Of a stretch of 64,000 nt of DNA, positions 1-64,000 are shown piece after piece (the first letter of the stretch is position 1; every line of letters starts with the position of its first letter). Origin of the DNA: Flavivirga abyssicola. Lineage in GTDB: Bacteria; Bacteroidota; Bacteroidia; Flavobacteriales; Flavobacteriaceae. Location of the stretch: the NCBI RefSeq assembly GCF_030540775.2, contig NZ_CP141266.1, positions 1,785,001 through 1,849,000 on the forward strand, in the 5' to 3' direction. The position numbers and the translations under genes are program-made. The notes under the pieces are model-generated. The model did not search any database and was not told where the DNA came from. It saw nothing but the letters and a program-made list of their open reading frames with translations.

Positions 1-34
1 GTATTATGATTCTCTTTTTTAGTAAATTCTTCAT
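1..34 (-). CDS. 5' end of a gene downstream of rnpA (cut by window edge)
   Basis: An ATG at 34 opens a reading frame MKNLLKKRIII that runs off the left edge. It starts 16 bases after the rnpA stop, on the same strand. The basic-then-hydrophobic start looks like the beginning of a signal peptide or membrane anchor. In many flavobacteria the gene following rnpA is an S41 C-terminal processing peptidase, which would fit, but only 11 codons are visible, so the product is an inference from neighbourhood alone. Confidence 0.45.
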   Translation of the reverse strand, partial: MKNLLKKRIII

Positions 35-50
35 AATGGAAGGGTATTAT

Positions 51-425
51 TTATTCTGAAACTTTGCTGGAAAATTTTTCAAACACATGTTTCATTTTAG
101 ACTCTATTTGGGTTAGGGTTGGTTTGTCTTTGCCAATGTACAAAATCATAAACGCATATTGTGTTGTAATGTTGTTAAAATACATGGTTTTGTTCAGCCT
201 GTAAACTTCTCTTAATAGACGTTTTATGCGATTTCTATCAACGGCAGTTTTAAAATTTCGCTTACTTACAGAGACCCCTGTTTTGGCTATAATATCCTCA
301 TCAAAAATGGTTTTAAAATAAACTAAACGTAAAGGAAAAGCCGAAACAGATTGTCCTTCGCTAAACAATTGTTCAATAAGCTTTTTGCTTTTAAGTTTTT
401 CTTTTTTAGGATATGACTTAGACAT
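51..425 (-). CDS. rnpA: Ribonuclease P protein component
   Basis: Small basic protein that binds RNase P RNA and helps it mature the 5' ends of tRNAs. The family core is clear: KTGVSVSKRNFKTAVDRNR followed by IKRLLRE, i.e. the RNR signature near residues 64-66. I start at the ATG at 425 (MSKSYPKKEKL, 124 aa), not at the ATG at 485. The extra 20 residues of the longer frame are purely hydrophobic and are not part of this cytosolic family, and 124 aa is a normal length. The usual neighbour rpmH is not adjacent here; the next gene rightward is divergent. Confidence 0.95.
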   Translation of the reverse strand: MSKSYPKKEKLKSKKLIEQLFSEGQSVSAFPLRLVYFKTIFDEDIIAKTGVSVSKRNFKTAVDRNRIKRLLREVYRLNKTMYFNNITTQYAFMILYIGKDKPTLTQIESKMKHVFEKFSSKVSE

Positions 426-558
426 AAATAAAAATATGACTACAAAAATAACAATAACAATTAACACCTCACTAGCAATTGCCATGCATGATAAAAATCA
501 TATTTAAAATCGTTGAACTTCAGTAATTTAATAGTTTAAAAGATTAAACATTATAACA

Positions 559-2409
559 ATGGGTGATTTAAATGTTACAAAGCTAAAGACTAAAAAAGAT
601 CGTGCTAATTATATCTATCATTTATTAAACGATATTAAAGCGCTTGATTTGATGATTGAAAAAAATCTTATTGAAGAAGGTGTTTTTAGAATAGGTGCCG
701 AACAAGAGTTTTGTTTAGTTAACAATGAATTTTTACCGGAAAGCAAATCTTTAGAACTTTTAAAAGATATTGATGACGATCATTTTACAACAGAGATCAG
801 TAATTATAATCTTGAGATAAACCTGGATGCTTTACCATTGGGTGATACTTGTTTTTCACAATTGCACAAGCAGTTAAAGGTGTTAATGGAAAAGGCAAAA
901 AAAGCCGCGTCAAAAAGAGGCATTAAAATAATACTAACAGGTATTTTGCCATCGCTTTCTATCAATAATGCCAATGAACAGCATATGACTAATGTGGAAC
1001 GCTATTCTGTTTTAAATGATGCTATTAAAGGGATTAGACAACAAAATTTTGATATTCATATTAAAGGATCAGACGAATTAAATTTATTGCACGATTCGGT
1101 TATGTTAGAAGGTTGCAATACCAGTTTTCAAATGCATTTACAATTAAACCCAAAGACTTTTGTAGATAATTATAACTGGGCACAAGCTATTTCCGGGCCT
1201 GTTTTAAGCGCATGTACCAATTCGCCATTACTGTTTGGAAAAGAACTTTGGAGTGAAACCCGAATAGCGCTATTTACACAAAGTATCGATACCAGGGCGA
1301 ATTCTTATTTATTGAATGAAAAACAATCTCGGGTTAGCTTTGGTAACAAATGGCAAACGGGGTCTGTAACAGATATTTTTAAAGACAATATTTCCAGATT
1401 TAGGAGTTTTATCACCACCGATTTTATTAAAGATAGTGTAGATATGCTAAACAACAACGAGATGCCAGGGTTAAGAGCTTTGGGCTTACATAACGGTACT
1501 GTTTATCCGTGGAATCGGGTTTGCTATGGAAAAACAGATGGCAGACCAAACTTGAGAATAGAAAACAGATATATTCCTTCTGGACCAACGCTAACAGATG
1601 AAATTGCAAATATGGTATTTTGGGTGGGAGTTATGTTAGGGAAACCTAAAAAGTATAATAACATCCATAAGCAATGGGATTTTAAAGATGTAAAATCAAA
1701 CTTTTTTAATGCAGCACGCTATGGCATGGCAGCCCAATTTTATTGGAACGGAAGGTATGTTGCCAGCTACAATTTAATATTGAATGAACTTCTACCTATG
1801 GCATATAGAGGGTTATATAGCGTTGGAGTGACACCAAAAGATGCAGAGTATTATTTAAGAGTTATTGAAAACAGAGTGCAGTCCTATAGTGGTTCAGAGT
1901 GGTTAGTTAGAAATTACAGGCGATTATTAAAAAATCATAAACGCTTTAAGGCTATGCAGATCTTAACCTCTAAAATGTATGAAAAGCAAGAGAAAGGATA
2001 TCCGGTTTCTACTTGGGGCAAAGTACTAGAAAGTACACAGTTACCTATTAAATATCACCATATTGTAAAGCATATTATGAATTCTGATATTTTTTCTGTC
2101 GATAAAAAAGACAGTGTTGAATTGGTTTTAAATATTATGAAGTGGAAAAACATACACCACATGCCTGTTATAAATAACGACAGGGAATTGATTGGTTTAA
2201 TAACCTGGACAGATGTTAACTCGTATCTAGAACAACCAAAACGACAAAACGATGCCGTTAATAAAATAATGAAAACGGATGTTGTTACAACTCACGAGTA
2301 CATGCCCGTTAAAGTCGCAAAAGAACTCATGGAGAAAAATAATATAGGATGCCTTCCGGTAGTAAAACAAGACAAATTAGTAGGCTTAATCACAAGAAAC
2401 GATTTTTAA
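559..2409 (+). CDS. GCS2-type carboxylate-amine ligase with C-terminal CBS pair
   Basis: 616 aa. The N-terminal two thirds match the glutamate-cysteine ligase GCS2 family: RIGAEQEFCLV with the ATP/Mg-binding acidic residues near the start, ISNYNLEINLD, then GCNTSFQMHLQ and RIENRYIPSGPT. The last ~130 residues are two CBS domains (HHMPVINNDRELIGLITW and GCLPVVKQDKLVGLITRND), which suggests control by adenine nucleotides. It is known only by family: an ATP-dependent ligase joining a carboxylate to an amine, with the substrate unknown. The stop is 3 bases before the next gene, an aspartoacylase-like deacylase, so the two are almost certainly cotranscribed and may make and break the same amide. 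The ATG at 559 is the only reasonable start. Confidence 0.88.
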   Translation: MGDLNVTKLKTKKDRANYIYHLLNDIKALDLMIEKNLIEEGVFRIGAEQEFCLVNNEFLPESKSLELLKDIDDDHFTTEISNYNLEINLDALPLGDTCFSQLHKQLKVLMEKAKKAASKRGIKIILTGILPSLSINNANEQHMTNVERYSVLNDAIKGIRQQNFDIHIKGSDELNLLHDSVMLEGCNTSFQMHLQLNPKTFVDNYNWAQAISGPVLSACTNSPLLFGKELWSETRIALFTQSIDTRANSYLLNEKQSRVSFGNKWQTGSVTDIFKDNISRFRSFITTDFIKDSVDMLNNNEMPGLRALGLHNGTVYPWNRVCYGKTDGRPNLRIENRYIPSGPTLTDEIANMVFWVGVMLGKPKKYNNIHKQWDFKDVKSNFFNAARYGMAAQFYWNGRYVASYNLILNELLPMAYRGLYSVGVTPKDAEYYLRVIENRVQSYSGSEWLVRNYRRLLKNHKRFKAMQILTSKMYEKQEKGYPVSTWGKVLESTQLPIKYHHIVKHIMNSDIFSVDKKDSVELVLNIMKWKNIHHMPVINNDRELIGLITWTDVNSYLEQPKRQNDAVNKIMKTDVVTTHEYMPVKVAKELMEKNNIGCLPVVKQDKLVGLITRNDF

Positions 2410-2412
2410 TTC

Positions 2413-3603
2413 ATGGTTGATGTATACAGTAAAGCAAGAGATAACAATGTCATTGTAAACAGAATACTTGGTAAAGTTGAAGGATTAAAACCAGGACCAA
2501 CTATGGTTTTTTTTGGTGGGATTCACGGTAATGAAACTTCAGGGGTTTTTGCTTTAAAAGAAACTTTAGAAGCTATTAACCCGTTACAAGCCGCAGGTAC
2601 TATTTATGCTATTTTAGGTAATTTGAAAGCCCTTGAATTACATCAAAGATATCTTAAAGAAGATTTAAACCGACTCTGGACTAAAGAGCGTATAGAAGCT
2701 ATTAAAAAGAAACCTATTTTAAACGATGATGAAGTAGAATTATTAGAACTTTTAAATATTTTAAATGCCATTTTAGAAACCGAGAAACCACCTTTTTATT
2801 TTATAGACCTGCACACAACTTCGAGCAAAACCTTGCCATTTATAACCATTAACGATGCATTGATAAACCGAAAGTTTTCCAAACAGTTTCCGGTGCCTAT
2901 TGTACTAGGAATTGAAGAATATTTAAATGGGCCATTATTAAGTTATATAAACGAATTAGGTTATGTGTCTTTGGGTTTTGAATCCGGACAGCACGACGAT
3001 TTAAGTTCGATTACAAACCATATCGCGTTTATTTATTTAGCTTTAGTGTTCTCTGGTATTTTAAAAGCAGATGATGTAACCAATTATTCAGACTATTATG
3101 AACAGTTAAAAACACAAGCAGCCCATGTTTCTGATGTTTTTGAAGTTATTTATCTTCATAAGATACAATCCCACGAAACCTTCACCATGATAAACGGGTT
3201 TAAAAGTTTTCAAGCCATTGATAAAGGCAAACCAGTAGCTGTGAGTAACGGTAGGCAATTAAAAGCAAAATATTATGGCCGTATTTTTATGCCTTTATAT
3301 CAAACTAAAGGCGTAGAAGGTTTTTTTATTATAAAACGTATAAACCCTTTTTATTTAAAATTATCAACGCTTTTAAGACGTGTTAGGTTTGATAACTTAT
3401 TAGTAGCCTTACCAGGTGTTTCCTGGTTAAAGAAAAGCGAAGGTGTTTTACAGGTAAATTTAAAAGTTGCCAGGTTTTTTGTTAAATCGTTTTTTCATTT
3501 GCTGGGGTACAGAAACAAACGATTTACAAGAACTCATTTAAGAATTTACAATCGTGAGCGTATTGCTAAAACAAGAATGTATAAAAAGGAACCTTGGTAT
3601 TAG
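2413..3603 (+). CDS. Succinylglutamate desuccinylase/aspartoacylase family zinc hydrolase
   Basis: 396 aa M14-like zinc amidohydrolase. Zinc ligands sit in FFGGIHGNETSG (His38, Glu41) and FIDLHTTSS (His134), with the substrate-binding DLNRLW near residues 84-89 and a likely catalytic Glu in GFESGQ. Members cleave N-acyl amino acids such as N-acetylaspartate or N-succinylglutamate; no arginine-catabolic ast genes are present here, so the true substrate is open. The C-terminal ~120 residues are longer than in AstE and rich in basic residues. Second gene of a two-gene operon with the GCS2/CBS ligase. Confidence 0.88.
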   Translation: MVDVYSKARDNNVIVNRILGKVEGLKPGPTMVFFGGIHGNETSGVFALKETLEAINPLQAAGTIYAILGNLKALELHQRYLKEDLNRLWTKERIEAIKKKPILNDDEVELLELLNILNAILETEKPPFYFIDLHTTSSKTLPFITINDALINRKFSKQFPVPIVLGIEEYLNGPLLSYINELGYVSLGFESGQHDDLSSITNHIAFIYLALVFSGILKADDVTNYSDYYEQLKTQAAHVSDVFEVIYLHKIQSHETFTMINGFKSFQAIDKGKPVAVSNGRQLKAKYYGRIFMPLYQTKGVEGFFIIKRINPFYLKLSTLLRRVRFDNLLVALPGVSWLKKSEGVLQVNLKVARFFVKSFFHLLGYRNKRFTRTHLRIYNRERIAKTRMYKKEPWY

Positions 3604-3793
3604 GATTTGGTTTTGGCGTGTTTAGAAGGAAAATCCAATGGTTAATCTAATAATATTTACTTATTGTTAAATATAGTTGTATATCCAAGGCTTGTATTAT
3701 GCTTTTAAAAATACCAGCCTTAGAAGTGTTTTTAAAAGTTGAAAAAAAAGGTTACTGCGGCTCATTTTTTCAGATTTTATAAAGGTATTAAAA

Positions 3794-3820
3794 AAGCGTA
3801 AGCTTTATTGGCTTACGCTT
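3794..3820 (-). terminator. Rho-independent terminator between convergent genes
   Basis: Ten-base stem aagcgtaagc/gcttacgctt with a 7-base loop. Read on the minus strand it is followed at once by a run of T, so it ends the minus-strand operon that finishes at 3837. It may also catch readthrough from the plus-strand gene ending at 3603. Confidence 0.85.
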
Positions 3821-3836
3821 AATTAGCTAAATTTAT

Positions 3837-4205
3837 TTATCCCACATGAGTAAATATCTTATTTACGATTTTCCACTCATCTTTAATTTTAGTTAGAGAT
3901 AAATAGTCATGGTAATTATAACCAAGCATAGGAACGTGTACTTTGGCCATGGCAATTTTACCCATAATATCAATACCTATAATTTTCATATTAAAAGGTT
4001 CGTTTAAATCATTTGGGCTTTGCCTGTTTTTAACACCTTCAAGATAGTCGTTTATACTTTTTAAGTAATCAACACCTTTAATATCCCCAAAGAGATACGT
4101 GTTTTCATGAAAGCAAGATTCCAGTTTGGTAACGTCTCCGTAATAAATGCCCTCAAAGTAATTGCTGATTAAATTTTCGATTGCTGTTAGATTTTCTTGA
4201 TACAT
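3837..4205 (-). CDS. NTF2-like (putative lumazine-binding/SnoaL-type) protein
   Basis: 122 aa, one cone-shaped NTF2-like fold by pattern: an N-terminal helix (ENLTAIENLISNYFEGIYYGD), then strands ending with the family's typical closing segment YLSLTKIKDEWKIVNKIFTH. Such proteins bind or isomerise small hydrophobic compounds; no catalytic residues can be assigned from sequence alone. Last gene of the operon tautomerase-SDR-NTF2, 9 bases after the SDR stop. The set of a tautomerase, an oxidoreductase and a cone-fold protein suggests handling of a small carbonyl or aromatic compound. Confidence 0.8.
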   Translation of the reverse strand: MYQENLTAIENLISNYFEGIYYGDVTKLESCFHENTYLFGDIKGVDYLKSINDYLEGVKNRQSPNDLNEPFNMKIIGIDIMGKIAMAKVHVPMLGYNYHDYLSLTKIKDEWKIVNKIFTHVG

Positions 4206-4214
4206 AATATGTTT

Positions 4215-4958
4215 TTAAATAGCATGTCCTGCCGTATGTCCGCCCGCTACATTAATAGTTTCTCCTGTTACAAAATTTGATGTTGCCAAATAATAAGCTG
4301 CTTCGGCTATGTCATTAGCCTCCCCTATTCTATTTAGTAAGTGTAGCCCAGCTAAACTGTCTGCATCTTCAATGCCTATTTTTCCTTGTAATGGGCTTCG
4401 TATAATTCCTGGCGCTATGGTATTAACTTTTATGTTGTTTTTTCCAAATTCGGCTGCCAATTGTCTTGTTAAAGCATGAACAGCACCTTTACTTGTTAGT
4501 GGTGCTGTTGCTGGAAATCCATCAATAGCATGTTCTACCAAAACAGTTCCTATGTTTATTATAGAACCATTTTGTTGTTTAATCATTTGTGGAATGACTG
4601 CTTGAGACGTAAAGTAAGTGCCTTTTAAGTTGACGTTCCAATAAAAGTCTAAATCTGTTTCTTTTACATCTAAAAAAGGCTTTGGAGAAAATACGCCCGC
4701 GTTATTGATTAGAACATCTACAGAGTTGAATTTTTCTAAAGCTAAAGTAACAAGCTTCTGCCCTGTTTCTTGTTTACTAATGTCTCCAGCTAAATAAGTT
4801 GCGTTTAAAGGAGAACCAAGTGCTTCATAAGCATTTTTTAAGTTGTCTTCGTTTGAAGAATTCATTACCACATTACTTTTTTTTGCTATAAAGTATTTTG
4901 CAATTTCTTTACCAATTCCGGAAGATGCGCCTGTAATAATTACTGTTTTGTTTTCCAT
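4215..4958 (-). CDS. Short-chain dehydrogenase/reductase (SDR), catalytic Tyr replaced
   Basis: 247 aa, classical SDR length. Rossmann signature TGASSGIGKE (residues 9-18), LINNAGVF (84-90), and the NGSIINIG strand. The active-site block reads APLTSKGAVHALTRQ: Lys157 is kept but the position four before it, normally Tyr in YxxxK, is Pro153. The usual preceding Ser region reads INIGTVL. Either the proton relay differs or the enzyme is not a standard NAD(P)H oxidoreductase. Sits 5 bases after the tautomerase stop and 9 before the NTF2-like gene, clearly in one operon. Confidence 0.9.
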   Translation of the reverse strand: MENKTVIITGASSGIGKEIAKYFIAKKSNVVMNSSNEDNLKNAYEALGSPLNATYLAGDISKQETGQKLVTLALEKFNSVDVLINNAGVFSPKPFLDVKETDLDFYWNVNLKGTYFTSQAVIPQMIKQQNGSIINIGTVLVEHAIDGFPATAPLTSKGAVHALTRQLAAEFGKNNIKVNTIAPGIIRSPLQGKIGIEDADSLAGLHLLNRIGEANDIAEAAYYLATSNFVTGETINVAGGHTAGHAI

Positions 4959-4963
4959 GGTTT

Positions 4964-5158
4964 TTATTTTTTAGTTCCTAAATATTGTTTCCCATTTACA
5001 CCCCAATTTTCGACGGGTACTTCGTCAATAACGACATGAGTTGTTTTTGGATTTTTGTTGAGTATATCAACGACTAGCTGTGTAGCACCTGCTATTAATT
5101 GACGTTTTTGTTCTTGTGTTACTTGCTCGTCAGTAACTTTAATGTTAATGTATGGCAT
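4964..5158 (-). CDS. 4-oxalocrotonate tautomerase family protein
   Basis: 64 aa, the usual length of a small tautomerase subunit. The sequence starts MPYINIKV, so removal of Met exposes the catalytic Pro1, and it contains the family's central THVVIDEVPVENWGVNGK block. These enzymes interconvert keto and enol forms of small acids, acting as hexamers. First gene of the tautomerase-SDR-NTF2 operon; its start lies 78 bases from the palindrome at 5236-5255, the presumed control site. Confidence 0.9.
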   Translation of the reverse strand: MPYINIKVTDEQVTQEQKRQLIAGATQLVVDILNKNPKTTHVVIDEVPVENWGVNGKQYLGTKK

Positions 5159-5235
5159 AACCTTTTTATTAAATTAATTGTCATACAAAGGTGCATTGCT
5201 ATGAGAATATTACGAAGGAGCTATGTCACTTCTTT

Positions 5236-5255
5236 AAAGTGATGTACATCACTTT
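5236..5255. promoter_or_regulatory. Perfect 20-bp palindrome, probable Crp/Fnr-family operator
   Basis: aaagtgatgtacatcacttt is a perfect inverted repeat. Its core GTGA-N6-TCAC has exactly the half-site spacing of Crp-type operators. A third half site tcactt at 5226-5231 overlaps in the opposite phase, forming a second, less perfect palindrome with aagtga. It lies between the Crp/Fnr gene (ending at 5274) and the tautomerase start at 5158, so it most likely controls the tautomerase operon through the adjacent regulator. Confidence 0.65.
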
Positions 5256-5273
5256 TATGAAAAAAGACAAGTA

Positions 5274-5837
5274 TTAGGAATTTAACCTGCTGAGTGTTTC
5301 TCTGGAAACGCCTAGATAAGCTGCAATCATTTTTTTAGGAACCCGCTGAAAAAGTTTTGGGTATTGTTCTAGAAGCAAATCATATTGCTCCTTAGTAGAG
5401 TTTTTTAACAATGATAAAATTCTGTTTTGAAGCGCAATTCGGCCCATTTTACTCTTTTTAGCCCAAAAGCGTTCCATTTTGTGCATTTGAGCCGTTAATT
5501 TATCTCTGTTTTCGAAAGAAATATACAGCAATTCACTGTCTTCAATACAATCGATAAACGTTTTGGATTCGGTTTGTTTTACAAAAGATTCGTAATCTGT
5601 AATCCACCAGTTTTCCATCCCAAATTGAAGGATGTGCTCTTTTCCGTTAGCATCAATAAAATAGCTTTTTAAGCAGCCTTTTATTATCCAGTATTCTTTA
5701 TTAACAATCTCCCCTTCTTGAACAATATATTGATGTTTACGCTTCTTTATTTGTTTAAAATGACTCAAGACAAAATCGAATTCTTCATCAGTAAGACTGA
5801 TTATTTCTTCAATATGTTGTCTAAGCGGATGTGCCAT
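5274..5837 (-). CDS. Crp/Fnr family transcriptional regulator
   Basis: 187 aa. N-terminal cyclic-nucleotide-binding-type beta barrel (HQYIVQEGEIVNKEYWIIKG, then KEHILQFGMENWW), a long dimerisation helix, and a C-terminal helix-turn-helix ending KKMIAAYLGVSRETLSRL. No cysteine cluster for an Fe-S centre and no canonical cAMP-contact Arg-Thr pair is seen, so the ligand is unknown. It follows the DUF1330 gene by 2 bases and is transcribed towards the tautomerase operon. It is the natural reader of the palindrome at 5236-5255. Confidence 0.9.
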   Translation of the reverse strand: MAHPLRQHIEEIISLTDEEFDFVLSHFKQIKKRKHQYIVQEGEIVNKEYWIIKGCLKSYFIDANGKEHILQFGMENWWITDYESFVKQTESKTFIDCIEDSELLYISFENRDKLTAQMHKMERFWAKKSKMGRIALQNRILSLLKNSTKEQYDLLLEQYPKLFQRVPKKMIAAYLGVSRETLSRLNS

Positions 5838-5839
5838 TT

Positions 5840-6262
5840 TTATGTTTCAAGTTGAGAAATAGGAAGCAATCTCGAATCTTCCAAGGAAGCCGTTCTATGA
5901 CCTGCATATTTTAAATATGCTTCGTTTTGAGCAAATTCCATAAACTTAGATACAGATTCGTGTTCTACTAATATTACCATGTCCCATTTTTCATTAGCTG
6001 GTCCAATAACGAAGCTGTCACTTTCTCCATAGAAAAGAATACTACTTCCTGCTTTTTTTAAGAAAGGTAATGTATGTTTTATGTACAATTTATAAGCCTC
6101 TTCTCCCGAAATTTCTTTTTCAGGTTTTATCGTTTCTAATCCTGAATAGTCAGCGGTTTTTTTGAATTTCAATAAATTGAGCATAACAACTTTTCCTTTT
6201 TGATGGAATTTTTGGTAAAATTCTATACCTGCTTCTTGTGTTACATCAGTATATTTTTCCAT
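5840..6262 (-). CDS. DUF1330 family protein
   Basis: 140 aa, a dimeric ferredoxin-like (alpha/beta barrel) protein: KVVMLNLLKFKK at the start, GEEAYKLYIKHTLPFLKKAG in the middle, and WDMVILVEHESVSKFMEF near the end, the pattern of DUF1330. The biochemical role of the family is not established. It starts 15 bases after the M1 peptidase stop and ends 2 bases before the Crp/Fnr regulator, so it is cotranscribed with the regulator. Confidence 0.8.
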   Translation of the reverse strand: MEKYTDVTQEAGIEFYQKFHQKGKVVMLNLLKFKKTADYSGLETIKPEKEISGEEAYKLYIKHTLPFLKKAGSSILFYGESDSFVIGPANEKWDMVILVEHESVSKFMEFAQNEAYLKYAGHRTASLEDSRLLPISQLET

Positions 6263-6277
6263 TTTTACAGGTCCCCC

Positions 6278-8098
6278 TTACTTCTTATTATTCTTTTTAT
6301 CCACATCTGCCATCATTCCTTTCGGATCAATTTCAACACTTTTAACGGCTTTTGAAGTTTCAAAAGTATACGTTGGGAATGCCCAAGCCCAATCTGCTTT
6401 TAAAGTCGCTGAGGTTGGCTTTTCGCCACGCATCATTTGTAATGGGATATAAAAATCTTCGGTAGTACCGTCTGTATAAGTTACAGTGACATCAATAGGC
6501 ATAGGCATCAAACCGATACGCTCTAAAGTGATGTTTTTTTCTTCTATATTTTTTACACCGTAATCTATGGTATTGGTGGTTTGCGCAAAATCCATTAAAT
6601 ACCAATCTAATTCTAAGCCAGATACTTTTTCGGCAGAACGTATAATACTGTTTGGTGTTGGATGCTTAAAAGCAAAGTCACTAAAATATTTTTTTATGGT
6701 TTTCTTTAAATTGTCCTCGCCAATAATATAACCCAGTTGTGCCAAGAACACAGCTCCTTTGCTGTATGCAGAAATACCATATGCCTGATTAAAATGATAA
6801 CGATCTGCATGTGTAGTAAGCGGTTGTTCTTTTCCAGATGTCGCTAAATAGATGTAATTCCCATAAGAACCAGCAAGCGGGTTCTTTTTATTACGATTCA
6901 TAACATCATTTTCGGCTAGCTCACTAATATAAGTAGTAAAACCTTCATCCATCCATTCATGTTTTGCTTCATTGGTAGCTAATAAAAACTGAAACCAGGT
7001 ATGTGCCATTTCGTGTGCCGTAACACCAACTAAACTTCCATAACTACGATTTCCTGTTATTAAAGTACACATAGCATATTCCATACCACCATCACCGCCC
7101 TGTATAACGGAATATTGCTTGTATGGGTACTTGCCAATATGTTTGCTGAAATACTGCATAAGCTCCACGGTTTTTGGCTGTAATTTTTTCCAACCATTCT
7201 TTTTTTCAGCATCTAAAGTGCTTTTATAGTAGAAATGTAATAATGGCCCATCTGGAACTTGTAATGTATCGTGAATATAATCTGGATCTGCAGCCCAAGT
7301 AAAGTCGTGTACTTTTGGTGCTTTATAATGCCATGTTATTTTACCGTTTTTAGCTGTCGCTTCTGGATTTTGTAGGTAACCTGTACCACCAACTACATAG
7401 TTTTCATCAATGCTTAACTTCACATCAAAGTCTCCCCAAACCCCGTGAAACTCACGACCAATATAGGGATCGGCATGCCATCCTTCAAAATCATATTCAG
7501 CTAATTTTGGGTACCATTGTGTCATAGATAATGCAACACCTTCTTTGCTGTTTCTTCCAGAACGACGTATTTGAACAGGGACTTGTGCATCAAAAACCAT
7601 ATTAAACGTTACGCTTTCTCCCGGTTGTATTGGTTTTGCAAGATCAACTTCTAAAACAGTTCCTACCGTTTCATGCTTTAAAGCCGTGCCGTTTTGTTTT
7701 AATGAATGGACTTTTATATAGCCTATTTCATTAGGTTTTAGTTTGCTAATTCTGTCTCCAACTCTCGAATCTGGATCTGCAATGGTACGAGAACGTACAT
7801 CCATTTCACTGCCTGGTTGAAAAGCATTAAAATATAAATGGTAGTAAACCCGATTTAAGACATCGGGTGAATTATTAGTATACACCAAGGTTTGATTTCC
7901 TTTGTATTGATAGGTATTTACATTCATATCAATTTCCATTTTGTAATCTACATGTTGTTGCCAATATGTATTTGATACTTGCGAGGACTGAGTTTGCGAA
8001 GTCGTTACAGTAGATGCTTTTTGTGTTGTTGTACTTTTTGAACTAGTACAGGAAATAAAAACACTTAAGCTTAAAATAGAAATAAGGAATCGTTTCAT
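6278..8098 (-). CDS. M1 family metallopeptidase, lipoprotein
   Basis: 606 aa zinc aminopeptidase. Zinc site HEMAH near residues 360-364, followed by the downstream ligand Glu in KHEWMDEGFTTYISE; the substrate-recognition segment GGDGGMEYA replaces the classical GAMEN box. The first residues MKRFLISILSLSVFISC are a lipoprotein signal with a lipobox ending at Cys17, so the protein is probably anchored in the outer or inner membrane facing out of the cytoplasm. A Ser/Thr-rich linker (residues 18-42) follows. Role: peptide degradation outside the cytoplasm. Next to another secreted peptidase at 8276. Confidence 0.93.
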   Translation of the reverse strand: MKRFLISILSLSVFISCTSSKSTTTQKASTVTTSQTQSSQVSNTYWQQHVDYKMEIDMNVNTYQYKGNQTLVYTNNSPDVLNRVYYHLYFNAFQPGSEMDVRSRTIADPDSRVGDRISKLKPNEIGYIKVHSLKQNGTALKHETVGTVLEVDLAKPIQPGESVTFNMVFDAQVPVQIRRSGRNSKEGVALSMTQWYPKLAEYDFEGWHADPYIGREFHGVWGDFDVKLSIDENYVVGGTGYLQNPEATAKNGKITWHYKAPKVHDFTWAADPDYIHDTLQVPDGPLLHFYYKSTLDAEKKNGWKKLQPKTVELMQYFSKHIGKYPYKQYSVIQGGDGGMEYAMCTLITGNRSYGSLVGVTAHEMAHTWFQFLLATNEAKHEWMDEGFTTYISELAENDVMNRNKKNPLAGSYGNYIYLATSGKEQPLTTHADRYHFNQAYGISAYSKGAVFLAQLGYIIGEDNLKKTIKKYFSDFAFKHPTPNSIIRSAEKVSGLELDWYLMDFAQTTNTIDYGVKNIEEKNITLERIGLMPMPIDVTVTYTDGTTEDFYIPLQMMRGEKPTSATLKADWAWAFPTYTFETSKAVKSVEIDPKGMMADVDKKNNKK

Positions 8099-8116
8099 AG
8101 TGTAAAATTAAGGGTT

Positions 8117-8257
8117 AAAAAGAGGCTGTTTAGAAAAATATTAGTGACTAAACGTTGTCTCATCGAGCGCAGTCGAGATGTCCTAACAGTAAAGACATTT
8201 AAAAGTTCTCGACTGCGCTCGAACGGACACCAAATGTTTTCTAAACAGCCTCTTTTT
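8117..8257. repeat. Long inverted-repeat element with nested gagcgcagtcga palindrome
   Basis: Outer arms agaggctgtttagaaaa and ttttctaaacagcctct (each within 20 bases) enclose a second pair, gagcgcagtcgaga and tctcgactgcgctc. The whole can fold into one hairpin, ending in TTTTTT on the plus side. The inner word recurs elsewhere in the window (11375, 15520), so this is a copy of a dispersed intergenic palindrome family. It probably also serves as a terminator for the gene 8276-9883. Confidence 0.75.
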
Positions 8258-8275
8258 TATTCATTTAAATTAATA

Positions 8276-9883
8276 TTATTTAGACATTTTAGATGCCATA
8301 ATTAATGCGTTATATGCATTAACCATTTTAGATGATTTTGATATATCAGCAAAAGGTCTTACATCTTCAGTATTTCCACCAACAACCACTTTTGTTTTTA
8401 CAGCTAAACCAGAATCCATAAGTATTTGCTTTACTTGGGCAGCACTTAATTTTGGATAATAAGAACGAATTAATGCAGCAACACCAGCAACAGCTGGAGC
8501 AGCCATAGAAGTTCCTCCTTTAGTATCGTATTCGTTTTCTGGTGTTGTAGAATATACTTTAGCTCCAGGAGCAAAAACATCTACGTTTTGTTTTCCGTAG
8601 TTAGAAAAACCAGCAACTAATCCAGAACCATATTTTGGAGCTAAAGCACCAACTCTAATATAAGTATCTGAAACTTCTTGACCATTTACATTATCGTCAG
8701 GGAAATTAGGTTCTGTATCAACGTCTTTACTATCATTTCCTGCTGCGTGTACAAAAAGGACATCTTTTTTCCCTGCATAAGCTATAGCGTCACGTACCCA
8801 GTCACTATGCGGTGAGTAGCTTTTACCAAAACTTCCGTTTATAATTTGTGCACCATTATCTACAGCATACCTAATAGCCAGAGCAACATCTTTATCATAT
8901 TCATCTCCGTTTGGTACCGTTCTTATACTCATAATAGCCACATTATTTGCCACGCCATTGGCGCCTTTACCGTTATTGCGTTCTGCAGCAATAATACCCG
9001 CTACGTGTGTACCATGACTTTCACTTTTCTTAACTGGCTTTACATTGCCATTACCATAAGATGTGGTCGATAAATCGTTTGGATCGTCACCGGTAACACG
9101 TCCTTTAAATGTTTTATTTAAGTTATAGTTTAATCTGTCGTTAATACTTTCCAGACCATTTGAGATTTCTTTTTTAGCATCTGCCAAAGAATCCATACCA
9201 TTACTAAACATGTATTGGGCTACTTGTACAGCTTGTTTAAGAGTATCATCGTCTGTTTTAATAGCATTAACATCTTCTTTAGTGTAGTCTTTTTTCCCAA
9301 AGTGTTTTGTTAGGGCATCATCCGCAGATTTTATTTGTTGGAAAATCTGTTCGTAGTTTCCTTTATAGCCTGCGTATTTTTGATATTCTTTATCGTACTC
9401 AGATAGTGCTCTGCTATAATCCGGATTGCTTGTGTCGCCAGCTGCCAAAATTCTAACAAACTCTAATTGTTCATCATATCCATCACCTAAAAAGTTCCAT
9501 CCATGTATATCATCTACGTAACCATTACCATCATCATCTTTTCCATTGTTAGGCTTCTCTTTTGTATTTGTCCATAACACATCGTCCAAATCTTCATGGT
9601 CAATATCAATTCCAGAATCTATAACAGCTACAATAACTTTTTTACCTTTTTTGTTTTTAATAATTTCAGCATAAGCTTTATCAACACTCATTCCGGGAAT
9701 GGTATCCTTTACCAAATCTAAATGCCCCCAATTGTGTTTTTCTGCTTCAGTTAATTCTGAAACTTTTAATGGTGTATTATCAATATTTTCAACAGGTGTT
9801 GCCAGTATTTCTGCTGTTCCACCGCATCCTGAGATTAGTATAGCTGCAAAAGCAGAAGCTGTTATTGTCTTAAGTGTTCTCAT
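8276..9883 (-). CDS. S8 family serine peptidase (subtilisin-like), lipoprotein
   Basis: 535 aa. Catalytic triad: Asp in VIDSGIDIDHED (~88), His in SHGTHVAGI (~286), Ser in GGTSMAAPAVAGVAAL (~454). A Ca-binding-like DDDGNGYVDD loop follows the Asp motif. The region between Asp and His carries a ~150-residue insertion of charged helices, typical of Bacteroidota subtilases. The lipobox LISGCGG gives Cys20, so this is a surface or periplasmic lipoprotein; no type IX sorting domain is seen. Divergent in spacing from the M1 gene but on the same strand, with the long palindrome between them. Confidence 0.93.
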   Translation of the reverse strand: MRTLKTITASAFAAILISGCGGTAEILATPVENIDNTPLKVSELTEAEKHNWGHLDLVKDTIPGMSVDKAYAEIIKNKKGKKVIVAVIDSGIDIDHEDLDDVLWTNTKEKPNNGKDDDGNGYVDDIHGWNFLGDGYDEQLEFVRILAAGDTSNPDYSRALSEYDKEYQKYAGYKGNYEQIFQQIKSADDALTKHFGKKDYTKEDVNAIKTDDDTLKQAVQVAQYMFSNGMDSLADAKKEISNGLESINDRLNYNLNKTFKGRVTGDDPNDLSTTSYGNGNVKPVKKSESHGTHVAGIIAAERNNGKGANGVANNVAIMSIRTVPNGDEYDKDVALAIRYAVDNGAQIINGSFGKSYSPHSDWVRDAIAYAGKKDVLFVHAAGNDSKDVDTEPNFPDDNVNGQEVSDTYIRVGALAPKYGSGLVAGFSNYGKQNVDVFAPGAKVYSTTPENEYDTKGGTSMAAPAVAGVAALIRSYYPKLSAAQVKQILMDSGLAVKTKVVVGGNTEDVRPFADISKSSKMVNAYNALIMASKMSK

Positions 9884-9915
9884 ACTATAGTCTTAAATTT
9901 TAGTCTTAAATTATT

Positions 9916-10776
9916 TTAATTAAATATTTCCTGGGTTGTATGTATGTTTTTAAGTCGAATACCTTTTTCGGTCTTTTCTACGGTAATAATTTCATTATGA
10001 GCATCGTGCTCTAAAAACAAGTAATAATTATTATCGGCCGCGATGTTAAGGAATTTTTCTTTTTCATTAAGTGATAATAAGGGTCTGGTATCGTAGCCCA
10101 TAATATAGGGAAGAGGTAAGTGCCCAACAGTAGGTAATAAATCTGCCATAAAAGCAATGGTTTTATCTTTATATTTAATAAGTGGAATCATTTGTTTATC
10201 GGTATGACCGTTAGCAAAAAAGATATCGAAACCGAGTTCTGAATTTTTAAGTAAATCGTCTTGTGGAAGCGATGCGAATTTTAATTGTCCGCTTTCTTCT
10301 ATAGGGATAATATTTTCTTTTAAAAAAGATGCTTTTTCACGTCTATTGGGTTGAGTAGCCCACAGCCAATGATCTTTATTACTCCAAAAGTGTGCATTTT
10401 TAAAGGCAGGTTCGTAACCTGTTTTATCTTTATTCCATTGAATACTCCCTCCGCAATGATCAAAATGTAAATGTGTTAAAAAAACATCGGTAATATCGTC
10501 CTGATGAAACCCATGAGCCTTAAGGGAGCCTTCTAAAGTATGATTTCCCCAAAGATGATAGTAACCAAAAAACTTTTCAGATTGTTTATTACCCATACCA
10601 TTATCTATTAATATGAGTCTGTTACCGTCCTCAATAAGCAAACAACGTGTTGTAAGCTCAATCATATTATTAGCATCGGCAGGGTTCGTTTTTTGCCATA
10701 ATGGCTTGGGTACCACGCCAAACATAGCGCCACCATCAAGTTTTAGGTTACCCGCATTTATGGGAAATAAATTCAT
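9916..10776 (-). CDS. MBL-fold metallo-hydrolase
   Basis: 286 aa metallo-beta-lactamase fold. The metal-binding motif HLHFDHCGG (about residues 100-108) is intact, with later ligands in FFANGHTDKQ, AFMADLLPT and LEHDAH. The organisation, with a pre-motif MVIDNGMGNK-like strand (RLILIDNGMGNKQSEKF), is that of lactonase/hydrolase-type members acting on small esters or thioesters; the substrate cannot be named. No signal peptide, so it is cytoplasmic. It is separated from the S8 gene by 32 bases and could be cotranscribed with it. Confidence 0.88.
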   Translation of the reverse strand: MNLFPINAGNLKLDGGAMFGVVPKPLWQKTNPADANNMIELTTRCLLIEDGNRLILIDNGMGNKQSEKFFGYYHLWGNHTLEGSLKAHGFHQDDITDVFLTHLHFDHCGGSIQWNKDKTGYEPAFKNAHFWSNKDHWLWATQPNRREKASFLKENIIPIEESGQLKFASLPQDDLLKNSELGFDIFFANGHTDKQMIPLIKYKDKTIAFMADLLPTVGHLPLPYIMGYDTRPLLSLNEKEKFLNIAADNNYYLFLEHDAHNEIITVEKTEKGIRLKNIHTTQEIFN

Positions 10777-10855
10777 AGATGGTAAAATTAAACAAATCGC
10801 AATAAAAAGACTTGTTTGTTAAGGATTTATTAAGAAAAATTCCATAAATAATTTA

Positions 10856-10884
10856 TTGAATGAAAAAGTTTTGTGGTAATTTTG
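10856..10884 (+). promoter_or_regulatory. Bacteroidota-type promoter (TTG-N18-TAATTTTG)
   Basis: TTG at 10856-10858, an 18-base spacer and TAATTTTG at 10877-10884 match the Bacteroidota housekeeping consensus (TTTG / TAnnTTTG). It would start transcription about 20 bases before the TTG codon at 10911 and drive the metal-uptake genes that follow. Confidence 0.65.
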
Positions 10885-10910
10885 CATGCTACATCTAATT
10901 AGTATATTAA

Positions 10911-11285
10911 TTGAAACTATATCCGTTTATTTTATTTTTTGCTTTCGCCTTAAGGCCTGCATATAATATTGGGTATGTAGCATATTTTCAATTAAACATA
11001 GATTATATTATTGAAACCTATTGTGTTAATAAGGAAAAACCAGAGTTACAATGTAATGGTAAATGCCATTTAGCAAATCAATTAGCTGTAAATTCAATTG
11101 ATGACACAGAAGATCCATCCTTTTTAGACTCCATATTCGAAGCGTTTATTCCTGTTTATTTTCATAAAAACACATCTCATTTTTCTGTAGCACAGTTCTT
11201 TATTTCGTTTAAAAATAATTGGAGCTACCACAATACGTTTACTACTATAGTTAAAGATATTTTAATTCCGCCGCCTCAGGTGTAA
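10911..11285 (+). CDS. Small CxxxC protein upstream of a TonB receptor
   Basis: 124 aa, start codon TTG. N-terminal hydrophobic segment (MKLYPFILFFAFALRPAYN), then a conserved-looking LQCNGKCHLANQL motif with a CxxxC pair and adjacent His. The C-terminal half is aromatic and ends in a PPPQV tail. Similar short proteins with a CNGKCHL motif are found in Bacteroidota near TonB receptors; their function is not established. The motif could bind a metal (copper, iron or heme) or form a redox disulfide. It is probably exported or membrane-anchored. First gene of a set with the TonB receptor and PepSY protein. Confidence 0.7.
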   Translation: MKLYPFILFFAFALRPAYNIGYVAYFQLNIDYIIETYCVNKEKPELQCNGKCHLANQLAVNSIDDTEDPSFLDSIFEAFIPVYFHKNTSHFSVAQFFISFKNNWSYHNTFTTIVKDILIPPPQV

Positions 11286-11363
11286 TACTTCTTTTTTAGA
11301 CTTTTTATAATTTATATCTGGTTTAATCAGGTATGGCTCAACATCATTATTTAAAGATTAAAT

Positions 11364-11440
11364 AAATGTCTGTCTGAGCGCAGTCGAAGACATTAAGCCT
11401 ATGTTTTAATAGCATTTCTACTGTGCTCAATGTGACACAG
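11364..11440. repeat. Dispersed palindromic intergenic element
   Basis: Contains tgagcgcagtcgaagacatt, the same word as at 8160-8220 and 15515, with a degenerate second arm (ctgtgctcaatgtgacacag). It occupies the 294-base gap between the CxxxC gene and the TonB receptor. No ORF is visible in the gap. Confidence 0.5.
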
Positions 11441-11579
11441 AATATACCTATTTAAATTAATGACATTGAGATATAGTAAGTCTATTCAATAAATTAAATG
11501 TTATTAGATATAATTCGTATGGTTTTATTAATCATGTGTTGGTTATATCCAATATTTAAAATATTAATTAAAGCTACAA

Positions 11580-13919
11580 ATGAAAAACATATTAGTGCTT
11601 GCAACTTTATTTGCAAGTTTGTGCGTGTATGCGCAAAACAAATACAACGGAAAAGTTGTAGATGTTAATAATCAGCCATTGGCACAAGCCACCATCCAGT
11701 CTCAAATTAATTTGCAAAATGCGGTTGTTTCAAGTGGTAATGGCGAATTTTCAATTTCCTTAGAAGCCAATACTCCTGTTATTGTAAAATTTATAGGTTA
11801 TAAAACAGTAACCAAAACATTATCAAAAGGAGATAACATCATTGTTCTTGTTTATGATGATGAGACTTTGGAAGAAGTTGTTATTTCTGCCAGTAGAGAA
11901 ACTCAAAAACGAAGAGAAGTCCCGGCTTCTATTTCGGTAATATCATCTAAATATATTTCAGAAACTAAGGCGCTGGGAATAGATCAATTAGTAAATGATG
12001 TTCCAGGAGTTTTAATGTCTACGTCCAGATCAGCCAGTAACGAGCAACATTTTATGTCTGTGCGTTCTCCAATATCTACAAAATCGTTGTTTTTATATGT
12101 TGAGGACGGATTACCAATTCGTCCAACAGCCGTTTTTAATCACAATGCACTTTTAGAAATGAATGATGTGGCTTTTGATCGTTTAGAAGTTTTAAAAGGT
12201 CCTGCATCCAGTATTTATGGAAGTGAAGCCATTGGAGGGAGTTTTAACTTTATTACTAAAAACCCAACTAGGGATTTTTCAGGACATGCCGGATTTCAAA
12301 TTAACGATATGGGTTTAACGCGCTATGAATTAGAGTTGTCTAAGTACGCTGGCAAAAATGTTGGTTTTTATGTTGGTGCACAGTCTACAAAGCGTAAAGA
12401 TGGCCATGTAGAGCATAGTGATTATGAAAAATTTGCGTTGACATTTAAAAATGTAAACCATCTGTCATCAAGGTTAAACTGGACTAATGTATTCGATATT
12501 ATTGATTACCGATCAGACATGGCAGGATCTATAAGCGAAGCCGATTATTCTGGAGGTAATTATGAAAGCGATCAAACTTTTACCAAACGAGAAGCTTTTT
12601 CTTTTAGGTTTAGAAGTACCTTAGATAAAATCTGGAATGCTAATAATAAAACGGCTTTCAACTTTGTTTTTAGAAAAAATGAGATGGGGCAAACGCCATC
12701 GTACCGGATTAGACAGTTTAGAAATAGCGGACAGTTAACAGGTTTTGGAAGTGGAGAAGTTAATGAAAATTCATTTTCAAGTTATGTTGGTTTGGTGCAA
12801 CATAAAGTAGATTTCGATTTTGCAAATTCTTCCTTAATTGTAGGGTCTTCGATAGACTATTCTCCACAAGAATATGTAGCCGAAACAATTTCAGTAAGGG
12901 TTGATACGGCTACAGGTCAAAATACAGGCTACACATTAAATTCTGGTGATTATATTCTTAATTATGATGCCAGTATTTTAAATTATGCGGGCTATTTTCA
13001 ATATGAAATTAACCCAGCCGAAAAATTGAAACTAACAGCATCTTTACGGTATGATGGTTTTGAGTATGACTATAATAATTTAGTTGATGGCGTTGCTGGA
13101 CCTAAAGATTCTAAAAACACATACAGCAATGTATCTCCAAAATTAGGAGCAAATTATAATCTGTCTGAAAAATTAGGACTGTATGCTAATTATTCAAACG
13201 GGTTTACGCCACCGCAAACGTCTACCCTATACCGTAACAGTTTTGTTGGTGTTGGTGGCGATGTATTTGATTTAAAACCGAGCAGTTACGATAACTTTGA
13301 GCTAGGAACTTATATTAGGCCATCAAAGACCTTAAAGGCAGACATGGCTTTATATCTTTTAGAAGGCAAGAATACGCTTATTACTTTACGTGATGAAAAT
13401 GATGAGTTTTTTAATGCCAATGCAGGTAAAACACGTTCGTTTGGTATTGAATATGGTATTAAATACAATCCCATTGAAGGATTAACCATTAGCCATAACG
13501 GAAGCTTTGCAAAGCATGAATACATTGATTTCTTTGATAGAGGTGTCGATTATTCAGATACCGATAGAGAAACAGCACCACAGCTTTTAGGAACTTCTAA
13601 AATTACTTTTAAACCACAGGCAGTAAAAGGGCTTTTATTAAGTGTTACTCATGAGATGGTTGGTAAGTATAACACCAGTTTTGAAAATCAAGTTGATAAT
13701 GGCGATGGTACTTTTGATACTGCTGTTTACGATGGTCATCATGTGTTTAATACTTTGATGTCTTATAACACAAAACATTTTGAAGTTTGGGCACATATGC
13801 TAAATATCTTTGATGAGCTGTATGCTGCCAGAGCAAGTTACAATAGATTTAGAAGTGAAAACAGCTATACCATTGGTAACCCAAGAGCTTTTCATTTTGG
13901 AGTAAATTATAAATTTTAA
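11580..13919 (+). CDS. TonB-dependent receptor with CarboxypepD_reg-like N-domain
   Basis: 779 aa outer-membrane transporter. A signal peptide ends at YAQ (~residue 19), then a carboxypeptidase-regulatory-like beta domain (YNGKVVDVNNQPLAQATI). The plug follows (EEVVISASRETQKRREVPAS, DVPGVLM, RLEVLKGPASSIYGSEAIGG), and then a beta barrel ending in an aromatic NYKF terminus. It takes up a large or scarce substrate using TonB energy. The neighbouring PepSY-TM protein points to ferric siderophore or other metal uptake rather than glycan uptake, and there is no SusD partner. Confidence 0.93.
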   Translation: MKNILVLATLFASLCVYAQNKYNGKVVDVNNQPLAQATIQSQINLQNAVVSSGNGEFSISLEANTPVIVKFIGYKTVTKTLSKGDNIIVLVYDDETLEEVVISASRETQKRREVPASISVISSKYISETKALGIDQLVNDVPGVLMSTSRSASNEQHFMSVRSPISTKSLFLYVEDGLPIRPTAVFNHNALLEMNDVAFDRLEVLKGPASSIYGSEAIGGSFNFITKNPTRDFSGHAGFQINDMGLTRYELELSKYAGKNVGFYVGAQSTKRKDGHVEHSDYEKFALTFKNVNHLSSRLNWTNVFDIIDYRSDMAGSISEADYSGGNYESDQTFTKREAFSFRFRSTLDKIWNANNKTAFNFVFRKNEMGQTPSYRIRQFRNSGQLTGFGSGEVNENSFSSYVGLVQHKVDFDFANSSLIVGSSIDYSPQEYVAETISVRVDTATGQNTGYTLNSGDYILNYDASILNYAGYFQYEINPAEKLKLTASLRYDGFEYDYNNLVDGVAGPKDSKNTYSNVSPKLGANYNLSEKLGLYANYSNGFTPPQTSTLYRNSFVGVGGDVFDLKPSSYDNFELGTYIRPSKTLKADMALYLLEGKNTLITLRDENDEFFNANAGKTRSFGIEYGIKYNPIEGLTISHNGSFAKHEYIDFFDRGVDYSDTDRETAPQLLGTSKITFKPQAVKGLLLSVTHEMVGKYNTSFENQVDNGDGTFDTAVYDGHHVFNTLMSYNTKHFEVWAHMLNIFDELYAARASYNRFRSENSYTIGNPRAFHFGVNYKF

Positions 13920-13922
13920 TAT

Positions 13923-14055
13923 TGAGAGGATGTTTAATGTGTGTCATTGCGAAGGAGGTACGACTGCGGCAATCTGCTTGTTGTTAAACAGGTTGCCTCT
14001 TTAAAGAGATTCTTCGCTTCGCTCTGAATGACATCCATTAAACACCCTCTTTTAA
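13923..14055. repeat. Dispersed palindrome (gtcattgcgaag ... cttcgctctgaatgac type)
   Basis: Outer arms atgtttaatg/cattaaaca and inner arms gtcattgcgaag / cttcgctctgaatgac make a long imperfect hairpin between the TonB receptor and the PepSY gene. Related sequence occurs at 15349-15545, and half of it at 22926-22953 and 26140-26169. Confidence 0.65.
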
Positions 14056-14067
14056 CCCTTTTAAACC

Positions 14068-15333
14068 ATGTTTAAAAAAGATAATAAATTAAATCAATGG
14101 CTTTGGAAATGGCACTTTATTGCAGGCATTATTTCTTTACCGTTTGTGATTCTTTTAGCCGTTACAGGGGGTATCTATTTGTTTAAAGATACTTATGAAG
14201 CTCCAAAGCAAGCACATATAAAGGTTGTTGAGGTTGAAGGCAAAGCCATGTCATATCAAGAGCAATGGCAATTGGCAAAACCATCATTACACAAAGCGCC
14301 TAATACGATGGTGATTCCTACGGAAGCTAATCAGGCGACAGCATTTACTTCGGGAATGTTTAGCCATAAAAACAGTGTGTATGTAAATCCATATAAAGGT
14401 GAAGTTACCGGACATATTAGTCCTAAGGATTCCAATATGCATACCGTTAGAAAGTTACATGGTGAATTGCTGTTGGGTAAGTTTGGTACAAAAATCGTAG
14501 AACTTATTGCCAGCTGGCTTTTTGTATTAATCATTACAGGTATTTATGTGTTTTGGCCTAGTAAAAAGGAAGGTATTAAAGGCTTTTTTAGAGTGCGTTT
14601 TAAACAAGGAAAACGCATCCTTTTTAGAGACTTGCATGCCGTGTTTGGGTTTTGGATTTCTGTTTTGTTACTCATGACCTTAGCTGGAGGCATGCCCTGG
14701 ACAGACGTTTTTGGAGATAGTTTTAAATGGGTGCAAGGGGTTACCAACACTGGGTTTCCTAAAACCTGGGATGCCAGAGGTTTAAAATCGAATGTGGATG
14801 GTAACGCTATTTCTTTAGATGAGATGGTAACGCTTGCAAAAGCTATAGATTTAAAAGGTGAAGTTAGTATTGGGCTTCCAAAAGATGAAAACGGCGTGTA
14901 CAGTATTTTCAATACAACATTCGATTTGGGAGCGCAGAAACGTTTTCATTTCGACCAATATTCGGGAAAACAATTAGCAAATCATAATTGGGAAGATGTT
15001 GGTATTTTAATGCGAGGCCGTATGTGGTTTATGGCCTTTCATCAAGGGCAATTTGGCACCTGGAATTGGATTTTAATGATAGCTGTTGCCATATTATTAG
15101 CTTTTATAGCCATGGCAGCATTAATATCTTATTTAAAGCGTAAACCAGCTAAAAAATGGGGAACACCCAAAGTACCTGCACAGTTTAAAGTGGGTTATGG
15201 CGTTATGGCTTTAATTGTTTTACTTGGTATTGTATTTCCGTTGTTTGGAATAAGTGTATTGGTTATAGCTTTTGTGGAGTATTTTAGGAATAGGAACAAG
15301 AAAAAAACAAGTACAGGTTTAGATATAAAATGA
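14068..15333 (+). CDS. PepSY-associated TM-helix protein (probable siderophore/metal reductase)
   Basis: 421 aa inner-membrane protein. Membrane segments: FHFIAGIISLPFVILLAV-like near residues 15-40, VELIASWLFVLIITGIYVF (~150-170), FGFWISVLLLMTLAGG (~195-212), WILMIAVAILLAFIAMAAL (~340-360) and VMALIVLLGIVFPLFG near the end. Two PepSY-like loops lie between, and His residues next to the helices could bind heme (LHGELL, LHAVFGF). Members of this family sit beside ferric siderophore receptors and are thought to reduce or release iron in the periplasm. Same direction as the TonB receptor and 148 bases behind it. Confidence 0.85.
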   Translation: MFKKDNKLNQWLWKWHFIAGIISLPFVILLAVTGGIYLFKDTYEAPKQAHIKVVEVEGKAMSYQEQWQLAKPSLHKAPNTMVIPTEANQATAFTSGMFSHKNSVYVNPYKGEVTGHISPKDSNMHTVRKLHGELLLGKFGTKIVELIASWLFVLIITGIYVFWPSKKEGIKGFFRVRFKQGKRILFRDLHAVFGFWISVLLLMTLAGGMPWTDVFGDSFKWVQGVTNTGFPKTWDARGLKSNVDGNAISLDEMVTLAKAIDLKGEVSIGLPKDENGVYSIFNTTFDLGAQKRFHFDQYSGKQLANHNWEDVGILMRGRMWFMAFHQGQFGTWNWILMIAVAILLAFIAMAALISYLKRKPAKKWGTPKVPAQFKVGYGVMALIVLLGIVFPLFGISVLVIAFVEYFRNRNKKKTSTGLDIK

Positions 15334-15348
15334 AGAGGTCTAAAGTTT

Positions 15349-15546
15349 AGTGTCATTGCGAAGGAGGCACGACTGTGGCAATCTGTTTAATTTTACGTTT
15401 AAATTTAAAAGATTCCCACATTTCGATTACGCCCAGTGCAGGTAGATAAACTCCTCAGAACAACTGAAGAATCTAACATTGTTTATTATTATGAGATTCT
15501 TCGCTATAGCCTGTACTGAGCGCAGTCGAAGTACTCTTAATGACAC
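15349..15546. repeat. Cluster of dispersed palindrome units
   Basis: Combines gtcattgcgaaggaggcacg (as at 13943), gagattcttcgctatag and ctgagcgcagtcgaagta (as at 11375). Arms pair as gtgtcatt/aatgacac. It fills the space between two convergent genes and contains no ORF. Confidence 0.55.
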
Positions 15547-15548
15547 TT

Positions 15549-15592
15549 AAAAAAGAGCCAAAAACATTTTAATTCGAAATGTAATTTGGCTC
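15549..15592 (-). terminator. Terminator of the 110-aa hypothetical gene
   Basis: Stem gagccaaa...tttggctc with inner paired A/T-rich arms (acatttt / aaatgt). Read on the minus strand it is followed by TTTTTT. It overlaps the stop codon of the gene that begins at 15924. Confidence 0.75.
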
Positions 15593-15924
15593 TAGCTATC
15601 AACACCTAGTACTTTATTGGCCTTAACGCATTGGTCAATGTTTTCAATAATCATAATTTCTGTAATCAATTCCCTGTTGTTATAATATGTTTGTGGAAGC
15701 TTCTCAAAGAACGCATCGAAATACTTTTTCTCTAAAATATCGATTTCTATATCGTGGTTTTTACACAGGTACATGATAGTGATAATCTTTAGCCCCGTTA
15801 TACAATGTTTTACGACGCCATCTGCTAACCCAGAGCTGTTCAGCAACGAAATAAGCGTAACTATAACGGCATAGGGCGGCATTGCAAAAGTATCTGGCAA
15901 TAAATCGGCTACTGTTTTTTCCAT
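15592..15924 (-). CDS. Hypothetical protein, 110 aa
   Basis: I do not recognise a family. The protein starts MEKTVADLLPDTFAMPPYA, has a moderately hydrophobic middle (VIVTLISLLNSSGL; LKIITIMYLCK) and a charged C-terminal helix region. It is not clearly membrane-bound. Evidence that it is real: a clean ATG, a strong terminator at its end and a 16-base palindrome 60 bases upstream (15984-15999) that could be an operator. It stands alone between repeat DNA and the structured RNA candidate. Confidence 0.55.
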   Translation of the reverse strand: MEKTVADLLPDTFAMPPYAVIVTLISLLNSSGLADGVVKHCITGLKIITIMYLCKNHDIEIDILEKKYFDAFFEKLPQTYYNNRELITEIMIIENIDQCVKANKVLGVDS

Positions 15925-15983
15925 AGCAATACATGTTACTTTTTAATTGGTTAGTAAAATTTAAAGTTTAGTTGCCTAAAACA

Positions 15984-15999
15984 TGAGGTAAATACCTCA
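15984..15999. promoter_or_regulatory. 16-base palindrome upstream of the 110-aa gene
   Basis: tgaggtaaatacctca is an inverted repeat (7-base arms around AA). It lies 60 bases before the ATG at 15924 and just before the structured RNA element, so it could control either one. Confidence 0.4.
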
Positions 16000-16029
16000 C
16001 TATAGCCTATAATGTATGGAAACAAAAAA

Positions 16030-16160
16030 GGCGTGGAACTCAACTTAACGGAAAGAGGTACTGGTATACCCTGCAAACGATAAGAGAGCCCACGCCTAGG
16101 TCGTGAGCCAATCTACTTATCACCTCGTTTGCAAAAAAATTACCAGTTTTCTTTCCGAGA
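16030..16160. ncRNA. Rod-shaped structured RNA candidate (6S-like?)
   Basis: Four successive arm pairs in register build one long interrupted hairpin. cggaaag (16049-16055) pairs with ctttccg (16151-16157), actggta (16060-16066) with taccagt (16141-16147), tgcaaacga (16072-16080) with tcgtttgca (16125-16133), and ataag (16080-16084) with cttat (16116-16120). The largest internal loop is A-rich on one side. In addition ggcgtgg (16030-16036), outside the rod, can pair with cccacgcc (16089-16096) in the apical loop, forming a pseudoknot or an alternative fold. A long rod with an asymmetric internal loop resembles 6S RNA, and a 6S-Flavo class is known in this group, but I cannot confirm the match. 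Strand is undecided: the minus strand ends CCACGCC-TTTTTTG, while a classical terminator on the plus strand follows at 16241-16271. No protein-coding frame fits. Confidence 0.6.
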
Positions 16161-16240
16161 TTCTAAGCAATTGCTTCAATATTTTAAAAGAAGAATTGCA
16201 AAATTATTAATTCTGGGTCTAATATAATAAAAACTTATTA

Positions 16241-16271
16241 ATCGCTGTCTTTAAAGACAGCGATTTTTTTT
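16241..16271 (+). terminator. Strong rho-independent terminator
   Basis: Palindrome atcgctgtct-ttaa-agacagcgat followed by seven T on the plus strand. No plus-strand protein gene precedes it within 900 bases, so it most likely ends a plus-strand RNA that includes the rod structure at 16030-16160. Confidence 0.8.
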
Positions 16272-16309
16272 CAAGAATAAGTCATATTCAAAGACATAAT
16301 AATAAGAAT

Positions 16310-16564
16310 ATGAACAAAAAATATAAAGAAGAAGTTTTAGTCTTATTTGGAAGACGTGTTGCCGAACTAAGATTAGACAAGAAATTAAGCCTTAGAGAGT
16401 TAGCGAAAGAATGTGATTTGGATAACAGTAAAATAAATAAAATTGAGAAAGGTAAAATTAATGTTCAGTTTTATACAGTTTTAGAGCTTGCAGGAGCATT
16501 GAAAGTACATCCTAAGGAATTATTTGATTTCGAACACGAATGGAAAGAGGAAGCTTTTATGTGA
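16310..16564 (+). CDS. XRE-family helix-turn-helix regulator
   Basis: 84 aa, a single Cro/C1-type HTH covering most of the protein: VAELRLDKKLSLRELAKE, then CDLDNSKINKIEKGKINV as the recognition region and a closing helix VLELAGALKVHPKELFDF. Small stand-alone XRE proteins regulate nearby genes or mobile DNA. It lies at the left edge of the repeat-rich accessory island and is transcribed towards it; the target is unknown. Its stop is about 90 bases from the convergent ASCH gene. Confidence 0.88.
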   Translation: MNKKYKEEVLVLFGRRVAELRLDKKLSLRELAKECDLDNSKINKIEKGKINVQFYTVLELAGALKVHPKELFDFEHEWKEEAFM

Positions 16565-16655
16565 TTATACGTTAAAAGTATTTTTCTATAAAATGCTTTT
16601 TTTTCCAATATAGAGCCAATACTTGTTTTTTTCTTACTCTTGCCCCGAAGATTAT

Positions 16656-17027
16656 TTACCGCAAGTAAGCAAAAGACTGTGGTGGATTCAACCCGAAATT
16701 TTGCTTTATGCATAATTCAGTTTTATATTTTTTTGGATTTTTAACTTCAATTGCATATCCATTTTCTTTACCATTGAAATACTGCATATAATAATCTTCA
16801 GTAATACCAGAAAATTTAGAAGTTTGATTCCATAATGATTCTAATTCTTCGTGAAAAATTCTATCAATTTCAAATTCGCCTATTACTTTACTTATTGGTG
16901 CGGATGCATAAACAACTACTTTTTTAACCTTTTTATTTTTAAATAAGGTTCTTCGAAATTCAAACTTCTTAGTTCCATTAAATATCTTGTTTGCAAATTC
17001 TGGTTTAATCGATAATATAACTTTCAT
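16656..17027 (-). CDS. ASCH/PUA-like domain protein
   Basis: 123 aa single-domain protein. The start MKVILSIKPEFANKIFNGTK followed by FEFRRTLFK is the hallmark of small ASCH-like PUA folds, with the RR pair near residues 25-26. VVVYASAPISKVIGEFEID forms the core strands. ASCH domains are thought to bind RNA or modified nucleotides; enzymatic examples exist but no mechanism can be read here. The start codon at 17027 overlaps the end of the PIN-GNAT gene by 23 bases, so the two are translationally coupled. Confidence 0.82.
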   Translation of the reverse strand: MKVILSIKPEFANKIFNGTKKFEFRRTLFKNKKVKKVVVYASAPISKVIGEFEIDRIFHEELESLWNQTSKFSGITEDYYMQYFNGKENGYAIEVKNPKKYKTELCIKQNFGLNPPQSFAYLR

Positions 17028-18507
17028 TAGCTCTTGCTTCTTTTAATATTTGTTCAAACTTTGCATCACTTATTGATTCGAAACCTCGTGGTGCGTTTTG
17101 TATAATGTTTAAATCCCTCAATTTCTTTAAGTTAACTTTTGGCATAGGGAATGAGTCAATGTATAAAAAATTTACGATAAACGGTCTATTATTTTTATTC
17201 CAATTCCAATATTTTTTTAGTTCTGTATTATCGAAGACACTTCTTTTACGACAGAGTTCTATAAAGTGGTTTTCATCTTGAATATTAGTTACTATATTCT
17301 CTACGACTCCAATAGTTGAGACAACACCAGCGTAATGTCCTCCTGTTCTATAAAAAAGCACTAAATCTCCACTGTTTAAATTTCTGTTGTAAGAACGTGA
17401 TATGTAAACCTTTTTAATTGCATTTCTATAAGGTTCATTTTCGGTAAAATCCTGTGGTGATTCATTATTTAGAATTGAATCAGGAAATAGTTCAGTATGA
17501 TATTCAGGGTAAATTGGAACAATCCATTTAAGCGTATTTTTGGATACAGCAGGAAAGGATAATTTGGGTTGTTGAAGATTTGGTGTTGGTTTACATTCTC
17601 TAACAAAAACTTGTTCAATACCATTTTCTGTTGTTTTAGCTCCCCAATGTTTAAATCCCCAATCTTCGAGTAGATAAATAAGTCTTAATTGTTCATCCCT
17701 TTTATCAAATATTGTTACATAAATTTCTTCTACATCATATTGTAGAGCATTGTCAAATATTACTTTTAGAAATCTTTCACCTAATTTATATCCTGTAGAA
17801 ATTACCTTAAAAGTTCCAATTTTAAGTCTTTTCTTTTGGGGAAATGAAGGTTCAATGTCATTGTAAATTTCATTTATATCTTCTTGTTTTAAATATAAAA
17901 ACGCTTTTACGTCTCCATCTGTTACACAGACATAAGAAATGTTGTCAGCTTTTCTATTAAACCAATCTTCAAATTCGTTGTAGTCCTGTTTGAAGGAATC
18001 AAAAAAGACATCATTAATATTGATGTTCCCAAAGTATTCTTTCTTAACTGCTAATACTTGATAATTTTTTAATTCAGGATTTTCGGCTATACATTTTTCT
18101 AAGAAAGTATCGATTTTGAAAACTTTCTCTGAACAATTCAAGAAGTTAGCTTTTCTATGAATCCCTCTGTCTTCGGTTATTAAATAGTCAACACGATTAT
18201 TGTAGACTTCTTTTACAATATTTGTATCTATAAAATCGTTTCGTGAATTGTCCGTTTGTCGAATTTGAGTTATTAATTGGTCATCGGCTGATTCAGTTTT
18301 TAATAGATTGTAGTTAGCAATCTTTATTTTCATTGTCTTAACCACATTCTCGTCTTGATGACAAGAAATTTCTTCAATCGAAAGTGGATGAACGCATTTA
18401 TCGAATTTTAATCTATCAAGCCAGTTGAAAAGTAGTCCAATATCTTCGTTTATAACACGATTTGCTTCACGATGAATGATTATGTTAGTGTCAATTAGTA
18501 TTCTCAT
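17005..18507 (-). CDS. PIN nuclease - GNAT acetyltransferase - PUA-like fusion protein
   Basis: 500 aa with three regions. Residues 1-150 look like a PIN ribonuclease: MRILIDTNIIIHRE with Asp6, then DFIDTNIVKE and DYLITEDRGI supplying the later acidic residues. Residues ~150-310 look like a GNAT acetyltransferase: IGTFKVISTGYKLGERFLK (acetyl-CoA-binding strand-loop-helix) and RLIYLLEDWGFKHWG. Residues ~320-490 look like an EVE/ASCH PUA-like domain: NSGDLVLFYRTGGHYAGVVS. It overlaps the kinase gene upstream by 17 bases and the ASCH gene downstream by 23 bases, so the three form one tightly coupled operon. The combination of RNA cleavage, acylation and modified-nucleotide-reader folds suggests an RNA- or stress-directed effector, possibly defence or toxin-antitoxin, but no such function is proven for it. 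Confidence 0.8.
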   Translation of the reverse strand: MRILIDTNIIIHREANRVINEDIGLLFNWLDRLKFDKCVHPLSIEEISCHQDENVVKTMKIKIANYNLLKTESADDQLITQIRQTDNSRNDFIDTNIVKEVYNNRVDYLITEDRGIHRKANFLNCSEKVFKIDTFLEKCIAENPELKNYQVLAVKKEYFGNININDVFFDSFKQDYNEFEDWFNRKADNISYVCVTDGDVKAFLYLKQEDINEIYNDIEPSFPQKKRLKIGTFKVISTGYKLGERFLKVIFDNALQYDVEEIYVTIFDKRDEQLRLIYLLEDWGFKHWGAKTTENGIEQVFVRECKPTPNLQQPKLSFPAVSKNTLKWIVPIYPEYHTELFPDSILNNESPQDFTENEPYRNAIKKVYISRSYNRNLNSGDLVLFYRTGGHYAGVVSTIGVVENIVTNIQDENHFIELCRKRSVFDNTELKKYWNWNKNNRPFIVNFLYIDSFPMPKVNLKKLRDLNIIQNAPRGFESISDAKFEQILKEARANESYIID

Positions 18508-19027
18508 AATTTTTTAAATATTCAAATATTGAACTTGTGTCTCCGTCAATAACTGTAATCAAAGGGATATCTAATTTCTTTGAAATATAGTTAGCGTGTT
18601 CAACTTCCATTTTTTGCATTTTTTTGAGAACACTTAATTTGTATATAGAATTATCTCTTTGTTTTAATCTTTCAAAGATTATTTTAGGCTCGCAGGTCAA
18701 TATTATAATTGATTCTGGTTGAATCCCAAAGAAAGTAGATTCATCGATTTTTTCGGGTTCGTCATTTGAGTTTAATAAAGTAAAATGCCCGTCAAGTAAA
18801 TACTGTTTATTCGGTTCAATTATTCTATTTAGGTTGTTTAATAATCTATTTTGAGTCGTAGTGAAATTTTGAACTTTTTTATTTTTCGAATCACTTATCT
18901 CATTCCATTTGAGAACTTGACTTGCTGACAAGTGTTCAAAATTGAATTTTTGTACTAATTCTTTACAAATAGTTCCTTTTCCAACTGCGTGAATTCCTCC
19001 GACAAATATTATTTTCCCATTATTCAT
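18491..19027 (-). CDS. P-loop nucleotide kinase-like protein (AAA/adenylate-kinase type)
   Basis: 178 aa. Walker A motif GGIHAVGKGT at residues 10-19, a DGHF segment in place of the classical Walker B (LLDGHFTLL), and a lid-like Arg segment FERLKQRDNSIYKLS. It resembles archaeal-type adenylate/nucleotide kinases and the small ATP-binding kinases that accompany toxin-like genes; the substrate is unknown. First gene of the kinase/PIN-GNAT-PUA/ASCH operon. Its ATG follows 77 bases behind the TATATTTA element of the conserved leader module at 19067-19142. Confidence 0.82.
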   Translation of the reverse strand: MNNGKIIFVGGIHAVGKGTICKELVQKFNFEHLSASQVLKWNEISDSKNKKVQNFTTTQNRLLNNLNRIIEPNKQYLLDGHFTLLNSNDEPEKIDESTFFGIQPESIIILTCEPKIIFERLKQRDNSIYKLSVLKKMQKMEVEHANYISKKLDIPLITVIDGDTSSIFEYLKNYENTN

Positions 19028-19066
19028 AGCGTTGGTTTAGTATATTGGACAGCAATAGTATAAATG

Positions 19067-19142
19067 CTCTTCTTTATGGCGTTTATTTTTTCTTGTACCT
19101 GTCTAAATATAAGAAGTTCATTTAACTTATTGAAAGAATTAC
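19067..19142 (-). repeat. Leader/promoter module copy 1
   Basis: Carries the shared words atggcgtttatt, ctaaatataagaag and tttaacttattga. On the minus strand it contains TATATTTA (19104-19111), close to the Bacteroidota -7 element TAnnTTTG, 77 bases before the kinase ATG. Copies 2 and 3 are at 22742-22953 and 25963-26169. Confidence 0.65.
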
Positions 19143-19155
19143 CTCATGATTAATT

Positions 19156-19535
19156 CCGCTCCCGCCAGTTTGCAACTGGTGGCGAGAAACAGATAATTAT
19201 CTTATTTATTTTTTCTTACTCTTAATATCAGTCAATGTTGGTATATGATTAATACAACTAAAAATATAAAAGGGGTGGTACTTTCATTTAACGACAGTTT
19301 ACAACAGGTTGCATAAAACAATAACCATTATTTTACTCTTATCTCCACAAGTTAAAAACTTGCGGTAGCAAACATATTATTCCCTGGCGGGAACAAATTT
19401 CTATCAAAAAAAGCAATCTTAATTACGGATTTCTGTAATGGCAGCTAATAATTGTATAAAACTTCTTTTATTATGTTTTTTATTGGTTTTCCCGGTAATG
19501 TTTACCGCCACTAGTTTTTAAACTAGCGGTAGTGG
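19156..19535. mobile_element. MITE-like element R, long copy 1
   Basis: Begins ccgctcccgccag followed by a small hairpin (cgccagttt-gcaactggtggcg) and ends ctagcggtagtgg after a hairpin (actagttt-ttaaactag). The ends are inverted copies of CCGCT(C/A)CCGC(C/T)AG. The 380-base body contains a nested end-like hairpin caagttaaaaacttg near 19350 and no ORF. It is about nine-tenths identical to the copy at 22956-23338. Confidence 0.7.
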
Positions 19536-19590
19536 GGATTTTCGTAAGTAGGCTTGTACTAGCAATTAATTTTATACGGTGTTGTAGCCA
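19536..19590 (-). repeat. attC-like arm after the 155-aa gene
   Basis: ggattttcgtaag, then tactagcaattaattttata, then gttgtagcca next to the stop codon. The 20-base word matches tactagcaatgaattataca at 24148-24167 in another unit. The end gttgtagcca is repeated inverted (tggctacaac, 20078-20087) in front of the same gene, so the gene is bracketed by 10-base inverted repeats. Confidence 0.55.
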
Positions 19591-19594
19591 GTTT

Positions 19595-20062
19595 TTATTT
19601 CTTTTTTTCTTCTAATATTAGAATCTGATATTTAATTTCCACATTGTCTCCATCTCCATCGAAAATTCTTTTTTGACACCAAGCCAATGGAAATAAAGTT
19701 CCTCCATTCCAGTAAAAAGGAAAGGCATTATTTCCAAAATCGGGATGATTTCTTTCAATTCTTCCTTTTCCGTGATTTTTTTCTATTACGTCGATTATGT
19801 AAAACCCAAACATATATGCGAGTCCATTTAAACCATCATCGCTTTTCGATATTTTATATTCTTCGTGTAATTCAGAGAGTATCTTTTCCACGTTTTTAAT
19901 TGATTCGTCCGAAAAGTCAAGTTTAATTTGGTATTCTTTTCCAACTTCAATTGCGTGATGGATAAGTTCTTTTTTGATCTCTAATAATTCAGGACTTGTT
20001 GTTTGGGAATTCATATTCAGTGAAAAAAATGTGAAAAATGTAAAGAATAATATTTTTTTCAT
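19595..20062 (-). CDS. Secreted hypothetical protein, 155 aa (cassette-like unit)
   Basis: No family recognised with confidence. Signal peptide MKKILFFTFFTFFSLNMNSQ, then a helical region (PELLEIKKELIHHAIEVGKE) and a more conserved-looking C-terminal half with HGKGRIERNHPDFG and WNGGTLFPLAWCQKRIFDG. The latter resembles DUF3806-type or immunity-like small proteins in pattern only. It stands alone as a single-gene unit: 10-base inverted repeats lie directly outside its start and stop, and the spacer on its upstream side (20063-20282) is a complete imperfect palindrome. Confidence 0.7.
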   Translation of the reverse strand: MKKILFFTFFTFFSLNMNSQTTSPELLEIKKELIHHAIEVGKEYQIKLDFSDESIKNVEKILSELHEEYKISKSDDGLNGLAYMFGFYIIDVIEKNHGKGRIERNHPDFGNNAFPFYWNGGTLFPLAWCQKRIFDGDGDNVEIKYQILILEEKKK

Positions 20063-20282
20063 AGGTGTTTTTCAAATTGGCTACAACGGTCTCGTATATG
20101 AAAAGTAGCGTGGAAAATAAGCTGTTACTTTTCGGATTAACACAAGCCGAATTTTTAAATTTTACTATTTATTTTTTTATTGGAAATCGTCAAATTTAAA
20201 AATTTGGTGACTTCCTAAAAATGTCCAAAACTTAGTGTAATCAAAGACTTGCGCTATTTTTTATATACATTATTGCCCACAG
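20063..20282 (-). repeat. attC-like imperfect palindrome between two units
   Basis: Fills the gap between the Asp-box gene and the 155-aa gene. The two arms carry the same word in inverted order: gtatatgaaaagtagcgtgg (20093-20112) on one side and, on the opposite strand, gtatataaaaaatagcgcaa at the other end. The centre (caaatttaaaaatttgg, near 20188) is itself palindromic. Ends are tggctacaac and ttgcccaca. The 220-base gap shows no ORF. Confidence 0.6.
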
Positions 20283-22268
20283 TTATTTCTCGCTCAATGT
20301 TTGTTTGTAAAGAAAATCAGCAACTTTGTAAATAGCATATTTTTTTTCTTTTGATACATCAGCATATAAGTCGCCTTCAGTTAGTTCATTAATCTTATGT
20401 CCTAATGCGAGCGAGTTACTCTTTATAATCAATCCGTTAAAATTAATTATCCAAGGTGTATATAGATAGTTCGGTTTATCGTCTGAATTCTCGATAGTTA
20501 AAATATCTCCATTTTTAAATTCAATGGTTATTTTTCTCCAATCAGTTGTCGTACTCCAATTTCCATATCCAGTATTAAACACTTCATTAACTATAGAGTC
20601 TGGAATTGTCTCAAATCGGTCAGCAACGTTTTTATAAAATTCAAAATCTGTATTTTCCCCTGGGAATGAATAATAATTATCAAATTCAAATCGGTTATAT
20701 CCGTTTTTCTTAATTTTTTGTTCTTCTTTGTCAATGAAGTTTTTGAAATTTTCTAAATCCTTTTTAGAAATTTCTAAATCGTTTATGCTGAGTTTTTTGA
20801 AACGAGAATTGTCAATTTCACTCACTATTTCATTTAGTATTTGTGGATTTATTTCTTTATCCATTTTTGACAAAAATTGCTTTCCTTTTGCGGTTAATTT
20901 AAAGTAGCCTTTTTTCAATTGGTACTCTCTAAATTGTTTATCACTATGAAAACAACCTTGACTACCTATTTCGATTGAAAATTTATTAATATTATTTTTC
21001 GATAGATTAAATAGTGATTTTGGAAGTTCGTATTCAATTGTTTTTTGTTCGTCAATATCAACAATCATTCTTTGGTCTAAATGATTGTCAGCCACTACAA
21101 TTTGGTTATTGAAAATAACTGCATTTGAAACATTGATAGGTAATTCCATAAATCGATACCATTCTGTATTTTGTTTATCAAATCTTAAAACAGTATTTCC
21201 ATCAAAGCCAATTTCTTCATTTTTGAAATTTACCTTTAAATAAGGTTCTCTAATTGGAACTTCATTTGTCATAAGTTTTGAAACAATAAAATCGTTTTGG
21301 TTGATTTTATAGATTTCACCGTAAATAAAAGCGAAAAGGCTTTTGTTTTTTGCTTTAACAGCCACTGGTAGACTTTTCAATTGTTTATCGGATTTCCAAA
21401 TAGAAACGAAACTTGAATCTCTAAAGTCAATTTTTAAATCTGTGTCAATTAAATAAATAGAATCATCAGGTGTAGTTTCAAAGTCAGCAATATTTGGTAA
21501 TTCTATCCAATTTATGTCATCATTTTTGGTATAGAAAATGTTTCCTTGTTGATTGATAATATAATAGTCTCCAAAAACTCTTATTTTTCTTATATCAGGT
21601 CTATGTTCTTTAGAAAGCCTCTTATATTTTTTTTGGTCTAAAGGTGTTGCCAATCTTTCCCAAGTTATACAATTGTCAGTCGTTTTATACAGAACGTTCC
21701 AAAAAGAACCAAATAAGCCTGTTTTTTCATCCTTAGCAAAATGAATTGTCGCAAATCTTAATGCGTTTTCATTTCCTGCTTTATCAAAACTTTTCCAAGT
21801 TTCCCCTTTATTTTCAGTATAGTAAATAAGTTGAGAATTTCCACTCATCCAAGCTTTTCCATTATCGTTAATGTAAGCAGCATCAATCCAACTACTTTTA
21901 CCGAATTTTACTTTATCCCAAGTTATTCCTTTATCAGTTGAACGAAAAACAAAGTCTTGTTTTCCTCCTTCTTGTATAAATCCTGAAATCATTAGGGTAT
22001 TTTCATCGAAAAAGTTTATTCTTTCAAAGGTTTTCCCTGAACTAATATTGTAAGGGTCAAAAGAACCAAAAGGACCTATATGCCAAAGCTCACCAATTTT
22101 ATCAGTGTAATATGTGTTGCCCGCTTTCGTAGCAATCCAAATCCTCTCTGAAGGTGATACACCTATTTCAGAAACCCCTCCACTAATCGGAAGATTTGCT
22201 AAATAGCTATCTTGACTGAAGATTGATAGTGGTAAAATAAATATTATTAATAAAAGTAATTTTCTCAT
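20283..22268 (-). CDS. Secreted Asp-box (BNR/sialidase-type) beta-propeller protein
   Basis: 661 aa from the ATG at 22268 (MRKLLLLIIFILPLSIFS, a signal peptide); the upstream in-frame ATG at 22286 only adds six polar residues. At least three Asp boxes S/T-x-D-x-G-x-T-W are visible: STDKGITW, TENKGETW, TTDNCITW. They indicate a Ycf48/BNR-like propeller over the first ~450 residues. The C-terminal ~200 residues (from about FSIEIGSQGCFHS on) are helical and charged and match nothing I know. No catalytic sialidase residues are evident, so a binding or assembly role is likelier than glycosidase activity. It is a single-gene unit of the array. Confidence 0.75.
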   Translation of the reverse strand: MRKLLLLIIFILPLSIFSQDSYLANLPISGGVSEIGVSPSERIWIATKAGNTYYTDKIGELWHIGPFGSFDPYNISSGKTFERINFFDENTLMISGFIQEGGKQDFVFRSTDKGITWDKVKFGKSSWIDAAYINDNGKAWMSGNSQLIYYTENKGETWKSFDKAGNENALRFATIHFAKDEKTGLFGSFWNVLYKTTDNCITWERLATPLDQKKYKRLSKEHRPDIRKIRVFGDYYIINQQGNIFYTKNDDINWIELPNIADFETTPDDSIYLIDTDLKIDFRDSSFVSIWKSDKQLKSLPVAVKAKNKSLFAFIYGEIYKINQNDFIVSKLMTNEVPIREPYLKVNFKNEEIGFDGNTVLRFDKQNTEWYRFMELPINVSNAVIFNNQIVVADNHLDQRMIVDIDEQKTIEYELPKSLFNLSKNNINKFSIEIGSQGCFHSDKQFREYQLKKGYFKLTAKGKQFLSKMDKEINPQILNEIVSEIDNSRFKKLSINDLEISKKDLENFKNFIDKEEQKIKKNGYNRFEFDNYYSFPGENTDFEFYKNVADRFETIPDSIVNEVFNTGYGNWSTTTDWRKITIEFKNGDILTIENSDDKPNYLYTPWIINFNGLIIKSNSLALGHKINELTEGDLYADVSKEKKYAIYKVADFLYKQTLSEK

Positions 22269-22374
22269 TGTTTCATTCGTTTGCACGAAGCTAATTCAGT
22301 CTGTTCTATTTTAAAATTTAGATTTAGTAAACTATGCTTTTCAGTTAGTTAACCATTCAGATAATTGTGTTACC

Positions 22375-22488
22375 CCGCTCCCGCCAGTTTGCAACTGGTG
22401 GTACGAAACAAATAACCATATTATTTATTTTTTTCTTACTCCCACCATTAGTCTTTACCGCCACTAGTTTTTAAACTAGCGGTAGCGG
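22375..22488. mobile_element. MITE-like element R, short copy 2
   Basis: 114 bases. Left end ccgctcccgccagtttgcaa and right end ccactagtttttaaactagc then ggtagcgg, the clearest pair of inverted termini. Between them lies only an A/T-rich stretch shared with all copies (ttatttttttcttact). The right end has entered the reading frame of the small membrane ORF that starts at 22570. Confidence 0.75.
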
Positions 22489-22570
22489 AGGTAATATTTC
22501 CTTTCAGAGCAAAACCAATTAGAATTATTACTCCGAAAATTAAAATTCCATATTTAGTTATTTTTTTCAT
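22448..22570 (-). pseudogene. Small membrane-protein gene cut by element R
   Basis: Starts MKKITKYGILIFGV, one hydrophobic segment (GILIFGVIILIGFAL), then KGN, after which the frame reads through the terminal hairpin of element R (SATASLKTSGGKD) to a stop at 22448. The last ~15 residues are therefore encoded by the repeat, which implies that the native 3' part was removed or displaced by the insertion. Its start overlaps the preceding 54-aa gene by 17 bases. Confidence 0.5.
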
Positions 22571-22718
22571 TTTTCCGTCTCTTCTTGACTTCTTTTTTTA
22601 ACTCACTTTTGCGAACCCATTCTCTTAATTCAGAATTCGGGTCTTCAGCCTGTTCATCCAATTCCTTTTTGGTTAAACCCTTAAAGTTCTTTTTCGTAAT
22701 ATGAATGCTTCTCGACAT
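22554..22718 (-). CDS. Small basic protein, 54 aa (cassette-like unit)
   Basis: Reads MSRSIHITKKNFKGLTKKEL and continues with LDEQAEDPNSELREW and a Lys/Arg-rich end. It is highly charged and helical. I recall similar short proteins in other flavobacteria but no assigned function. It has a clean ATG at 22718, 66 bases behind the TATATTTA element of leader module copy 2, and overlaps a downstream ORF by 17 bases. This is what one expects of a real two-gene unit rather than a chance frame. Confidence 0.6.
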   Translation of the reverse strand: MSRSIHITKKNFKGLTKKELDEQAEDPNSELREWVRKSELKKEVKKRRKNEKNN

Positions 22719-22741
22719 TTCTTAAATTGTTTACAACAATT

Positions 22742-22953
22742 ATATAAACGCACTTTATGGCGTTTATTTCTCTTACATCTGCCTAAATATAAGAAGTTTA
22801 TTTAATTTATTGACAGACTAACCTTATAATGCAGAATTATAAGGTTAGTAAGTCTTTTTATTAAGGTTGCGACGTTTTGAAGTTATGAGATTGAAGTGTA
22901 AATTTTTTTGTAAAGGTTCTGTTTAAGAGATTCTTCACTACGTTCAGAATGAC
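22742..22953 (-). repeat. Leader/promoter module copy 2 (long form)
   Basis: Shares tatggcgtttatttctctta, taaatataagaagtttattt and taaggttgcgacgttttgaa with copy 3 at 25963-26169, over ~210 bases at roughly nine-tenths identity. On the minus strand it has TATATTTA at 22784-22791. It contains a hairpin accttataa...ttataaggt and ends in the dispersed word gattcttcactacgttcaga. No ORF was seen in 22719-23390. Confidence 0.7.
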
Positions 22954-22955
22954 CC

Positions 22956-23338
22956 CCGCTCCTGCAGTTTGCAACTGGTAGCGAGAAACAGATAATTATC
23001 TTATTTATTTTTTTCTTACTCTTAATATCAACCAATGTTGGTATATAATTAATACAATTAAAAATATAACAGGGGTGGTGCTTTCATTTAACGACAGTTT
23101 ACAACTGGTCGCATAAAGCAATAACCATTATTCTTACTCTTATCTCCACAAGTTAAAAACTTGCGGTAGCAAACATATTATTCCCTGGTGGGAACAAATT
23201 TCTATCAAAAAAATCAATCTTAATTACGGATTTCTGTAATGGCATTTAATAATTGTATAAAACTTCTTTTATTGTGTTTTTTTATTGGTTTTGCCGGTAA
23301 TCTTTACTGCTACTAGTTTTTAAACTTGCAACTACCAT
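22956..23338. mobile_element. MITE-like element R, long copy 3
   Basis: Starts ccgctcctgcagtttgcaac and ends in a decayed right hairpin (tactagtttttaaacttgca). Its body follows copy 1 base by base over long stretches (aggggtggt, tttcatttaacgacagttta, attacggatttctgtaatgg). No ORF. Confidence 0.65.
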
Positions 23339-23390
23339 GGGTTAAGCTCAAAATTGAGCAATTATTTTTATACATTGTTTGCATACGTTT
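23339..23390 (-). repeat. attC-like arm after the 216-aa gene
   Basis: tgagcaattatttttataca followed by ttgtttgcatacg beside the stop codon, matching the arm at 19557-19590 in word order (agcaatt, tttata, gttg-). The inverted partner gtatgccaacgtgtttgtgt lies at the start of the same gene (24044-24063). Confidence 0.5.
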
Positions 23391-24041
23391 TTATTTCAAT
23401 TCAGTTATTTCAATATTATAAGTTTTTTTATGAAATCCAGTCAAAATTATTTTTCCGTTCAATTTATTCCTAATTATTAATGGAATATCCATTTCCATAA
23501 AAAGTATGTCAAATCCATTCTCGTTAATTCGTTCCCATTTAGTTCCAGGGTTTCTTGTTTTGTTAGAACTTTTAATTAATAGAGAGTCATTTATAAAATT
23601 CAGAGTGTCATTATATTTTTTTGATTTCACTAAATAGCGTTTTCCTATTAGCTTTGTATTTCTAGATTTGCTTTTTAATGTATCGTTCAGTTTTTTAAAT
23701 ACAGAATTGTTAGAACCATCTACTCCTTTAATAATCAAACTGTCATTATTTAATAATTCAACAACATTTGTATTTTCATTATCGGAATTATAAGTGATTT
23801 TCTTCCAATTATAGCTATAAGTTCCTTTTTCAAAGTCTTTTTCGGCACGATAGTCAAATTTGAAGCTCTTAGTGAAGTAATTATCGTTTTTGAAAGTGAC
23901 GAAGCTTCGAATCGGAAAATTCATTGAAGATTCAACATTTTCTGAATATGAATATGCTCCAATCCAAGTTCCTTCTAATTGTTTGTTAGAATTACAGGAT
24001 AGAATTAAACCTAAAATTAATATGTAGATAGTTTTTCTCAA
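23391..24041 (-). CDS. Lipoprotein, 216 aa, lipocalin-like N-terminus (cassette-like unit)
   Basis: Start codon TTG. Signal MRKTIYILILGLILSC with the lipobox Cys16, then LEGTWIGAYSY, the G-x-W opening of lipocalin-like or DUF4923-type beta barrels, followed by predicted beta strands (RSFVTFKNDNYFTKSF; KGTYSYNWKKITY). The second half (LIGKRYLVKSKKY; GTKWERINENGFDILFME) may be a repeat of the same fold. Function unknown; probably a surface or periplasmic lipoprotein. Both ends are bracketed by inverted attC-like words. Confidence 0.7.
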   Translation of the reverse strand: MRKTIYILILGLILSCNSNKQLEGTWIGAYSYSENVESSMNFPIRSFVTFKNDNYFTKSFKFDYRAEKDFEKGTYSYNWKKITYNSDNENTNVVELLNNDSLIIKGVDGSNNSVFKKLNDTLKSKSRNTKLIGKRYLVKSKKYNDTLNFINDSLLIKSSNKTRNPGTKWERINENGFDILFMEMDIPLIIRNKLNGKIILTGFHKKTYNIEITELK

Positions 24042-24187
24042 ATGTATGCCAACGTGTTTGTGTATGATTTCGTTGCTTGCTTCAGCAACTAATTTAGCAA
24101 ATACATACCGAATAGAAAATCCGCGAGGATTTTCTTAAGTAAGCGAATACTAGCAATGAATTATACACGACTTTGTTAAGGCACAGT
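24042..24187 (-). repeat. Complete attC-like palindrome
   Basis: The best-preserved spacer. The arms align as inverted copies, gtgtatgatttcgttgct (24059-24076) against gtgtataattcattgct on the opposite strand near 24151-24167, around a perfect central hairpin gaaaatccgcgaggattttc (24115-24134). Outer ends are ttggcata-like beside the gene start and ttaaggcaca beside the next stop. This is the layout of integron attC sites, but longer. Confidence 0.6.
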
Positions 24188-24298
24188 TTAATTTTCCATA
24201 GCTTTTGCTACAAGTTCGTGAATTTCATTTTCGGTTTTCTGACCAAGATTTTGAATCTCGGTAAATTTTAATTTCATTATATCTCCAAAAGTGTTTAC
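24188..24298 (-). pseudogene. 3' remnant of a gene interrupted by element R
   Basis: A frame open from inside element R reads VNTFGDIMKLKFTEIQNLG and then KTENEIHELVAKAMEN before TAA at 24188. An internal ATG at 24277 would give only 29 aa. The charged, well-formed helix directly before an intact attC-like spacer looks like the C-terminus of a lost cassette gene. Its 5' part is gone, replaced by element R at 24300. Confidence 0.45.
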
Positions 24299-24421
24299 CC
24301 CGCCCCCGCTACCACCAGTTTGCGACTGGTGATACGAAACAAATAACCATATTACTTATTTTTTTCTTACTCTTGCTGGGTAATCTTTATCGCCACTAGT
24401 TTTTAAAAACTAGCGATAGCT
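24299..24421. mobile_element. MITE-like element R, short copy 4
   Basis: Left part cgctaccaccagtttgcgac, shared body aaataaccatattacttatt, right hairpin ccactagtttttaaaaacta then gcgatagc. It lies between a broken gene and the hydrolase unit; the attC-like arm next to the hydrolase stop (gttacatatag) is cut by it. Confidence 0.65.
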
Positions 24422-24449
24422 ATGATTTTTATATCCTGTTACATATAGT

Positions 24450-25931
24450 TTAAGTGTTGTTCTTGATTATTTTGTCAACCAGTTCGGTGAATCTTGGATA
24501 GAAAGCTTTTGAGACGTAATACAATTCAACGAATTTTTGTCTCTCTGTACTACCTTGATCACCTGGTTGATTTAGTAAGTCCGTGCGGATAGAATCCAAA
24601 TCTCTAATTGAGAAGTCAGGTGATAATTCTTCTTTATTCTCAGAATATTTTATCTGCCTTGTTTTATAGTATTCAGTTTTAATGAGAATTGTTTTAATCT
24701 CGTCTTCAATCGTAAGGTTTGAGTAATACTGCTTGCCTGATTCGTTTATAAAGTGAATTACATTTCCGACTGTTCTAGTCAACCATTCTCCCCACTTAAT
24801 ATCTTCATTTGGAATGTGATCTACTCCAGGTACAATAACTCTATGCAACCCTACATCAGTAAGTATTCGGTCAAAACTGCTAACCTTTACGATAGAATCT
24901 GATGCACTTTGAATAGATAAACAATTATTTGAATAACCACTTAATCTGTCCCTCAAAGCTTCAAATTCTGCCTCGTTACGATTGCCTTTTTTTTGAGAAA
25001 AATATAACCATTTACACAATCTCGCATAGGACTTTTCTGACGGATTGCCTTTCTTGATGATTCCATTTAGGTCAGTCTTAATCGACTTCATAAGATCAAG
25101 CCAAGTCTTTCTAGTATATTTGATTTTGTTTCCATTTATCTTCTCTATAGTCACATCCTCTAATCCAGGTTCGCTATTCCATGTAACGCATGATTGGATC
25201 AATTCTGGGTTATCTGGTTTTAACTTCATAAACGATCCAATAGCCTTAAGCCCTCCCAGAGAGAAGCCTAGCAAAGATATTTTTAAATTGTCTAAATCAA
25301 ATAATGAACTATAGAACCCATTGTTACTAGAATGATTACTGACAATCTGAGATATAAGTAATTCTACCTCTGCGATACTTTTTTTGAAATTGTAGTAGTA
25401 CATCATTTCTAATTCACCGCTTGCATAGTCAGTAGGAATGTGACACCGATATTTCATTTTTTTTCTGCTCATCTCGAAGTCCGGAACGCGTCTATTGAGA
25501 TGATACGGTGTTGGCAGCAGTATCGAAGCAATACCTTGATTGGCGAATTGACTTCCAAGGATATCATAGAGATCGAAATGCATAACTTCATTCAGTCCAT
25601 TGAACATAATTATTAGTTTGTTTACTCTCTCGTTCTTTGATTTACTTGTTATCTTTTTTTTTGGCAGGTAACACCGCAAGTACATGTCCTCTTGAAAGTC
25701 TTCCTTCCATGCTCCCTGAATTACTTCTGGTGCAAAACTGGTGTCACTATGATGAAACCGTTTCATAATCCTAATATGGTTACTACTATCATAGTCGGTT
25801 AAAATATTCTCACTTTTGAGAAATTCTTGGTGGCCTTTGTCATATCCATTGAAATCCTTTTTAGGACAAGCGAATGAATAACGTTGATCGACTTTTCCTG
25901 ATGTATAGAAACTTGGTATTCCGTATTCCAT
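24450..25931 (-). CDS. Alpha/beta-hydrolase fold protein (cassette-like unit)
   Basis: 493 aa from the ATG at 25931 (MEYGIPSFYTSGKVD); the longer frame begins with a TTG inside the upstream repeat and is rejected. The nucleophile elbow reads LLGFSLGGLKAIGSF (Ser near residue 223). Preceding strands (KLIIMFNGLNEVMHFDLYDI, GIASILLPTPYHLNRR) give an oxyanion region. A late Asp (IQSASDSIVKVSSFD) and His (VPGVDHIPNEDIKW) complete a plausible triad. Cytoplasmic, no signal. Substrate unknown; the size and lid insertions recall DUF-type esterases. Its ATG is 69 bases behind the TATATTTA element of leader module copy 3. Confidence 0.78.
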   Translation of the reverse strand: MEYGIPSFYTSGKVDQRYSFACPKKDFNGYDKGHQEFLKSENILTDYDSSNHIRIMKRFHHSDTSFAPEVIQGAWKEDFQEDMYLRCYLPKKKITSKSKNERVNKLIIMFNGLNEVMHFDLYDILGSQFANQGIASILLPTPYHLNRRVPDFEMSRKKMKYRCHIPTDYASGELEMMYYYNFKKSIAEVELLISQIVSNHSSNNGFYSSLFDLDNLKISLLGFSLGGLKAIGSFMKLKPDNPELIQSCVTWNSEPGLEDVTIEKINGNKIKYTRKTWLDLMKSIKTDLNGIIKKGNPSEKSYARLCKWLYFSQKKGNRNEAEFEALRDRLSGYSNNCLSIQSASDSIVKVSSFDRILTDVGLHRVIVPGVDHIPNEDIKWGEWLTRTVGNVIHFINESGKQYYSNLTIEDEIKTILIKTEYYKTRQIKYSENKEELSPDFSIRDLDSIRTDLLNQPGDQGSTERQKFVELYYVSKAFYPRFTELVDKIIKNNT

Positions 25932-25962
25932 GATTTGTTTTATTATGTACAACAATTGTATA

Positions 25963-26169
25963 AACGCATCTTATGGCGTTTATTTCTCTTATATCTGTCT
26001 AAATATAAGAAGTTTATTTAATTTATTGACAGATTTACCTTATAACGTAGAATTATATGGTTAGTAAGTCTTTTTATTAAGGTTGCGACGTTTTGAAGTT
26101 ATGAGATTGAAGTATGATTTTTTTTGTAAAATCCAAGTTTAAGAGATTCTTCACTACGTTCAGAATGAC
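25963..26169 (-). repeat. Leader/promoter module copy 3 (long form)
   Basis: Nearly the same sequence as copy 2 from cgcatcttatggcgtttatt to cttcactacgttcagaatga. TATATTTA lies at 26000-26007 on the minus strand. Directly after it (26175-26206) comes a copy of the SulP gene 3' end, then element R copy 5. The space 25932-26343 contains no gene. Confidence 0.7.
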
Positions 26170-26174
26170 ATCTA

Positions 26175-26206
26175 ATCAATGCTCAACAACCTCTTTCAGA
26201 CGTTTT
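26175..26206 (-). repeat. Stray copy of the 3' end of the SulP gene
   Basis: 32 bases beginning atcaatgctcaacaacctct are identical to 29635-29666, the last codons and stop of the SulP transporter gene. Here they lie between leader module copy 3 and element R copy 5, outside any frame. Confidence 0.85.
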
Positions 26207-26208
26207 TC

Positions 26209-26305
26209 CCTGCTCCCGCCAGTTTGCAACTGGTGGCGAAAACAGATAATTATCTTATTTATTTTTTTCTTACTCTTATATCCACAAGTTAAAAACTTAC
26301 GGTAG
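26209..26305. mobile_element. MITE-like element R, short copy 5
   Basis: Starts tgctcccgccagtttgcaac with the usual hairpin and shared body (agataattatcttatttatt). It ends at the internal-type hairpin caagttaaaaacttacggta, which in the long copies sits mid-element. This suggests the long copies are nested or fused elements. Confidence 0.6.
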
Positions 26306-26343
26306 CTAATATACTATACCCGATCGGGGTTTTATTTAAACAT

Positions 26344-27018
26344 TTAAGCTGTTATTAAATCTATCATTTTAAGTGCAACATTAGATGCAGATGCAGGGTT
26401 CTGTCCAGTCACTATATTTCCATCAATTGCAACATATGATTCAAAAGGTTTTGTATGCAAAAATATTGCTCCTTGCTTTATAAGTTCTTCATCGAGCATA
26501 AATGGAATTACGTCTCCAAGAGTGTGTTTATCTTCCTCTTCTTCTGCTTTTGTGAAGGAGTTGATTTTTTTCCCCTTTAACAAGTTCCTTCCATCAGTTA
26601 GTTTAACATTAAGCAATGCAGCAGGTCCATGACAAACAGCTCCAATAACTTTTCCGTTTTCATACGCTTGTTTAATAATTTTTTTAACCAATGGGTTATC
26701 GACCATGTCTGTCATTAATCCTAAGCCTCCTGGAAAGAATATGGCATCATATGCAGTGATATCTATGTGACTTAGTTTGTGACTAAAGTTAAGTCTTTTA
26801 AACCCGTTACTTTCCATAAACGCCTTATTAACTTTTTGAGAAGAATCGTAACCTACAAAAGGAGGGGTTCCACCAATAATACTTGCAAAATCTACAGTAT
26901 AATTTTTATTGATAAATTCATAATAAGGATCTGCTATTTCTGAAAACTCATAACCAGCAGGGTGTTTTCCTGTACCTGTCTTATCAGTACTAGTAACAAT
27001 AAATAATATGTGTTTCAT
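26344..27018 (-). CDS. DJ-1/PfpI family (Hsp31-like) protein
   Basis: 224 aa. Nucleophile elbow GAVCHGPAALL with the conserved Cys near residue 125, acidic partner Glu in the N-terminal YEFSEIADPYYEF region, and FFPGGLGLMTDM before the elbow. The class is type-1 glutamine amidotransferase-like; near relatives act as chaperones or glyoxalases that detoxify methylglyoxal. Last gene of a minus-strand cluster with a tautomerase, an EamA transporter and a Crp/Fnr regulator. Its stop borders the repeat island. Confidence 0.9.
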   Translation of the reverse strand: MKHILFIVTSTDKTGTGKHPAGYEFSEIADPYYEFINKNYTVDFASIIGGTPPFVGYDSSQKVNKAFMESNGFKRLNFSHKLSHIDITAYDAIFFPGGLGLMTDMVDNPLVKKIIKQAYENGKVIGAVCHGPAALLNVKLTDGRNLLKGKKINSFTKAEEEEDKHTLGDVIPFMLDEELIKQGAIFLHTKPFESYVAIDGNIVTGQNPASASNVALKMIDLITA

Positions 27019-27080
27019 ATTGTATTTGTTTAAGTTTAAAAAAAGAGGAAATAATCATTCTTCCTCTTTTTAACTATTAA

Positions 27081-27497
27081 TTACCCTTTACTAATTGCTT
27101 CTCCTAATTCTTGATTAGTCATTGCAACACCATCTAAATTCCATCCTCCATCTACTGCATGAAGAACATTTACATAAATGTTGTCTTTAGGTTGTGTTCC
27201 TCCTGATAATTTGTGAATAATTTCCGTTGCATCTGCAAAAAATTGTTTCTGAATATTTCTGTTGGCAAGTGCAAACGACGGAACTTTCCATTCAACCCAT
27301 GCTCCGGAAAACTCTTTTCCGCCAGAGAAAGTAGAACTTTTAGGTAATACTGTAACAGTAGCAGTTACGTTTGGTGTCATTACAGTGTTTCCTGTTAAAT
27401 CATGATTTTTTAAGAAAGCATCTGTAATTTGAGAGACTGCTTCTTTTTCTTTTCCTTTAGGTAATACACCTTCTGTTAATGTCAATGTTAATGGCAT
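27081..27497 (-). CDS. Tautomerase family protein
   Basis: 138 aa. Begins MPLTLTLTEGVLPKGKEKEA, so Pro1 would be exposed as the catalytic base. Length and pattern fit fused-type tautomerases (two beta-alpha-beta units in one chain) rather than the 62-aa 4-OT type. The C-terminal half has NIYVNVLHAVDGGWNLDGV. Cotranscribed with the DJ-1 gene (63 bases after its stop). A palindrome TTGTC-N4-GACAA lies 77 bases before its start, the same position as the operator in the first tautomerase cluster. Confidence 0.82.
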   Translation of the reverse strand: MPLTLTLTEGVLPKGKEKEAVSQITDAFLKNHDLTGNTVMTPNVTATVTVLPKSSTFSGGKEFSGAWVEWKVPSFALANRNIQKQFFADATEIIHKLSGGTQPKDNIYVNVLHAVDGGWNLDGVAMTNQELGEAISKG

Positions 27498-27573
27498 AAT
27501 ATATGTGCTTTTAAATTGTGAACTTTATTGTTCAACAACAATGCAAATATGATATGATGAGAACGTTTAAAAG

Positions 27574-27587
27574 TTGTCTTATGACAA
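27574..27587. promoter_or_regulatory. Palindrome ttgtcttatgacaa, probable Crp/Fnr-type operator
   Basis: Perfect arms TTGTC/GACAA around a 4-base centre, the geometry of Fnr-type boxes. It overlaps the last codons of the EamA gene, 77 bases upstream of the tautomerase start. A near copy (tgtcttatgacca, 29109-29121) lies before the regulator gene itself. Confidence 0.55.
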
Positions 27588-28466
27588 TGTTTTTGAGAAT
27601 TTTGAACTACTATTATTACTAATAAGTAAACCTGTAATAATAAATAGCCCTCCTATGGTGTGATATGTATCTATATTTTCATCAAAAAGAATAGCAAATA
27701 GAGCTGCCGATAATGGAATAATATTCATATAAATTCCTGCTTTACCTGCCCCTTTAATTTGAACTCCTTTTTGCCATAAAAAATAGGCTAGTGCTGTACC
27801 TAAACATCCAATTCCCAATACAGCCATCCAAAAATGATGTGTGTGTGCTGTTACTACTTCCATTCCGCTAATTGGCAATAGGATGAAGAAACCTATTAGG
27901 CAGCATGAACTTGTTAATAATGTGAAATTTAAATTCGAAATTGTTGATGTATATTTTTTTACCCAAACATGATGCAATGCAAAAAATACGTTGGCAATTA
28001 ATATGAGAATATCTCCATAATTAAATTGGATGTTACTTATGTTGGTTATATGCCCTTTTAGGATTAAATAGATTACTCCAAAGAAAGCAATAATGATACC
28101 TGCTATTTGAATTTTATTAATAGGAGTTTTTATTATTTTATACGAGAAAAGAATTGTTAATGCGGGATTTAAACTAACAATAAGTGCTGCATTTACTGCT
28201 GAGGTATTTAGTAATCCAAGAAAGAAAAATAAATTAAACCCGAAAAGACCAATAAATCCTGTAAGCGAAATACCCTTTAGGTTTTTTTTGATTATTTTAA
28301 ATGAGGGTAATTTTTTACTCCCTAAAAGGGTCAATATCACAACGCCAAATAAGAAGCGCCAAAACCCTGCCTCAATAAAATTAACTTCTTTTAATATTAC
28401 TTTTGCTAAATGGAAATTTAATCCTAAAAATACAGTGGCAATAATTAAGTAGAGTATCGCTTTCAT
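27579..28466 (-). CDS. EamA/DMT-superfamily transporter
   Basis: 295 aa with ten hydrophobic segments in two five-helix halves, the EamA pattern: AILYLIIATVFLGLNFHLAK at the start, EAGFWRFLFGVVILTLLG, IQIAGIIIAFFGVIYLILKG closing the first half, and GIYMNIIPLSAALFAILFDE in the second. These are inner-membrane exporters or importers of amino acids, metabolites or drugs; the substrate is not predictable. It starts 10 bases after the Crp/Fnr regulator stop and is cotranscribed with it. Confidence 0.9.
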   Translation of the reverse strand: MKAILYLIIATVFLGLNFHLAKVILKEVNFIEAGFWRFLFGVVILTLLGSKKLPSFKIIKKNLKGISLTGFIGLFGFNLFFFLGLLNTSAVNAALIVSLNPALTILFSYKIIKTPINKIQIAGIIIAFFGVIYLILKGHITNISNIQFNYGDILILIANVFFALHHVWVKKYTSTISNLNFTLLTSSCCLIGFFILLPISGMEVVTAHTHHFWMAVLGIGCLGTALAYFLWQKGVQIKGAGKAGIYMNIIPLSAALFAILFDENIDTYHTIGGLFIITGLLISNNSSSKFSKTLS

Positions 28467-28476
28467 AAATAACAGG

Positions 28477-29046
28477 CTATAATTTTGCTCGTAATTTACT
28501 TAGCGTTGAGTTGGTCATGCCTAAGTATGAAGCAACTAATTTACTTGAAATACGAGAAAGTAATTTGGGTTCGTGTTCCATAACCCATTTGAGTTTGTCA
28601 ATCCCTTCCATGCCTAAAAAACTATAGATTCGCATTTGCGAATGAATAAAAGCGAATTCTATAAATTTATGATAAACATGAGCAAATAGTGGTACAGTAT
28701 CAACTAATTTAAAAAAGTCTTCTCGATGAATTACAAGTAGTTCTGATGGTTCTAAAGAAACTAAACAATCTCTTGATGGTTTTTGCAAGATAAAACTGGT
28801 GTTTGCAGATATGATGCTGTCTTCTAATGCAAAGTACCCTGTAACTTCATTACCTTTATTATCTATTTCATAGAGCCGTAAGCATCCTTTTTTAATAAAA
28901 TAGAAATGTTTGCATACCTGACCAATATTGCACAACATTTCATTTCGGACTGTTTTGATGGGTTTGAACGCTTTAATTATTAGTTGTAATTCCTTATCGT
29001 CTATTTTTCCGTGACTTTTTATATATAGTTCTAATTCTTGATACAC
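28477..29046 (-). CDS. Crp/Fnr family transcriptional regulator
   Basis: 189 aa. cNMP-type barrel (NEMLCNIGQVCKHFYFIKKG; GNEVTGYFALEDSI) and C-terminal HTH (SSKLVASYLGMTNSTLSKL). No Fe-S cysteine cluster. It heads the operon regulator-EamA and is followed, after a palindrome, by tautomerase-DJ-1. Paralogue in type of the regulator at 5274-5837; both sit next to a tautomerase gene. A copy of its likely operator lies 63 bases before its own start, which suggests autoregulation. Confidence 0.9.
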   Translation of the reverse strand: MYQELELYIKSHGKIDDKELQLIIKAFKPIKTVRNEMLCNIGQVCKHFYFIKKGCLRLYEIDNKGNEVTGYFALEDSIISANTSFILQKPSRDCLVSLEPSELLVIHREDFFKLVDTVPLFAHVYHKFIEFAFIHSQMRIYSFLGMEGIDKLKWVMEHEPKLLSRISSKLVASYLGMTNSTLSKLRAKL

Positions 29047-29108
29047 TTTGTATTTATTATTTTGTGAATTTATAGAACAAAGGTAAGAAGGGTTAATTTT
29101 GAAAATAG

Positions 29109-29121
29109 TGTCTTATGACCA
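29109..29121. promoter_or_regulatory. Second copy of the tgtcttatgac motif, before the regulator
   Basis: tgtcttatgacca matches the palindrome at 27574-27587 in 12 of 13 positions and lies 63 bases upstream of the Crp/Fnr start. The rest of the 300-base gap 29047-29347 contains only the palindromic repeat at 29192-29276. Confidence 0.5.
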
Positions 29122-29191
29122 ACTTTTATTTAATTCCTATATATTATTAATTTAACGTATTAATAGTCATTGATTTTCAATTAGTTACATT

Positions 29192-29276
29192 AAAAACACC
29201 CCTAAAGTCCCCTCAAGGGGACAATTTTACCGAGTCAGATTCCTCCCTCGAGGGAGGATTAAGGAGGGTGTTTTTT
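29192..29276. repeat. Dispersed palindromic element with ccctcgagggagg core
   Basis: Outer arms aaaaacaccc / gggtgttttt; inner palindromes cccctcaagggg and cctccctcgagggagg. This type of intergenic unit is common in flavobacterial genomes. It ends in TTTTTT and may act as a terminator. Confidence 0.6.
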
Positions 29277-29347
29277 AATACAAAATATTTTATAAGGCTA
29301 ACAATCAGAACTTTACAATGAAGTTGAATAATTTAAGTTAAATCGAG

Positions 29348-29581
29348 TCACGCTAATTTAAGTTCATTATTTGACAGTATAGCTGTTGCTTCAAAGTAGG
29401 GTTCAGCGTCTACTATCCTTTCCAATTCTTTTGCTCTATTTATCGGTTTTGAAGTTTTAAAACTTAATGTGAATTCCCAAATTCCAGAGTCTGATTTGTA
29501 CAAATTATAGGTCTCTCCAGTGATTGCAAATTTTTCAACACCAAATTCTAAATGATTTATTTCTAGGATGTTATTTTTCAT
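29348..29581 (-). CDS. Hypothetical protein, 77 aa
   Basis: Starts MKNNILEINHLEFGVEKFAI; a mixed alpha/beta pattern with GIWEFTLSFKTSKPINRAKE and a final YFEATAILSNNELKLA. No domain recognised; no signal peptide or membrane segment. It has a clean ATG and a reasonable amino-acid composition but sits alone between a repeat and the SulP gene, 54 bases from the SulP stop on the same strand. Could be a real small protein or the tail of a decayed one. Confidence 0.5.
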   Translation of the reverse strand: MKNNILEINHLEFGVEKFAITGETYNLYKSDSGIWEFTLSFKTSKPINRAKELERIVDAEPYFEATAILSNNELKLA

Positions 29582-29635
29582 TGGGGTTCTAAATTTATAA
29601 GCTTTGAAAAGAAGGAGTGATAAATTAAAGCCCTA

Positions 29636-31831
29636 TCAATGCTCAACAACCTCTTTCAGACGTTTTCCAAAATCAAACAATGCTTTAATTTCTTTTATAC
29701 TTGCCAAGCGTTCTTTTCCAAAGATCAATAACGATTCTCCATTAGATTCTACATGGTAATAAGGGTTACTTTCAAAGAAGTGAACCAGATCATCATCAAA
29801 AAAGGCGGTTATGGCTTCTTCGTTATCGCCTAATAAATAAAAGCGGTTGGAAAAATCGGAATGATTTTGAATAGGAATATCTTTAAATCCGGCAAAGGCG
29901 TATACTTTTTCTAAAAAACCTTCCCTATCTAAAGTAAATTCTGGTATAGGGCAATCTAATTGAATATGGAGCATGGTAGACCTAACAACCTCTTTGGCTA
30001 TAAATTCACCTTCAGAAAATTCAATGTCAAATAAATTTATAACATTGTTTTTATACGATAATTGATTATAGATATGGTTGATATTTTTAGTGTTGAAGAA
30101 TAAAAAATGATTTAAAAAATCAATGCTTTTTTGTTTTTCAGAGTTATAATTTAATTCATAATCTTCAGCCAGATCTTCCATACTGGTTTGACGTCTGGTG
30201 AGGTTGTTTTTAATGATGTTTGGTACAGGAAGCAACCGCCTTAAAGCAAAAGGGTGTTTGGAGTCCGTATCGTGCATATCTAAACCTATAACATCAAAAT
30301 GGCCATCACGTTTTTTAAATAATTCCTGATAATTATGCATGTTTTCCATAACGGTATGATCCACAAAACTACATAGCGAAAAATCAACGATAACATCTTT
30401 ATCTTCCGGAACAGCGTCTAATTTATCCTTTAACTTATAATAGTTTAAAAAACTACAAAAATGCTTCACACTAACATAATAATTATCCTGACCCTCTTCT
30501 TGATACATTAAAACATTGGGTTTCATAACATTTCTAACAAACAAGGAAACGGTTTTATTAATGACAATATGAATTAATAAAGTTGTAATAACCCCAACCA
30601 CGATACCTGTTATTAGTCCTATTTTTAAGGTTATTATTAGGGTTACAAAAAATATAATAAGTTGCTCTTTACCAATAGAGAATATTTTTTTAATAGCATT
30701 TGGAGAGGCTAATTTATAACCGGTATATACCAAAATAGCCATTAAAGCAGGTAAAGGTATTCGGGTTAACTGAGTACTAAATAAAACTATAAAGAGTACT
30801 AAAAAAGTGGCGTGAAAAAAGTTAGAGGATCTGTTACTTGCACCATTATTTACGTTAACGGAACTACGAGCAATTACAGTTACTACATTAAGTCCGCCTA
30901 AAAAACCACTCCCCATGGTTGCCAAACCAAGAGCTTTAAGGTCTCTATTTACATTAGAGCGTCTTTTTTCCGGATCTAATTTATCTACTGCTTTTATACT
31001 CAATAACGATTCTATACTTGCAATTAAGGTTATGGCTAATACACTGGACCAAAACGGAAAACTTCCAACACTGGAAAAATCCGGTAAATGCATATCTGCA
31101 ATAATGGTTTGAATACTCGGTATGCCAGAGATCATATATTCTTTTGCAATAGGGTTTACCTCATGGACTATAAACTCGAAGTAGTAACTAAAACCTATGG
31201 AGAGTATCACAATCCACATGGGAGCTGGTATAAGTTGCAAATACTTATTTCTGATTTTAGCATAAAACATCATGATAGCTAAACTTATTATGCCTGCTAA
31301 AGCAGCAAAGATTAACCCTTTATTTTGGTAATGTAAAGCATCGTTAATGGTAAATGGTATTTCATACAGATAATCTAAAGTCGCTTCGCGTTTAATTTTA
31401 TGGGCGAACATAATATGAAACTGCTTGCCTAAAATAATTAGTCCAATAGCTGCTAACATGCCTTGAATAGCAGAGGAAGGAAAAAAATCGGCTAATTTCC
31501 CCATTCTAAAAAAACCAAGTAAGAGTAATAAGAGGCCGGAGCATATAATAGCTGCATAGGCACTTTCTATACCTAATGTGGTTATGGCTACCAGAAGTAC
31601 ACCAACCAGACCATTACCGGGTCCGGCAATAGTAACATGGCTTCCACCAAAAATAGAAACGACAATACCGCCCACTACCGCTGCTATAATACCAGCAATA
31701 GGAGGAGCTTCACTTGCCATGGCTAAACCTAACCCAAGAGGTAATGCTATAAGGCTAACTACAAAACCAGAAAATATATTTTTTGGTAATGCGCTAAGAA
31801 AATCTTTTATTTTATTTTTTCTCGGACTCAT
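29636..31831 (-). CDS. SulP family inorganic anion transporter with STAS domain
   Basis: 731 aa. About 12-14 membrane segments in residues 15-430, with the family signature in the first helices (SGFVVSLIALPLGLGLAMA; GGSHVTIAGPGNGL). A STAS domain at ~440-545 contains VIVDFSLCSFVDHTVMENMH. The remaining ~180 residues after STAS are longer than in typical SulP proteins and unrecognised. Carries sulfate, bicarbonate or similar anions across the inner membrane. The ATG overlaps the stop of the upstream UspA gene by 4 bases, so the two are translationally coupled. The 3' end of this gene has a stray copy at 26175-26206. Confidence 0.9.
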   Translation of the reverse strand: MSPRKNKIKDFLSALPKNIFSGFVVSLIALPLGLGLAMASEAPPIAGIIAAVVGGIVVSIFGGSHVTIAGPGNGLVGVLLVAITTLGIESAYAAIICSGLLLLLLGFFRMGKLADFFPSSAIQGMLAAIGLIILGKQFHIMFAHKIKREATLDYLYEIPFTINDALHYQNKGLIFAALAGIISLAIMMFYAKIRNKYLQLIPAPMWIVILSIGFSYYFEFIVHEVNPIAKEYMISGIPSIQTIIADMHLPDFSSVGSFPFWSSVLAITLIASIESLLSIKAVDKLDPEKRRSNVNRDLKALGLATMGSGFLGGLNVVTVIARSSVNVNNGASNRSSNFFHATFLVLFIVLFSTQLTRIPLPALMAILVYTGYKLASPNAIKKIFSIGKEQLIIFFVTLIITLKIGLITGIVVGVITTLLIHIVINKTVSLFVRNVMKPNVLMYQEEGQDNYYVSVKHFCSFLNYYKLKDKLDAVPEDKDVIVDFSLCSFVDHTVMENMHNYQELFKKRDGHFDVIGLDMHDTDSKHPFALRRLLPVPNIIKNNLTRRQTSMEDLAEDYELNYNSEKQKSIDFLNHFLFFNTKNINHIYNQLSYKNNVINLFDIEFSEGEFIAKEVVRSTMLHIQLDCPIPEFTLDREGFLEKVYAFAGFKDIPIQNHSDFSNRFYLLGDNEEAITAFFDDDLVHFFESNPYYHVESNGESLLIFGKERLASIKEIKALFDFGKRLKEVVEH

Positions 31832-32676
31832 TGAAGGATTAAAACATCGGTTGGTAATTCTGTTAGGATATGTTCTATATCATGCGGAAATAAACGATCC
31901 CAAAAAGTCATTTTGCTAGGGGCGTTCATAACCAATAAATCGGCTCTGGAAATTTGAGCATAATGCCCGATAGAATACCCTTGTTTACCAAAAATGGGCT
32001 GTAGCTTTGTAACAATGTTTTTAGTATATTTTTCAGGAATATGCCCTATAATGTCTTTAATTCTTGAGTTTTCCCTAAGCCTTATTCGTTCTTTAATAAT
32101 GTTGGCTTTACGTAAGGATTTATCATCATCAACCTTTACAGAAACCTGCTCTTGTTTAATTTCTTCAACAATAGTGATTTTATCAGCTTCAAGTTGTTTG
32201 GCAACATAAAATGCTGCTTTAATGGTCTGCTCTGTTTTAGGGTCTTTTAAGCCATTTACAACAATGTGTTCGCATGCAATACGTTCCACAGAAGGCTTAA
32301 TTAATAATAATACAGAGCATTTTGCCTTTCGGGTAATCTTTCGGGCTATAGACCCTACATAATATTTTAAAAAGCGTTCACGTTGTACAGCTCCAAGAAT
32401 TAAAAGGTCTATGTTTTTTTCTTCGGTAGTTGATAGAATAACATCTACTGGGTTTCCAGATTTGTATACAACTTCGTAATCCAGATTATCCTTTTCAAAA
32501 GGCTTCAAGAAAATTTTAAGCATTTTAACCTTGTCATCAGAGACTTCACCAACATGAATCAGGAACAATTTTGATTTAAAAAAAAGCGAAAGTCTAGCTG
32601 CCTCATGGAGGTTTGCTTTTAAATTAGGCGAAAATGCGGCACCAATACCAATACTTTTAAATGGTTGTAAGGACAC
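31828..32676 (-). CDS. Universal stress protein, tandem UspA domains
   Basis: 282 aa from a GTG start. The first UspA domain covers residues ~5-135 (IGIGAAFSPNLKANLHEAAR; LLILGAVQRERFLKYYVGSI with the G-x9-G-type ATP-binding turn). The second covers ~140-282 (HIVVNGLKDPKTEQTIKAA; LLVMNAPSKMTFWDRLFPHD). UspA proteins bind ATP or sense stress; pairing with SulP suggests direct regulation of the transporter. The stop overlaps the SulP start (ATGA). Confidence 0.9.
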   Translation of the reverse strand: MSLQPFKSIGIGAAFSPNLKANLHEAARLSLFFKSKLFLIHVGEVSDDKVKMLKIFLKPFEKDNLDYEVVYKSGNPVDVILSTTEEKNIDLLILGAVQRERFLKYYVGSIARKITRKAKCSVLLLIKPSVERIACEHIVVNGLKDPKTEQTIKAAFYVAKQLEADKITIVEEIKQEQVSVKVDDDKSLRKANIIKERIRLRENSRIKDIIGHIPEKYTKNIVTKLQPIFGKQGYSIGHYAQISRADLLVMNAPSKMTFWDRLFPHDIEHILTELPTDVLILQ

Positions 32677-32874
32677 TTGAGTTATTTAGATTACAAGAGT
32701 AGAAAGATAGTATTTTTTTTAAAAAAAGCGAGAAAGAGTTCAACATTAAACAGACATAATTAAAAGAATCATTAAATTTTGTGTTAATGCTTACGACAAA
32801 CGGAAACAAATAAAATATAATCATATGAAATCATCTGTTTTACTTAAATTAGTGTCTTAATATATTTTAAAAGG

Positions 32875-34719
32875 ATGTTAGAATTAGCAGGAATCATTAT
32901 TTTAGGAATATTGGCGCAATGGGTTGCTTGGAAATTTAAAATACCGGCCATCTTACCATTAATTCTTATAGGGTTATTGGTTGGCCCTATTGCAGCAGCG
33001 TTTTTAAGCGATGATGGGTCTAAATGGATTGAACCTATTTGGAATGGTAAACAGGGACTTTTTCCGGGTGAGGGTTTGTTCTATTTTGTATCCCTAGCCA
33101 TTAGCATCATTCTTTTTGAGGGCGGATTAACCTTAAAACGTTCTGAAATAAAAAATGTAGGTCCGGTTATTACTAAACTGATAACCTTAGGTTCGGCTGT
33201 TACTTTCTTAGGAGCCGGGATATTAGCTCATTTTATTTTTGAATTAAGTTGGGAACTATCGTTTTTGTTCTCTGGACTTATAATTGTTACCGGACCAACA
33301 GTAATTACACCTATTTTAAGAAACATTCCTCTTAAAAAAGACATCTCGACCGTATTGAAATGGGAAGGTATTTTAATTGACCCTATTGGTGCTTTGGTTG
33401 CTGTATTGGTATTCGAATTTATTAGTGTTGAAGGTGATAGTGGTTTTACTAAAACGGCTTTGATTGAATTTGGAAAAATTATTCTTTTCGGTACTACTTT
33501 TGGTTTTACGTTTGCTCATGCACTAGCTTTTGCTATTAATAAAAAGCTAATTCCGCATTATCTGCTAAATGTTGTGTCGCTTTCCACTGTACTTTTGGTT
33601 TTTGTTGAATCGGAAATTTTTGCACATGAATCGGGCTTATTAGCTGTTGTAGTGATGGGGATGGTTTTAGGTAATGGAAAATTAGAAAACATAAAAGAAC
33701 TGCTTTATTTTAAAGAGTCTTTGAGTGTTTTATTGATTTCAATTCTTTTTATTTTATTGGCAGCAAACATTAATATTGAAGATTTAATGTTGCTTTATAG
33801 TTGGAAGACAGTTTTACTTTTTGGAGCGGTCGTTTTTATTATAAGGCCCTTGGCCGTGTTTTTAAGTACGTCTAAGTCTAAATTAAAAACGAATGAAAAG
33901 ATATTTATTAGTTGGGTAGGACCGCGAGGAATTGTTGCTGCTGGTATCGCATCTCTTTTTGGAAGTAAACTTATGAAGCAGGGTGTTGAAGGTGCAGAGT
34001 ATATCACGCCTTTAGTGTTTATGATCGTTCTTGGTACAGTTTTGCTTAATGCCACAACTGCAAGGGTGTTTGCTAAAGCGGTTGGTGTTTTTCTAAAAAA
34101 ATCTGAAGGGATTTTAATATTAGGAGCATCACAAGTTTCTAGATTAATAGGGCAATATTTAATGGATAACCAACGCCATGTTGTTTTGATTGATAGCAAC
34201 CAAACTAATATTCAAATGGCTCAGGAATTAGGATTGGAGGCTATAAATACAGATATATATTCTGAAAGTTTAGGCGATAATATAGAGCTTAACGATGTTG
34301 GATTTTTAATGGCTTTAACAGGTAGTGCAGATATTAATAGGTATGCTATCGATAAATTAGGAGAACAATTTGGAGAGAATGGGTCGTTTAGATTGATAAC
34401 AGTTGATGAAATGAATGATCCTAACAATAACCCAAAAGAAGGTTTGTTTTCCCATACAGACGACTTTAATACCCTTACGGAAGTAGCTCGTAAGTATCCT
34501 AAGATCCATGAAGTTAAGATTCATGATAGAGAACATTATGAAGGTTTAATTGAAGCAATAAATAAAGAGCATGATACAATACCTTTATTTGTTAAAGATA
34601 AAAAGGGGGTTTTGGAAATTATATCTTCTTATAATAAAGCTATTAATAATGTTGAAAAAGGGTATCTGTTAGTGTACCTAGGAAAGGCTTTAGAGACTAA
34701 GGACGTATCTTCTGTTTAA
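32875..34719 (+). CDS. CPA1-type cation:proton antiporter with Rossmann (RCK/TrkA-N-like) domain
   Basis: 614 aa. About 12 hydrophobic segments in residues 1-400: LELAGIIILGILAQWVAWKF opens, GLIIVTGPTVITPILR and WEGILIDPIGALVAVLVFEF hold the conserved Asp of CPA1 exchangers, and FISWVGPRGIVAAGIASLFG matches the late signature. The C-terminal part starts GILILGASQVSRLIGQYLMD, an NAD-binding Rossmann strand-turn-helix, followed by VLIDSNQTNIQMAQELG. Exports Na+ or K+ for H+, gated by the nucleotide-binding domain. Divergent from the UspA/SulP pair. Confidence 0.9.
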   Translation: MLELAGIIILGILAQWVAWKFKIPAILPLILIGLLVGPIAAAFLSDDGSKWIEPIWNGKQGLFPGEGLFYFVSLAISIILFEGGLTLKRSEIKNVGPVITKLITLGSAVTFLGAGILAHFIFELSWELSFLFSGLIIVTGPTVITPILRNIPLKKDISTVLKWEGILIDPIGALVAVLVFEFISVEGDSGFTKTALIEFGKIILFGTTFGFTFAHALAFAINKKLIPHYLLNVVSLSTVLLVFVESEIFAHESGLLAVVVMGMVLGNGKLENIKELLYFKESLSVLLISILFILLAANINIEDLMLLYSWKTVLLFGAVVFIIRPLAVFLSTSKSKLKTNEKIFISWVGPRGIVAAGIASLFGSKLMKQGVEGAEYITPLVFMIVLGTVLLNATTARVFAKAVGVFLKKSEGILILGASQVSRLIGQYLMDNQRHVVLIDSNQTNIQMAQELGLEAINTDIYSESLGDNIELNDVGFLMALTGSADINRYAIDKLGEQFGENGSFRLITVDEMNDPNNNPKEGLFSHTDDFNTLTEVARKYPKIHEVKIHDREHYEGLIEAINKEHDTIPLFVKDKKGVLEIISSYNKAINNVEKGYLLVYLGKALETKDVSSV

Positions 34720-35010
34720 ACCTTTATGCGCAGTTATTTTTATTGGTCTTAAAAAAGTAGTTACAACTTTTTTGACACGAATTCGCATGAATTCAGTTTT
34801 ATAATATTTATATTTTCGTATCCCTATAGGAAATTAGACCATTTCTCATTTGAAATAACCGTAATAAAACACCCTTTTTCACCTTCTACTTCAATATAAA
34901 AATAAAGCATAGCCTAAGTTATGGTTTATTTTTATATTTTGTATAAAGCAAAAAATCATTATTTTATTTTACAGTAATTCCAAACAAGAAATGGTATTAA
35001 AAATAAAGCA

Positions 35011-35046
35011 AAAAAGCTCCTGAATACAAGAAAACAGGAGCTTTTT
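35011..35046. terminator. Bidirectional terminator between convergent genes
   Basis: aaaaagctcctg and caggagcttttt pair around a 12-base loop, with A and T runs on both sides. It serves both the antiporter gene (ending 34719) and the glycogen operon (ending 35066). Nothing else was seen in the 346-base gap. Confidence 0.9.
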
Positions 35047-35065
35047 AGTGATTTGTATTACGTTT

Positions 35066-37468
35066 TTAAGCCATAATATGCAGCTCAGTAAATTCTTTAT
35101 TAAGAACTAATGTATTGTCACCATTAAGCTTAATATCTTTAAAAAGAATTTCTTCGTTATCAACCTGAACTTTAGATATTTTAAATGGCAAACCATGTAA
35201 GCTTAATTTAAACGTTTTGTATGTTGTTATAAACTTACCAGACTTATGTTGCTGAATAATCAACTCGTTTTTCTTACCAAGTAATTTAAAGTCTCTTAAG
35301 CTATATCGTCCTTTAATGTAATCATAACCATCAGTAGCATCTTCATAAACCAATGAGCTTTCTTTGCCTAACTTGTAATATACATCAAGTAACAATTCAT
35401 CAATAACTTTTTCACCTACATATTGCTGAATAGGATATTTAGGAACAATAGCACCTTCTTTCACAAATATTGGCATACTATCCAGATCTGCATCTACCCA
35501 TAATTCCTGACCTCCGCTTACGACTTCATCCGTCCAGAAATTGTACCATTTGCCTCTAGGAATATACATGCGTCTCCCCTTTTGATTAGGGCCAGTTATA
35601 GGACAGGCTAATATTTTCTCTCCAAAGATAAACTCATCATTTCTGTAATGAGTTTGAGAATCTTCCTGGTCGTATAATACTAGGGATTTCAAAATTGGAA
35701 TACCTTCCTCGGCATATCTCCAAAAGGCAGTATATAAATAAGGCAGTAATTGATATCTTAATTCAATAAACTTTCTTACCACATTAGTTATAGTGTCTCC
35801 AAAAGCCCAAGGTTCTTGATCTCCATGGTCTCCAGAAGAGTGTGTTCTACAAAAAGGGTGGAAAATACCTAATTGAATCCAGCGTGCATATAACTCACCA
35901 TTAGGTTGTTCTGCAAATCCACCAATATCCGATCCTATAAACGAAAAGCCAGACAAACACATACGTTGTGCTTGTAGGTTGGCAATGTTTAAATGATCCC
36001 ATGTGGCTACATTATCTCCAGTCCAACTAGATGTATAGCGTTGCGTACCGGAATAAGCAGCTCTTGTAATTACAAAAGGTCTTTTAGGATACGAGAATTT
36101 CTTTAAACCTTGATAAGTAGCTCGTGCCATCTGCATACCGTAAACGTTATGTGCTTTTCTATGGCTACAAGGATTTCCCTCATAATCATGTCTTACATCA
36201 CTAGGGAAGGTTTTTCCGGGAACATCCATGACAGCGGGTTCGTTCATGTCATTCCAAACACCTTTAACCCCTATATCTTCAACGAGTTCCTTAAACAAAT
36301 TAGACCACCATTCTCTAACTTCTGGTTTTGTGAAATCTGGGAAATAACATTCTCCAGGCCATACTTTACCTTTCATGTAAGGCCCATCTGCCCGCTTACA
36401 GAAATAATCTTTTTCAAGCCCTTCTTGAAACACCGAATAATCCATATCTATTTTAATACCCGGATCTATAATAACAATGGTTTTAAAACCGTCATCTGCC
36501 AATTCCTTAACCATTCTTTTGGGGTCTGGGAAATGGTCTTTACTCCATGTAAAACACCTAAAGCCTTCCATATAATCTATGTCTAAATAGATAGCATCGC
36601 ATGGAATTTGTAACTCTCTAAACTTAGCGGTAATCTCTTTTACATTCGATTCGGGGTAATAGCTCCATTTACATTGGTGATAACCCAAAGTCCAAAGTGC
36701 CGGCAATTCGTGGGGTTTACCTGTTAAATCGGTATAGTTTACAACAACATCAGACATTTCCGGACCATAAATGAAATAGTAATTCATTTCACCTCCTTGC
36801 GCCCAAAAACTTGTTATGTTACGACGTTCTTGACAAAAATCAAAAAACGAGCGAAAGGTATTATCAAAAAATATCCCATAGGATTTTTTGTCATGCAAAC
36901 CTGTATAAAATGGAATTGCTTTATAAATAGGATCGGTATCTCTACCATAGGCATAAGAATCTGTTACCCAATTTTCAAAACGTTTCCCTTTAAGGTTATT
37001 ATCTACAGGCTTGTCTCCCAATCCATAGTAACTTTCACCAGGTTGAGAAATTTTAGACATTTTAACAATATTGCCACCGTGTTCATAACTCTCTTCCCAG
37101 TGGAATCCAAGTTCATCTTCACAAATCAAGGTATTGTCAATAGCATCAAAAATTGAAGTCCGTAGATCTAGTTTTGAAATATGACAAATAAGTTTTGATG
37201 TTGTTATAATGTAATTATCTTCATTCTCAGTGACTTCAAGGTGATTGTATCCCCTACTTGCATATTTGGTTATTGCATAAGAGAAATCATTTTCAAAAAT
37301 ACCTGTTGTAGTAAATCGGAAGCGTAGAACGCTATCACGACGTACAGTAACTTCTAATATTACACCGTTATCCGTGGTAAATGAGAGCACGTTTAGGTTC
37401 TTTTCGTATGAAATTATTTTGGAAGGAAACAGGTTTCCTTTATACTCTAATTCTGTATTTAAAATCAT
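35066..37468 (-). CDS. Glycoside hydrolase family 31 alpha-glucosidase
   Basis: 800 aa. The catalytic nucleophile Asp is in GVWNDMNEPAVMD, the family's WNDMNEP signature; the acid/base Asp is in SSWTGDNVATWDHL. The N-terminal beta-sandwich is typical (RSFFDFCQERRNITSFWAQGG region before the barrel) and the barrel includes YLDIDYMEGFRCFTW. No signal peptide, so it acts in the cytoplasm, most likely trimming alpha-1,4/1,6 glucose chains. Last gene of the glycogen operon, 145 bases after glgB. Confidence 0.93.
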   Translation of the reverse strand: MILNTELEYKGNLFPSKIISYEKNLNVLSFTTDNGVILEVTVRRDSVLRFRFTTTGIFENDFSYAITKYASRGYNHLEVTENEDNYIITTSKLICHISKLDLRTSIFDAIDNTLICEDELGFHWEESYEHGGNIVKMSKISQPGESYYGLGDKPVDNNLKGKRFENWVTDSYAYGRDTDPIYKAIPFYTGLHDKKSYGIFFDNTFRSFFDFCQERRNITSFWAQGGEMNYYFIYGPEMSDVVVNYTDLTGKPHELPALWTLGYHQCKWSYYPESNVKEITAKFRELQIPCDAIYLDIDYMEGFRCFTWSKDHFPDPKRMVKELADDGFKTIVIIDPGIKIDMDYSVFQEGLEKDYFCKRADGPYMKGKVWPGECYFPDFTKPEVREWWSNLFKELVEDIGVKGVWNDMNEPAVMDVPGKTFPSDVRHDYEGNPCSHRKAHNVYGMQMARATYQGLKKFSYPKRPFVITRAAYSGTQRYTSSWTGDNVATWDHLNIANLQAQRMCLSGFSFIGSDIGGFAEQPNGELYARWIQLGIFHPFCRTHSSGDHGDQEPWAFGDTITNVVRKFIELRYQLLPYLYTAFWRYAEEGIPILKSLVLYDQEDSQTHYRNDEFIFGEKILACPITGPNQKGRRMYIPRGKWYNFWTDEVVSGGQELWVDADLDSMPIFVKEGAIVPKYPIQQYVGEKVIDELLLDVYYKLGKESSLVYEDATDGYDYIKGRYSLRDFKLLGKKNELIIQQHKSGKFITTYKTFKLSLHGLPFKISKVQVDNEEILFKDIKLNGDNTLVLNKEFTELHIMA

Positions 37469-37613
37469 AGGGATTTGCGCAATTTATTAGTTGCCAAAAT
37501 TACTAAATTAAATAAGTATTAGGGGTCAGTATTTATTAAAAAAACATTATAATTATTTGATAAAACGCAAATAATCAGTGAGATAATTACGTAAATCTCA
37601 AATAACAACGTAT

Positions 37614-39518
37614 TTAAGTTGAAAATACAACCATGCCCAAGGGAGGCAGTGTAATTTCTGCTGAAAAGTCTTTCCCGTTCCAGGGGTCTTTTTTTGTTGT
37701 AATTTGCCTTTTGTTTGTAATGCCGCTCCCTCCAAATTCTTTAGCATCACTATTAAAAATTTCTTTGATTTTTGTTTTTACGGGCACTCCTATTTTGTAA
37801 TTTTCTCTAACAACAGGCGTTAAATTACAGACGACAATAACATTGTTTTTGGCGTCGTATCCTTTTCTTATATAAGACATGACACAGTTTTCGTGGTCAT
37901 CAAAACTAATCCATTCAAACCCTTCTCCACTAAATCCTTTTTCGTATAAAGCAGGTGTAGTTTTATAGAGTTTGTTTAATTCTCTATAGTAGTTTTGAAT
38001 ATTTTTATGTGGCTCAAAGTCTAATAGGTTCCAATCGAGACTTTCCTTGAAATTCCATTCGTTATATTGACCAAATTCACCACCCATAAACAATAATTTG
38101 GTTCCCGGATGGGTAAACATATAGCCATACAATAAACGAAGATTAGCAAAACGTTGCCATTCATCACCAGGCATTCTACCTAAAATAGAATTTTTTCCAT
38201 AAACAACTTCGTCATGTGATAATGGTAGCATAAAATTTTCGGTAAATGCATATGCTAAACTAAAAGTGATATCGTTTTGATGGTATTTTCTATGAATAGG
38301 GTCTTTAGAAAAATACTGTAATGTATCATGCATCCAGCCCATCATCCATTTCATACCAAAGCCTAATCCGCCAGAAAACACAGGTTTAGAAACCATTGGA
38401 AATGCGGTAGATTCTTCTGCGATGGTTTGCACATCTGGGAAAGATTTATAAACTTCTTGGTTTAGTTCTTTTAAAAAACTTATAACAGCAAGGTTTTCTC
38501 TCCCACCATAGATATTTGGTTCCCATTCTCCTTCTTCGCGAGAGTAATCTAAAAACAACATGGATGCGACTGCATCAACACGTAATCCGTCTGCATGGTA
38601 TTGTTCCATCCAAAAAATGGCATTACTTATTAAGAAAGACCTAACTTCATTGCGTTCGTAATTAAAAATTAAACTTTTCCAATCTTGGTGATAGCCTTTT
38701 CTTTTATCTGGATGTTCATATAAGTGCGAACCATCAAAGAACCCAAGACCATGTGCGTCTTCAGGAAAATGAGATGGCACCCAATCTAAAATAATACCAA
38801 TATCGTTTTGGTGTAGTTTGTCAATCAAATATTTGAATTCTTCTGGGTATCCAAAGCGAGATGTTGGTGCAAAATATCCTGTTAGCTGATATCCCCATGA
38901 AGGATCATAAGGATATTCCATAATAGGCATGAGTTCTACGTGTGTAAAATTCATGTCTTTTACATAGTTTACCAAATGATCTGCTAGTTCAAAATATGAT
39001 AAAAACCGATCTTCTTCTAGATGTTTTTTCCAAGAGCCTAAATGTACTTCGTAAACAGAAAAAGGTGCATCTATAGCATTATGCTTTTTACGCTTTTTCA
39101 TCCAATCGGCATCTTTCCATACATAGTTATCGTCCCAGACTATCGATGCTGTTTTAGGGGGATGTTCACAACGTCTTGCATAGGGGTCGGCCTTTTCTGT
39201 TTTTATACTGCCATTATAGCTTTCAATACTATATTTATAAATAGTGCCTTTTCCTATTAAAGGAATAAAACCTTCCCAGATTCCACTTGAATCCCAACGT
39301 ACATTTAATTGGTGTGCGTCTTCCGCCCAATAGTTAAAATCACCAATTACAGATACAGATTTTGCACTGGGAGCCCAAACAGCGAAATAAGTCCCTTCTA
39401 TACCATCAATAATGGTAATATGAGACCCGAATTTTTCATATAGGCGATAATGTTTTCCTGCTTTAAAAAGATTGATATCAAAATCTGTAAACAGGCTATA
39501 AGGTTTTACTGGCTTCAT
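37614..39518 (-). CDS. glgB: 1,4-alpha-glucan branching enzyme
   Basis: 634 aa GH13 enzyme. An N-terminal CBM48 domain (FAVWAPSAKSVSVIGDFNYW) precedes the barrel with the four conserved regions: DWVPSHF, DGLRVDAVASML (nucleophile Asp), TIAEEST (acid Glu) and LSHDEVVYG. Forms alpha-1,6 branches in glycogen by chain transfer. Stop of glgC is 6 bases upstream of its start. Shorter N-terminus than the enterobacterial form, as is usual in this phylum. Confidence 0.96.
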   Translation of the reverse strand: MKPVKPYSLFTDFDINLFKAGKHYRLYEKFGSHITIIDGIEGTYFAVWAPSAKSVSVIGDFNYWAEDAHQLNVRWDSSGIWEGFIPLIGKGTIYKYSIESYNGSIKTEKADPYARRCEHPPKTASIVWDDNYVWKDADWMKKRKKHNAIDAPFSVYEVHLGSWKKHLEEDRFLSYFELADHLVNYVKDMNFTHVELMPIMEYPYDPSWGYQLTGYFAPTSRFGYPEEFKYLIDKLHQNDIGIILDWVPSHFPEDAHGLGFFDGSHLYEHPDKRKGYHQDWKSLIFNYERNEVRSFLISNAIFWMEQYHADGLRVDAVASMLFLDYSREEGEWEPNIYGGRENLAVISFLKELNQEVYKSFPDVQTIAEESTAFPMVSKPVFSGGLGFGMKWMMGWMHDTLQYFSKDPIHRKYHQNDITFSLAYAFTENFMLPLSHDEVVYGKNSILGRMPGDEWQRFANLRLLYGYMFTHPGTKLLFMGGEFGQYNEWNFKESLDWNLLDFEPHKNIQNYYRELNKLYKTTPALYEKGFSGEGFEWISFDDHENCVMSYIRKGYDAKNNVIVVCNLTPVVRENYKIGVPVKTKIKEIFNSDAKEFGGSGITNKRQITTKKDPWNGKDFSAEITLPPLGMVVFST

Positions 39519-39523
39519 ATTTA

Positions 39524-40789
39524 TTATATTACAAAACCATTAGGGATGGTTGCACCATTTTTAATTACTACGATACCATCTTTAATGGCATAGGTATCTG
39601 TTTCCGTATCTTTTAAGTGGCTGCCTCCATTTATTCTTACATCATCACCAATTCGACAGTTTTTATCGAGAATAGCATTTTTAATAAAGCATCGTTCTCC
39701 AATTCCCATTAAGTTTTTTATTTTCTTTTCTTGTATCTCATGCAATGTTTCATAGTAATCGCTACCCATCATGTAGGTTTTTATTACCGTGGATTCATCA
39801 CCAATTCTGGAACGAATGCCAATTACAGATTTCTCGATTTTTGCAGCACTAATAATGCATCCCTCTGCAATTACAGTTTGGTTTAATGTTGTGCCTGCTA
39901 ACTTTGTTGTAGGTAACATTCTGGCGTGTGTATAGATACGCTTTTTTTTATCATATAAATCAAACTGAGGGATGTTGTCTGTTAAGCCAATATTGGCATC
40001 AAAAAAGGAATCAATATTACCTATATCTGTCCAATATCCTTCGTATTGATAGCTTAGTGTTTTATGTTTTTTAATATTTTGGGGAATGATTTCTTTACCA
40101 AAATCTATTGTTGAGGAATCATTCATTAATTTGATTAATAAATCTCTGTTAAAAATATAAATACCCATAGAAGCCAGATAATTTCGATCCTCCTTTTTCA
40201 TTTCGTCACTTACTTCAGAGGTCCAGTCTGGTAATAAATCGGCTTCGGGTTTTTCTATAAACGATGTGACTACACTTTTATCATTAGCTTTCAGTATCCC
40301 AAAAGAGGTGGCATCTTTGGCATTAACAGGAATAGTAGCAATTGAAATTTTAGCATTACTTTCTTCATGAGCTTCAATCATTTTATCGTAATCCATTTGG
40401 TATAATTGATCTCCAGAAAGTATTAATGCATAATCAAATTCATGTCTTAAAAAGTGATGCATACTCTGGCGAACAGCATCAGCAGTTCCTTGAAACCAAC
40501 CTTTATTTCCTGGTGTTTGTTCCGCAGCAAGTACATCTACAAAAGCACTACTAAAAAAACTAAAATGATAGGTGTCTTTAATATGACGGTTCAATGATGC
40601 CGAATTAAATTGTGTTAAAACAAACATCCGTTTTATATCTGCGTTAATACAGTTAGAAATAGGGATGTCTACCAATCTATATTTTCCTGCTATTGGTACA
40701 GCTGGTTTAGATCGTTCTTCTGTTAATGGGTGTAGTCTTGAACCTTGACCACCACCTAAGATAATGGCTAAAACCTTATTATTTATCAT
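39524..40789 (-). CDS. glgC: Glucose-1-phosphate adenylyltransferase
   Basis: 421 aa. The nucleotidyltransferase start LAIILGGGQGSRLHPLTEER, followed by KPAVPIAGKYRLVDIPISN, is diagnostic of ADP-glucose pyrophosphorylase. The C-terminal ~110 residues form a left-handed beta-helix (SVIGIRSRIGDESTVI; CRIGDDVRINGGSHL). Makes ADP-glucose, the committed step of glycogen synthesis. Between glgA (9 bases upstream) and glgB in one operon. Confidence 0.97.
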   Translation of the reverse strand: MINNKVLAIILGGGQGSRLHPLTEERSKPAVPIAGKYRLVDIPISNCINADIKRMFVLTQFNSASLNRHIKDTYHFSFFSSAFVDVLAAEQTPGNKGWFQGTADAVRQSMHHFLRHEFDYALILSGDQLYQMDYDKMIEAHEESNAKISIATIPVNAKDATSFGILKANDKSVVTSFIEKPEADLLPDWTSEVSDEMKKEDRNYLASMGIYIFNRDLLIKLMNDSSTIDFGKEIIPQNIKKHKTLSYQYEGYWTDIGNIDSFFDANIGLTDNIPQFDLYDKKKRIYTHARMLPTTKLAGTTLNQTVIAEGCIISAAKIEKSVIGIRSRIGDESTVIKTYMMGSDYYETLHEIQEKKIKNLMGIGERCFIKNAILDKNCRIGDDVRINGGSHLKDTETDTYAIKDGIVVIKNGATIPNGFVI

Positions 40790-40798
40790 ATTTTTAGT

Positions 40799-42202
40799 TT
40801 AAATGGATTTATATAATTTAATGTATTCTTTTGCAGACGCATCCCAGGAGTGGTTAATTTTCATAATCTGCGCGCTTAATTGTTTATAGGTATTATTGTC
40901 TTTATAAAGGGAAACCCCTCTTTCAATAGCGTTTGTTATATCTGAAACAGTAACGTCTTTATGGCAAATACCAAAGCCATTTTTTTCTGAAAGATCTATA
41001 ACGGTATCTTTAAGGCCTCCAATGCGTCGCACAATTGGGATGGTACCATATCTTAATGCATACATCTGGTTGAGTCCACAAGGTTCAACTCTTGATGGCA
41101 TGAGTAAAAAATCTGCACTTGCATAGATAACATGTGATAAAGCTTCGTCATATCCTATAAAAGCATTGTAAGAGCCTTTATAATCGTTTTTAAGAGCCTC
41201 TAATTGAATTTCTGTATCATTGTGACCGGAACCTAATAATAGAATGGAAGCATCTCCTTTTTCAAGAATGTTTTTAAATGCTTCGGGAAACAGATCTGAT
41301 CCCTTCTCTCCAACCAATCTGCCAATAAAAACAAAAAGAGGTTTATTAAAATCTAAATTAAAGGTATCACATAAATGTTTTTTGTTTGTCTTTTTTCCGG
41401 AAACTACTGTTTTGGTATTGTAATTAGAGATAAGGTAATTATCGGTTTCTGGATTCCATACATTCCAGTCGATACCGTTAAGGATTCCTGAACATTTTGC
41501 GCTTTCATGGTTTAATAAATCTTCTAATCCGTTGGCAGATAATTTTAATTCCTCCATATAACTTGGAGATACTGTAGTAACTCTCCAGGCACATTTTATT
41601 GCTGCAGCTAATGGGTTTACACTACCTCCCCAATCTAAAAACCCTACATTGTCAAAATTAAAAGGAGGAACTAGGTTTACTTTTTGATGAGAAAACCATC
41701 CCTGATATTGTGCGTTATGTATGGTTAAAATATTAGGAGTTTTTCTAAAGTGTTCATATTTAAAGCTTTCTTGAAGCATGAAAGGAATCAATCCGGTATG
41801 ATGGTCATGACAGTGGATATAATCTGGATATGTATCCCAGGTTAGCATCCAGTCTAACGATGCGATTTGAAATGCTAAGAATCGTTCTGTATCGTCATTA
41901 GAATAAACATATTCTTTGAACAATAGTTCGGGAACATCAACAAAAAAAATATCGAAATCTAAAAGGGATTCTTTTAAAGTTAATATTTTATAAGGGTATG
42001 ATATGTCTCCTAATTCTAATTGAGATTCATAAATGGTATTAAATATATTTGCCTTAGTAAATGTGTTATTATAAAAAGGCATAATAACTTGAGATGAAAC
42101 TGTGGCACTATTTTGATATTTAGGTAATGCTCCAACAACATCTGCCAATCCTCCTACTTTTGCTACAGGGTAGCACTCTGCGCTTATGTGTACAATGTTC
42201 AT
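40799..42202 (-). CDS. glgA: Glycogen synthase (ADP-glucose type)
   Basis: 467 aa. Start chosen at the ATG at 42202: MNIVHISAECYPVAKVGGLA carries the KxGGL substrate-binding motif at the expected distance from the N-terminus. The 27-base upstream extension from 42229 adds nothing conserved. GT5 fold: FIGRLVGEKGSDLF at the second Rossmann domain, and the catalytic PSRVEPCGLNQMYALRYG block. Adds glucose from ADP-glucose to glycogen. First gene of glgA-glgC-glgB-GH31; a 235-base region separates it from the divergent kinase gene. Confidence 0.95.
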   Translation of the reverse strand: MNIVHISAECYPVAKVGGLADVVGALPKYQNSATVSSQVIMPFYNNTFTKANIFNTIYESQLELGDISYPYKILTLKESLLDFDIFFVDVPELLFKEYVYSNDDTERFLAFQIASLDWMLTWDTYPDYIHCHDHHTGLIPFMLQESFKYEHFRKTPNILTIHNAQYQGWFSHQKVNLVPPFNFDNVGFLDWGGSVNPLAAAIKCAWRVTTVSPSYMEELKLSANGLEDLLNHESAKCSGILNGIDWNVWNPETDNYLISNYNTKTVVSGKKTNKKHLCDTFNLDFNKPLFVFIGRLVGEKGSDLFPEAFKNILEKGDASILLLGSGHNDTEIQLEALKNDYKGSYNAFIGYDEALSHVIYASADFLLMPSRVEPCGLNQMYALRYGTIPIVRRIGGLKDTVIDLSEKNGFGICHKDVTVSDITNAIERGVSLYKDNNTYKQLSAQIMKINHSWDASAKEYIKLYKSI

Positions 42203-42431
42203 ATATAAATTTGCATATCTCATAAACATACAAAATTATTATCGAATTTTTTTAACAGATTTTATTTTTAGAGAAAATAATGCAGATACGAGATTAATCA
42301 AGATTATTAATAACAAAAACTGAAAAAAGTGTACAAATACTTTCAATTTTTCAATAATAATAAAAGAAATCGTAGAAAGTTAATCATTATATCTTGCTAA
42401 GAAAAACTATAAATGGAATTAAAGATAAATT

Positions 42432-42439
42432 CTATATTT
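42432..42439 (+). promoter_or_regulatory. -7 element TATATTTG before the histidine kinase gene
   Basis: Exact match to the TAnnTTTG consensus of Bacteroidota promoters, 25 bases before the ATG at 42465. No convincing TTTG at the right spacing upstream. Confidence 0.45.
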
Positions 42440-42464
42440 GTTTTTGCTGTTATAAAAACAGTCA

Positions 42465-44537
42465 TTGAATATGTTTAAAAGCACTTTATCTCTAACCTGT
42501 CTTCTTCTTTTCTGTTTTAATTTCCGTGCGCAAACGGAGCATTTTGAAAAACAGTTGGATAGTATACAAATGCTGAGAAATCTATCTAAGAATAGTAAAT
42601 TAGATATTGAAACTAGGATAAGTTATGCTAAAAGGGCTAGTAAGTTGTCTTATAGAACGCAGGTAGATTCGGTTATTTTGAATTCGAATGATAACCTTGC
42701 TATTATTTATTTAAAATCTGAAAAGTATTACAAACAATCTATAATTTTAAATCATAAAAGTTTAAGATTAGCAACAAGTCTCAATGATTCATTGAATTTG
42801 GCTTATATATATGGTCACTTAGGATGTATTTATCATAGTTTAAAAGTTATGAACGATAGTGCCTATTATTATTATAACAAGTCTTTAAGAATATATCAAA
42901 AATGTAAATCTTTAAACAGAAACAAAGATAAGCTTAATCAAGCTGTAATATATGGAAGTATCGCCGAAATACAACGGAATGAATATGATTATATAGGAAG
43001 TCAATCCAATATAATAAAAGCAATAGATTTAACACTTTCTGCTACTAAAACTAAAGAAAGTTTTGACGATTTATGGAGATCATATAATACTTTAGGACTA
43101 ATTTTAGTAAGCCTCGAAGAATACGATGAAGCTCTAAACTATTATAAGAAGGCCTTAAATGTTAATTATGAAACCCTAACAGATTATTCTAAGAATAAAT
43201 TATTTACTAAAATTAACATAGCCGAACTTTATAGAAAAAGAGGAGATTACAATAAAGCGATTGAAGCGTATAATAAATTACTCAAAAACATTACTATAAA
43301 GGATAAAGATCCCGCTTCTCATGGTGCTATATTAAACAATTTGGCCTATACCATGTTTTTAGCAAAACACAAGAATGAGAATAAAATAGATTCTTTGTTC
43401 ATTAAAGCATATAAAAGTTTTAATGATTTAGATCTAGAATATGAAATCTCTAGTGGAGGTAATGATATGGCGGAGTTTTATTATGCTACAAACCAAAAGG
43501 ATAAGGCCTTATATTATGCCGAACGTTCTTATAAAACAGGAATTGGTATTAAAGAATTTAAAGAAGTTTTAAGGTCTTTAAAAATGCTTTCAAAATTGAA
43601 AGAAGACGATTCAGGGAAAGCCTATTTATATGAATATATAAGATTAAAAGATAGTTTTATTGATAGCGAACGAGCTAATAGAAACAAATTCGCAAGAATA
43701 CAATTCGAAACAGATCACTATATAAAAGAAACCAAACGATTAAGCACTCAAAACATTTTAATTATAATAATAGGAGGCATACTAATTTTGGTATTAGGGC
43801 TATTGTATTTTATAAGAGTTCAACGCTCTAAAAATAGGGCGTTAATTTTTGCGAGTGAGCAAGAAAAAGCGAACCAAGAAATATATAAGTTGATGCTGCA
43901 GCAGCAAACCAAGCGGGAAGAAGGAAGGTTGCAAGAACGGTATAGAATAGCTCAAGACTTACATGACGGTATCTTGTGCAGACTATTTGGAACAAGAATG
44001 GCTATGGGGTTTTTAGATATTAAAGCGGATGAGACGACCCTGAATAAATACAAGGAATTTATAGATGAGTTGCAGGATATAGAAAAGGAAGTGAGAGAAG
44101 TATCCCATGCATTTAAAAAAGAGAATGAATTATCAAAAACCAGTTTCCAATCGATTTTAGAAGCATATATAAAAAAGCAAAGTATTGTAGGAGGTTTTAG
44201 CTGCAAGCTTAAAAAAGCTGATGATGTGAATTTTGAGTTGTTACATGAAGGACAAAAGGTGGAAATTTATCGCATTATTCAGGAAGCAATACAAAATAGT
44301 ATAAAACATGCAAAAGCTAATAACATTGTTATTTCTTTTTCGTTAAAGGATAATGTTTTAGAAATTAAGATAGGGGATGATGGTATAGGATTTGATACTA
44401 ATAGAAGCTATAAAGGTATTGGTTTAAAAAACATGGCATCTAGAGTATTAAAACTTAGAGGCAGTCATCAAATAATCTCAATTTTAGATGAAGGAACCGA
44501 ACTAAATATAAGCATCCCGGTTTATAAGAATTTTTAA
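42465..44537 (+). CDS. TPR-containing sensor histidine kinase
   Basis: 690 aa. Signal peptide (MNMFKSTLSLTCLLLFCFNF), an extracytoplasmic TPR array at ~100-370 (SLNLAYIYGHLGCIYHSLK; EYDEALNYYKKALNV; GDYNKAIEAYNKLLK) and one membrane helix at ~428-450 (LIIIIGGILILVLGLLYFI). Next comes a HisKA_3 domain with the phospho-His in RYRIAQDLHDGILCRLF and an HATPase_c domain with IIQEAIQNSIKHAKA and IGDDGIGFDT. The LDHDG-type H-box pairs with NarL/LuxR-type regulators; the partner follows 3 bases later. The signal sensed by the TPR region is unknown. Confidence 0.92.
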   Translation: MNMFKSTLSLTCLLLFCFNFRAQTEHFEKQLDSIQMLRNLSKNSKLDIETRISYAKRASKLSYRTQVDSVILNSNDNLAIIYLKSEKYYKQSIILNHKSLRLATSLNDSLNLAYIYGHLGCIYHSLKVMNDSAYYYYNKSLRIYQKCKSLNRNKDKLNQAVIYGSIAEIQRNEYDYIGSQSNIIKAIDLTLSATKTKESFDDLWRSYNTLGLILVSLEEYDEALNYYKKALNVNYETLTDYSKNKLFTKINIAELYRKRGDYNKAIEAYNKLLKNITIKDKDPASHGAILNNLAYTMFLAKHKNENKIDSLFIKAYKSFNDLDLEYEISSGGNDMAEFYYATNQKDKALYYAERSYKTGIGIKEFKEVLRSLKMLSKLKEDDSGKAYLYEYIRLKDSFIDSERANRNKFARIQFETDHYIKETKRLSTQNILIIIIGGILILVLGLLYFIRVQRSKNRALIFASEQEKANQEIYKLMLQQQTKREEGRLQERYRIAQDLHDGILCRLFGTRMAMGFLDIKADETTLNKYKEFIDELQDIEKEVREVSHAFKKENELSKTSFQSILEAYIKKQSIVGGFSCKLKKADDVNFELLHEGQKVEIYRIIQEAIQNSIKHAKANNIVISFSLKDNVLEIKIGDDGIGFDTNRSYKGIGLKNMASRVLKLRGSHQIISILDEGTELNISIPVYKNF

Positions 44538-44540
44538 AAT

Positions 44541-45206
44541 ATGAATATATTAATTGTAGAAGATCATCCATTGATTAGTGATGCTTATGAGAAAGCATTG
44601 TTGCATGTAAGTTCTAATAATACAGGTTTAAATTTTAATATAAATAAGGTTAAAAATTGCGATGATGCTTATTTGATGATTAAAGGCGCACAGAAAACAA
44701 AAATTGTTGATATTGTTTTTCTAGATATAAAATTACCACCCTCTAAGGATGGAAAGATAGTTTCAGGGGAAGATTTAGGCGTTAAAATTAGGATTCTTTT
44801 GCCAGATACTAAAATAATTATAGTTACAACATATAATGATAACTATAGAATTGGTAGTGTTTTTAGAAGTATAAACCCCGAAGGCTTTTTAATAAAGAAT
44901 GATTTAAGTCCTAAAGAACTTGTTTTAGCTATCGAAAAAATAATAGATAATATTCCACATTATAGTAAATCGGTAGTTCAATTGATGCGAAAATTGGCTT
45001 CTAATAATTTAGCGATAGATGAAATTGATAGACTATTATTATATGAGTTATCTCGTGGTACAAAAATGAGTGAATTACCACAAATAATACCACTTTCTAA
45101 AGCGGCCATAGAAAAAAGAAAGCGAACATTAAAAGAACTCTTTAATGTAAATAGCAAAAATGATAGAGATCTACTTAAAGTCGCAGAACAAAAAGGATTT
45201 ATTTAA
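44541..45206 (+). CDS. Response regulator, NarL-like with divergent HTH
   Basis: 221 aa. Receiver domain with acidic pair in [16 protein letters not shown], phospho-acceptor Asp in [16 protein letters not shown], Thr in [10 protein letters not shown] and Lys in EGFLIKND. The output domain is a LuxR-like HTH but unusual: [20 protein letters not shown], then [17 protein letters not shown], lacking the usual LTxRExEVL opening. Coupled to the TPR kinase. A paralogue with the same receiver and HTH words is cut by the window edge at 63464-64000, next to the secretion operon. Overlaps the convergent lepA by 4 bases. Confidence 0.92.
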
Positions 45207-46999
45207 TCATTAAGTTTTAAGACTGCCATAAATGCTTCTTGCGGAATTTCTACATTACCAACTTGACGCATACGTTTTTTACCTTTTTTCTGTTTTTCAA
45301 GAAGTTTACGTTTACGAGAAATATCACCACCATAACATTTAGCGGTAACATCTTTACGCAGTGCTTTTGTGGTTTCTCTAGAAATAATTTTAGCACCAAT
45401 AGCTGCTTGAATAGGGATATCGAATTGTTGACGTGGAATTAACTCTTTTAATTTTTCACACATCTTTTTACCAATATTCGCAGCATTATCTGCATGAATT
45501 AATGCAGAAAGGGCATCAACTGGTTGTGAGTTTAATAAGATATCTACACGAACTAATTTTGATTGTTTCATACCTATTGGATGATAATCAAAAGAAGCAT
45601 AACCTTTTGAAACTGTTTTTAAACGATCGTAAAAATCGAATACAATTTCAGCCAAAGGCATATCGAATGTTAATTCAACACGTTCTGTGGTTAAATATGT
45701 TTGATTGGTAATAAGGCCTCGTTTTTCAATACAAAGTGACATGACATTTCCAACAAAATCGGCTTTTGTGATAATCGTTGCTTTAATATAAGGTTCTTCA
45801 ACACGATCCAGGCCGGAAGGGTCTGGTAAATCGGACGGGTTATTAACAATAATAATGTCATCTGGATGCTTTCTTGTAAAAGCGTGGTATGATACGTTAG
45901 GAACAGTTGTAATAACAGTCATGTCAAATTCACGTTCTAAACGCTCCTGGATAATTTCCATATGGAGCATGCCTAGAAAGCCGCAACGGAAACCAAATCC
46001 TAAAGCAGCAGAACTTTCGGGAGCAAATACCAAAGAAGCATCATTTAATTGAAGCTTCTCCATAGATGCTCTTAACTCTTCGTAATCTTCGGTGTCTACA
46101 GGGTAAATACCTGCAAAAACCATAGGTTTCACATCTTCGAATCCGGCAATAGCATTTGTTGTTGGGTTTTTAGCATCAGTAATAGTATCACCAACTTTTA
46201 CTTCTTTCGCTTCTTTAATACCTGTAATGACGTAACCCACATCACCCGCTTTTATTTCTTGTCTAGGAAACTGTTTAAGTTTTAAAGTCCCAACTTCATC
46301 TGCGAAGTAATTTTTATCGGTAGCAATAAACTTAATGTTTTGTCCTTTTTTAATGGAACCGTTTATAACTCTAAAGTATGTTTCTACACCACGAAATGGA
46401 TTGTAAACCGAATCAAATATTAAGGCTTGTAATGGTTCGTCTATTTCGCCTTCAGGAGCAGGAACACGTTCAATAATGGCCTCTAAAATATTATCAACTC
46501 CAAAACCTGTTTTTCCACTGGCGTGAATCACTTCTTCGGGGTCGCAACCTAAAAGATCCACAATATCATCGGTTACTTCTTCAGGATTGGCACTTGGTAA
46601 ATCTACTTTATTAAGAACAGGGATAATTTCTAAATCATTTTCTAAAGCTAAATACAGATTAGAAATTGTTTGTGCTTGAATGCTTTGAGCAGCGTCTACA
46701 ATAAGTAAAGCCCCTTCGCAAGCAGCAATGGAACGGGACACTTCATAAGAGAAATCAACATGACCAGGAGTGTCAATTAAATTTAAAACATATTGTTCAC
46801 CTTTGTGCTCATACTCCATTTGTATGGCATGCGACTTTATAGTGATACCACGCTCACGTTCTAAATCCATACTGTCTAGAAGTTGGTCTTGCTTTTCTCT
46901 AGCCGTCACAGCTCCGGTATAATCCAATAAACGGTCTGCGAGCGTGCTCTTACCGTGATCTATATGTGCAATAATGCAAAAGTTTCTAATGTGCTTCAT
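45203..46999 (-). CDS. lepA: Elongation factor 4 (LepA)
   Basis: 598 aa from the ATG at 46999 ([19 protein letters not shown]). GTPase motifs: AHIDHGKST (G1), RGITIKSHA (G2), DTPGHVDF (G3), NKVDLP (G4). The C-terminal LepA-specific part ends [20 protein letters not shown]. Ribosome-associated factor that back-translocates or remodels stalled ribosomes. The frame's earlier TTG codon at 47005 is not needed; a purine-rich ggag lies about 10 bases before the ATG, and TATATTTG (minus strand, 47029-47036) is a good -7 promoter element. Confidence 0.97.
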
Positions 47000-47028
47000 A
47001 GTCAAAAATCTCCGTAAAAAAGATTCTG

Positions 47029-47036
47029 CAAATATA
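47029..47036 (-). promoter_or_regulatory. -7 element TATATTTG before lepA
   Basis: Exact TAnnTTTG match on the minus strand, 30 bases before the lepA ATG; the upstream -33 element is not clear. Confidence 0.5.
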
Positions 47037-47089
47037 GATGATTTAAACGAGGTTTGTTAATATTTTAATTTATTGAAAATAAGCTTAAT

Positions 47090-47269
47090 TTATAATATCA
47101 TAGCTCCACAAACACCTAAGCTTACAATAACATAAATGGCGGCCAAAATAAATAAAACTTTGGCTGCTTTTTTGTTTTTTTTAAGAATGGCTAACCCTAT
47201 AATAGTTAATAAAATAGCTGGGCCAAACATAATAGCTAGAATTAAGTATATCAAGCCATCTAGATTCAT
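47090..47269 (-). CDS. Two-helix mini membrane protein (paralogue 2)
   Basis: 59 aa from the ATG at 47269 (MNLDGLIYLILAIMFGP); the longer frame to 47293 is possible. Two membrane segments with a short basic loop KKNKKAAK between them and a final SLGVCGAMIL. It is a clear tandem duplicate of the next gene (same layout: AIMFxPxxLLxIIGLAI, loop, VxSLGxCGxMx). Function unknown. Last in the Lgt-like/radical SAM operon. Confidence 0.75.
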   Translation of the reverse strand: MNLDGLIYLILAIMFGPAILLTIIGLAILKKNKKAAKVLFILAAIYVIVSLGVCGAMIL

Positions 47270-47303
47270 CTTACCTTCTAAAAAGTATAACATAATTAAA
47301 TTT

Positions 47304-47507
47304 TTATATCATCATACTTCCGCATATGCCAAGGCTTATTAAAAGATAAACCACTGCTAGAATCATAAGTATTTTTGATGTTTTTCGATTTTTTGATCTA
47401 ATAGCCAACCCTATAATTAGTAGAATTAATGGAGGTAAAAACATAATAGCTAAAACCAGTAAAAACAAACCCAGATAATTTCCGCCTTCAATGATTAGAA
47501 TAGTCAT
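47304..47507 (-). CDS. Two-helix mini membrane protein (paralogue 1)
   Basis: 67 aa. MTILIIEGGNYLGLFLLVLA opens the first helix, SKNRKTSK forms the basic loop, and LLISLGICGSMMI ends the second helix. Its ATG overlaps the TGA of the radical SAM gene (ATGA), so it is translationally coupled to that enzyme. Together with its paralogue it may be a membrane partner of the lipid-modifying enzymes upstream, but this rests only on position. Confidence 0.78.
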   Translation of the reverse strand: MTILIIEGGNYLGLFLLVLAIMFLPPLILLIIGLAIRSKNRKTSKILMILAVVYLLISLGICGSMMI

Positions 47508-48898
47508 AATATATTGTTTCTAAGTTCTTCTAAATAGTCTTTTTTATCATCCCTGTAAAATAAATTCATGGTTTCAAAAGGGATAATTTTATTGTATTTG
47601 TCTACAATATGCACGCAGGATTTTTTAATAGCACGAACATCAAAATTATAAGCATCAATAAACTGCATGATAATAACGCGAAATAAATTATCATAACCCA
47701 AATTTGGAGCGTCAATATTAGGAAGGCAACACATAATAGACTTCAAATTTTCTTCAGCTACTTCAACGGAGTTTCCAGTGCTAAAAAGTTCTATCATTTT
47801 GCCTTGAAGGTTTTCATCTTGCTCATAAATAATAGTATTTTTGCTATTATCTAATAAATCATTTGGATTTATGTACCTGGTTAACGGAAATACATCGTCT
47901 CCCAATTTAAGAGCATAGCCCATTACCAAAGCGTCTGGGTTACATGGTACAGGAAGTAAATCGTCTGGATTGAAAATATTGGTTTGCTCCATGATCTTTC
48001 GACGTACTTCTGTTAATGTCATTCTATCAGTTTCCGGATTAAAATGCTCTAGTCTTCCTGCTATCTGCGTTGGTTGAAATGTGACGCCCCGAACACATTT
48101 TTGCTTTAAAGCATACTCTATTATTTTACCAATTTCATGGTCGTTTAAACCCTTTTGAAGGGTTACTACTAATGTCGTTGATAAATTAAGTTGATTTAAA
48201 TTCTCAAGGGCTTGTTTTCTTATATCGTTTAAATCGGCACCACGAAGTTCTTGCAACACGCTATTTTCAAAAGAATCAAATTGAAGATAAATTTCAAAAT
48301 CTGGTGCATAGGTTTTTAATTTTTCCGCAAAAGCGACATCTTTAGCAATTTTAATACCATTAGTATTCAGCATTAAATGCCTAATAGGTAATGATTTTGC
48401 GTAATCTAAAATTTCAAAAAACTGTGGATGTATGGTAGGTTCACCGCCACTTATTTGCACTACATCAGGTTCTTTTTCGTTAGCAACTATAGTGTCCAAC
48501 ATGGTTTTTACTTCCTCAAGAGTACGATGTCTTCCATACGTTGGGGATGAACCAGCATAACAGGTGGGACAGGTTAAATTACAACGGTCTGTAACTTCAA
48601 CAACGGTTAAACAAGAATGTTGTTCGTGATCTGGGCATAAGCCGCAATCATAAGGACAACCATAATCGGTTTTAGTATTAAATTTATAGGGTGTTTCAGA
48701 AGGTTTATTATAGTTTCTAATGTTTTTATAGTAGTCTATATCGTCGGCTATTAACACTTTAGAATTGCCATGTTCGTTGCAACGCTTTAGCATGTAAACA
48801 TGACCATTTTCGAATACAATCTTAGCATCTACACGCTTTAAACATTCTGGGCAAAGGCTGAGTGTGAAATCGTAGTAGGTATATTTTCTAACGGGCAT
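47504..48898 (-). CDS. Radical SAM protein with extra Cys clusters (Tes-like)
   Basis: 464 aa. The radical SAM cluster motif CNLTCPTCY (CxxxCxxC) is near residue 108, followed by VVQISGGEPTIHPQFF. In front of it is an N-terminal Cys pair LCPEC, a rubredoxin-like zinc or iron site, and GCPYDCGLCPDHEQHSC, an additional cluster. This layout, including the CxxCGLC block, is that of the archaeal tetraether synthase (Tes) relatives and allied MoaA-like enzymes. The start overlaps the Lgt-like membrane protein gene by 11 bases, so the enzyme probably acts on a lipid or lipoprotein at the membrane. Substrate not proven. Confidence 0.85.
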   Translation of the reverse strand: MPVRKYTYYDFTLSLCPECLKRVDAKIVFENGHVYMLKRCNEHGNSKVLIADDIDYYKNIRNYNKPSETPYKFNTKTDYGCPYDCGLCPDHEQHSCLTVVEVTDRCNLTCPTCYAGSSPTYGRHRTLEEVKTMLDTIVANEKEPDVVQISGGEPTIHPQFFEILDYAKSLPIRHLMLNTNGIKIAKDVAFAEKLKTYAPDFEIYLQFDSFENSVLQELRGADLNDIRKQALENLNQLNLSTTLVVTLQKGLNDHEIGKIIEYALKQKCVRGVTFQPTQIAGRLEHFNPETDRMTLTEVRRKIMEQTNIFNPDDLLPVPCNPDALVMGYALKLGDDVFPLTRYINPNDLLDNSKNTIIYEQDENLQGKMIELFSTGNSVEVAEENLKSIMCCLPNIDAPNLGYDNLFRVIIMQFIDAYNFDVRAIKKSCVHIVDKYNKIIPFETMNLFYRDDKKDYLEELRNNIL

Positions 48899-49631
48899 TT
48901 TTAACGATGTTTAAAATAGTTTTGTGATAATAAAGCAAACAAATTAGACATAATATTTGAATCGTACTTAATCCAAAGAAATAAAATACATTTGGTTTTA
49001 AAAGTTCTATGAAAAATCTAAATGCAAAATAGAGAATCATAAACCATTTAAACAAATCACCATTTTTTAAGGTTGTTTTATTTTTAATACGGTTTAAGCT
49101 GAAAAACAGTAGGATTAGGAAAATCAATTCGTATAAAGCTATAGGGTGACGTAATTGTGCGTCACCTAAATTCATACCGAAGATAGAAGTGGTTTCTATA
49201 CCATAAGTGAATTCGTTAATACCAGATAGAAAGCACCCTATTCTGCCAATAAAAATGCCTAAAATAATGGGAAATACAAATAAATCACCTGATGATTGGG
49301 TTTCTCCTATGCGCTTTTTAGCAATTTCGACACCAAGTAAGCCCCCAAACAATCCACCCATAATAGTTTTTGTATTGAGTAATTGAATGATGTTTTCTTG
49401 CGAAATATCAACAAAGGGGTTTTCTAAAAAACCAACCAGCCTGGAACCAATTAATGCCCCAAGAGCAGCACCTAAAATAATGGATAGTCTATTGTTTGAT
49501 GAAATAACATCGTTACTTTTTCTTCTTAAAAGAATATAATACCTAAAGGCTATAAAAAATGCCAGATATTCTAAAACCAGATGGATGTTTATATTGTATC
49601 CAAAAAGAATGGGATTGTAAGGAATATTCAA
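48888..49631 (-). CDS. Lgt-like integral membrane protein, likely not a standard Lgt
   Basis: 247 aa from a TTG codon, seven or so membrane segments. Resembles prolipoprotein diacylglyceryl transferase: ILGAALGALIGSRLVGFLEN, GRIGCFLSGINEFTYGIET (compare GRxGNFxNxE) and LRHPIALYELIFL. Where Lgt has HGGLxG with its essential His, this protein has FGGLLG, and the GNF of the signature is GCF. It is therefore either inactive as Lgt or does different lipid chemistry. Operon with a Tes-like radical SAM enzyme (11-base overlap). Confidence 0.8.
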   Translation of the reverse strand: MNIPYNPILFGYNINIHLVLEYLAFFIAFRYYILLRRKSNDVISSNNRLSIILGAALGALIGSRLVGFLENPFVDISQENIIQLLNTKTIMGGLFGGLLGVEIAKKRIGETQSSGDLFVFPIILGIFIGRIGCFLSGINEFTYGIETTSIFGMNLGDAQLRHPIALYELIFLILLFFSLNRIKNKTTLKNGDLFKWFMILYFAFRFFIELLKPNVFYFFGLSTIQILCLICLLYYHKTILNIVKNAR

Positions 49632-49724
49632 AAAAAGCTAAATTTTTAGTTTTAAAAATACAACAATATTAAAGGGGATAACTAATTTGATTAAAAAACA
49701 GTAATTTTGCCCAAAATTTATGAT

Positions 49725-50720
49725 GTGGTAAAAATAGACAACATAGAACTTCCAAATTTTCCATTGCTTTTAGCTCCTATGGAAGATGTTAGTGATCCGC
49801 CGTTTCGTGCTTTGTGTAAGGAGCAGGGAGCAGATGTTGTATATACCGAGTTTGTGTCCAGCGAGGGTTTAATTCGTAATGCGGCTAAAAGTGTTATGAA
49901 GTTAGATATTTATGAGAAAGAGCGTCCAGTAGGGATTCAAATTTTTGGAGCTAATTTAGACAGTATGCTACAGACTATTGATATTGTTTCTGCTTCAAAA
50001 CCAGATATTATCGATATTAATTTTGGTTGCCCTGTAAAAAAAGTGGTGAGTAAAGGCGCAGGCGCAGGTATTTTGAAAGATGTGTGTTTGATGGAGAAGC
50101 TTACTGCCGAAATGGTTAAACGAACTAATATCCCAGTTACTGTTAAAACTCGTTTGGGTTGGGATCATGATTCTATAAGAATAGTTGAGGTTGCAGAAAG
50201 GTTACAAGATGTTGGTTGTAAGGCTATTGCTATACATGGGCGTACCAGAGCGCAAATGTATAAGGGTGATGCTGATTGGAAGCCTATTGCTGAGGTAAAA
50301 AATAATCCGCGTATGCATATTCCTGTGTTTGGAAATGGTGATGTGGATAGTCCAGAAAGAGCTGTAGAAATGCGAGATAGCTATGGACTTGATGGCGCTA
50401 TGATTGGTCGTGCTACTATTGGAAACCCATGGTTTTTTAAGCAAGTCAAACATTATTTTGAGACAGGCGAACATCTAGCACCTATATCTTTAGCGGAGCG
50501 TGTTGAGGCTGCTCGTAGACATTTACAAATGTCCATTGATTGGAAAGGTGAAATTCTAGGTGTTTTCGAAACCCGTAGACATTACACTAATTATTTTAAA
50601 GGTATTCCACACTTTAAAGAATACCGTATGAAAATGGTAACCAGCGATCATTCAGCAGATGTGTTTGCTGCTTTTGATGAAGTATTAGAAAAGTTTTCAG
50701 ATTATCAGTTTACCGAATAA
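49725..50720 (+). CDS. dusB: tRNA-dihydrouridine synthase
   Basis: 331 aa from the GTG at 49725 (reading MVKIDNIELPNFPLLLAPME), which matches how the family usually begins. A TTG at 49707 would add six residues but lies inside TAATTTTG, a -7 promoter element. FMN-binding TIM barrel: LLLAPMEDVSDPPFRALC, NFGCPVKKVVSKGAGAG (catalytic Cys), KTRLGW, IHGRTRAQMYKG and DGAMIGRATIGNPW. Reduces specific uridines in the tRNA D-loop. Confidence 0.93.
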   Translation: MVKIDNIELPNFPLLLAPMEDVSDPPFRALCKEQGADVVYTEFVSSEGLIRNAAKSVMKLDIYEKERPVGIQIFGANLDSMLQTIDIVSASKPDIIDINFGCPVKKVVSKGAGAGILKDVCLMEKLTAEMVKRTNIPVTVKTRLGWDHDSIRIVEVAERLQDVGCKAIAIHGRTRAQMYKGDADWKPIAEVKNNPRMHIPVFGNGDVDSPERAVEMRDSYGLDGAMIGRATIGNPWFFKQVKHYFETGEHLAPISLAERVEAARRHLQMSIDWKGEILGVFETRRHYTNYFKGIPHFKEYRMKMVTSDHSADVFAAFDEVLEKFSDYQFTE

Positions 50721-50743
50721 ATTATTTCAAAAGAGAGACGGCA

Positions 50744-51949
50744 TTAATAGCCTTTTATCAGTGATTTTGAAATTCTTACAGATGCAATTTTAGAAGCAAT
50801 ACTACCCAAAACCGAAATGGTTATAAATACAATAAAAAAGTTTTCAATCTTTATGGTCATTGGATAAGCCAACGACGGTGTTATCATAACCAAGTCAAAT
50901 ACTTTTTGAAGCACTGTGACTATTAATGCGACACCCAAACCTATAAAACCGCCTACAACACTCATTAAGCTACCTTGTAAAAAGAAAATTCTACGAATGT
51001 CTTTTATGGTGGCTCCCATATTAAAAAGTGTACTTAAACTTCTCTTCTTATCTAACATCATCATGATTAATGATCCGATAATATTGAAAAAGGCGATAAT
51101 TAAAACAAGAGTGAATATTAAATATACTACAAGATTTTCGGTATTTAACATTTTATAGAGCGCATCATTAAGTTGAGCCCTATTTTTTAAAACAACTTTA
51201 GATCCTAAGGCTTCTTGAATTTTTTGCTTTGCAAGCGTTTCGTCTACGCCTTCATTAAGTTTAAATTCTATTGCAGATACTTGATTTGGACTATAACTTA
51301 AAAGGTTTTTAGCCAAATCTAAGGAAGCATATACATAAGTGTCATTTAATGTTTCATTTATATAAAACACACCAACATTAAGGGCGTTAACGGTATTAAA
51401 TGCTTTTTTGTTAGAAGTTATTTGTCCCTTCCCTGGTTTAGGCACATAAATATTAATAGATTTTGATAAATCTAAAACACCAAGGGACAAATTATTTGAA
51501 ATACCCCAACCTACTACAATATGATTGGAGTTTTGACTTAACCAATTACCATGATCTATTTTAGATTCAATATTAACAACGTCTTTAAAGTGCTCATCAA
51601 CCCCTTTAATGGTTGCTAAATAATTTTTATCATTACAAGCAATAGCGACACGTTCTTCAATACTTTTAGAGAATAACGCTACTTCTTCTAAGTCATTTAG
51701 TTTAGAAAGATCTTCTTCTGTTAAAATAAATGATTTACCAACTGAAGACTCAGCTTTTAGATCAGGATCGACAATGCTGGAAAATTCAAGGGTGAAATCT
51801 TTTAAACCTGCAAAACCAGATAGCACAATAAATAATGAACCGGCACCTAATATAACACCAATAATGGCGATAATAGTAATAAAATTAATAGCATTGTTGG
51901 TGCTTTTAGAGCGTAAATAACGTTTTGCTATATATAATGAAAAGTGCAT
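50744..51949 (-). CDS. ABC transporter permease, LolC/E (FtsX) type
   Basis: 401 aa. One N-terminal helix (FITIIAIIGVILGAGSLFIV), a ~230-residue periplasmic domain, and three C-terminal helices in the FtsX domain (VYLIFTLVLIIAFFNIIGSL; GSLMSVVGGFIGLGVALIVT). The opening FSLYIAKRYLRSKSTNNAIN is the LolC/E signature. Moves lipoproteins from the inner membrane towards the outer membrane with a LolD ATPase encoded elsewhere. It follows rbfA, transcribed in the same direction, 58 bases apart. Confidence 0.9.
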   Translation of the reverse strand: MHFSLYIAKRYLRSKSTNNAINFITIIAIIGVILGAGSLFIVLSGFAGLKDFTLEFSSIVDPDLKAESSVGKSFILTEEDLSKLNDLEEVALFSKSIEERVAIACNDKNYLATIKGVDEHFKDVVNIESKIDHGNWLSQNSNHIVVGWGISNNLSLGVLDLSKSINIYVPKPGKGQITSNKKAFNTVNALNVGVFYINETLNDTYVYASLDLAKNLLSYSPNQVSAIEFKLNEGVDETLAKQKIQEALGSKVVLKNRAQLNDALYKMLNTENLVVYLIFTLVLIIAFFNIIGSLIMMMLDKKRSLSTLFNMGATIKDIRRIFFLQGSLMSVVGGFIGLGVALIVTVLQKVFDLVMITPSLAYPMTIKIENFFIVFITISVLGSIASKIASVRISKSLIKGY

Positions 51950-52006
51950 GTTTCTATTTAAGGAAAATAAAAATAGGTTTTTAACTTGAAGATTTATTAA
52001 AATCGA

Positions 52007-52402
52007 TTAAGATTTTTTTCTTTTGTTTAAAATATTAGGGTCTTTAATGGGGTTTTCTTCTCCTTTCAGAGATTTTTCTATTTGGTCAATGTATTCTAAA
52101 GAGTCGTCTACAAAAAATTCTAAACTAGGCATACGTCTTAATTGGTGTTTGGTGCGTTGTGCTAATTCATGTCTAATTAAAGGTGTATTGGATTTTATGC
52201 CTTCAATAAGTGCTTTAGCTTTATCGTTTGGAAAGATACTCAAATATACTTTAGCAACCGATAAATCAACCGTTACTTTAACTTTAGATACCGATATTAA
52301 TATACCCTGCATACCGCCTTGAGTAGCGGCTCCCTGCAAAACTTCAACTAAATCACGCTGTAAAACAGATCCTATTTTTTTTTGTCTTTGACTTTCCTCC
52401 AT
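52007..52402 (-). CDS. rbfA: Ribosome-binding factor A
   Basis: 131 aa KH-like fold. QRQKKIGSVLQRDLVEVLQ opens the family, VTVDLSVAKVYLSIFPNDK holds the central strands, and LRRMPSLEFFVDDSLEY closes the domain. Needed for 16S rRNA maturation and 30S assembly, particularly in the cold. Starts with ATG at 52402. Neighbour of the LolC/E-type permease gene, an arrangement common in this phylum. Confidence 0.95.
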   Translation of the reverse strand: MEESQRQKKIGSVLQRDLVEVLQGAATQGGMQGILISVSKVKVTVDLSVAKVYLSIFPNDKAKALIEGIKSNTPLIRHELAQRTKHQLRRMPSLEFFVDDSLEYIDQIEKSLKGEENPIKDPNILNKRKKS

Positions 52403-52540
52403 GTTGCAAAAATAACGGATATTTGAAGATTATCTTACTTTTGGTTTGCATAATTTGTATATTGACTATAAATGAAGATTCCTTTCTTTACTAAAACAAG
52501 TTCTGCACAAGTACGGGAATGACAAAAAATAACATTATAA

Positions 52541-52945
52541 ATGAATAAAATAGAACATATAGGGATTGCTGTAAAAAACCTTGAAAACTCTAATGAATTG
52601 TTTTCTAAATTATTTGGCAAACCTCATTATAAAATAGAAGAGGTAAAAAGCGAAGGTGTTAATACTTCTTTTTTTAAAATTGGTGATAATAAAATTGAAT
52701 TGTTGGAAGCTACTAAAGAAGACAGTCCGATTGCAAAATTTATAGATAAAAAGGGAGAAGGTATTCATCATATTGCTTTTGATGTTACTGATATTGAAGC
52801 AGAAATTAAACGCCTTAAAAATGAAGGTTTCAAGGTTTTGAATGAGACTCCAAAAAAAGGAGCTGACAATAAATTAGTGGCTTTTTTGCATCCAAAATTT
52901 TCAAATGGCGTTTTAATTGAACTGTGTCAAGACATAAAGGGATAA
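52541..52945 (+). CDS. mce: Methylmalonyl-CoA epimerase
   Basis: 134 aa vicinal-oxygen-chelate fold. Metal ligands: His in KIEHIGIAVKNLE (near residue 5), Glu in KIELLEAT, His in EGIHHIAFDV and Glu in GVLIELCQ at the end, the standard set. Converts between the epimers of methylmalonyl-CoA in propionate and branched-chain metabolism. Divergent from rbfA. Confidence 0.93.
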   Translation: MNKIEHIGIAVKNLENSNELFSKLFGKPHYKIEEVKSEGVNTSFFKIGDNKIELLEATKEDSPIAKFIDKKGEGIHHIAFDVTDIEAEIKRLKNEGFKVLNETPKKGADNKLVAFLHPKFSNGVLIELCQDIKG

Positions 52946-52951
52946 TTTTTC

Positions 52952-52982
52952 TTGCTAAGAAATAAAATAAGTAGTAATATTG
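52952..52982 (+). promoter_or_regulatory. tRNA promoter TTG-N20-TAATATTG
   Basis: TTG at 52952-52954 and TAATATTG at 52975-52982, close to the Bacteroidota consensus, 13 bases before the tRNA 5' end. Confidence 0.65.
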
Positions 52983-52994
52983 CACTCCAATTTC

Positions 52995-53068
52995 GGTCCC
53001 ATAGCTCAGTTGGTTAGAGCACCTGACTCATAATCAGGTGGTCCTTGGTTCGAGCCCAAGTGGGACCA
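52995..53068 (+). tRNA. tRNA with anticodon CAT (elongator Met or Ile2)
   Basis: 74 bases. Acceptor arms ggtccca/tgggacc, D-arm agctcagttggttagagc, anticodon stem cctga/tcagg around ctCATaa, and T-arm with ggttcgagccc. The CCA end is not encoded. A CAT anticodon with a GG-starting acceptor fits either elongator methionine or the lysidine-modified isoleucine tRNA; the initiator is unlikely. I cannot decide between the two by eye. Confidence 0.96.
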
Positions 53069-53082
53069 CTTTTAGAAATTGT

Positions 53083-53117
53083 AAAGCCTTGCAAACTCAT
53101 GTTTGCAAGGCTTTTTT
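53083..53117 (+). terminator. Terminator of the tRNA
   Basis: 14-base stem aaagccttgcaaac/gtttgcaaggcttt with a 4-base loop, then T. Very stable. The following ~380 bases (53118-53497) show no gene; only a weak hairpin cctgcc/ggtagg near 53255. Confidence 0.93.
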
Positions 53118-53497
53118 AGTTAATTGCTAAATGTATATACTCGAACAGCTTTAAATTAACGTGAATCTTGTTTAAGAGTTCAAGATGTCACTTCTGATTA
53201 AATCCTAGGAAGAATTTAGTATCATCGAGAAGTTTTTTGTCGAAAATTTATTTACCTGCCTGTCGCTGGTAGGTTTTCGATATGATTTTTTTCAAAAATC
53301 ACTCAAACTAACATAAATTTTCTTATCCGAAATTCGTTAAATTAATTGTATAGATGTGTTTTGCAATACAAGATTATTTAGAGTTGATAAATAAAACAGA
53401 GCATTGTAAATAAGTGTACTGAAAACAAAGTTTTTAATTTGTATATAAGTATAATAAATAAAGAAAAACAAAATGAATAATATTATTAAACATTCAT

Positions 53498-53734
53498 TTA
53501 TCTTAAAAAACAATTATGAAAATTCTTTATATTACCTGTTCCGCCACAAGAAGAGCAATCATAATAGATAGCATCTCCGCAATTATCGCAGTATTTATCA
53601 GGAAACAAATTTTTTCCTCTTCCATTACAAGAACCGCATGTCATCTTTAAAGAGGCTCCACATTTAGGACAATAATTTGAATCTAAGTTTAAAAGCTTAG
53701 GGGGTTTAATTATATTACATTTATAACAACTCAT
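53498..53734 (-). CDS. Mini zinc-ribbon / DnaJ-type Cys-knuckle protein, 78 aa
   Basis: Five CxxC pairs in 78 residues: SCYKC, YCPKCGASL, TCGSCNGRG, YCDNCGDA and DCSSCGGTGN. Two have the CxxCxGxG form of the DnaJ zinc-finger region; the others are zinc-ribbon halves. No J domain. Preceded by a 47-aa gene of the same kind, 1 base apart. Possibly a zinc-dependent protein-folding or nucleic-acid-binding pair; the function is not known. Confidence 0.75.
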   Translation of the reverse strand: MSCYKCNIIKPPKLLNLDSNYCPKCGASLKMTCGSCNGRGKNLFPDKYCDNCGDAIYYDCSSCGGTGNIKNFHNCFLR

Positions 53735-53735
53735 T

Positions 53736-53879
53736 TTAATATTTTTTGAGTCCAGTACCCCAACAACTTGGACAAGTCATATTGCCATCTGGTGCTGTTG
53801 CATGATTATGATTGCTATTAAAAACTATTCCTGTACCATTACATTTGATACAAGTTTCTTTTTTAGGATTTGAATTCAT
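53736..53879 (-). CDS. Mini DnaJ-type Cys-knuckle protein, 47 aa
   Basis: Reads MNSNPKKETCIKCNGTGIVF, then a His/Asn-rich linker SNHNHATAPDG and TCPSCWGTGLKKY. Two CxxCxGTG knuckles could bind one zinc ion between them. ATG at 53879, stop one base before the next ATG, so it is coexpressed with the 78-aa protein. Confidence 0.7.
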   Translation of the reverse strand: MNSNPKKETCIKCNGTGIVFNSNHNHATAPDGNMTCPSCWGTGLKKY

Positions 53880-54029
53880 GTTTTATAAGTATTGGTTTTT
53901 ACAAAAGTAATATTTTTTTTACAGATTATTTATATTGTCCCATTTGGGACAATCCACGCTTAAAATCCTTCTTTTTAGAAGGATTTTTTGTTTTGAAATA
54001 CTCATGATGAGAAGCACACGATAAGTATA

Positions 54030-54250
54030 TTATATTAAAAGTGTCATGACTTCGCCGATAAAATGCCTTAACTTGTCTGAAGGTTTAATGATTCTTTCTT
54101 GAGTTGAAAAATTGGTATATACTAATCCAAATCGAGGTTGGTAACCTTAGGTCCATACAAAATATCCGTTCACGTTTAAGCCTTTTATTTTTGCTTTATG
54201 TACAAGTGTGTTTTACGATTTCTCGAACATAAATATGAGGCATTAAAGAG
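54030..54250 (-). pseudogene. Decayed 3' end of a GH1 beta-glucosidase
   Basis: On the minus strand the frames read YVREIVKHT, then (shifted) HKAKIKGLNVNGYFVWT, a stop, and GYQPRFGLVYTNFSTQERI with IKPSDKLRHFI. These are the C-terminal words of family 1 glycosidases, where GYFVWS-LLDNFEW-x-GY-RFGLVYVD is normal; the LxDNFEW segment is deleted and a frameshift precedes it. Everything upstream of ~54250 is missing. The gap 53880-54458 holds nothing else that I recognise. The intact sugar transporter next door supports a former beta-glucoside locus. Confidence 0.75.
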
Positions 54251-54458
54251 GTTAATGTGCCTCCTTTATTATTTTTAGCTTTTCTTTTCACAGGAATTTA
54301 CATAGTAAAAGAAATGAAAATGTAAAACGACAACTAATAGTCACTATTTTTCAGCAATTACATTTTACATTTTAATATTGGAAATAATAATTATAAATTG
54401 TTCCTAAAAATTCCTGTAAAATAAAATACGAGCAATTCTATAAACCTAATTAACAATT

Positions 54459-55790
54459 ATGTCTAATAACCAAGAAATGTCTTCCCAATCGAAAAACAAC
54501 ACACTAGTTCCAATAATTATTATTGCTGGATTATTTTTTATTTTCGGATTTGTTACATGGATAAACGGTGCGTTAATTCCATTTATGAAAACGATAAATG
54601 AGCTAACCGATGCACAGTCTTATCTGGTAGCAACGGCATCTTATATTTCATTTGTTGTCATGGCATTACCAGCCTCATATATTATAAACAAAATTGGTTA
54701 CAGAAAGGGCATGTCATTGGGATTAATAATAATGGCAATTGGAGCCTTGGTTTTTATACCAGCTGCCGAGGCTAGAACCTATTGGATGTTTTTGTCAGCG
54801 ATTTTTATACAAGGAGCAGGGATGACTTTATTACAAACAGCTTCAAATCCCTATATAACTATTCTAGGACCTATTGAAAGTGCAGCAAAACGTATTGCTA
54901 TAATGGGAATTGCCAATAAAGTGGCAGGAGCATTAGGCTCTGTAATTTTTGGAGCGATTTTGCTATCTGGAATAGACGAGATTAAAGAAAAACTAAATCT
55001 TGTGGATGCTACTGAAAAAGCTAGTTTATTAAATACAATGGCAGATAGCGTTGTTACACCTTATGTAGTTATGGCAATTGTTTTGTTTTTACTAGGGGTT
55101 TTAATTAGAAAGGCGCCTCTACCCCATGTTGAAGCACAACCCATTAAAGTATCTGAAACTGGAGGAAAAGCAAAATCAAGTATTTTACAATTTCCTCATT
55201 TGTGGTTAGGTGTTTTAGCTTTGTTTGTTTATGTTGGTGTGGAGGTTATCGCTGGAGACACCATTATTGCTTATGGTATATCATTGGATATTCCTGTAGA
55301 ACAAGCTAAATTTTTCACGTTGTTTACATTAATGGCCATGGTTGCTACTTATGCTTTAGGGGTATTTTTAATACCAAAATATATAAGTCAGGCTTTCGCT
55401 TTAAAAGCAAGTGCCGTTTTAGGAATTATACTGTCTTTTTGTATTGTATTTTCTGATGGTTTTGCTTCAGTACTTTTTGTAGCTGCATTAGGTATCGCTA
55501 ATGCTCTTGTTTGGCCAGCTGTTTGGCCACTAGCTTTAACTGGGTTAGGTAAATTTACTAAAACAGCTTCGGCATTACTCATTATGGCTATTTCCGGAGG
55601 TGCTATTCTACCATTATTATATGGTGATTTAGTAGATAGAAAAAAAGAACATTTACTTGCTAGTGGGATAAATGAAGTTTCTGCTACAGCAGATGCTGCA
55701 TCTTTTGGTTATTGGATTTTATTGCCATGTTATGTAATTATTCTTTATTATGCCTTTTTTGGGCATAAAGTAGGGCTTGAAAAAGTATAG
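54459..55790 (+). CDS. Sugar MFS transporter (FucP/glucose-galactose type)
   Basis: 443 aa, 12 membrane segments. FFIFGFVTWINGALIPFMKT in helix 1 and GMTLLQTASNPYITILGP in helix 4 are hallmark words of the FHS family (fucose, glucose/galactose, N-acetylglucosamine permeases); GVEVIAGDTIIAYG and PAVWPLALTGLGKFT lie in the second half. Sugar:H+ symporter of the inner membrane. The specific sugar cannot be named; the GH1 remnant beside it suggests glucose from beta-glucosides. Confidence 0.92.
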   Translation: MSNNQEMSSQSKNNTLVPIIIIAGLFFIFGFVTWINGALIPFMKTINELTDAQSYLVATASYISFVVMALPASYIINKIGYRKGMSLGLIIMAIGALVFIPAAEARTYWMFLSAIFIQGAGMTLLQTASNPYITILGPIESAAKRIAIMGIANKVAGALGSVIFGAILLSGIDEIKEKLNLVDATEKASLLNTMADSVVTPYVVMAIVLFLLGVLIRKAPLPHVEAQPIKVSETGGKAKSSILQFPHLWLGVLALFVYVGVEVIAGDTIIAYGISLDIPVEQAKFFTLFTLMAMVATYALGVFLIPKYISQAFALKASAVLGIILSFCIVFSDGFASVLFVAALGIANALVWPAVWPLALTGLGKFTKTASALLIMAISGGAILPLLYGDLVDRKKEHLLASGINEVSATADAASFGYWILLPCYVIILYYAFFGHKVGLEKV

Positions 55791-55913
55791 GGATATTTTA
55801 TGTATGTTCGATAAAAAAGAATTGAATCTGTTGTTGATATATAAGAAAAGTTTTGTCTTATCGGAGGTGTTGTAGGACGAAACAAGTTTTAGGTATTTCT
55901 GCATAAATAAAAA

Positions 55914-56426
55914 TCATCCAAAGCTCTTTAAAAGAATATGGGCTTGTAGATAGTGCTTTCGGGTTCTGAAATTTTTTTTCTTTTCAAACGATAAGCTTAT
56001 TATCTCTCCAAATTTAGTTTGTTGTTCTAAGTGGTATACTAATTTTAAGATATTATTATAATCACCTTCAAGGCTAAACCGGTATGTTTTAACCGATAAA
56101 TTATTGTTTTCGATGACATGAGGCTCTAAAAAATGAATCACTTTTAATTTATTATCATTTGCTAAAGTATTTATTGTTTTTAAAAGATTGTTTTGAATAG
56201 AACTTCCTTTAATCTGATATTTATTTAAAATAGAATCGTAGTATTTTTCCTTTTGCTTTAAAAGCGATAATTGTTTTGGCGTATTTTTAAGTAAAAACTC
56301 TTCCTGCTTTAACGTATTATATTCCTTTTTAAGAGTTATGGTTTTAGAAATAGCCAGTTTAAAACATAAGATTAGTACAAGTACAAACCCAGTAACCAAA
56401 ACAATATTTTTAGATTTATTAGTCAT
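55914..56426 (-). CDS. PilO/GspM-like inner-membrane protein
   Basis: 170 aa. One N-terminal helix (IVLVTGFVLVLILCFKLAIS), a coiled-coil (KKEYNTLKQEEFLLKN), then a ferredoxin-like periplasmic domain with VKTYRFSLEGDYNNILKLVY, the typical PilO word (residual LEGxYxxILxLVxxLE). Part of the inner-membrane alignment complex of type IV pili and type II secretion. Last gene of the secretion operon; its start overlaps the preceding gene by 8 bases. Sequence conservation is low, so the assignment rests on fold pattern and position. Confidence 0.72.
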   Translation of the reverse strand: MTNKSKNIVLVTGFVLVLILCFKLAISKTITLKKEYNTLKQEEFLLKNTPKQLSLLKQKEKYYDSILNKYQIKGSSIQNNLLKTINTLANDNKLKVIHFLEPHVIENNNLSVKTYRFSLEGDYNNILKLVYHLEQQTKFGEIISLSFEKKKNFRTRKHYLQAHILLKSFG

Positions 56427-57624
56427 CGGTCATATTAATTTTTATACTAAAATGTGAAGAAGTCTTTTTTAAATCACTATAATCCAATACTTCTATATTA
56501 TTAACCCAATCGATGCTTTCTAATATAGAAATCCATTTAGAATATTGTTGACTGTTATTAGAATCTCCAGATACAATAATGGTGTTTTTTCGCAATACTA
56601 TGGTTTTGTCTTTTTTTATTTTTTTCTCTAAAGGCTGATAATTTATTTCAGAAAGTAATACAGTTTCAGGTAAACTAGTAACAATAGCATTGATATAAAA
56701 TGAGCTTTTAGATGAGCTGCTTTTAAGCATATCGTCGGTCATTCTTTGTGATTTGCTAACAGTGTGATTAAGTTTAAGAATCTTTTCTTTTGCAGCCTGG
56801 TTTATTTGTGAGGTTTCATTCAATGCTTTCACCTTTTCAAAATAAAAATTAAAAAACAGAAAGTTTACAAGTAAGATGCCTAGAATAAAAATCAACCCTG
56901 TTTTCAAAAATTGACTAAAAAAACGAATCTGTTTGTAGGTGTTTGAAAGCGTGTTTTTTTTGTCCTTATAGTTTATGACTGGCTGATACTTATTTAAAAC
57001 ATAACTCAAGGCTCCTGAGAATGATAAAAGATTGTTATTAGAGACTGTTAGCCCATTAACATGGTACTGTTTTTTTTGAATACTTTCGCTTAAATCTATT
57101 GACTTAATAAAATTATTTTCTGTAGTTATTGAGGCATTTGAAGTTAAGGTAATAGTATCATCGATATAGGTAACAATATCTGTTAGAATTGAGTTCCCTA
57201 AAGAGAAATTCAGAATATATAAGCCGTTTTCAGTGTACGTTTTAATAAGAGTATCTATATAAGACTGTCTACATATTGACACAAAGAAGCGATCGTCCTG
57301 TTTTAAGACTTCATAATAAAATTCCAAAACGTTGATATTTGGGAATGCTTTATTTACGAGTTTTAAATCATCCGTTTGTTCACTTTTTATGGTTTTGGTT
57401 AAAACATGTTCATTATTAATTATTAGAAATAGATGTTGTTTTTTGGCAAGTTTACTAGTTAGTTCTTTAATTGAAGATGAAGTAAAGATTTCATTAATAT
57501 CAACTGCCTTTTTTGTTTTTTTTAAAACGGTTGAATATATAACAGACTCGTTATTGTAAGTCGTATGCTCGACACCACAAAATTGATTTCCGTATATTAG
57601 ATATGATTTTAAACGCTCAAACAT
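56419..57624 (-). CDS. PilN/GspL-like protein
   Basis: 401 aa. The N-terminal ~240 residues are a degenerate actin-like part (VDINEIFTSSSIKELTSKLA; VSGALSYVLNKYQPVIN), as in PilM or cytoplasmic GspL. A single helix (TGLILIFGILLVNFLFFNFYF-like, ~253-273) follows, then a coiled coil and a PilN-type ferredoxin domain (TSLPETVLLSEINYQPLEKK; YSKWISILESIDWVNNIEVL). It would bridge the ATPase platform to the periplasm. ATG overlaps the secretin stop by one base (TAATG). Confidence 0.72.
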   Translation of the reverse strand: MFERLKSYLIYGNQFCGVEHTTYNNESVIYSTVLKKTKKAVDINEIFTSSSIKELTSKLAKKQHLFLIINNEHVLTKTIKSEQTDDLKLVNKAFPNINVLEFYYEVLKQDDRFFVSICRQSYIDTLIKTYTENGLYILNFSLGNSILTDIVTYIDDTITLTSNASITTENNFIKSIDLSESIQKKQYHVNGLTVSNNNLLSFSGALSYVLNKYQPVINYKDKKNTLSNTYKQIRFFSQFLKTGLIFILGILLVNFLFFNFYFEKVKALNETSQINQAAKEKILKLNHTVSKSQRMTDDMLKSSSSKSSFYINAIVTSLPETVLLSEINYQPLEKKIKKDKTIVLRKNTIIVSGDSNNSQQYSKWISILESIDWVNNIEVLDYSDLKKTSSHFSIKINMTDD

Positions 57625-59834
57625 TAATAGATAATAGTTGGTTTAATAAATACGGTCAATTTTGCTTTTGATGCTTCTCGTTTCCTGGAGCTAAATAACC
57701 ATTTTATAATAGGTATCCGAGCTAAAAAAGGAACCCCAGAGCCTGAGTTTTTTTTGGTTTGCTCCTCTAATCCACCTAAAACTACAATGTCCTGATCTTG
57801 AACACGAATAATAGAACTAAATTCACGTGAACTAATATCTGGCGGTGCATTTTCATCAATACGAGAACCAAAACTGGATTGGATAACGAAAATGTCAAGT
57901 GTTACCTGACCATCACCAGAAACCAATGGTTTTATAGTTAGCCCAAGCTCTGCATCAATAGGCTCATAATTAGTTATTTCTGATGTTTGCGGATTATCTG
58001 TTCCATAAATGTTACGTTGTGTTACGGCATAATAAGACGTTACTCCGTTTGAGAAAGTGGCTCGATGTCCATTTAATGTAGAAAGTTTGGGTGTTGATCT
58101 AATTTTAAGATTGCCATTACTTTCCATGGCTTTGACTGTAGCAAAAAAGTTTGGGACTACTTTTCCTAAATTTAGTCTATCAAACCCACTGAACCCATTA
58201 ATAACTTTATTGATGGTTTTTGCGCCTAGAGTGAAATCAGTTTTTGGAAAAATGGTTCCTTTTGTTTCAGAAGGTTCGTCTCCAATCCCCCAAGTGACAC
58301 CAGCTTCTATGGTATTATTTTTATTTACTTCTATAAACATGGCTTCTATCAATACAACAGGAACAGTTTTATCTATATAAGCAATAAAGTCTTTAAGGCG
58401 TTCAATTTTAGTACTGGAACCTGTGACATATAAACTGTTAAGTTCGTGATCTATTTTAATATCTAAATCTTGGGCTATTTCATCAGGGATAATTTCTTCA
58501 ATGCTTTTAGAAATGCCGTTAGATGTGTTACTAGATCTGTTATTATAATTGCTAGTATTTGATATATTTCTGTTCCGATTTAATCCAGACGAGTTATTAA
58601 TAGAATTATTGAAGTTTTGGTTAGGGTTTCGGTTGTAATTAGAGCCATAACTATTGTAGTTATTATCATTATAATTACTTCTTCCTACAGTCCTGCTTCT
58701 CCCGCTTCCACCAGATGGATCAGAGAATAATTCTACAGAACGATGCATTAAATGAATAATTTCTACCTTACGGATACTTAATTGATTTTCGGTTCCAAAA
58801 TAGTAGATTCCATTTTCTTTTTTGAATGTGAAAATTTCGTTATTGGAGTTAGAAGGGACTGAATTAGAATTTGTACGATTATTTGAATTAGTAGATGTGG
58901 TTTGCAAGTTCGTATTTGGTGTTGCGTTTGAATTGGACTCAAATATTTTAACCAAAAGGTTATCAAACGAAATAGAAGATGCTTTAAATGTTGCAGTTCC
59001 TGCCTTATCCAAAGGTGTGGCTGTGAATATATCGATATTAAGAGCGTTTCCAATGTCATGGATAATATCTTTTATAGGTGTATTATTAAAATCGACTTCC
59101 AATAATTTGTTTTCTAGATCTAAAACTTTAAAGTTTAGGTTCTGACCTCTTTTTAATCGTGAGTTTGATGAACTTTGATCGCCTGAAGGTGTATTGTCTT
59201 CAAAAACATAAAAATTGTCTTTTGTTTTTTCTGTATACAAATTATTAGCCAATGCTAGTTTGTCCATAGCGGCATCAAAAGGCATCTCTTTTATATAGGA
59301 AGTCAGTGTTTTATTTTCTAAGCCAGGTGTAAATACGAGATTTTTTGCGCTTTCATCCATGATACGTTTAAAAACGTCATATAACTTATCGTTTTTAGCA
59401 TCAATAGTGATTGTATTCTTTCCGGGGTTAAATACTATGGGAATGATACGTTTTTTAGGAACTTCTACTGGAGGTGTATATTTTTTAATGGACAAGATCG
59501 TTCCTGTAAAATCGATAGTTAAATCGTATTCTTTACATAAAAACACTAATAGGTCAGATACCGTGACATTAGAAAAATTGTTGTTGGCAATGTTTGTTTG
59601 ATTAAGTTCTGGCGAAATATTGATGTTAACACCATGCGTATTAGATATTGCCAAAATAAAATTAGCTAAAGTAATATTGTTTACGCTTATTTCGGTTTTT
59701 GCTTGTTCTGCCAATCCAGAGTTTTCAACCGAAAGTAATTCTAGCTGATTTTTAATAGTTTCAATACGATTGTCTATTTGGGAGAATAGAAAACAAGGTA
59801 TAAAACAGAGTAGTGTAAACAGTATTTTTTTCAT
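57624..59834 (-). CDS. Secretin (GspD/PilQ family)
   Basis: 736 aa outer-membrane secretion pore. Signal peptide MKKILFTLLCFIPCFLFS, STN/N-domains (VTVSDLLVFLCKEYDLTIDF; NTPIKDIIHDIGNALNIDIF), an Asn/Ser-rich insert at ~385-455 (SYGSNYNRNPNQNFNNSINN) and the secretin barrel. The barrel has VPVVLIEAMFIEVNKNNTIE and the closing VVLGGLEEQTKKNSGSGVPF then LARIPIIKWLFSS. The Asn-rich insert is not part of normal secretins and may be a flexible surface loop. Confidence 0.93.
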   Translation of the reverse strand: MKKILFTLLCFIPCFLFSQIDNRIETIKNQLELLSVENSGLAEQAKTEISVNNITLANFILAISNTHGVNINISPELNQTNIANNNFSNVTVSDLLVFLCKEYDLTIDFTGTILSIKKYTPPVEVPKKRIIPIVFNPGKNTITIDAKNDKLYDVFKRIMDESAKNLVFTPGLENKTLTSYIKEMPFDAAMDKLALANNLYTEKTKDNFYVFEDNTPSGDQSSSNSRLKRGQNLNFKVLDLENKLLEVDFNNTPIKDIIHDIGNALNIDIFTATPLDKAGTATFKASSISFDNLLVKIFESNSNATPNTNLQTTSTNSNNRTNSNSVPSNSNNEIFTFKKENGIYYFGTENQLSIRKVEIIHLMHRSVELFSDPSGGSGRSRTVGRSNYNDNNYNSYGSNYNRNPNQNFNNSINNSSGLNRNRNISNTSNYNNRSSNTSNGISKSIEEIIPDEIAQDLDIKIDHELNSLYVTGSSTKIERLKDFIAYIDKTVPVVLIEAMFIEVNKNNTIEAGVTWGIGDEPSETKGTIFPKTDFTLGAKTINKVINGFSGFDRLNLGKVVPNFFATVKAMESNGNLKIRSTPKLSTLNGHRATFSNGVTSYYAVTQRNIYGTDNPQTSEITNYEPIDAELGLTIKPLVSGDGQVTLDIFVIQSSFGSRIDENAPPDISSREFSSIIRVQDQDIVVLGGLEEQTKKNSGSGVPFLARIPIIKWLFSSRKREASKAKLTVFIKPTIIY

Positions 59835-59882
59835 TCAATGTGTATTTATACGCTAATTTTTATAGGGTATAGAGGTTATGTA

Positions 59883-61127
59883 TTATCCTTTTGATTTTAA
59901 AAGTAGATCGACTTGTTTTTCTAATAATTCAATTCGTTCTTTTTGTACTTTGAGTGTTTTGTTTTCATTCTCAAGATGTTTAATGCGTTTTTCTTGATTA
60001 ATGGTATAAAGTGTTAACTCTTCTATTTTTTCAAGGAGTTTTAAGTTCATTTGTTTGAGATAAAGTCCATTAGTTTCCATGTCTTTTGCTGAAGGAATAT
60101 TAGGTAAATGGCCTTTTTCAGTAATGTAATTTTCTACTTCTGTTAATGTTTTTAGATCATAATCTTTATAAAAGACATAATCAGGAGCAATGGCTCCTAA
60201 TAAATCTACTTTGACTTCGTTGGTATGGATGTTTCCCTTTACTGCTAGTTTTGCGTCTGGAGTTGTGGTGCCGATGCCTACCTTACCCCAAGGAACAACA
60301 ACTTGGCCTCCGTTAGAATCATATTCGGGCACTCCAAGAATAATTTTTTTATTCCAACCACTTGCTATATTCAAATCTCTTCCAGACATTTCTATAGATC
60401 CACTTAAATCATTTTTTTGAGATAATTTCAACCCCCAATTAGAGGCTTCAGTGTTATGAATTATTTTAAAAACGGGGCTTGAAGAGCTTTTTATCTCTAA
60501 AAGTGTTGAAGGATTAACAGTGCCAATACCAACAAAACCAGTTGCATTTACTGTAAATAGATTCTCAGTTACCTGTGTTGAATTATTGTGAATTAAGCTA
60601 GAGGTTGTTGTATCGTGATTTAAAACATTATTTCTTCTATTGATTACAAATTTATCTGAACCTGAATATGGTCTACCTATAAACCATTCATTTTGACCGC
60701 CTTTGTCATGCATAAAAAGGCCTAAACCTCTTTGATTACTACTGTGATTAGCTTTTAAAATAATACCAGCGTTTATAGCCGAGGAGCCATCTCCCGAAAG
60801 TGTGAGTTCCGATCTACCAATAGAGCTAAGTTCCAAAAGTGTTGAAGGAGCATTAGTGCCTATTCCAACTCTGCCTTGAGATGTTAAGGTTAACAAATCA
60901 GACCAAACTGAAGTATCATGTCTTGCTTGAAAATTTAATAGTGTTTTTCCTCCTGGGTCAGCATTGATTATTCTATGTCCAAAACCAGAACCAAAATTGG
61001 ATGATGTCCAAGTAATGGCCTTATTTGTATATAGGTTTGCGTTTAAATTATCAAAGTTTGTTGTTTGAGCATCTAATTGCATAATTGTAAATAAGCTAAA
61101 GCTTAAAAGGAATAATAGTTTTTTCAT
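59883..61127 (-). CDS. GIGT-repeat coiled-coil surface protein within the secretion operon
   Basis: 414 aa from the ATG at 61127 (MKKLLFLLSFSLFTIMQLDA signal peptide). The body carries spaced repeats VGIGTNAPSTLLELSS, VGIGTVNPSTLLEIKS and VGIGTTTPDAKLAV, as in Bacteroidota fibre or tail-fibre-like proteins. The end has the common APDYVFYKDYDLKTLTEVEN and HLPNIPSAKDME words, then a long coiled coil (KRIKHLENENKTLKVQKERI). No S74 autoprotease is visible. It starts 10 bases after the ATPase stop and is followed by the secretin, so it is very likely exported by, or displayed on, this system. Confidence 0.85.
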   Translation of the reverse strand: MKKLLFLLSFSLFTIMQLDAQTTNFDNLNANLYTNKAITWTSSNFGSGFGHRIINADPGGKTLLNFQARHDTSVWSDLLTLTSQGRVGIGTNAPSTLLELSSIGRSELTLSGDGSSAINAGIILKANHSSNQRGLGLFMHDKGGQNEWFIGRPYSGSDKFVINRRNNVLNHDTTTSSLIHNNSTQVTENLFTVNATGFVGIGTVNPSTLLEIKSSSSPVFKIIHNTEASNWGLKLSQKNDLSGSIEMSGRDLNIASGWNKKIILGVPEYDSNGGQVVVPWGKVGIGTTTPDAKLAVKGNIHTNEVKVDLLGAIAPDYVFYKDYDLKTLTEVENYITEKGHLPNIPSAKDMETNGLYLKQMNLKLLEKIEELTLYTINQEKRIKHLENENKTLKVQKERIELLEKQVDLLLKSKG

Positions 61128-61137
61128 GGTTTTGGTT

Positions 61138-62544
61138 TTAATCAATTAATAAAGCATAGACCTCTTCTACAGAAGTAACCCCTAGTTTTATAAGTTCGGT
61201 AGCGTTTTGTTTTAAAGTTGTAATATGATGTTCTTCTAAATAATCATCAATCTCTAAGTCGTTATTTTTAATATGTGGTACTAAGGTTTTTGTAATGGGT
61301 ATAATCTCATAGATCGCTTTCCTTCCTGTATAACCAGTATGATAACATTTTGGGCAGCCAACAGCTTTATAATGGTTTGTTAGATCTTTAGGAATACTAA
61401 AATTTTCTGGAAACAGATCTTTTATTACAGGAGCTTTTTGTTTACAGTGATCACATAATTTTCTAACCAATCGTTGGGCTATACTTACATTTAGAGTACT
61501 GGCTATTAAAAATGCAGGAATCCCCATATCTATGAGTCTTGATATGGTTGCCCAAGCAGAATTAGTATGTATTGTAGAAAGTACTAAATGTCCAGTTAAA
61601 GCCGCTCTAATAGCCATGTTAGCAGTCTTTACATCGCGAATCTCACCCACCATAATAATGTCGGGATCTTGTCGTAAAAATGTACGCAGGGCACTAGTAA
61701 AATCTAAGCCTATATTTTCTCTTAATTGTACCTGATTAATACCTTCAAGTGTATATTCAATAGGATCCTCAATGGTTACAATATTGGTTTTGTCATCATT
61801 AAGTAATTTTAGAGTTGCATATAAAGTGGTGGTTTTTCCAGAACCTGTTGGCCCAGAAATAAGGACGATGCCGTTCGGATTTTTAATGGCTTCTTTATAT
61901 GTTTTTATCTCTCTATCTGTAAAACCTAAATCTTTAATATCAATATGACCGGCATCTTTGCTTAAAATACGCAATACTATTTTTTCACCGTGTAAAGTTG
62001 GCAAGCTGGAAACCCTGATATCAAATTCGTCTATTTGTGTTTTTACCGTTATACGTCCATCTTGAGGCAGTCTTTTTTCAGAAATATCTAAGCCGGCTTT
62101 AATTTTAAGTTTATTAACAATAACAGGATATTCAGATAAGGCAATAATAAAATGCTCTTTCAGTTTACCATCTAAACGAAAACGGACGCGACATTTATGT
62201 TCATAGGGTTCAAAATGAATATCACTACTTCCAATATCTTTTGCAGATAGTAATAGTTTTTCAAGGAAGTCATTGGTATAATGCAAATCTTCGGTTTTAT
62301 TAAGATCTTTTTTCCTGAAATTACTAGATAAATAGAGATTAATATTTTCCGAAGTTTCGGGGAGCAATTCAATGTCCTTTCCAAAAACAACGCGCAATTC
62401 CCTTTTTAAGCTTTCAGTAAGTGTATCCGTTTTAAATACAAGCGTTCCATTATGAGCCTTAACAGGGATAATTTTATAATGATAAGCTTGTTCACTGCTT
62501 AAGAGTTGTAATAAATCGGTTGGAATGGTGTATTCATTATTCAT
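61138..62544 (-). CDS. GspE/PilB-type secretion ATPase
   Basis: 468 aa. Walker A GPTGSGKTTTLYATL (~residue 230), Asp box VTIEDPIEYTLEGINQVQ, Walker B LRQDPDIIMVGEIRD, His box TGHLVLSTIHTN, and the C-terminal zinc-binding CDHC...CPKCYHTGYTG. The N1 domain is short, as in GspE/PilB forms from this phylum. Powers pilin polymerisation at the inner membrane. Upstream gene (prepilin peptidase) ends 4 bases away. Confidence 0.95.
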   Translation of the reverse strand: MNNEYTIPTDLLQLLSSEQAYHYKIIPVKAHNGTLVFKTDTLTESLKRELRVVFGKDIELLPETSENINLYLSSNFRKKDLNKTEDLHYTNDFLEKLLLSAKDIGSSDIHFEPYEHKCRVRFRLDGKLKEHFIIALSEYPVIVNKLKIKAGLDISEKRLPQDGRITVKTQIDEFDIRVSSLPTLHGEKIVLRILSKDAGHIDIKDLGFTDREIKTYKEAIKNPNGIVLISGPTGSGKTTTLYATLKLLNDDKTNIVTIEDPIEYTLEGINQVQLRENIGLDFTSALRTFLRQDPDIIMVGEIRDVKTANMAIRAALTGHLVLSTIHTNSAWATISRLIDMGIPAFLIASTLNVSIAQRLVRKLCDHCKQKAPVIKDLFPENFSIPKDLTNHYKAVGCPKCYHTGYTGRKAIYEIIPITKTLVPHIKNNDLEIDDYLEEHHITTLKQNATELIKLGVTSVEEVYALLID

Positions 62545-62548
62545 AACA

Positions 62549-63025
62549 TTACATAGTATAAATATTTACATAACCGGACCACTGAACCAAGTATATTGCT
62601 AGAAAAAACAGACTCATATAGCCCGCTAAAGGAACTGTAATATCCTTTTGGTTTTTAGATAATACGAGATGCACGGTTAATGAGAAAATAAGAGCGCATA
62701 TAAAAATGACAATAAAAGATATTGTTGAAAATGCTAACGATACTGCAACAAACAGCAGTAAATCCCCTAAACCAATAGTTTTTAAAACAGAGGTTTTAAG
62801 CTTAAGCTTTGCATATAATAAAATAATTAAAACGAAAATTATGACAAAAGCTAGATTCATTTTTAAAGCATTATAGAATAGTTCTGGAATGGTATTGCTG
62901 TAAAATAGTAGTGCACATAACAACCCAATGACTGGAAATAAAAACCAATACACCATCCGTTCCTTAAAGTCTTGAAGAAAAATGAAAAGAAAGGAAATGG
63001 TTAATATGATTTTTATTACTACCAT
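62549..63025 (-). CDS. Short prepilin peptidase (A24 family)
   Basis: 158 aa, five or six membrane segments. Catalytic Asp pair: first in FLQDFKERMVYWFLFP, second in TIGLGDLLLFVAV (the GxGD motif). The N-terminal methyltransferase domain of PilD is absent, so this is the minimal TadV/archaeal-like form. The start follows the pilin stop without a gap (TAGATG), which fits a dedicated peptidase for that pilin. Confidence 0.85.
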   Translation of the reverse strand: MVVIKIILTISFLFIFLQDFKERMVYWFLFPVIGLLCALLFYSNTIPELFYNALKMNLAFVIIFVLIILLYAKLKLKTSVLKTIGLGDLLLFVAVSLAFSTISFIVIFICALIFSLTVHLVLSKNQKDITVPLAGYMSLFFLAIYLVQWSGYVNIYTM

Positions 63026-63430
63026 CTAGTCTTTTATTATTTGTTTGGGTGTGCCGTTTTCGTCTATTTCCCAAACATTAAAAATACCATCACCGTCAAA
63101 ATCTGTAATAGCAGTTGCTTTCGCTTTAAAACTATTATTTGTGGCACTTAAGATTTCGTAGCTATAATTACTTGTTCCGTTTTCGTTAACAGTTTTTGGA
63201 GCTTCAAAATCTATTTCATTTAAATCAGGGCTGTATTTTGAGTACATGTACCTGTAAGAAGTCTGCGAATTATAAATAAACTTTAATTGAGTTTGTGCTT
63301 CTACACTTTTAGTCTTACTTATTAAAGGCATTAAATTAGGGAGTGCTAATAATAGTAATATGCCTATTATGACAAGAACAATTAAAACTTCTTGTAAATT
63401 ATAGGCAGGTAGTTTTTTATACTTTTTCAT
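63026..63430 (-). CDS. GspG-like pseudopilin / type IV pilin
   Basis: 134 aa. Class III signal KKLPA-YNLQEVLIVLVIIG: cleavage before Tyr, with Glu at +5 and then a long hydrophobic helix. At -1 there is Ala where Gly is usual. The globular part has a calcium-loop-like FDGDGIFNVWEID near the C-terminus, as in the major pseudopilin GspG of type II secretion, preceded by SYEILSATNNSFKAKAT strands. It is the only pilin in the window, so it is presumed to be the main fibre subunit. Confidence 0.88.
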   Translation of the reverse strand: MKKYKKLPAYNLQEVLIVLVIIGILLLLALPNLMPLISKTKSVEAQTQLKFIYNSQTSYRYMYSKYSPDLNEIDFEAPKTVNENGTSNYSYEILSATNNSFKAKATAITDFDGDGIFNVWEIDENGTPKQIIKD

Positions 63431-63463
63431 TTGTAATTGATTTGCTATGATTCATAAAGTTTG

Positions 63464-64000
63464 CTATAGAAACCCTTTTTCTTTGGCCAGTATTAGCAAT
63501 GCTTTATCTGATTTTTTTTCATTATTAAAAATTTGATTTAATCTCCGTTTTCTACGCTCAATGCCTGCTAAAGACAAATGAATCACATTAGGTAATTCTT
63601 TGGTTTTAGTGCCTTGAGATAAATAATATAACATTTGTCTGTCTATATTGTCTAAATTAAAATCGTTAGATACATGTTGCCTAACCAATTTTAAAACAGG
63701 TTTACTATAAAAAGGGATGTCATTAATAACATTTAAAATACCTTCGGTTAAATTTTGAAAGTCTAATTCGCTTTTAAGAAGTAAACTATCAGGTTTTATG
63801 GTTTTTAAAATGTTAACCAACCTGTAATTATTACTTAGGTGTGTTGATACAATAATTTTAACTCTAGGAAATAAACACCTTAGTTTTATACCCAAATCGT
63901 CTCCAGAAAGTAGTTTACCATTTTTTGAAGGTGGTAAACTAATATCTAAAAACACTAAATCAATAATAGTATTGGTTTCTAGCGCATGTTCTATTTCTTC
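63464..64000 (-). CDS. Response regulator, 5' end beyond the window
   Basis: About 179 aa visible; the frame is open through the window edge (EEIEHALETNTIIDLVFLDI), so the N-terminal receiver start is missing. Phospho-Asp in VFLDISLPPSKNG; the expected Thr/Ser and Lys positions read IVSTHLSNN and LLLKSELD. Output HTH: IDRQMLYYLSQGTKTKELPN then LSLAGIERRKRRLNQIF. It matches the regulator at 44541-45206 in order and many residues (FLDIxLPPSKxGK, DDLGIK, KEKGF end). It probably controls the pilin operon that follows 33 bases downstream. Confidence 0.9.
   Translation of the reverse strand, partial: EEIEHALETNTIIDLVFLDISLPPSKNGKLLSGDDLGIKLRCLFPRVKIIVSTHLSNNYRLVNILKTIKPDSLLLKSELDFQNLTEGILNVINDIPFYSKPVLKLVRQHVSNDFNLDNIDRQMLYYLSQGTKTKELPNVIHLSLAGIERRKRRLNQIFNNEKKSDKALLILAKEKGFL

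Follow-up and report, generated by a model that had tools for sequence, protein, structure and literature searches.

A four-gene operon of the flavobacterium Flavivirga abyssicola encodes what looks like an undescribed lipid modification of membrane proteins at their C-terminal end. The operon lies in the window, as we call the whole stretch of 64,000 nucleotides that was analysed, and codes for a paralogue of Lgt, a radical SAM (rSAM) enzyme most similar to Tes, and two small membrane proteins, referred to here as minis. Tentatively, and with a confidence somewhat short of even, its sequence is read as that of a three-part lipid-modification module in which the minis would be the lipidated substrates and the Tes-like enzyme would act on the lipid. 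What has been observed is the module itself, the co-occurrence of its genes, the cysteine motif of the minis, their predicted topology, and the conservation of donor-site and metal-site residues in the two enzymes. Bacterial homologues of Tes are without a known job (PMC9433317; PMC8941075); through the module, at least one large group of these homologues gains a specific partner enzyme as well as a specific candidate substrate, here a protein of 67 residues. No description of the module was found in the literature searched, subscription papers and preprints lying outside that search.

Organization of the operon

The four open reading frames are all on the minus strand and form one operon (47090-49631), in agreement with an earlier note on this DNA that had described four overlapping or tightly spaced genes. 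The gene of the Lgt-like integral membrane protein (48888-49631; 247 amino acids, TTG start) shares 11 nt with the Tes-like rSAM gene (47504-48898; 464 amino acids), which in turn shares 4 nt with the gene of mini 1 (47304-47507; 67 amino acids). The gene of mini 2 (47090-47293; also 67 amino acids) follows after a gap of 10 nt. The operon is flanked by two genes that mark a conserved site: downstream and outside the module, a lepA-type GTPase gene (45203-47005, minus strand), and upstream, in divergent orientation, the dusB gene for a tRNA-dihydrouridine synthase (49707-50720, plus strand; Pfam Dus, 6.9e-84). The same order, lepA followed by the module or its remnant and then dusB, has also been found at the loci L217 and L219.

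The Lgt-like protein

The membrane protein that the earlier note had called Lgt-like has the Lgt fold. It matches Pfam LGT (7.6e-25), and its AF2 model (pLDDT 82) retrieves E. coli Lgt by Foldseek (5azb, E 2.5e-5), no other PDB entry being matched with E <0.001. The score against TIGR00544 is 48.7 bits, under the equivalog cut-off of 118.9. In Lgt, R143 and R239, which bind phosphatidylglycerol, belong to the donor site, and the HGGL motif has been proposed to bind the lipobox peptide (Mao et al., PMC4728403). Residues were mapped through an alignment of 123 operon Lgt-like proteins and 17 canonical Lgts. The protein of the window keeps both arginines (R130 and R205), together with E243 (E209), Y235 (Y201), E202 (E168), and G154 (G144). 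Across the 123 operon proteins R143 and R239 are invariant, Y235 and E202 are nearly always kept, position 243 is E or D, and conservation extends to G154 and the HP of TM5. On the other hand, H103, N146, and E151 are absent from the protein of the window (M91, C133, and I138, respectively). In the alignment H103 is replaced by V or M, also by T; N146 is Cys in all aligned operon proteins, a set chosen partly by that motif; neither E151 nor N149 is retained; and four positions, K105, G97, D157, and R161, have become invariant. With R143, R239, Y235, and E202 kept and HGGL altered, the lipid-donor side appears to have been retained and the peptide side changed. H103 and N146 are both missing here, although E. 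coli Lgt cannot do without either (PMC4728403; PMC13251419), so that transferase activity of the Lgt-like protein is not assured.

According to the earlier note, FGGLLG stood in for HGGL and GCF for GNF. The second substitution is correct, C133 (codon 49233-49235, minus strand) being at the position of E. coli N146. As for the first, the histidine is indeed lost, M91 occupying the place of H103 in the local sequence TIM-GGL-FGGLLG, but FGGLLG is the neighbouring GG pair. The lipid or lipoprotein modification proposed in that note is still the most plausible class of function, although loss of the histidine is in itself weak evidence for it (PMC13251419). This loss was dropped as the main argument because bona fide Lgts can be without H103, the position being Y or W in Lgt of Firmicutes and Actinobacteria, and F in some true Lgts (PMC13251419). 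The N146C substitution is likewise known, from the Lgt of Leptospira and from MSMEG_5408 of M. smegmatis (PMC13251419).

The operon Lgt-like proteins form one clade across phyla, apart from canonical Lgt (branch 97/96). A canonical lgt, as the interpretation in the earlier note requires, is located elsewhere in the genome (G000:C1:633705, 200 bits), and canonical Lgt is also present in 16 of 16 carrier genomes checked. These data bear on the idea that the operon protein is simply an additional Lgt serving ordinary N-terminal lipoproteins, as might be suggested by the about 1,300 genomes that have two lgt copies and by N146C homologues, presumed to be low in Lgt activity (PMC13251419). The presence of canonical lgt in every tested genome, the single cross-phylum clade, and the exact pairing with the rSAM gene across 199 genomes (see below) make this idea highly improbable.

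The radical SAM protein

The rSAM protein contains a Pfam Radical_SAM domain (6.3e-25) and an HMPTM N-terminal Zn ribbon (1.3e-19). Its similarity to Tes (PDB 7tol) reaches 3.9e-69, or 2.7e-95 in a profile search, whereas similarity to the peptide maturase SkfB is far weaker (1.5e-5, and 4.4e-10 by profile), peptide maturases thus not being its closest relatives. A model of the homologue L073 matched 7tom by Foldseek (E 1.7e-34, TM 0.79), the second-best structural match being MoaA (3.6e-9), and in a tree with only three outgroup rows the operon rSAM proteins form their own clade with respect to Tes-like sequences (SH-aLRT 100). Affiliation with Tes relatives and not with peptide-modifying enzymes, on which the earlier note had relied, is therefore sustained by similarity searches, structure comparison, and tree alike.

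Three sites of Tes, in the residue numbering of PMC9433317, can be matched residue by residue, which upholds the Tes-like arrangement of cysteine clusters described in that note. The rubredoxin-like site, C16-x2-C19-x20-C40-x2-H43, has the spacing of Tes C9/C12/C33/H36, the [4Fe4S]N ligands are C81/C85/C88/H91, and the radical SAM cluster is C106-x3-C110-x2-C113. All cysteines of these sites are invariant in 139 operon rSAM proteins, the fourth ligand of the rubredoxin-like site being His in 132 and Cys in 7. In contrast, C338, C455, and C470, the cysteines assigned from conservation to the C-terminal auxiliary cluster of Tes, are replaced, and other cysteines are conserved in the operon proteins, namely C96, C319, and C428, with C390/C391 additionally in those of type I (gene orders are described below). 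We infer that these cysteines replace the ligands of the Tes C-terminal cluster. Since the C-terminal cysteines of Tes have not been kept, Tes chemistry is not to be assumed for the operon enzyme. The position of Tes Met439 is Met in 92 of 110 type I proteins and T or S in type II.

The resemblance raises the question of whether the enzyme is simply a bacterial Tes that makes membrane-spanning lipids, with incidental neighbours. The fold and three of four metal sites are as in Tes, and brGDGT roles have been proposed for bacterial homologues (Zeng et al., PMC8941075). However, the score against the NCBIfam Tes model is 290 bits, under the equivalog cut-off of 450, and both the separate clade and the changed C-terminal cysteine pattern point away from such a role. 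Moreover, proteins that come nearer to Tes (scores of 493.8 and 441.9 bits) are encoded at the Bacteroidota loci L071 and L072, which sit apart, with no module near them. The strict co-occurrence with the Lgt-like protein and the minis would also be left unexplained, and a bacterial Tes is considered very unlikely here.

The mini proteins and their C-terminal cysteine

Mini 1 is a two-TM hairpin with a predicted cytoplasmic KxxK loop and the C-terminus ...SLGICGSMMI. Mini 2, which ends in ...SLGVCGAMIL, is its paralogue (55% identity, E 4.7e-15), and no third copy was found in the genome. C62, the proposed modification site in mini 1, is encoded at 47322-47324 and its counterpart C62 of mini 2 at 47108-47110, both on the minus strand. 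Among 24 aligned minis of Flavobacteriaceae, no residues other than I49, G60, and C62 are invariant. The invariant C-terminal cysteine of both minis, the strongest clue at this locus, had been overlooked in the earlier note. Assignment of the minis to a named family was rejected, as only sub-threshold matches were obtained (DUF4064, lipo-invert, CCC motif).

Small proteins encoded in these operons across groups number from 1 to about 5 per locus, are 39 to about 200 amino acids long, have one to four helices, in some cases with N-terminal zinc ribbons, and often are without evident sequence similarity between groups. Nearly all of them end in a TM helix with a cysteine 3-15 residues from the C-terminus, and this cysteine is present even in single-helix proteins of 39-44 amino acids. 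At 121 of 143 rSAM-bearing loci, some of them overlapping, a small TM ORF is chained to the operon and has a Cys among its 25 C-terminal residues. As a control, "any Cys in the last 25 residues" was dropped in favour of a strict motif: 53% of other TM-like small ORFs pass it, and it is useless because out-of-frame ORFs are rich in cysteine. The strict motif occurs in 126 of 192 operon-chained small ORFs versus 19 of 6691 other small ORFs, and most of these 19 are operon minis that the chaining rule had missed. Relaxed searches recovered minis at 10 of 11 rechecked loci, the one without being L122. In 159 distinct sequences the cysteine is preceded by F or L at -3, G (101 cases) or A/S at -2, and A/I/S/V/T at -1, and followed by G/F/A/S at +1 and a tail mostly of 3-15 residues. 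The resulting consensus, [FL]-G-[AISVT]-C, is lipobox-like. K/R residues average 3.25 in the segment that precedes the last helix, compared with 0.28 in the tail, and by the positive-inside rule the cysteine is therefore predicted to be extracytoplasmic.

Small multicopy proteins beside an rSAM enzyme resemble precursor peptides, and the Lgt-like protein has lost H103 and N146. It could thus be imagined that the rSAM enzyme modifies the mini peptide, in a RiPP-like manner or by a thioether cross-link at the cysteine, and that the Lgt-like protein only presents or exports the mini. This is distinctly unlikely, given that similarity of the enzyme to Tes (1e-69 to 1e-95) far exceeds that to SkfB-type maturases (1e-5 to 1e-10), and that the cysteine is predicted to lie outside, whereas the rSAM enzyme is expected to be cytoplasmic.

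Distribution, gene orders, and decay of the module

Of 199 Flavobacteriaceae genomes, 24 encode the rSAM protein (79-100% identity), and these are precisely the 24 that have the Lgt-like gene. Among the named carriers encountered, Seonamhaeicola algicola is the closest, its rSAM protein being 92% identical. The mini profile finds 23 of these 24 genomes and four others. The earlier note had treated the set as a local oddity, which it is not: the pair, together with small membrane proteins, is widespread in Bacteroidota, Bacillota, Chloroflexota, Acidobacteriota, Chlorobi, Actinomycetota, and others. Conservation in tens of genera indicates that the arrangement is not due to chance. Carriers include culturable Flavobacterium, Paenibacillus, Bacillus, Hymenobacter, and Mucilaginibacter.

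Two gene orders have been found. In Bacteroidota and Bacilli, and in some members of Acidobacteriota, Spirochaetota, and Planctomycetota, the order is lgt-like, rSAM, mini or minis (type I). Chlorobi, Clostridium, Actinomycetota, Elusimicrobiota, Patescibacteria, and others have type II, in which the rSAM gene comes first, followed by genes for an ICMT-like methyltransferase and a DUF4395 protein, then by the lgt-like gene and the gene of a small TM protein. The class of ICMT-like methyltransferases includes enzymes acting on cysteine lipids. Where no Lgt-like gene is visible beside the rSAM gene, a match elsewhere was obtained in 9 of 10 genomes, two of these nine matches being weak or partial.

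Three of the four Flavobacteriaceae genomes with a mini match only represent stages of module decay. In G152 (L217, at the lepA/dusB site) the beginning of the Lgt-like gene is fused by a scar with the final part of the rSAM gene, probably through a recent deletion, and the mini is intact. In G072 (L219, same site) broken rSAM fragments and a mini remnant are left, and G003 (L218) has lost the enzymes, retaining an rSAM remnant and a mini without its cysteine. The fourth genome, G187, shows a weak mini match and no module remnants.

Proposed mechanism: C-terminal lipidation

The minis share only the helix end and the cysteine, and are encoded with an Lgt relative that keeps the donor residues, a pattern that suggests a set of substrates. 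According to the reading preferred here, each mini would present a TM helix ending extracytoplasmically in one cysteine within [FL]-G-[AISVT]-C, to which the Lgt paralogue would attach a diacylglyceryl or similar glycerolipid; we infer from the sequences that this cysteine is the lipid acceptor. The product would be a C-terminally lipidated mini with an uncleaved helix. The closest similarity of the rSAM protein is to Tes, which works on lipid tails, and this suggests C-H chemistry directed at the lipid: the enzyme, through a fold that binds lipid tails, would activate a C-H bond of that lipid, and tailor or join acyl tails belonging either to the donor lipid or to the lipid bound to the protein. 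The exact radical reaction is speculative.

Several results favour lipidation. The two enzyme genes occur in the same 24 of 199 genomes and are linked across phyla in two gene orders; the strict cysteine motif is enriched in operon small ORFs; the cysteine is predicted on the side of the Lgt active site, which is extracytoplasmic (PMC4728403). In the decay series the G003 mini lost its cysteine along with the enzymes, and type II operons include an ICMT-like methyltransferase. Against it, the Lgt-like protein has lost H103 and N146, the mini residues at -2 and -1 (G, then A/I/S/V/T) are unlike the canonical lipobox, the third cluster of the rSAM protein is altered, Lgt works at the outer face and the rSAM enzyme in the cytoplasm although both would have to meet one lipid, and G152 retains an intact mini without the enzymes.

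The minis could also be subunits instead of substrates. Both enzymes might modify free membrane lipids, with the minis as scaffold or regulatory subunits, the product being an unknown tail-modified or membrane-spanning phospholipid and the cysteine serving for metal, disulfide, or enzyme contact. The substrates of Tes itself are free archaeal lipids, and phospholipid tails are bound in its structure (PMC9433317); the donor site of the Lgt-like protein is conserved, and a mini copy number of 1 to about 5 is possible for accessory proteins. However, a multicopy partner that conserves only the helix end and the cysteine follows the pattern of a substrate tag and not that of a structured subunit, and such a pathway requires no Lgt-family protein. 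This alternative is regarded as rather unlikely.

If C-terminal lipidation is real, proteins of bacteria receive lipid at the C-terminal end of a helix that stays in place, where lipoprotein predictors based on N-terminal signal peptides would not look. A bolder extension, which we think unlikely, is a separate widespread pathway in which glycerolipids on the extracytoplasmic C-terminal cysteines of TM helices would have their tails radically coupled or tailored by a Tes-like enzyme; the resulting lipids, bound to protein and possibly membrane-spanning, would go unnoticed in ordinary lipid extraction.

Comparison with known systems

Compared with Lgt (PF01790, TIGR00544, 5azb), the operon protein has the same fold, the positions R143/R239/Y235/E202/E243/G154, and the GG of HGGL, but it is without H103, has Cys instead of N146, has lost E151, and belongs to a separate clade. 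Moreover, Lgt acts alone, whereas the operon protein is encoded together with Cys-tailed minis and with an rSAM enzyme. Tes/GDGT-MAS (NF045702, 7tol/7tom) shares with the operon rSAM protein its domain order and the ligands of the rubredoxin-like iron, [4Fe4S]N, and radical SAM sites, as well as, mostly, Met439 in type I. Unlike Tes, the operon enzyme lacks C338, C455, and C470, has C96, C319, and C428 of its own, is bacterial, and is paired with an Lgt paralogue. The best NCBIfam model for it is that of the TrsS radical SAM (seleno)protein (NF045646), matched over nearly the full length with 328 bits (312-382 bits in six other operon members), yet under the equivalog cut-off of 490 for TrsS.

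NF058595 is called "lipo-invert putative C-terminal anchoring domain," a name that points to an anchor resembling a lipobox at the C-terminus, as in the minis. Minis match it weakly (E 0.022, 0.18, and 0.11; 12-15 bits), those of the window scoring 15.1 and 12.2 bits against a cut-off of 37. Identity of the two systems was rejected, because matches stay below the cut-off in the F. abyssicola genome and in 16 other carrier genomes. Many weak matches in Paenibacillus are, in our reading, longer frames resembling ordinary lipoprotein signal peptides.

Finally, N-terminal lipoproteins (Lgt-Lsp-Lnt) have a positive segment, a hydrophobic helix, small residues, and a cysteine, as the minis do. In the former the cysteine is N-terminal, and in the minis it is at the C-terminal end. 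The lipobox consensus, [LVI][ASTVI][GAS]C (PMC4728403), does not fit the minis: lipoproteins have Gly at -1, whereas the minis have Gly at -2 and often I or V at -1. Cleavage by Lsp is therefore unlikely, and the helix would stay. Unlike N-terminal lipoproteins, the minis are encoded near a radical SAM enzyme.

Variation and decay of the module

The C-terminal cysteine motif of the mini membrane proteins is also carried by small proteins at two other loci, L090 (4455-4958) and L099 (8237-8686), and because their N-terminal parts differ (soluble segment, zinc ribbon) while this motif is common to both, the tail is suggested to be a portable tag. At the Ktedonobacterales locus L113, three tandem small transmembrane ORFs (3522-4840; the listed frames overlap) lie between the Lgt-like and radical SAM genes, all three ending in G-C tails. 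Type II operons (L069, L073, and L087-L111) have two further genes between those for the radical SAM and Lgt-like proteins, one encoding an ICMT-like methyltransferase, the other a DUF4395 protein rich in Cys.

The module is also lost by degrees, and L217, L218, and L219 form a decay series: an intact mini beside a deletion scar (L217, G152:C2:494000-503000), a remnant whose mini lacks the cysteine (L218, G003:C71), and a radical SAM gene in broken fragments with the remnant of a mini (L219, G072:C7:754000-764000). Both L217 and L219 are situated between lepA and dusB.

Youngiibacter fragilis (G582, L192) encodes a second GRIGCF-type Lgt-like protein away from the operon; this protein forms a long branch close to the canonical Lgts. 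Finally, a type II Lgt-like and radical SAM pair is found on a contig labelled Woesearchaeota and binned as archaeal (L101, DUGD01000090.1); this label may be a binning error, and archaea have been reported to be devoid of Lgt (PMC13251419).
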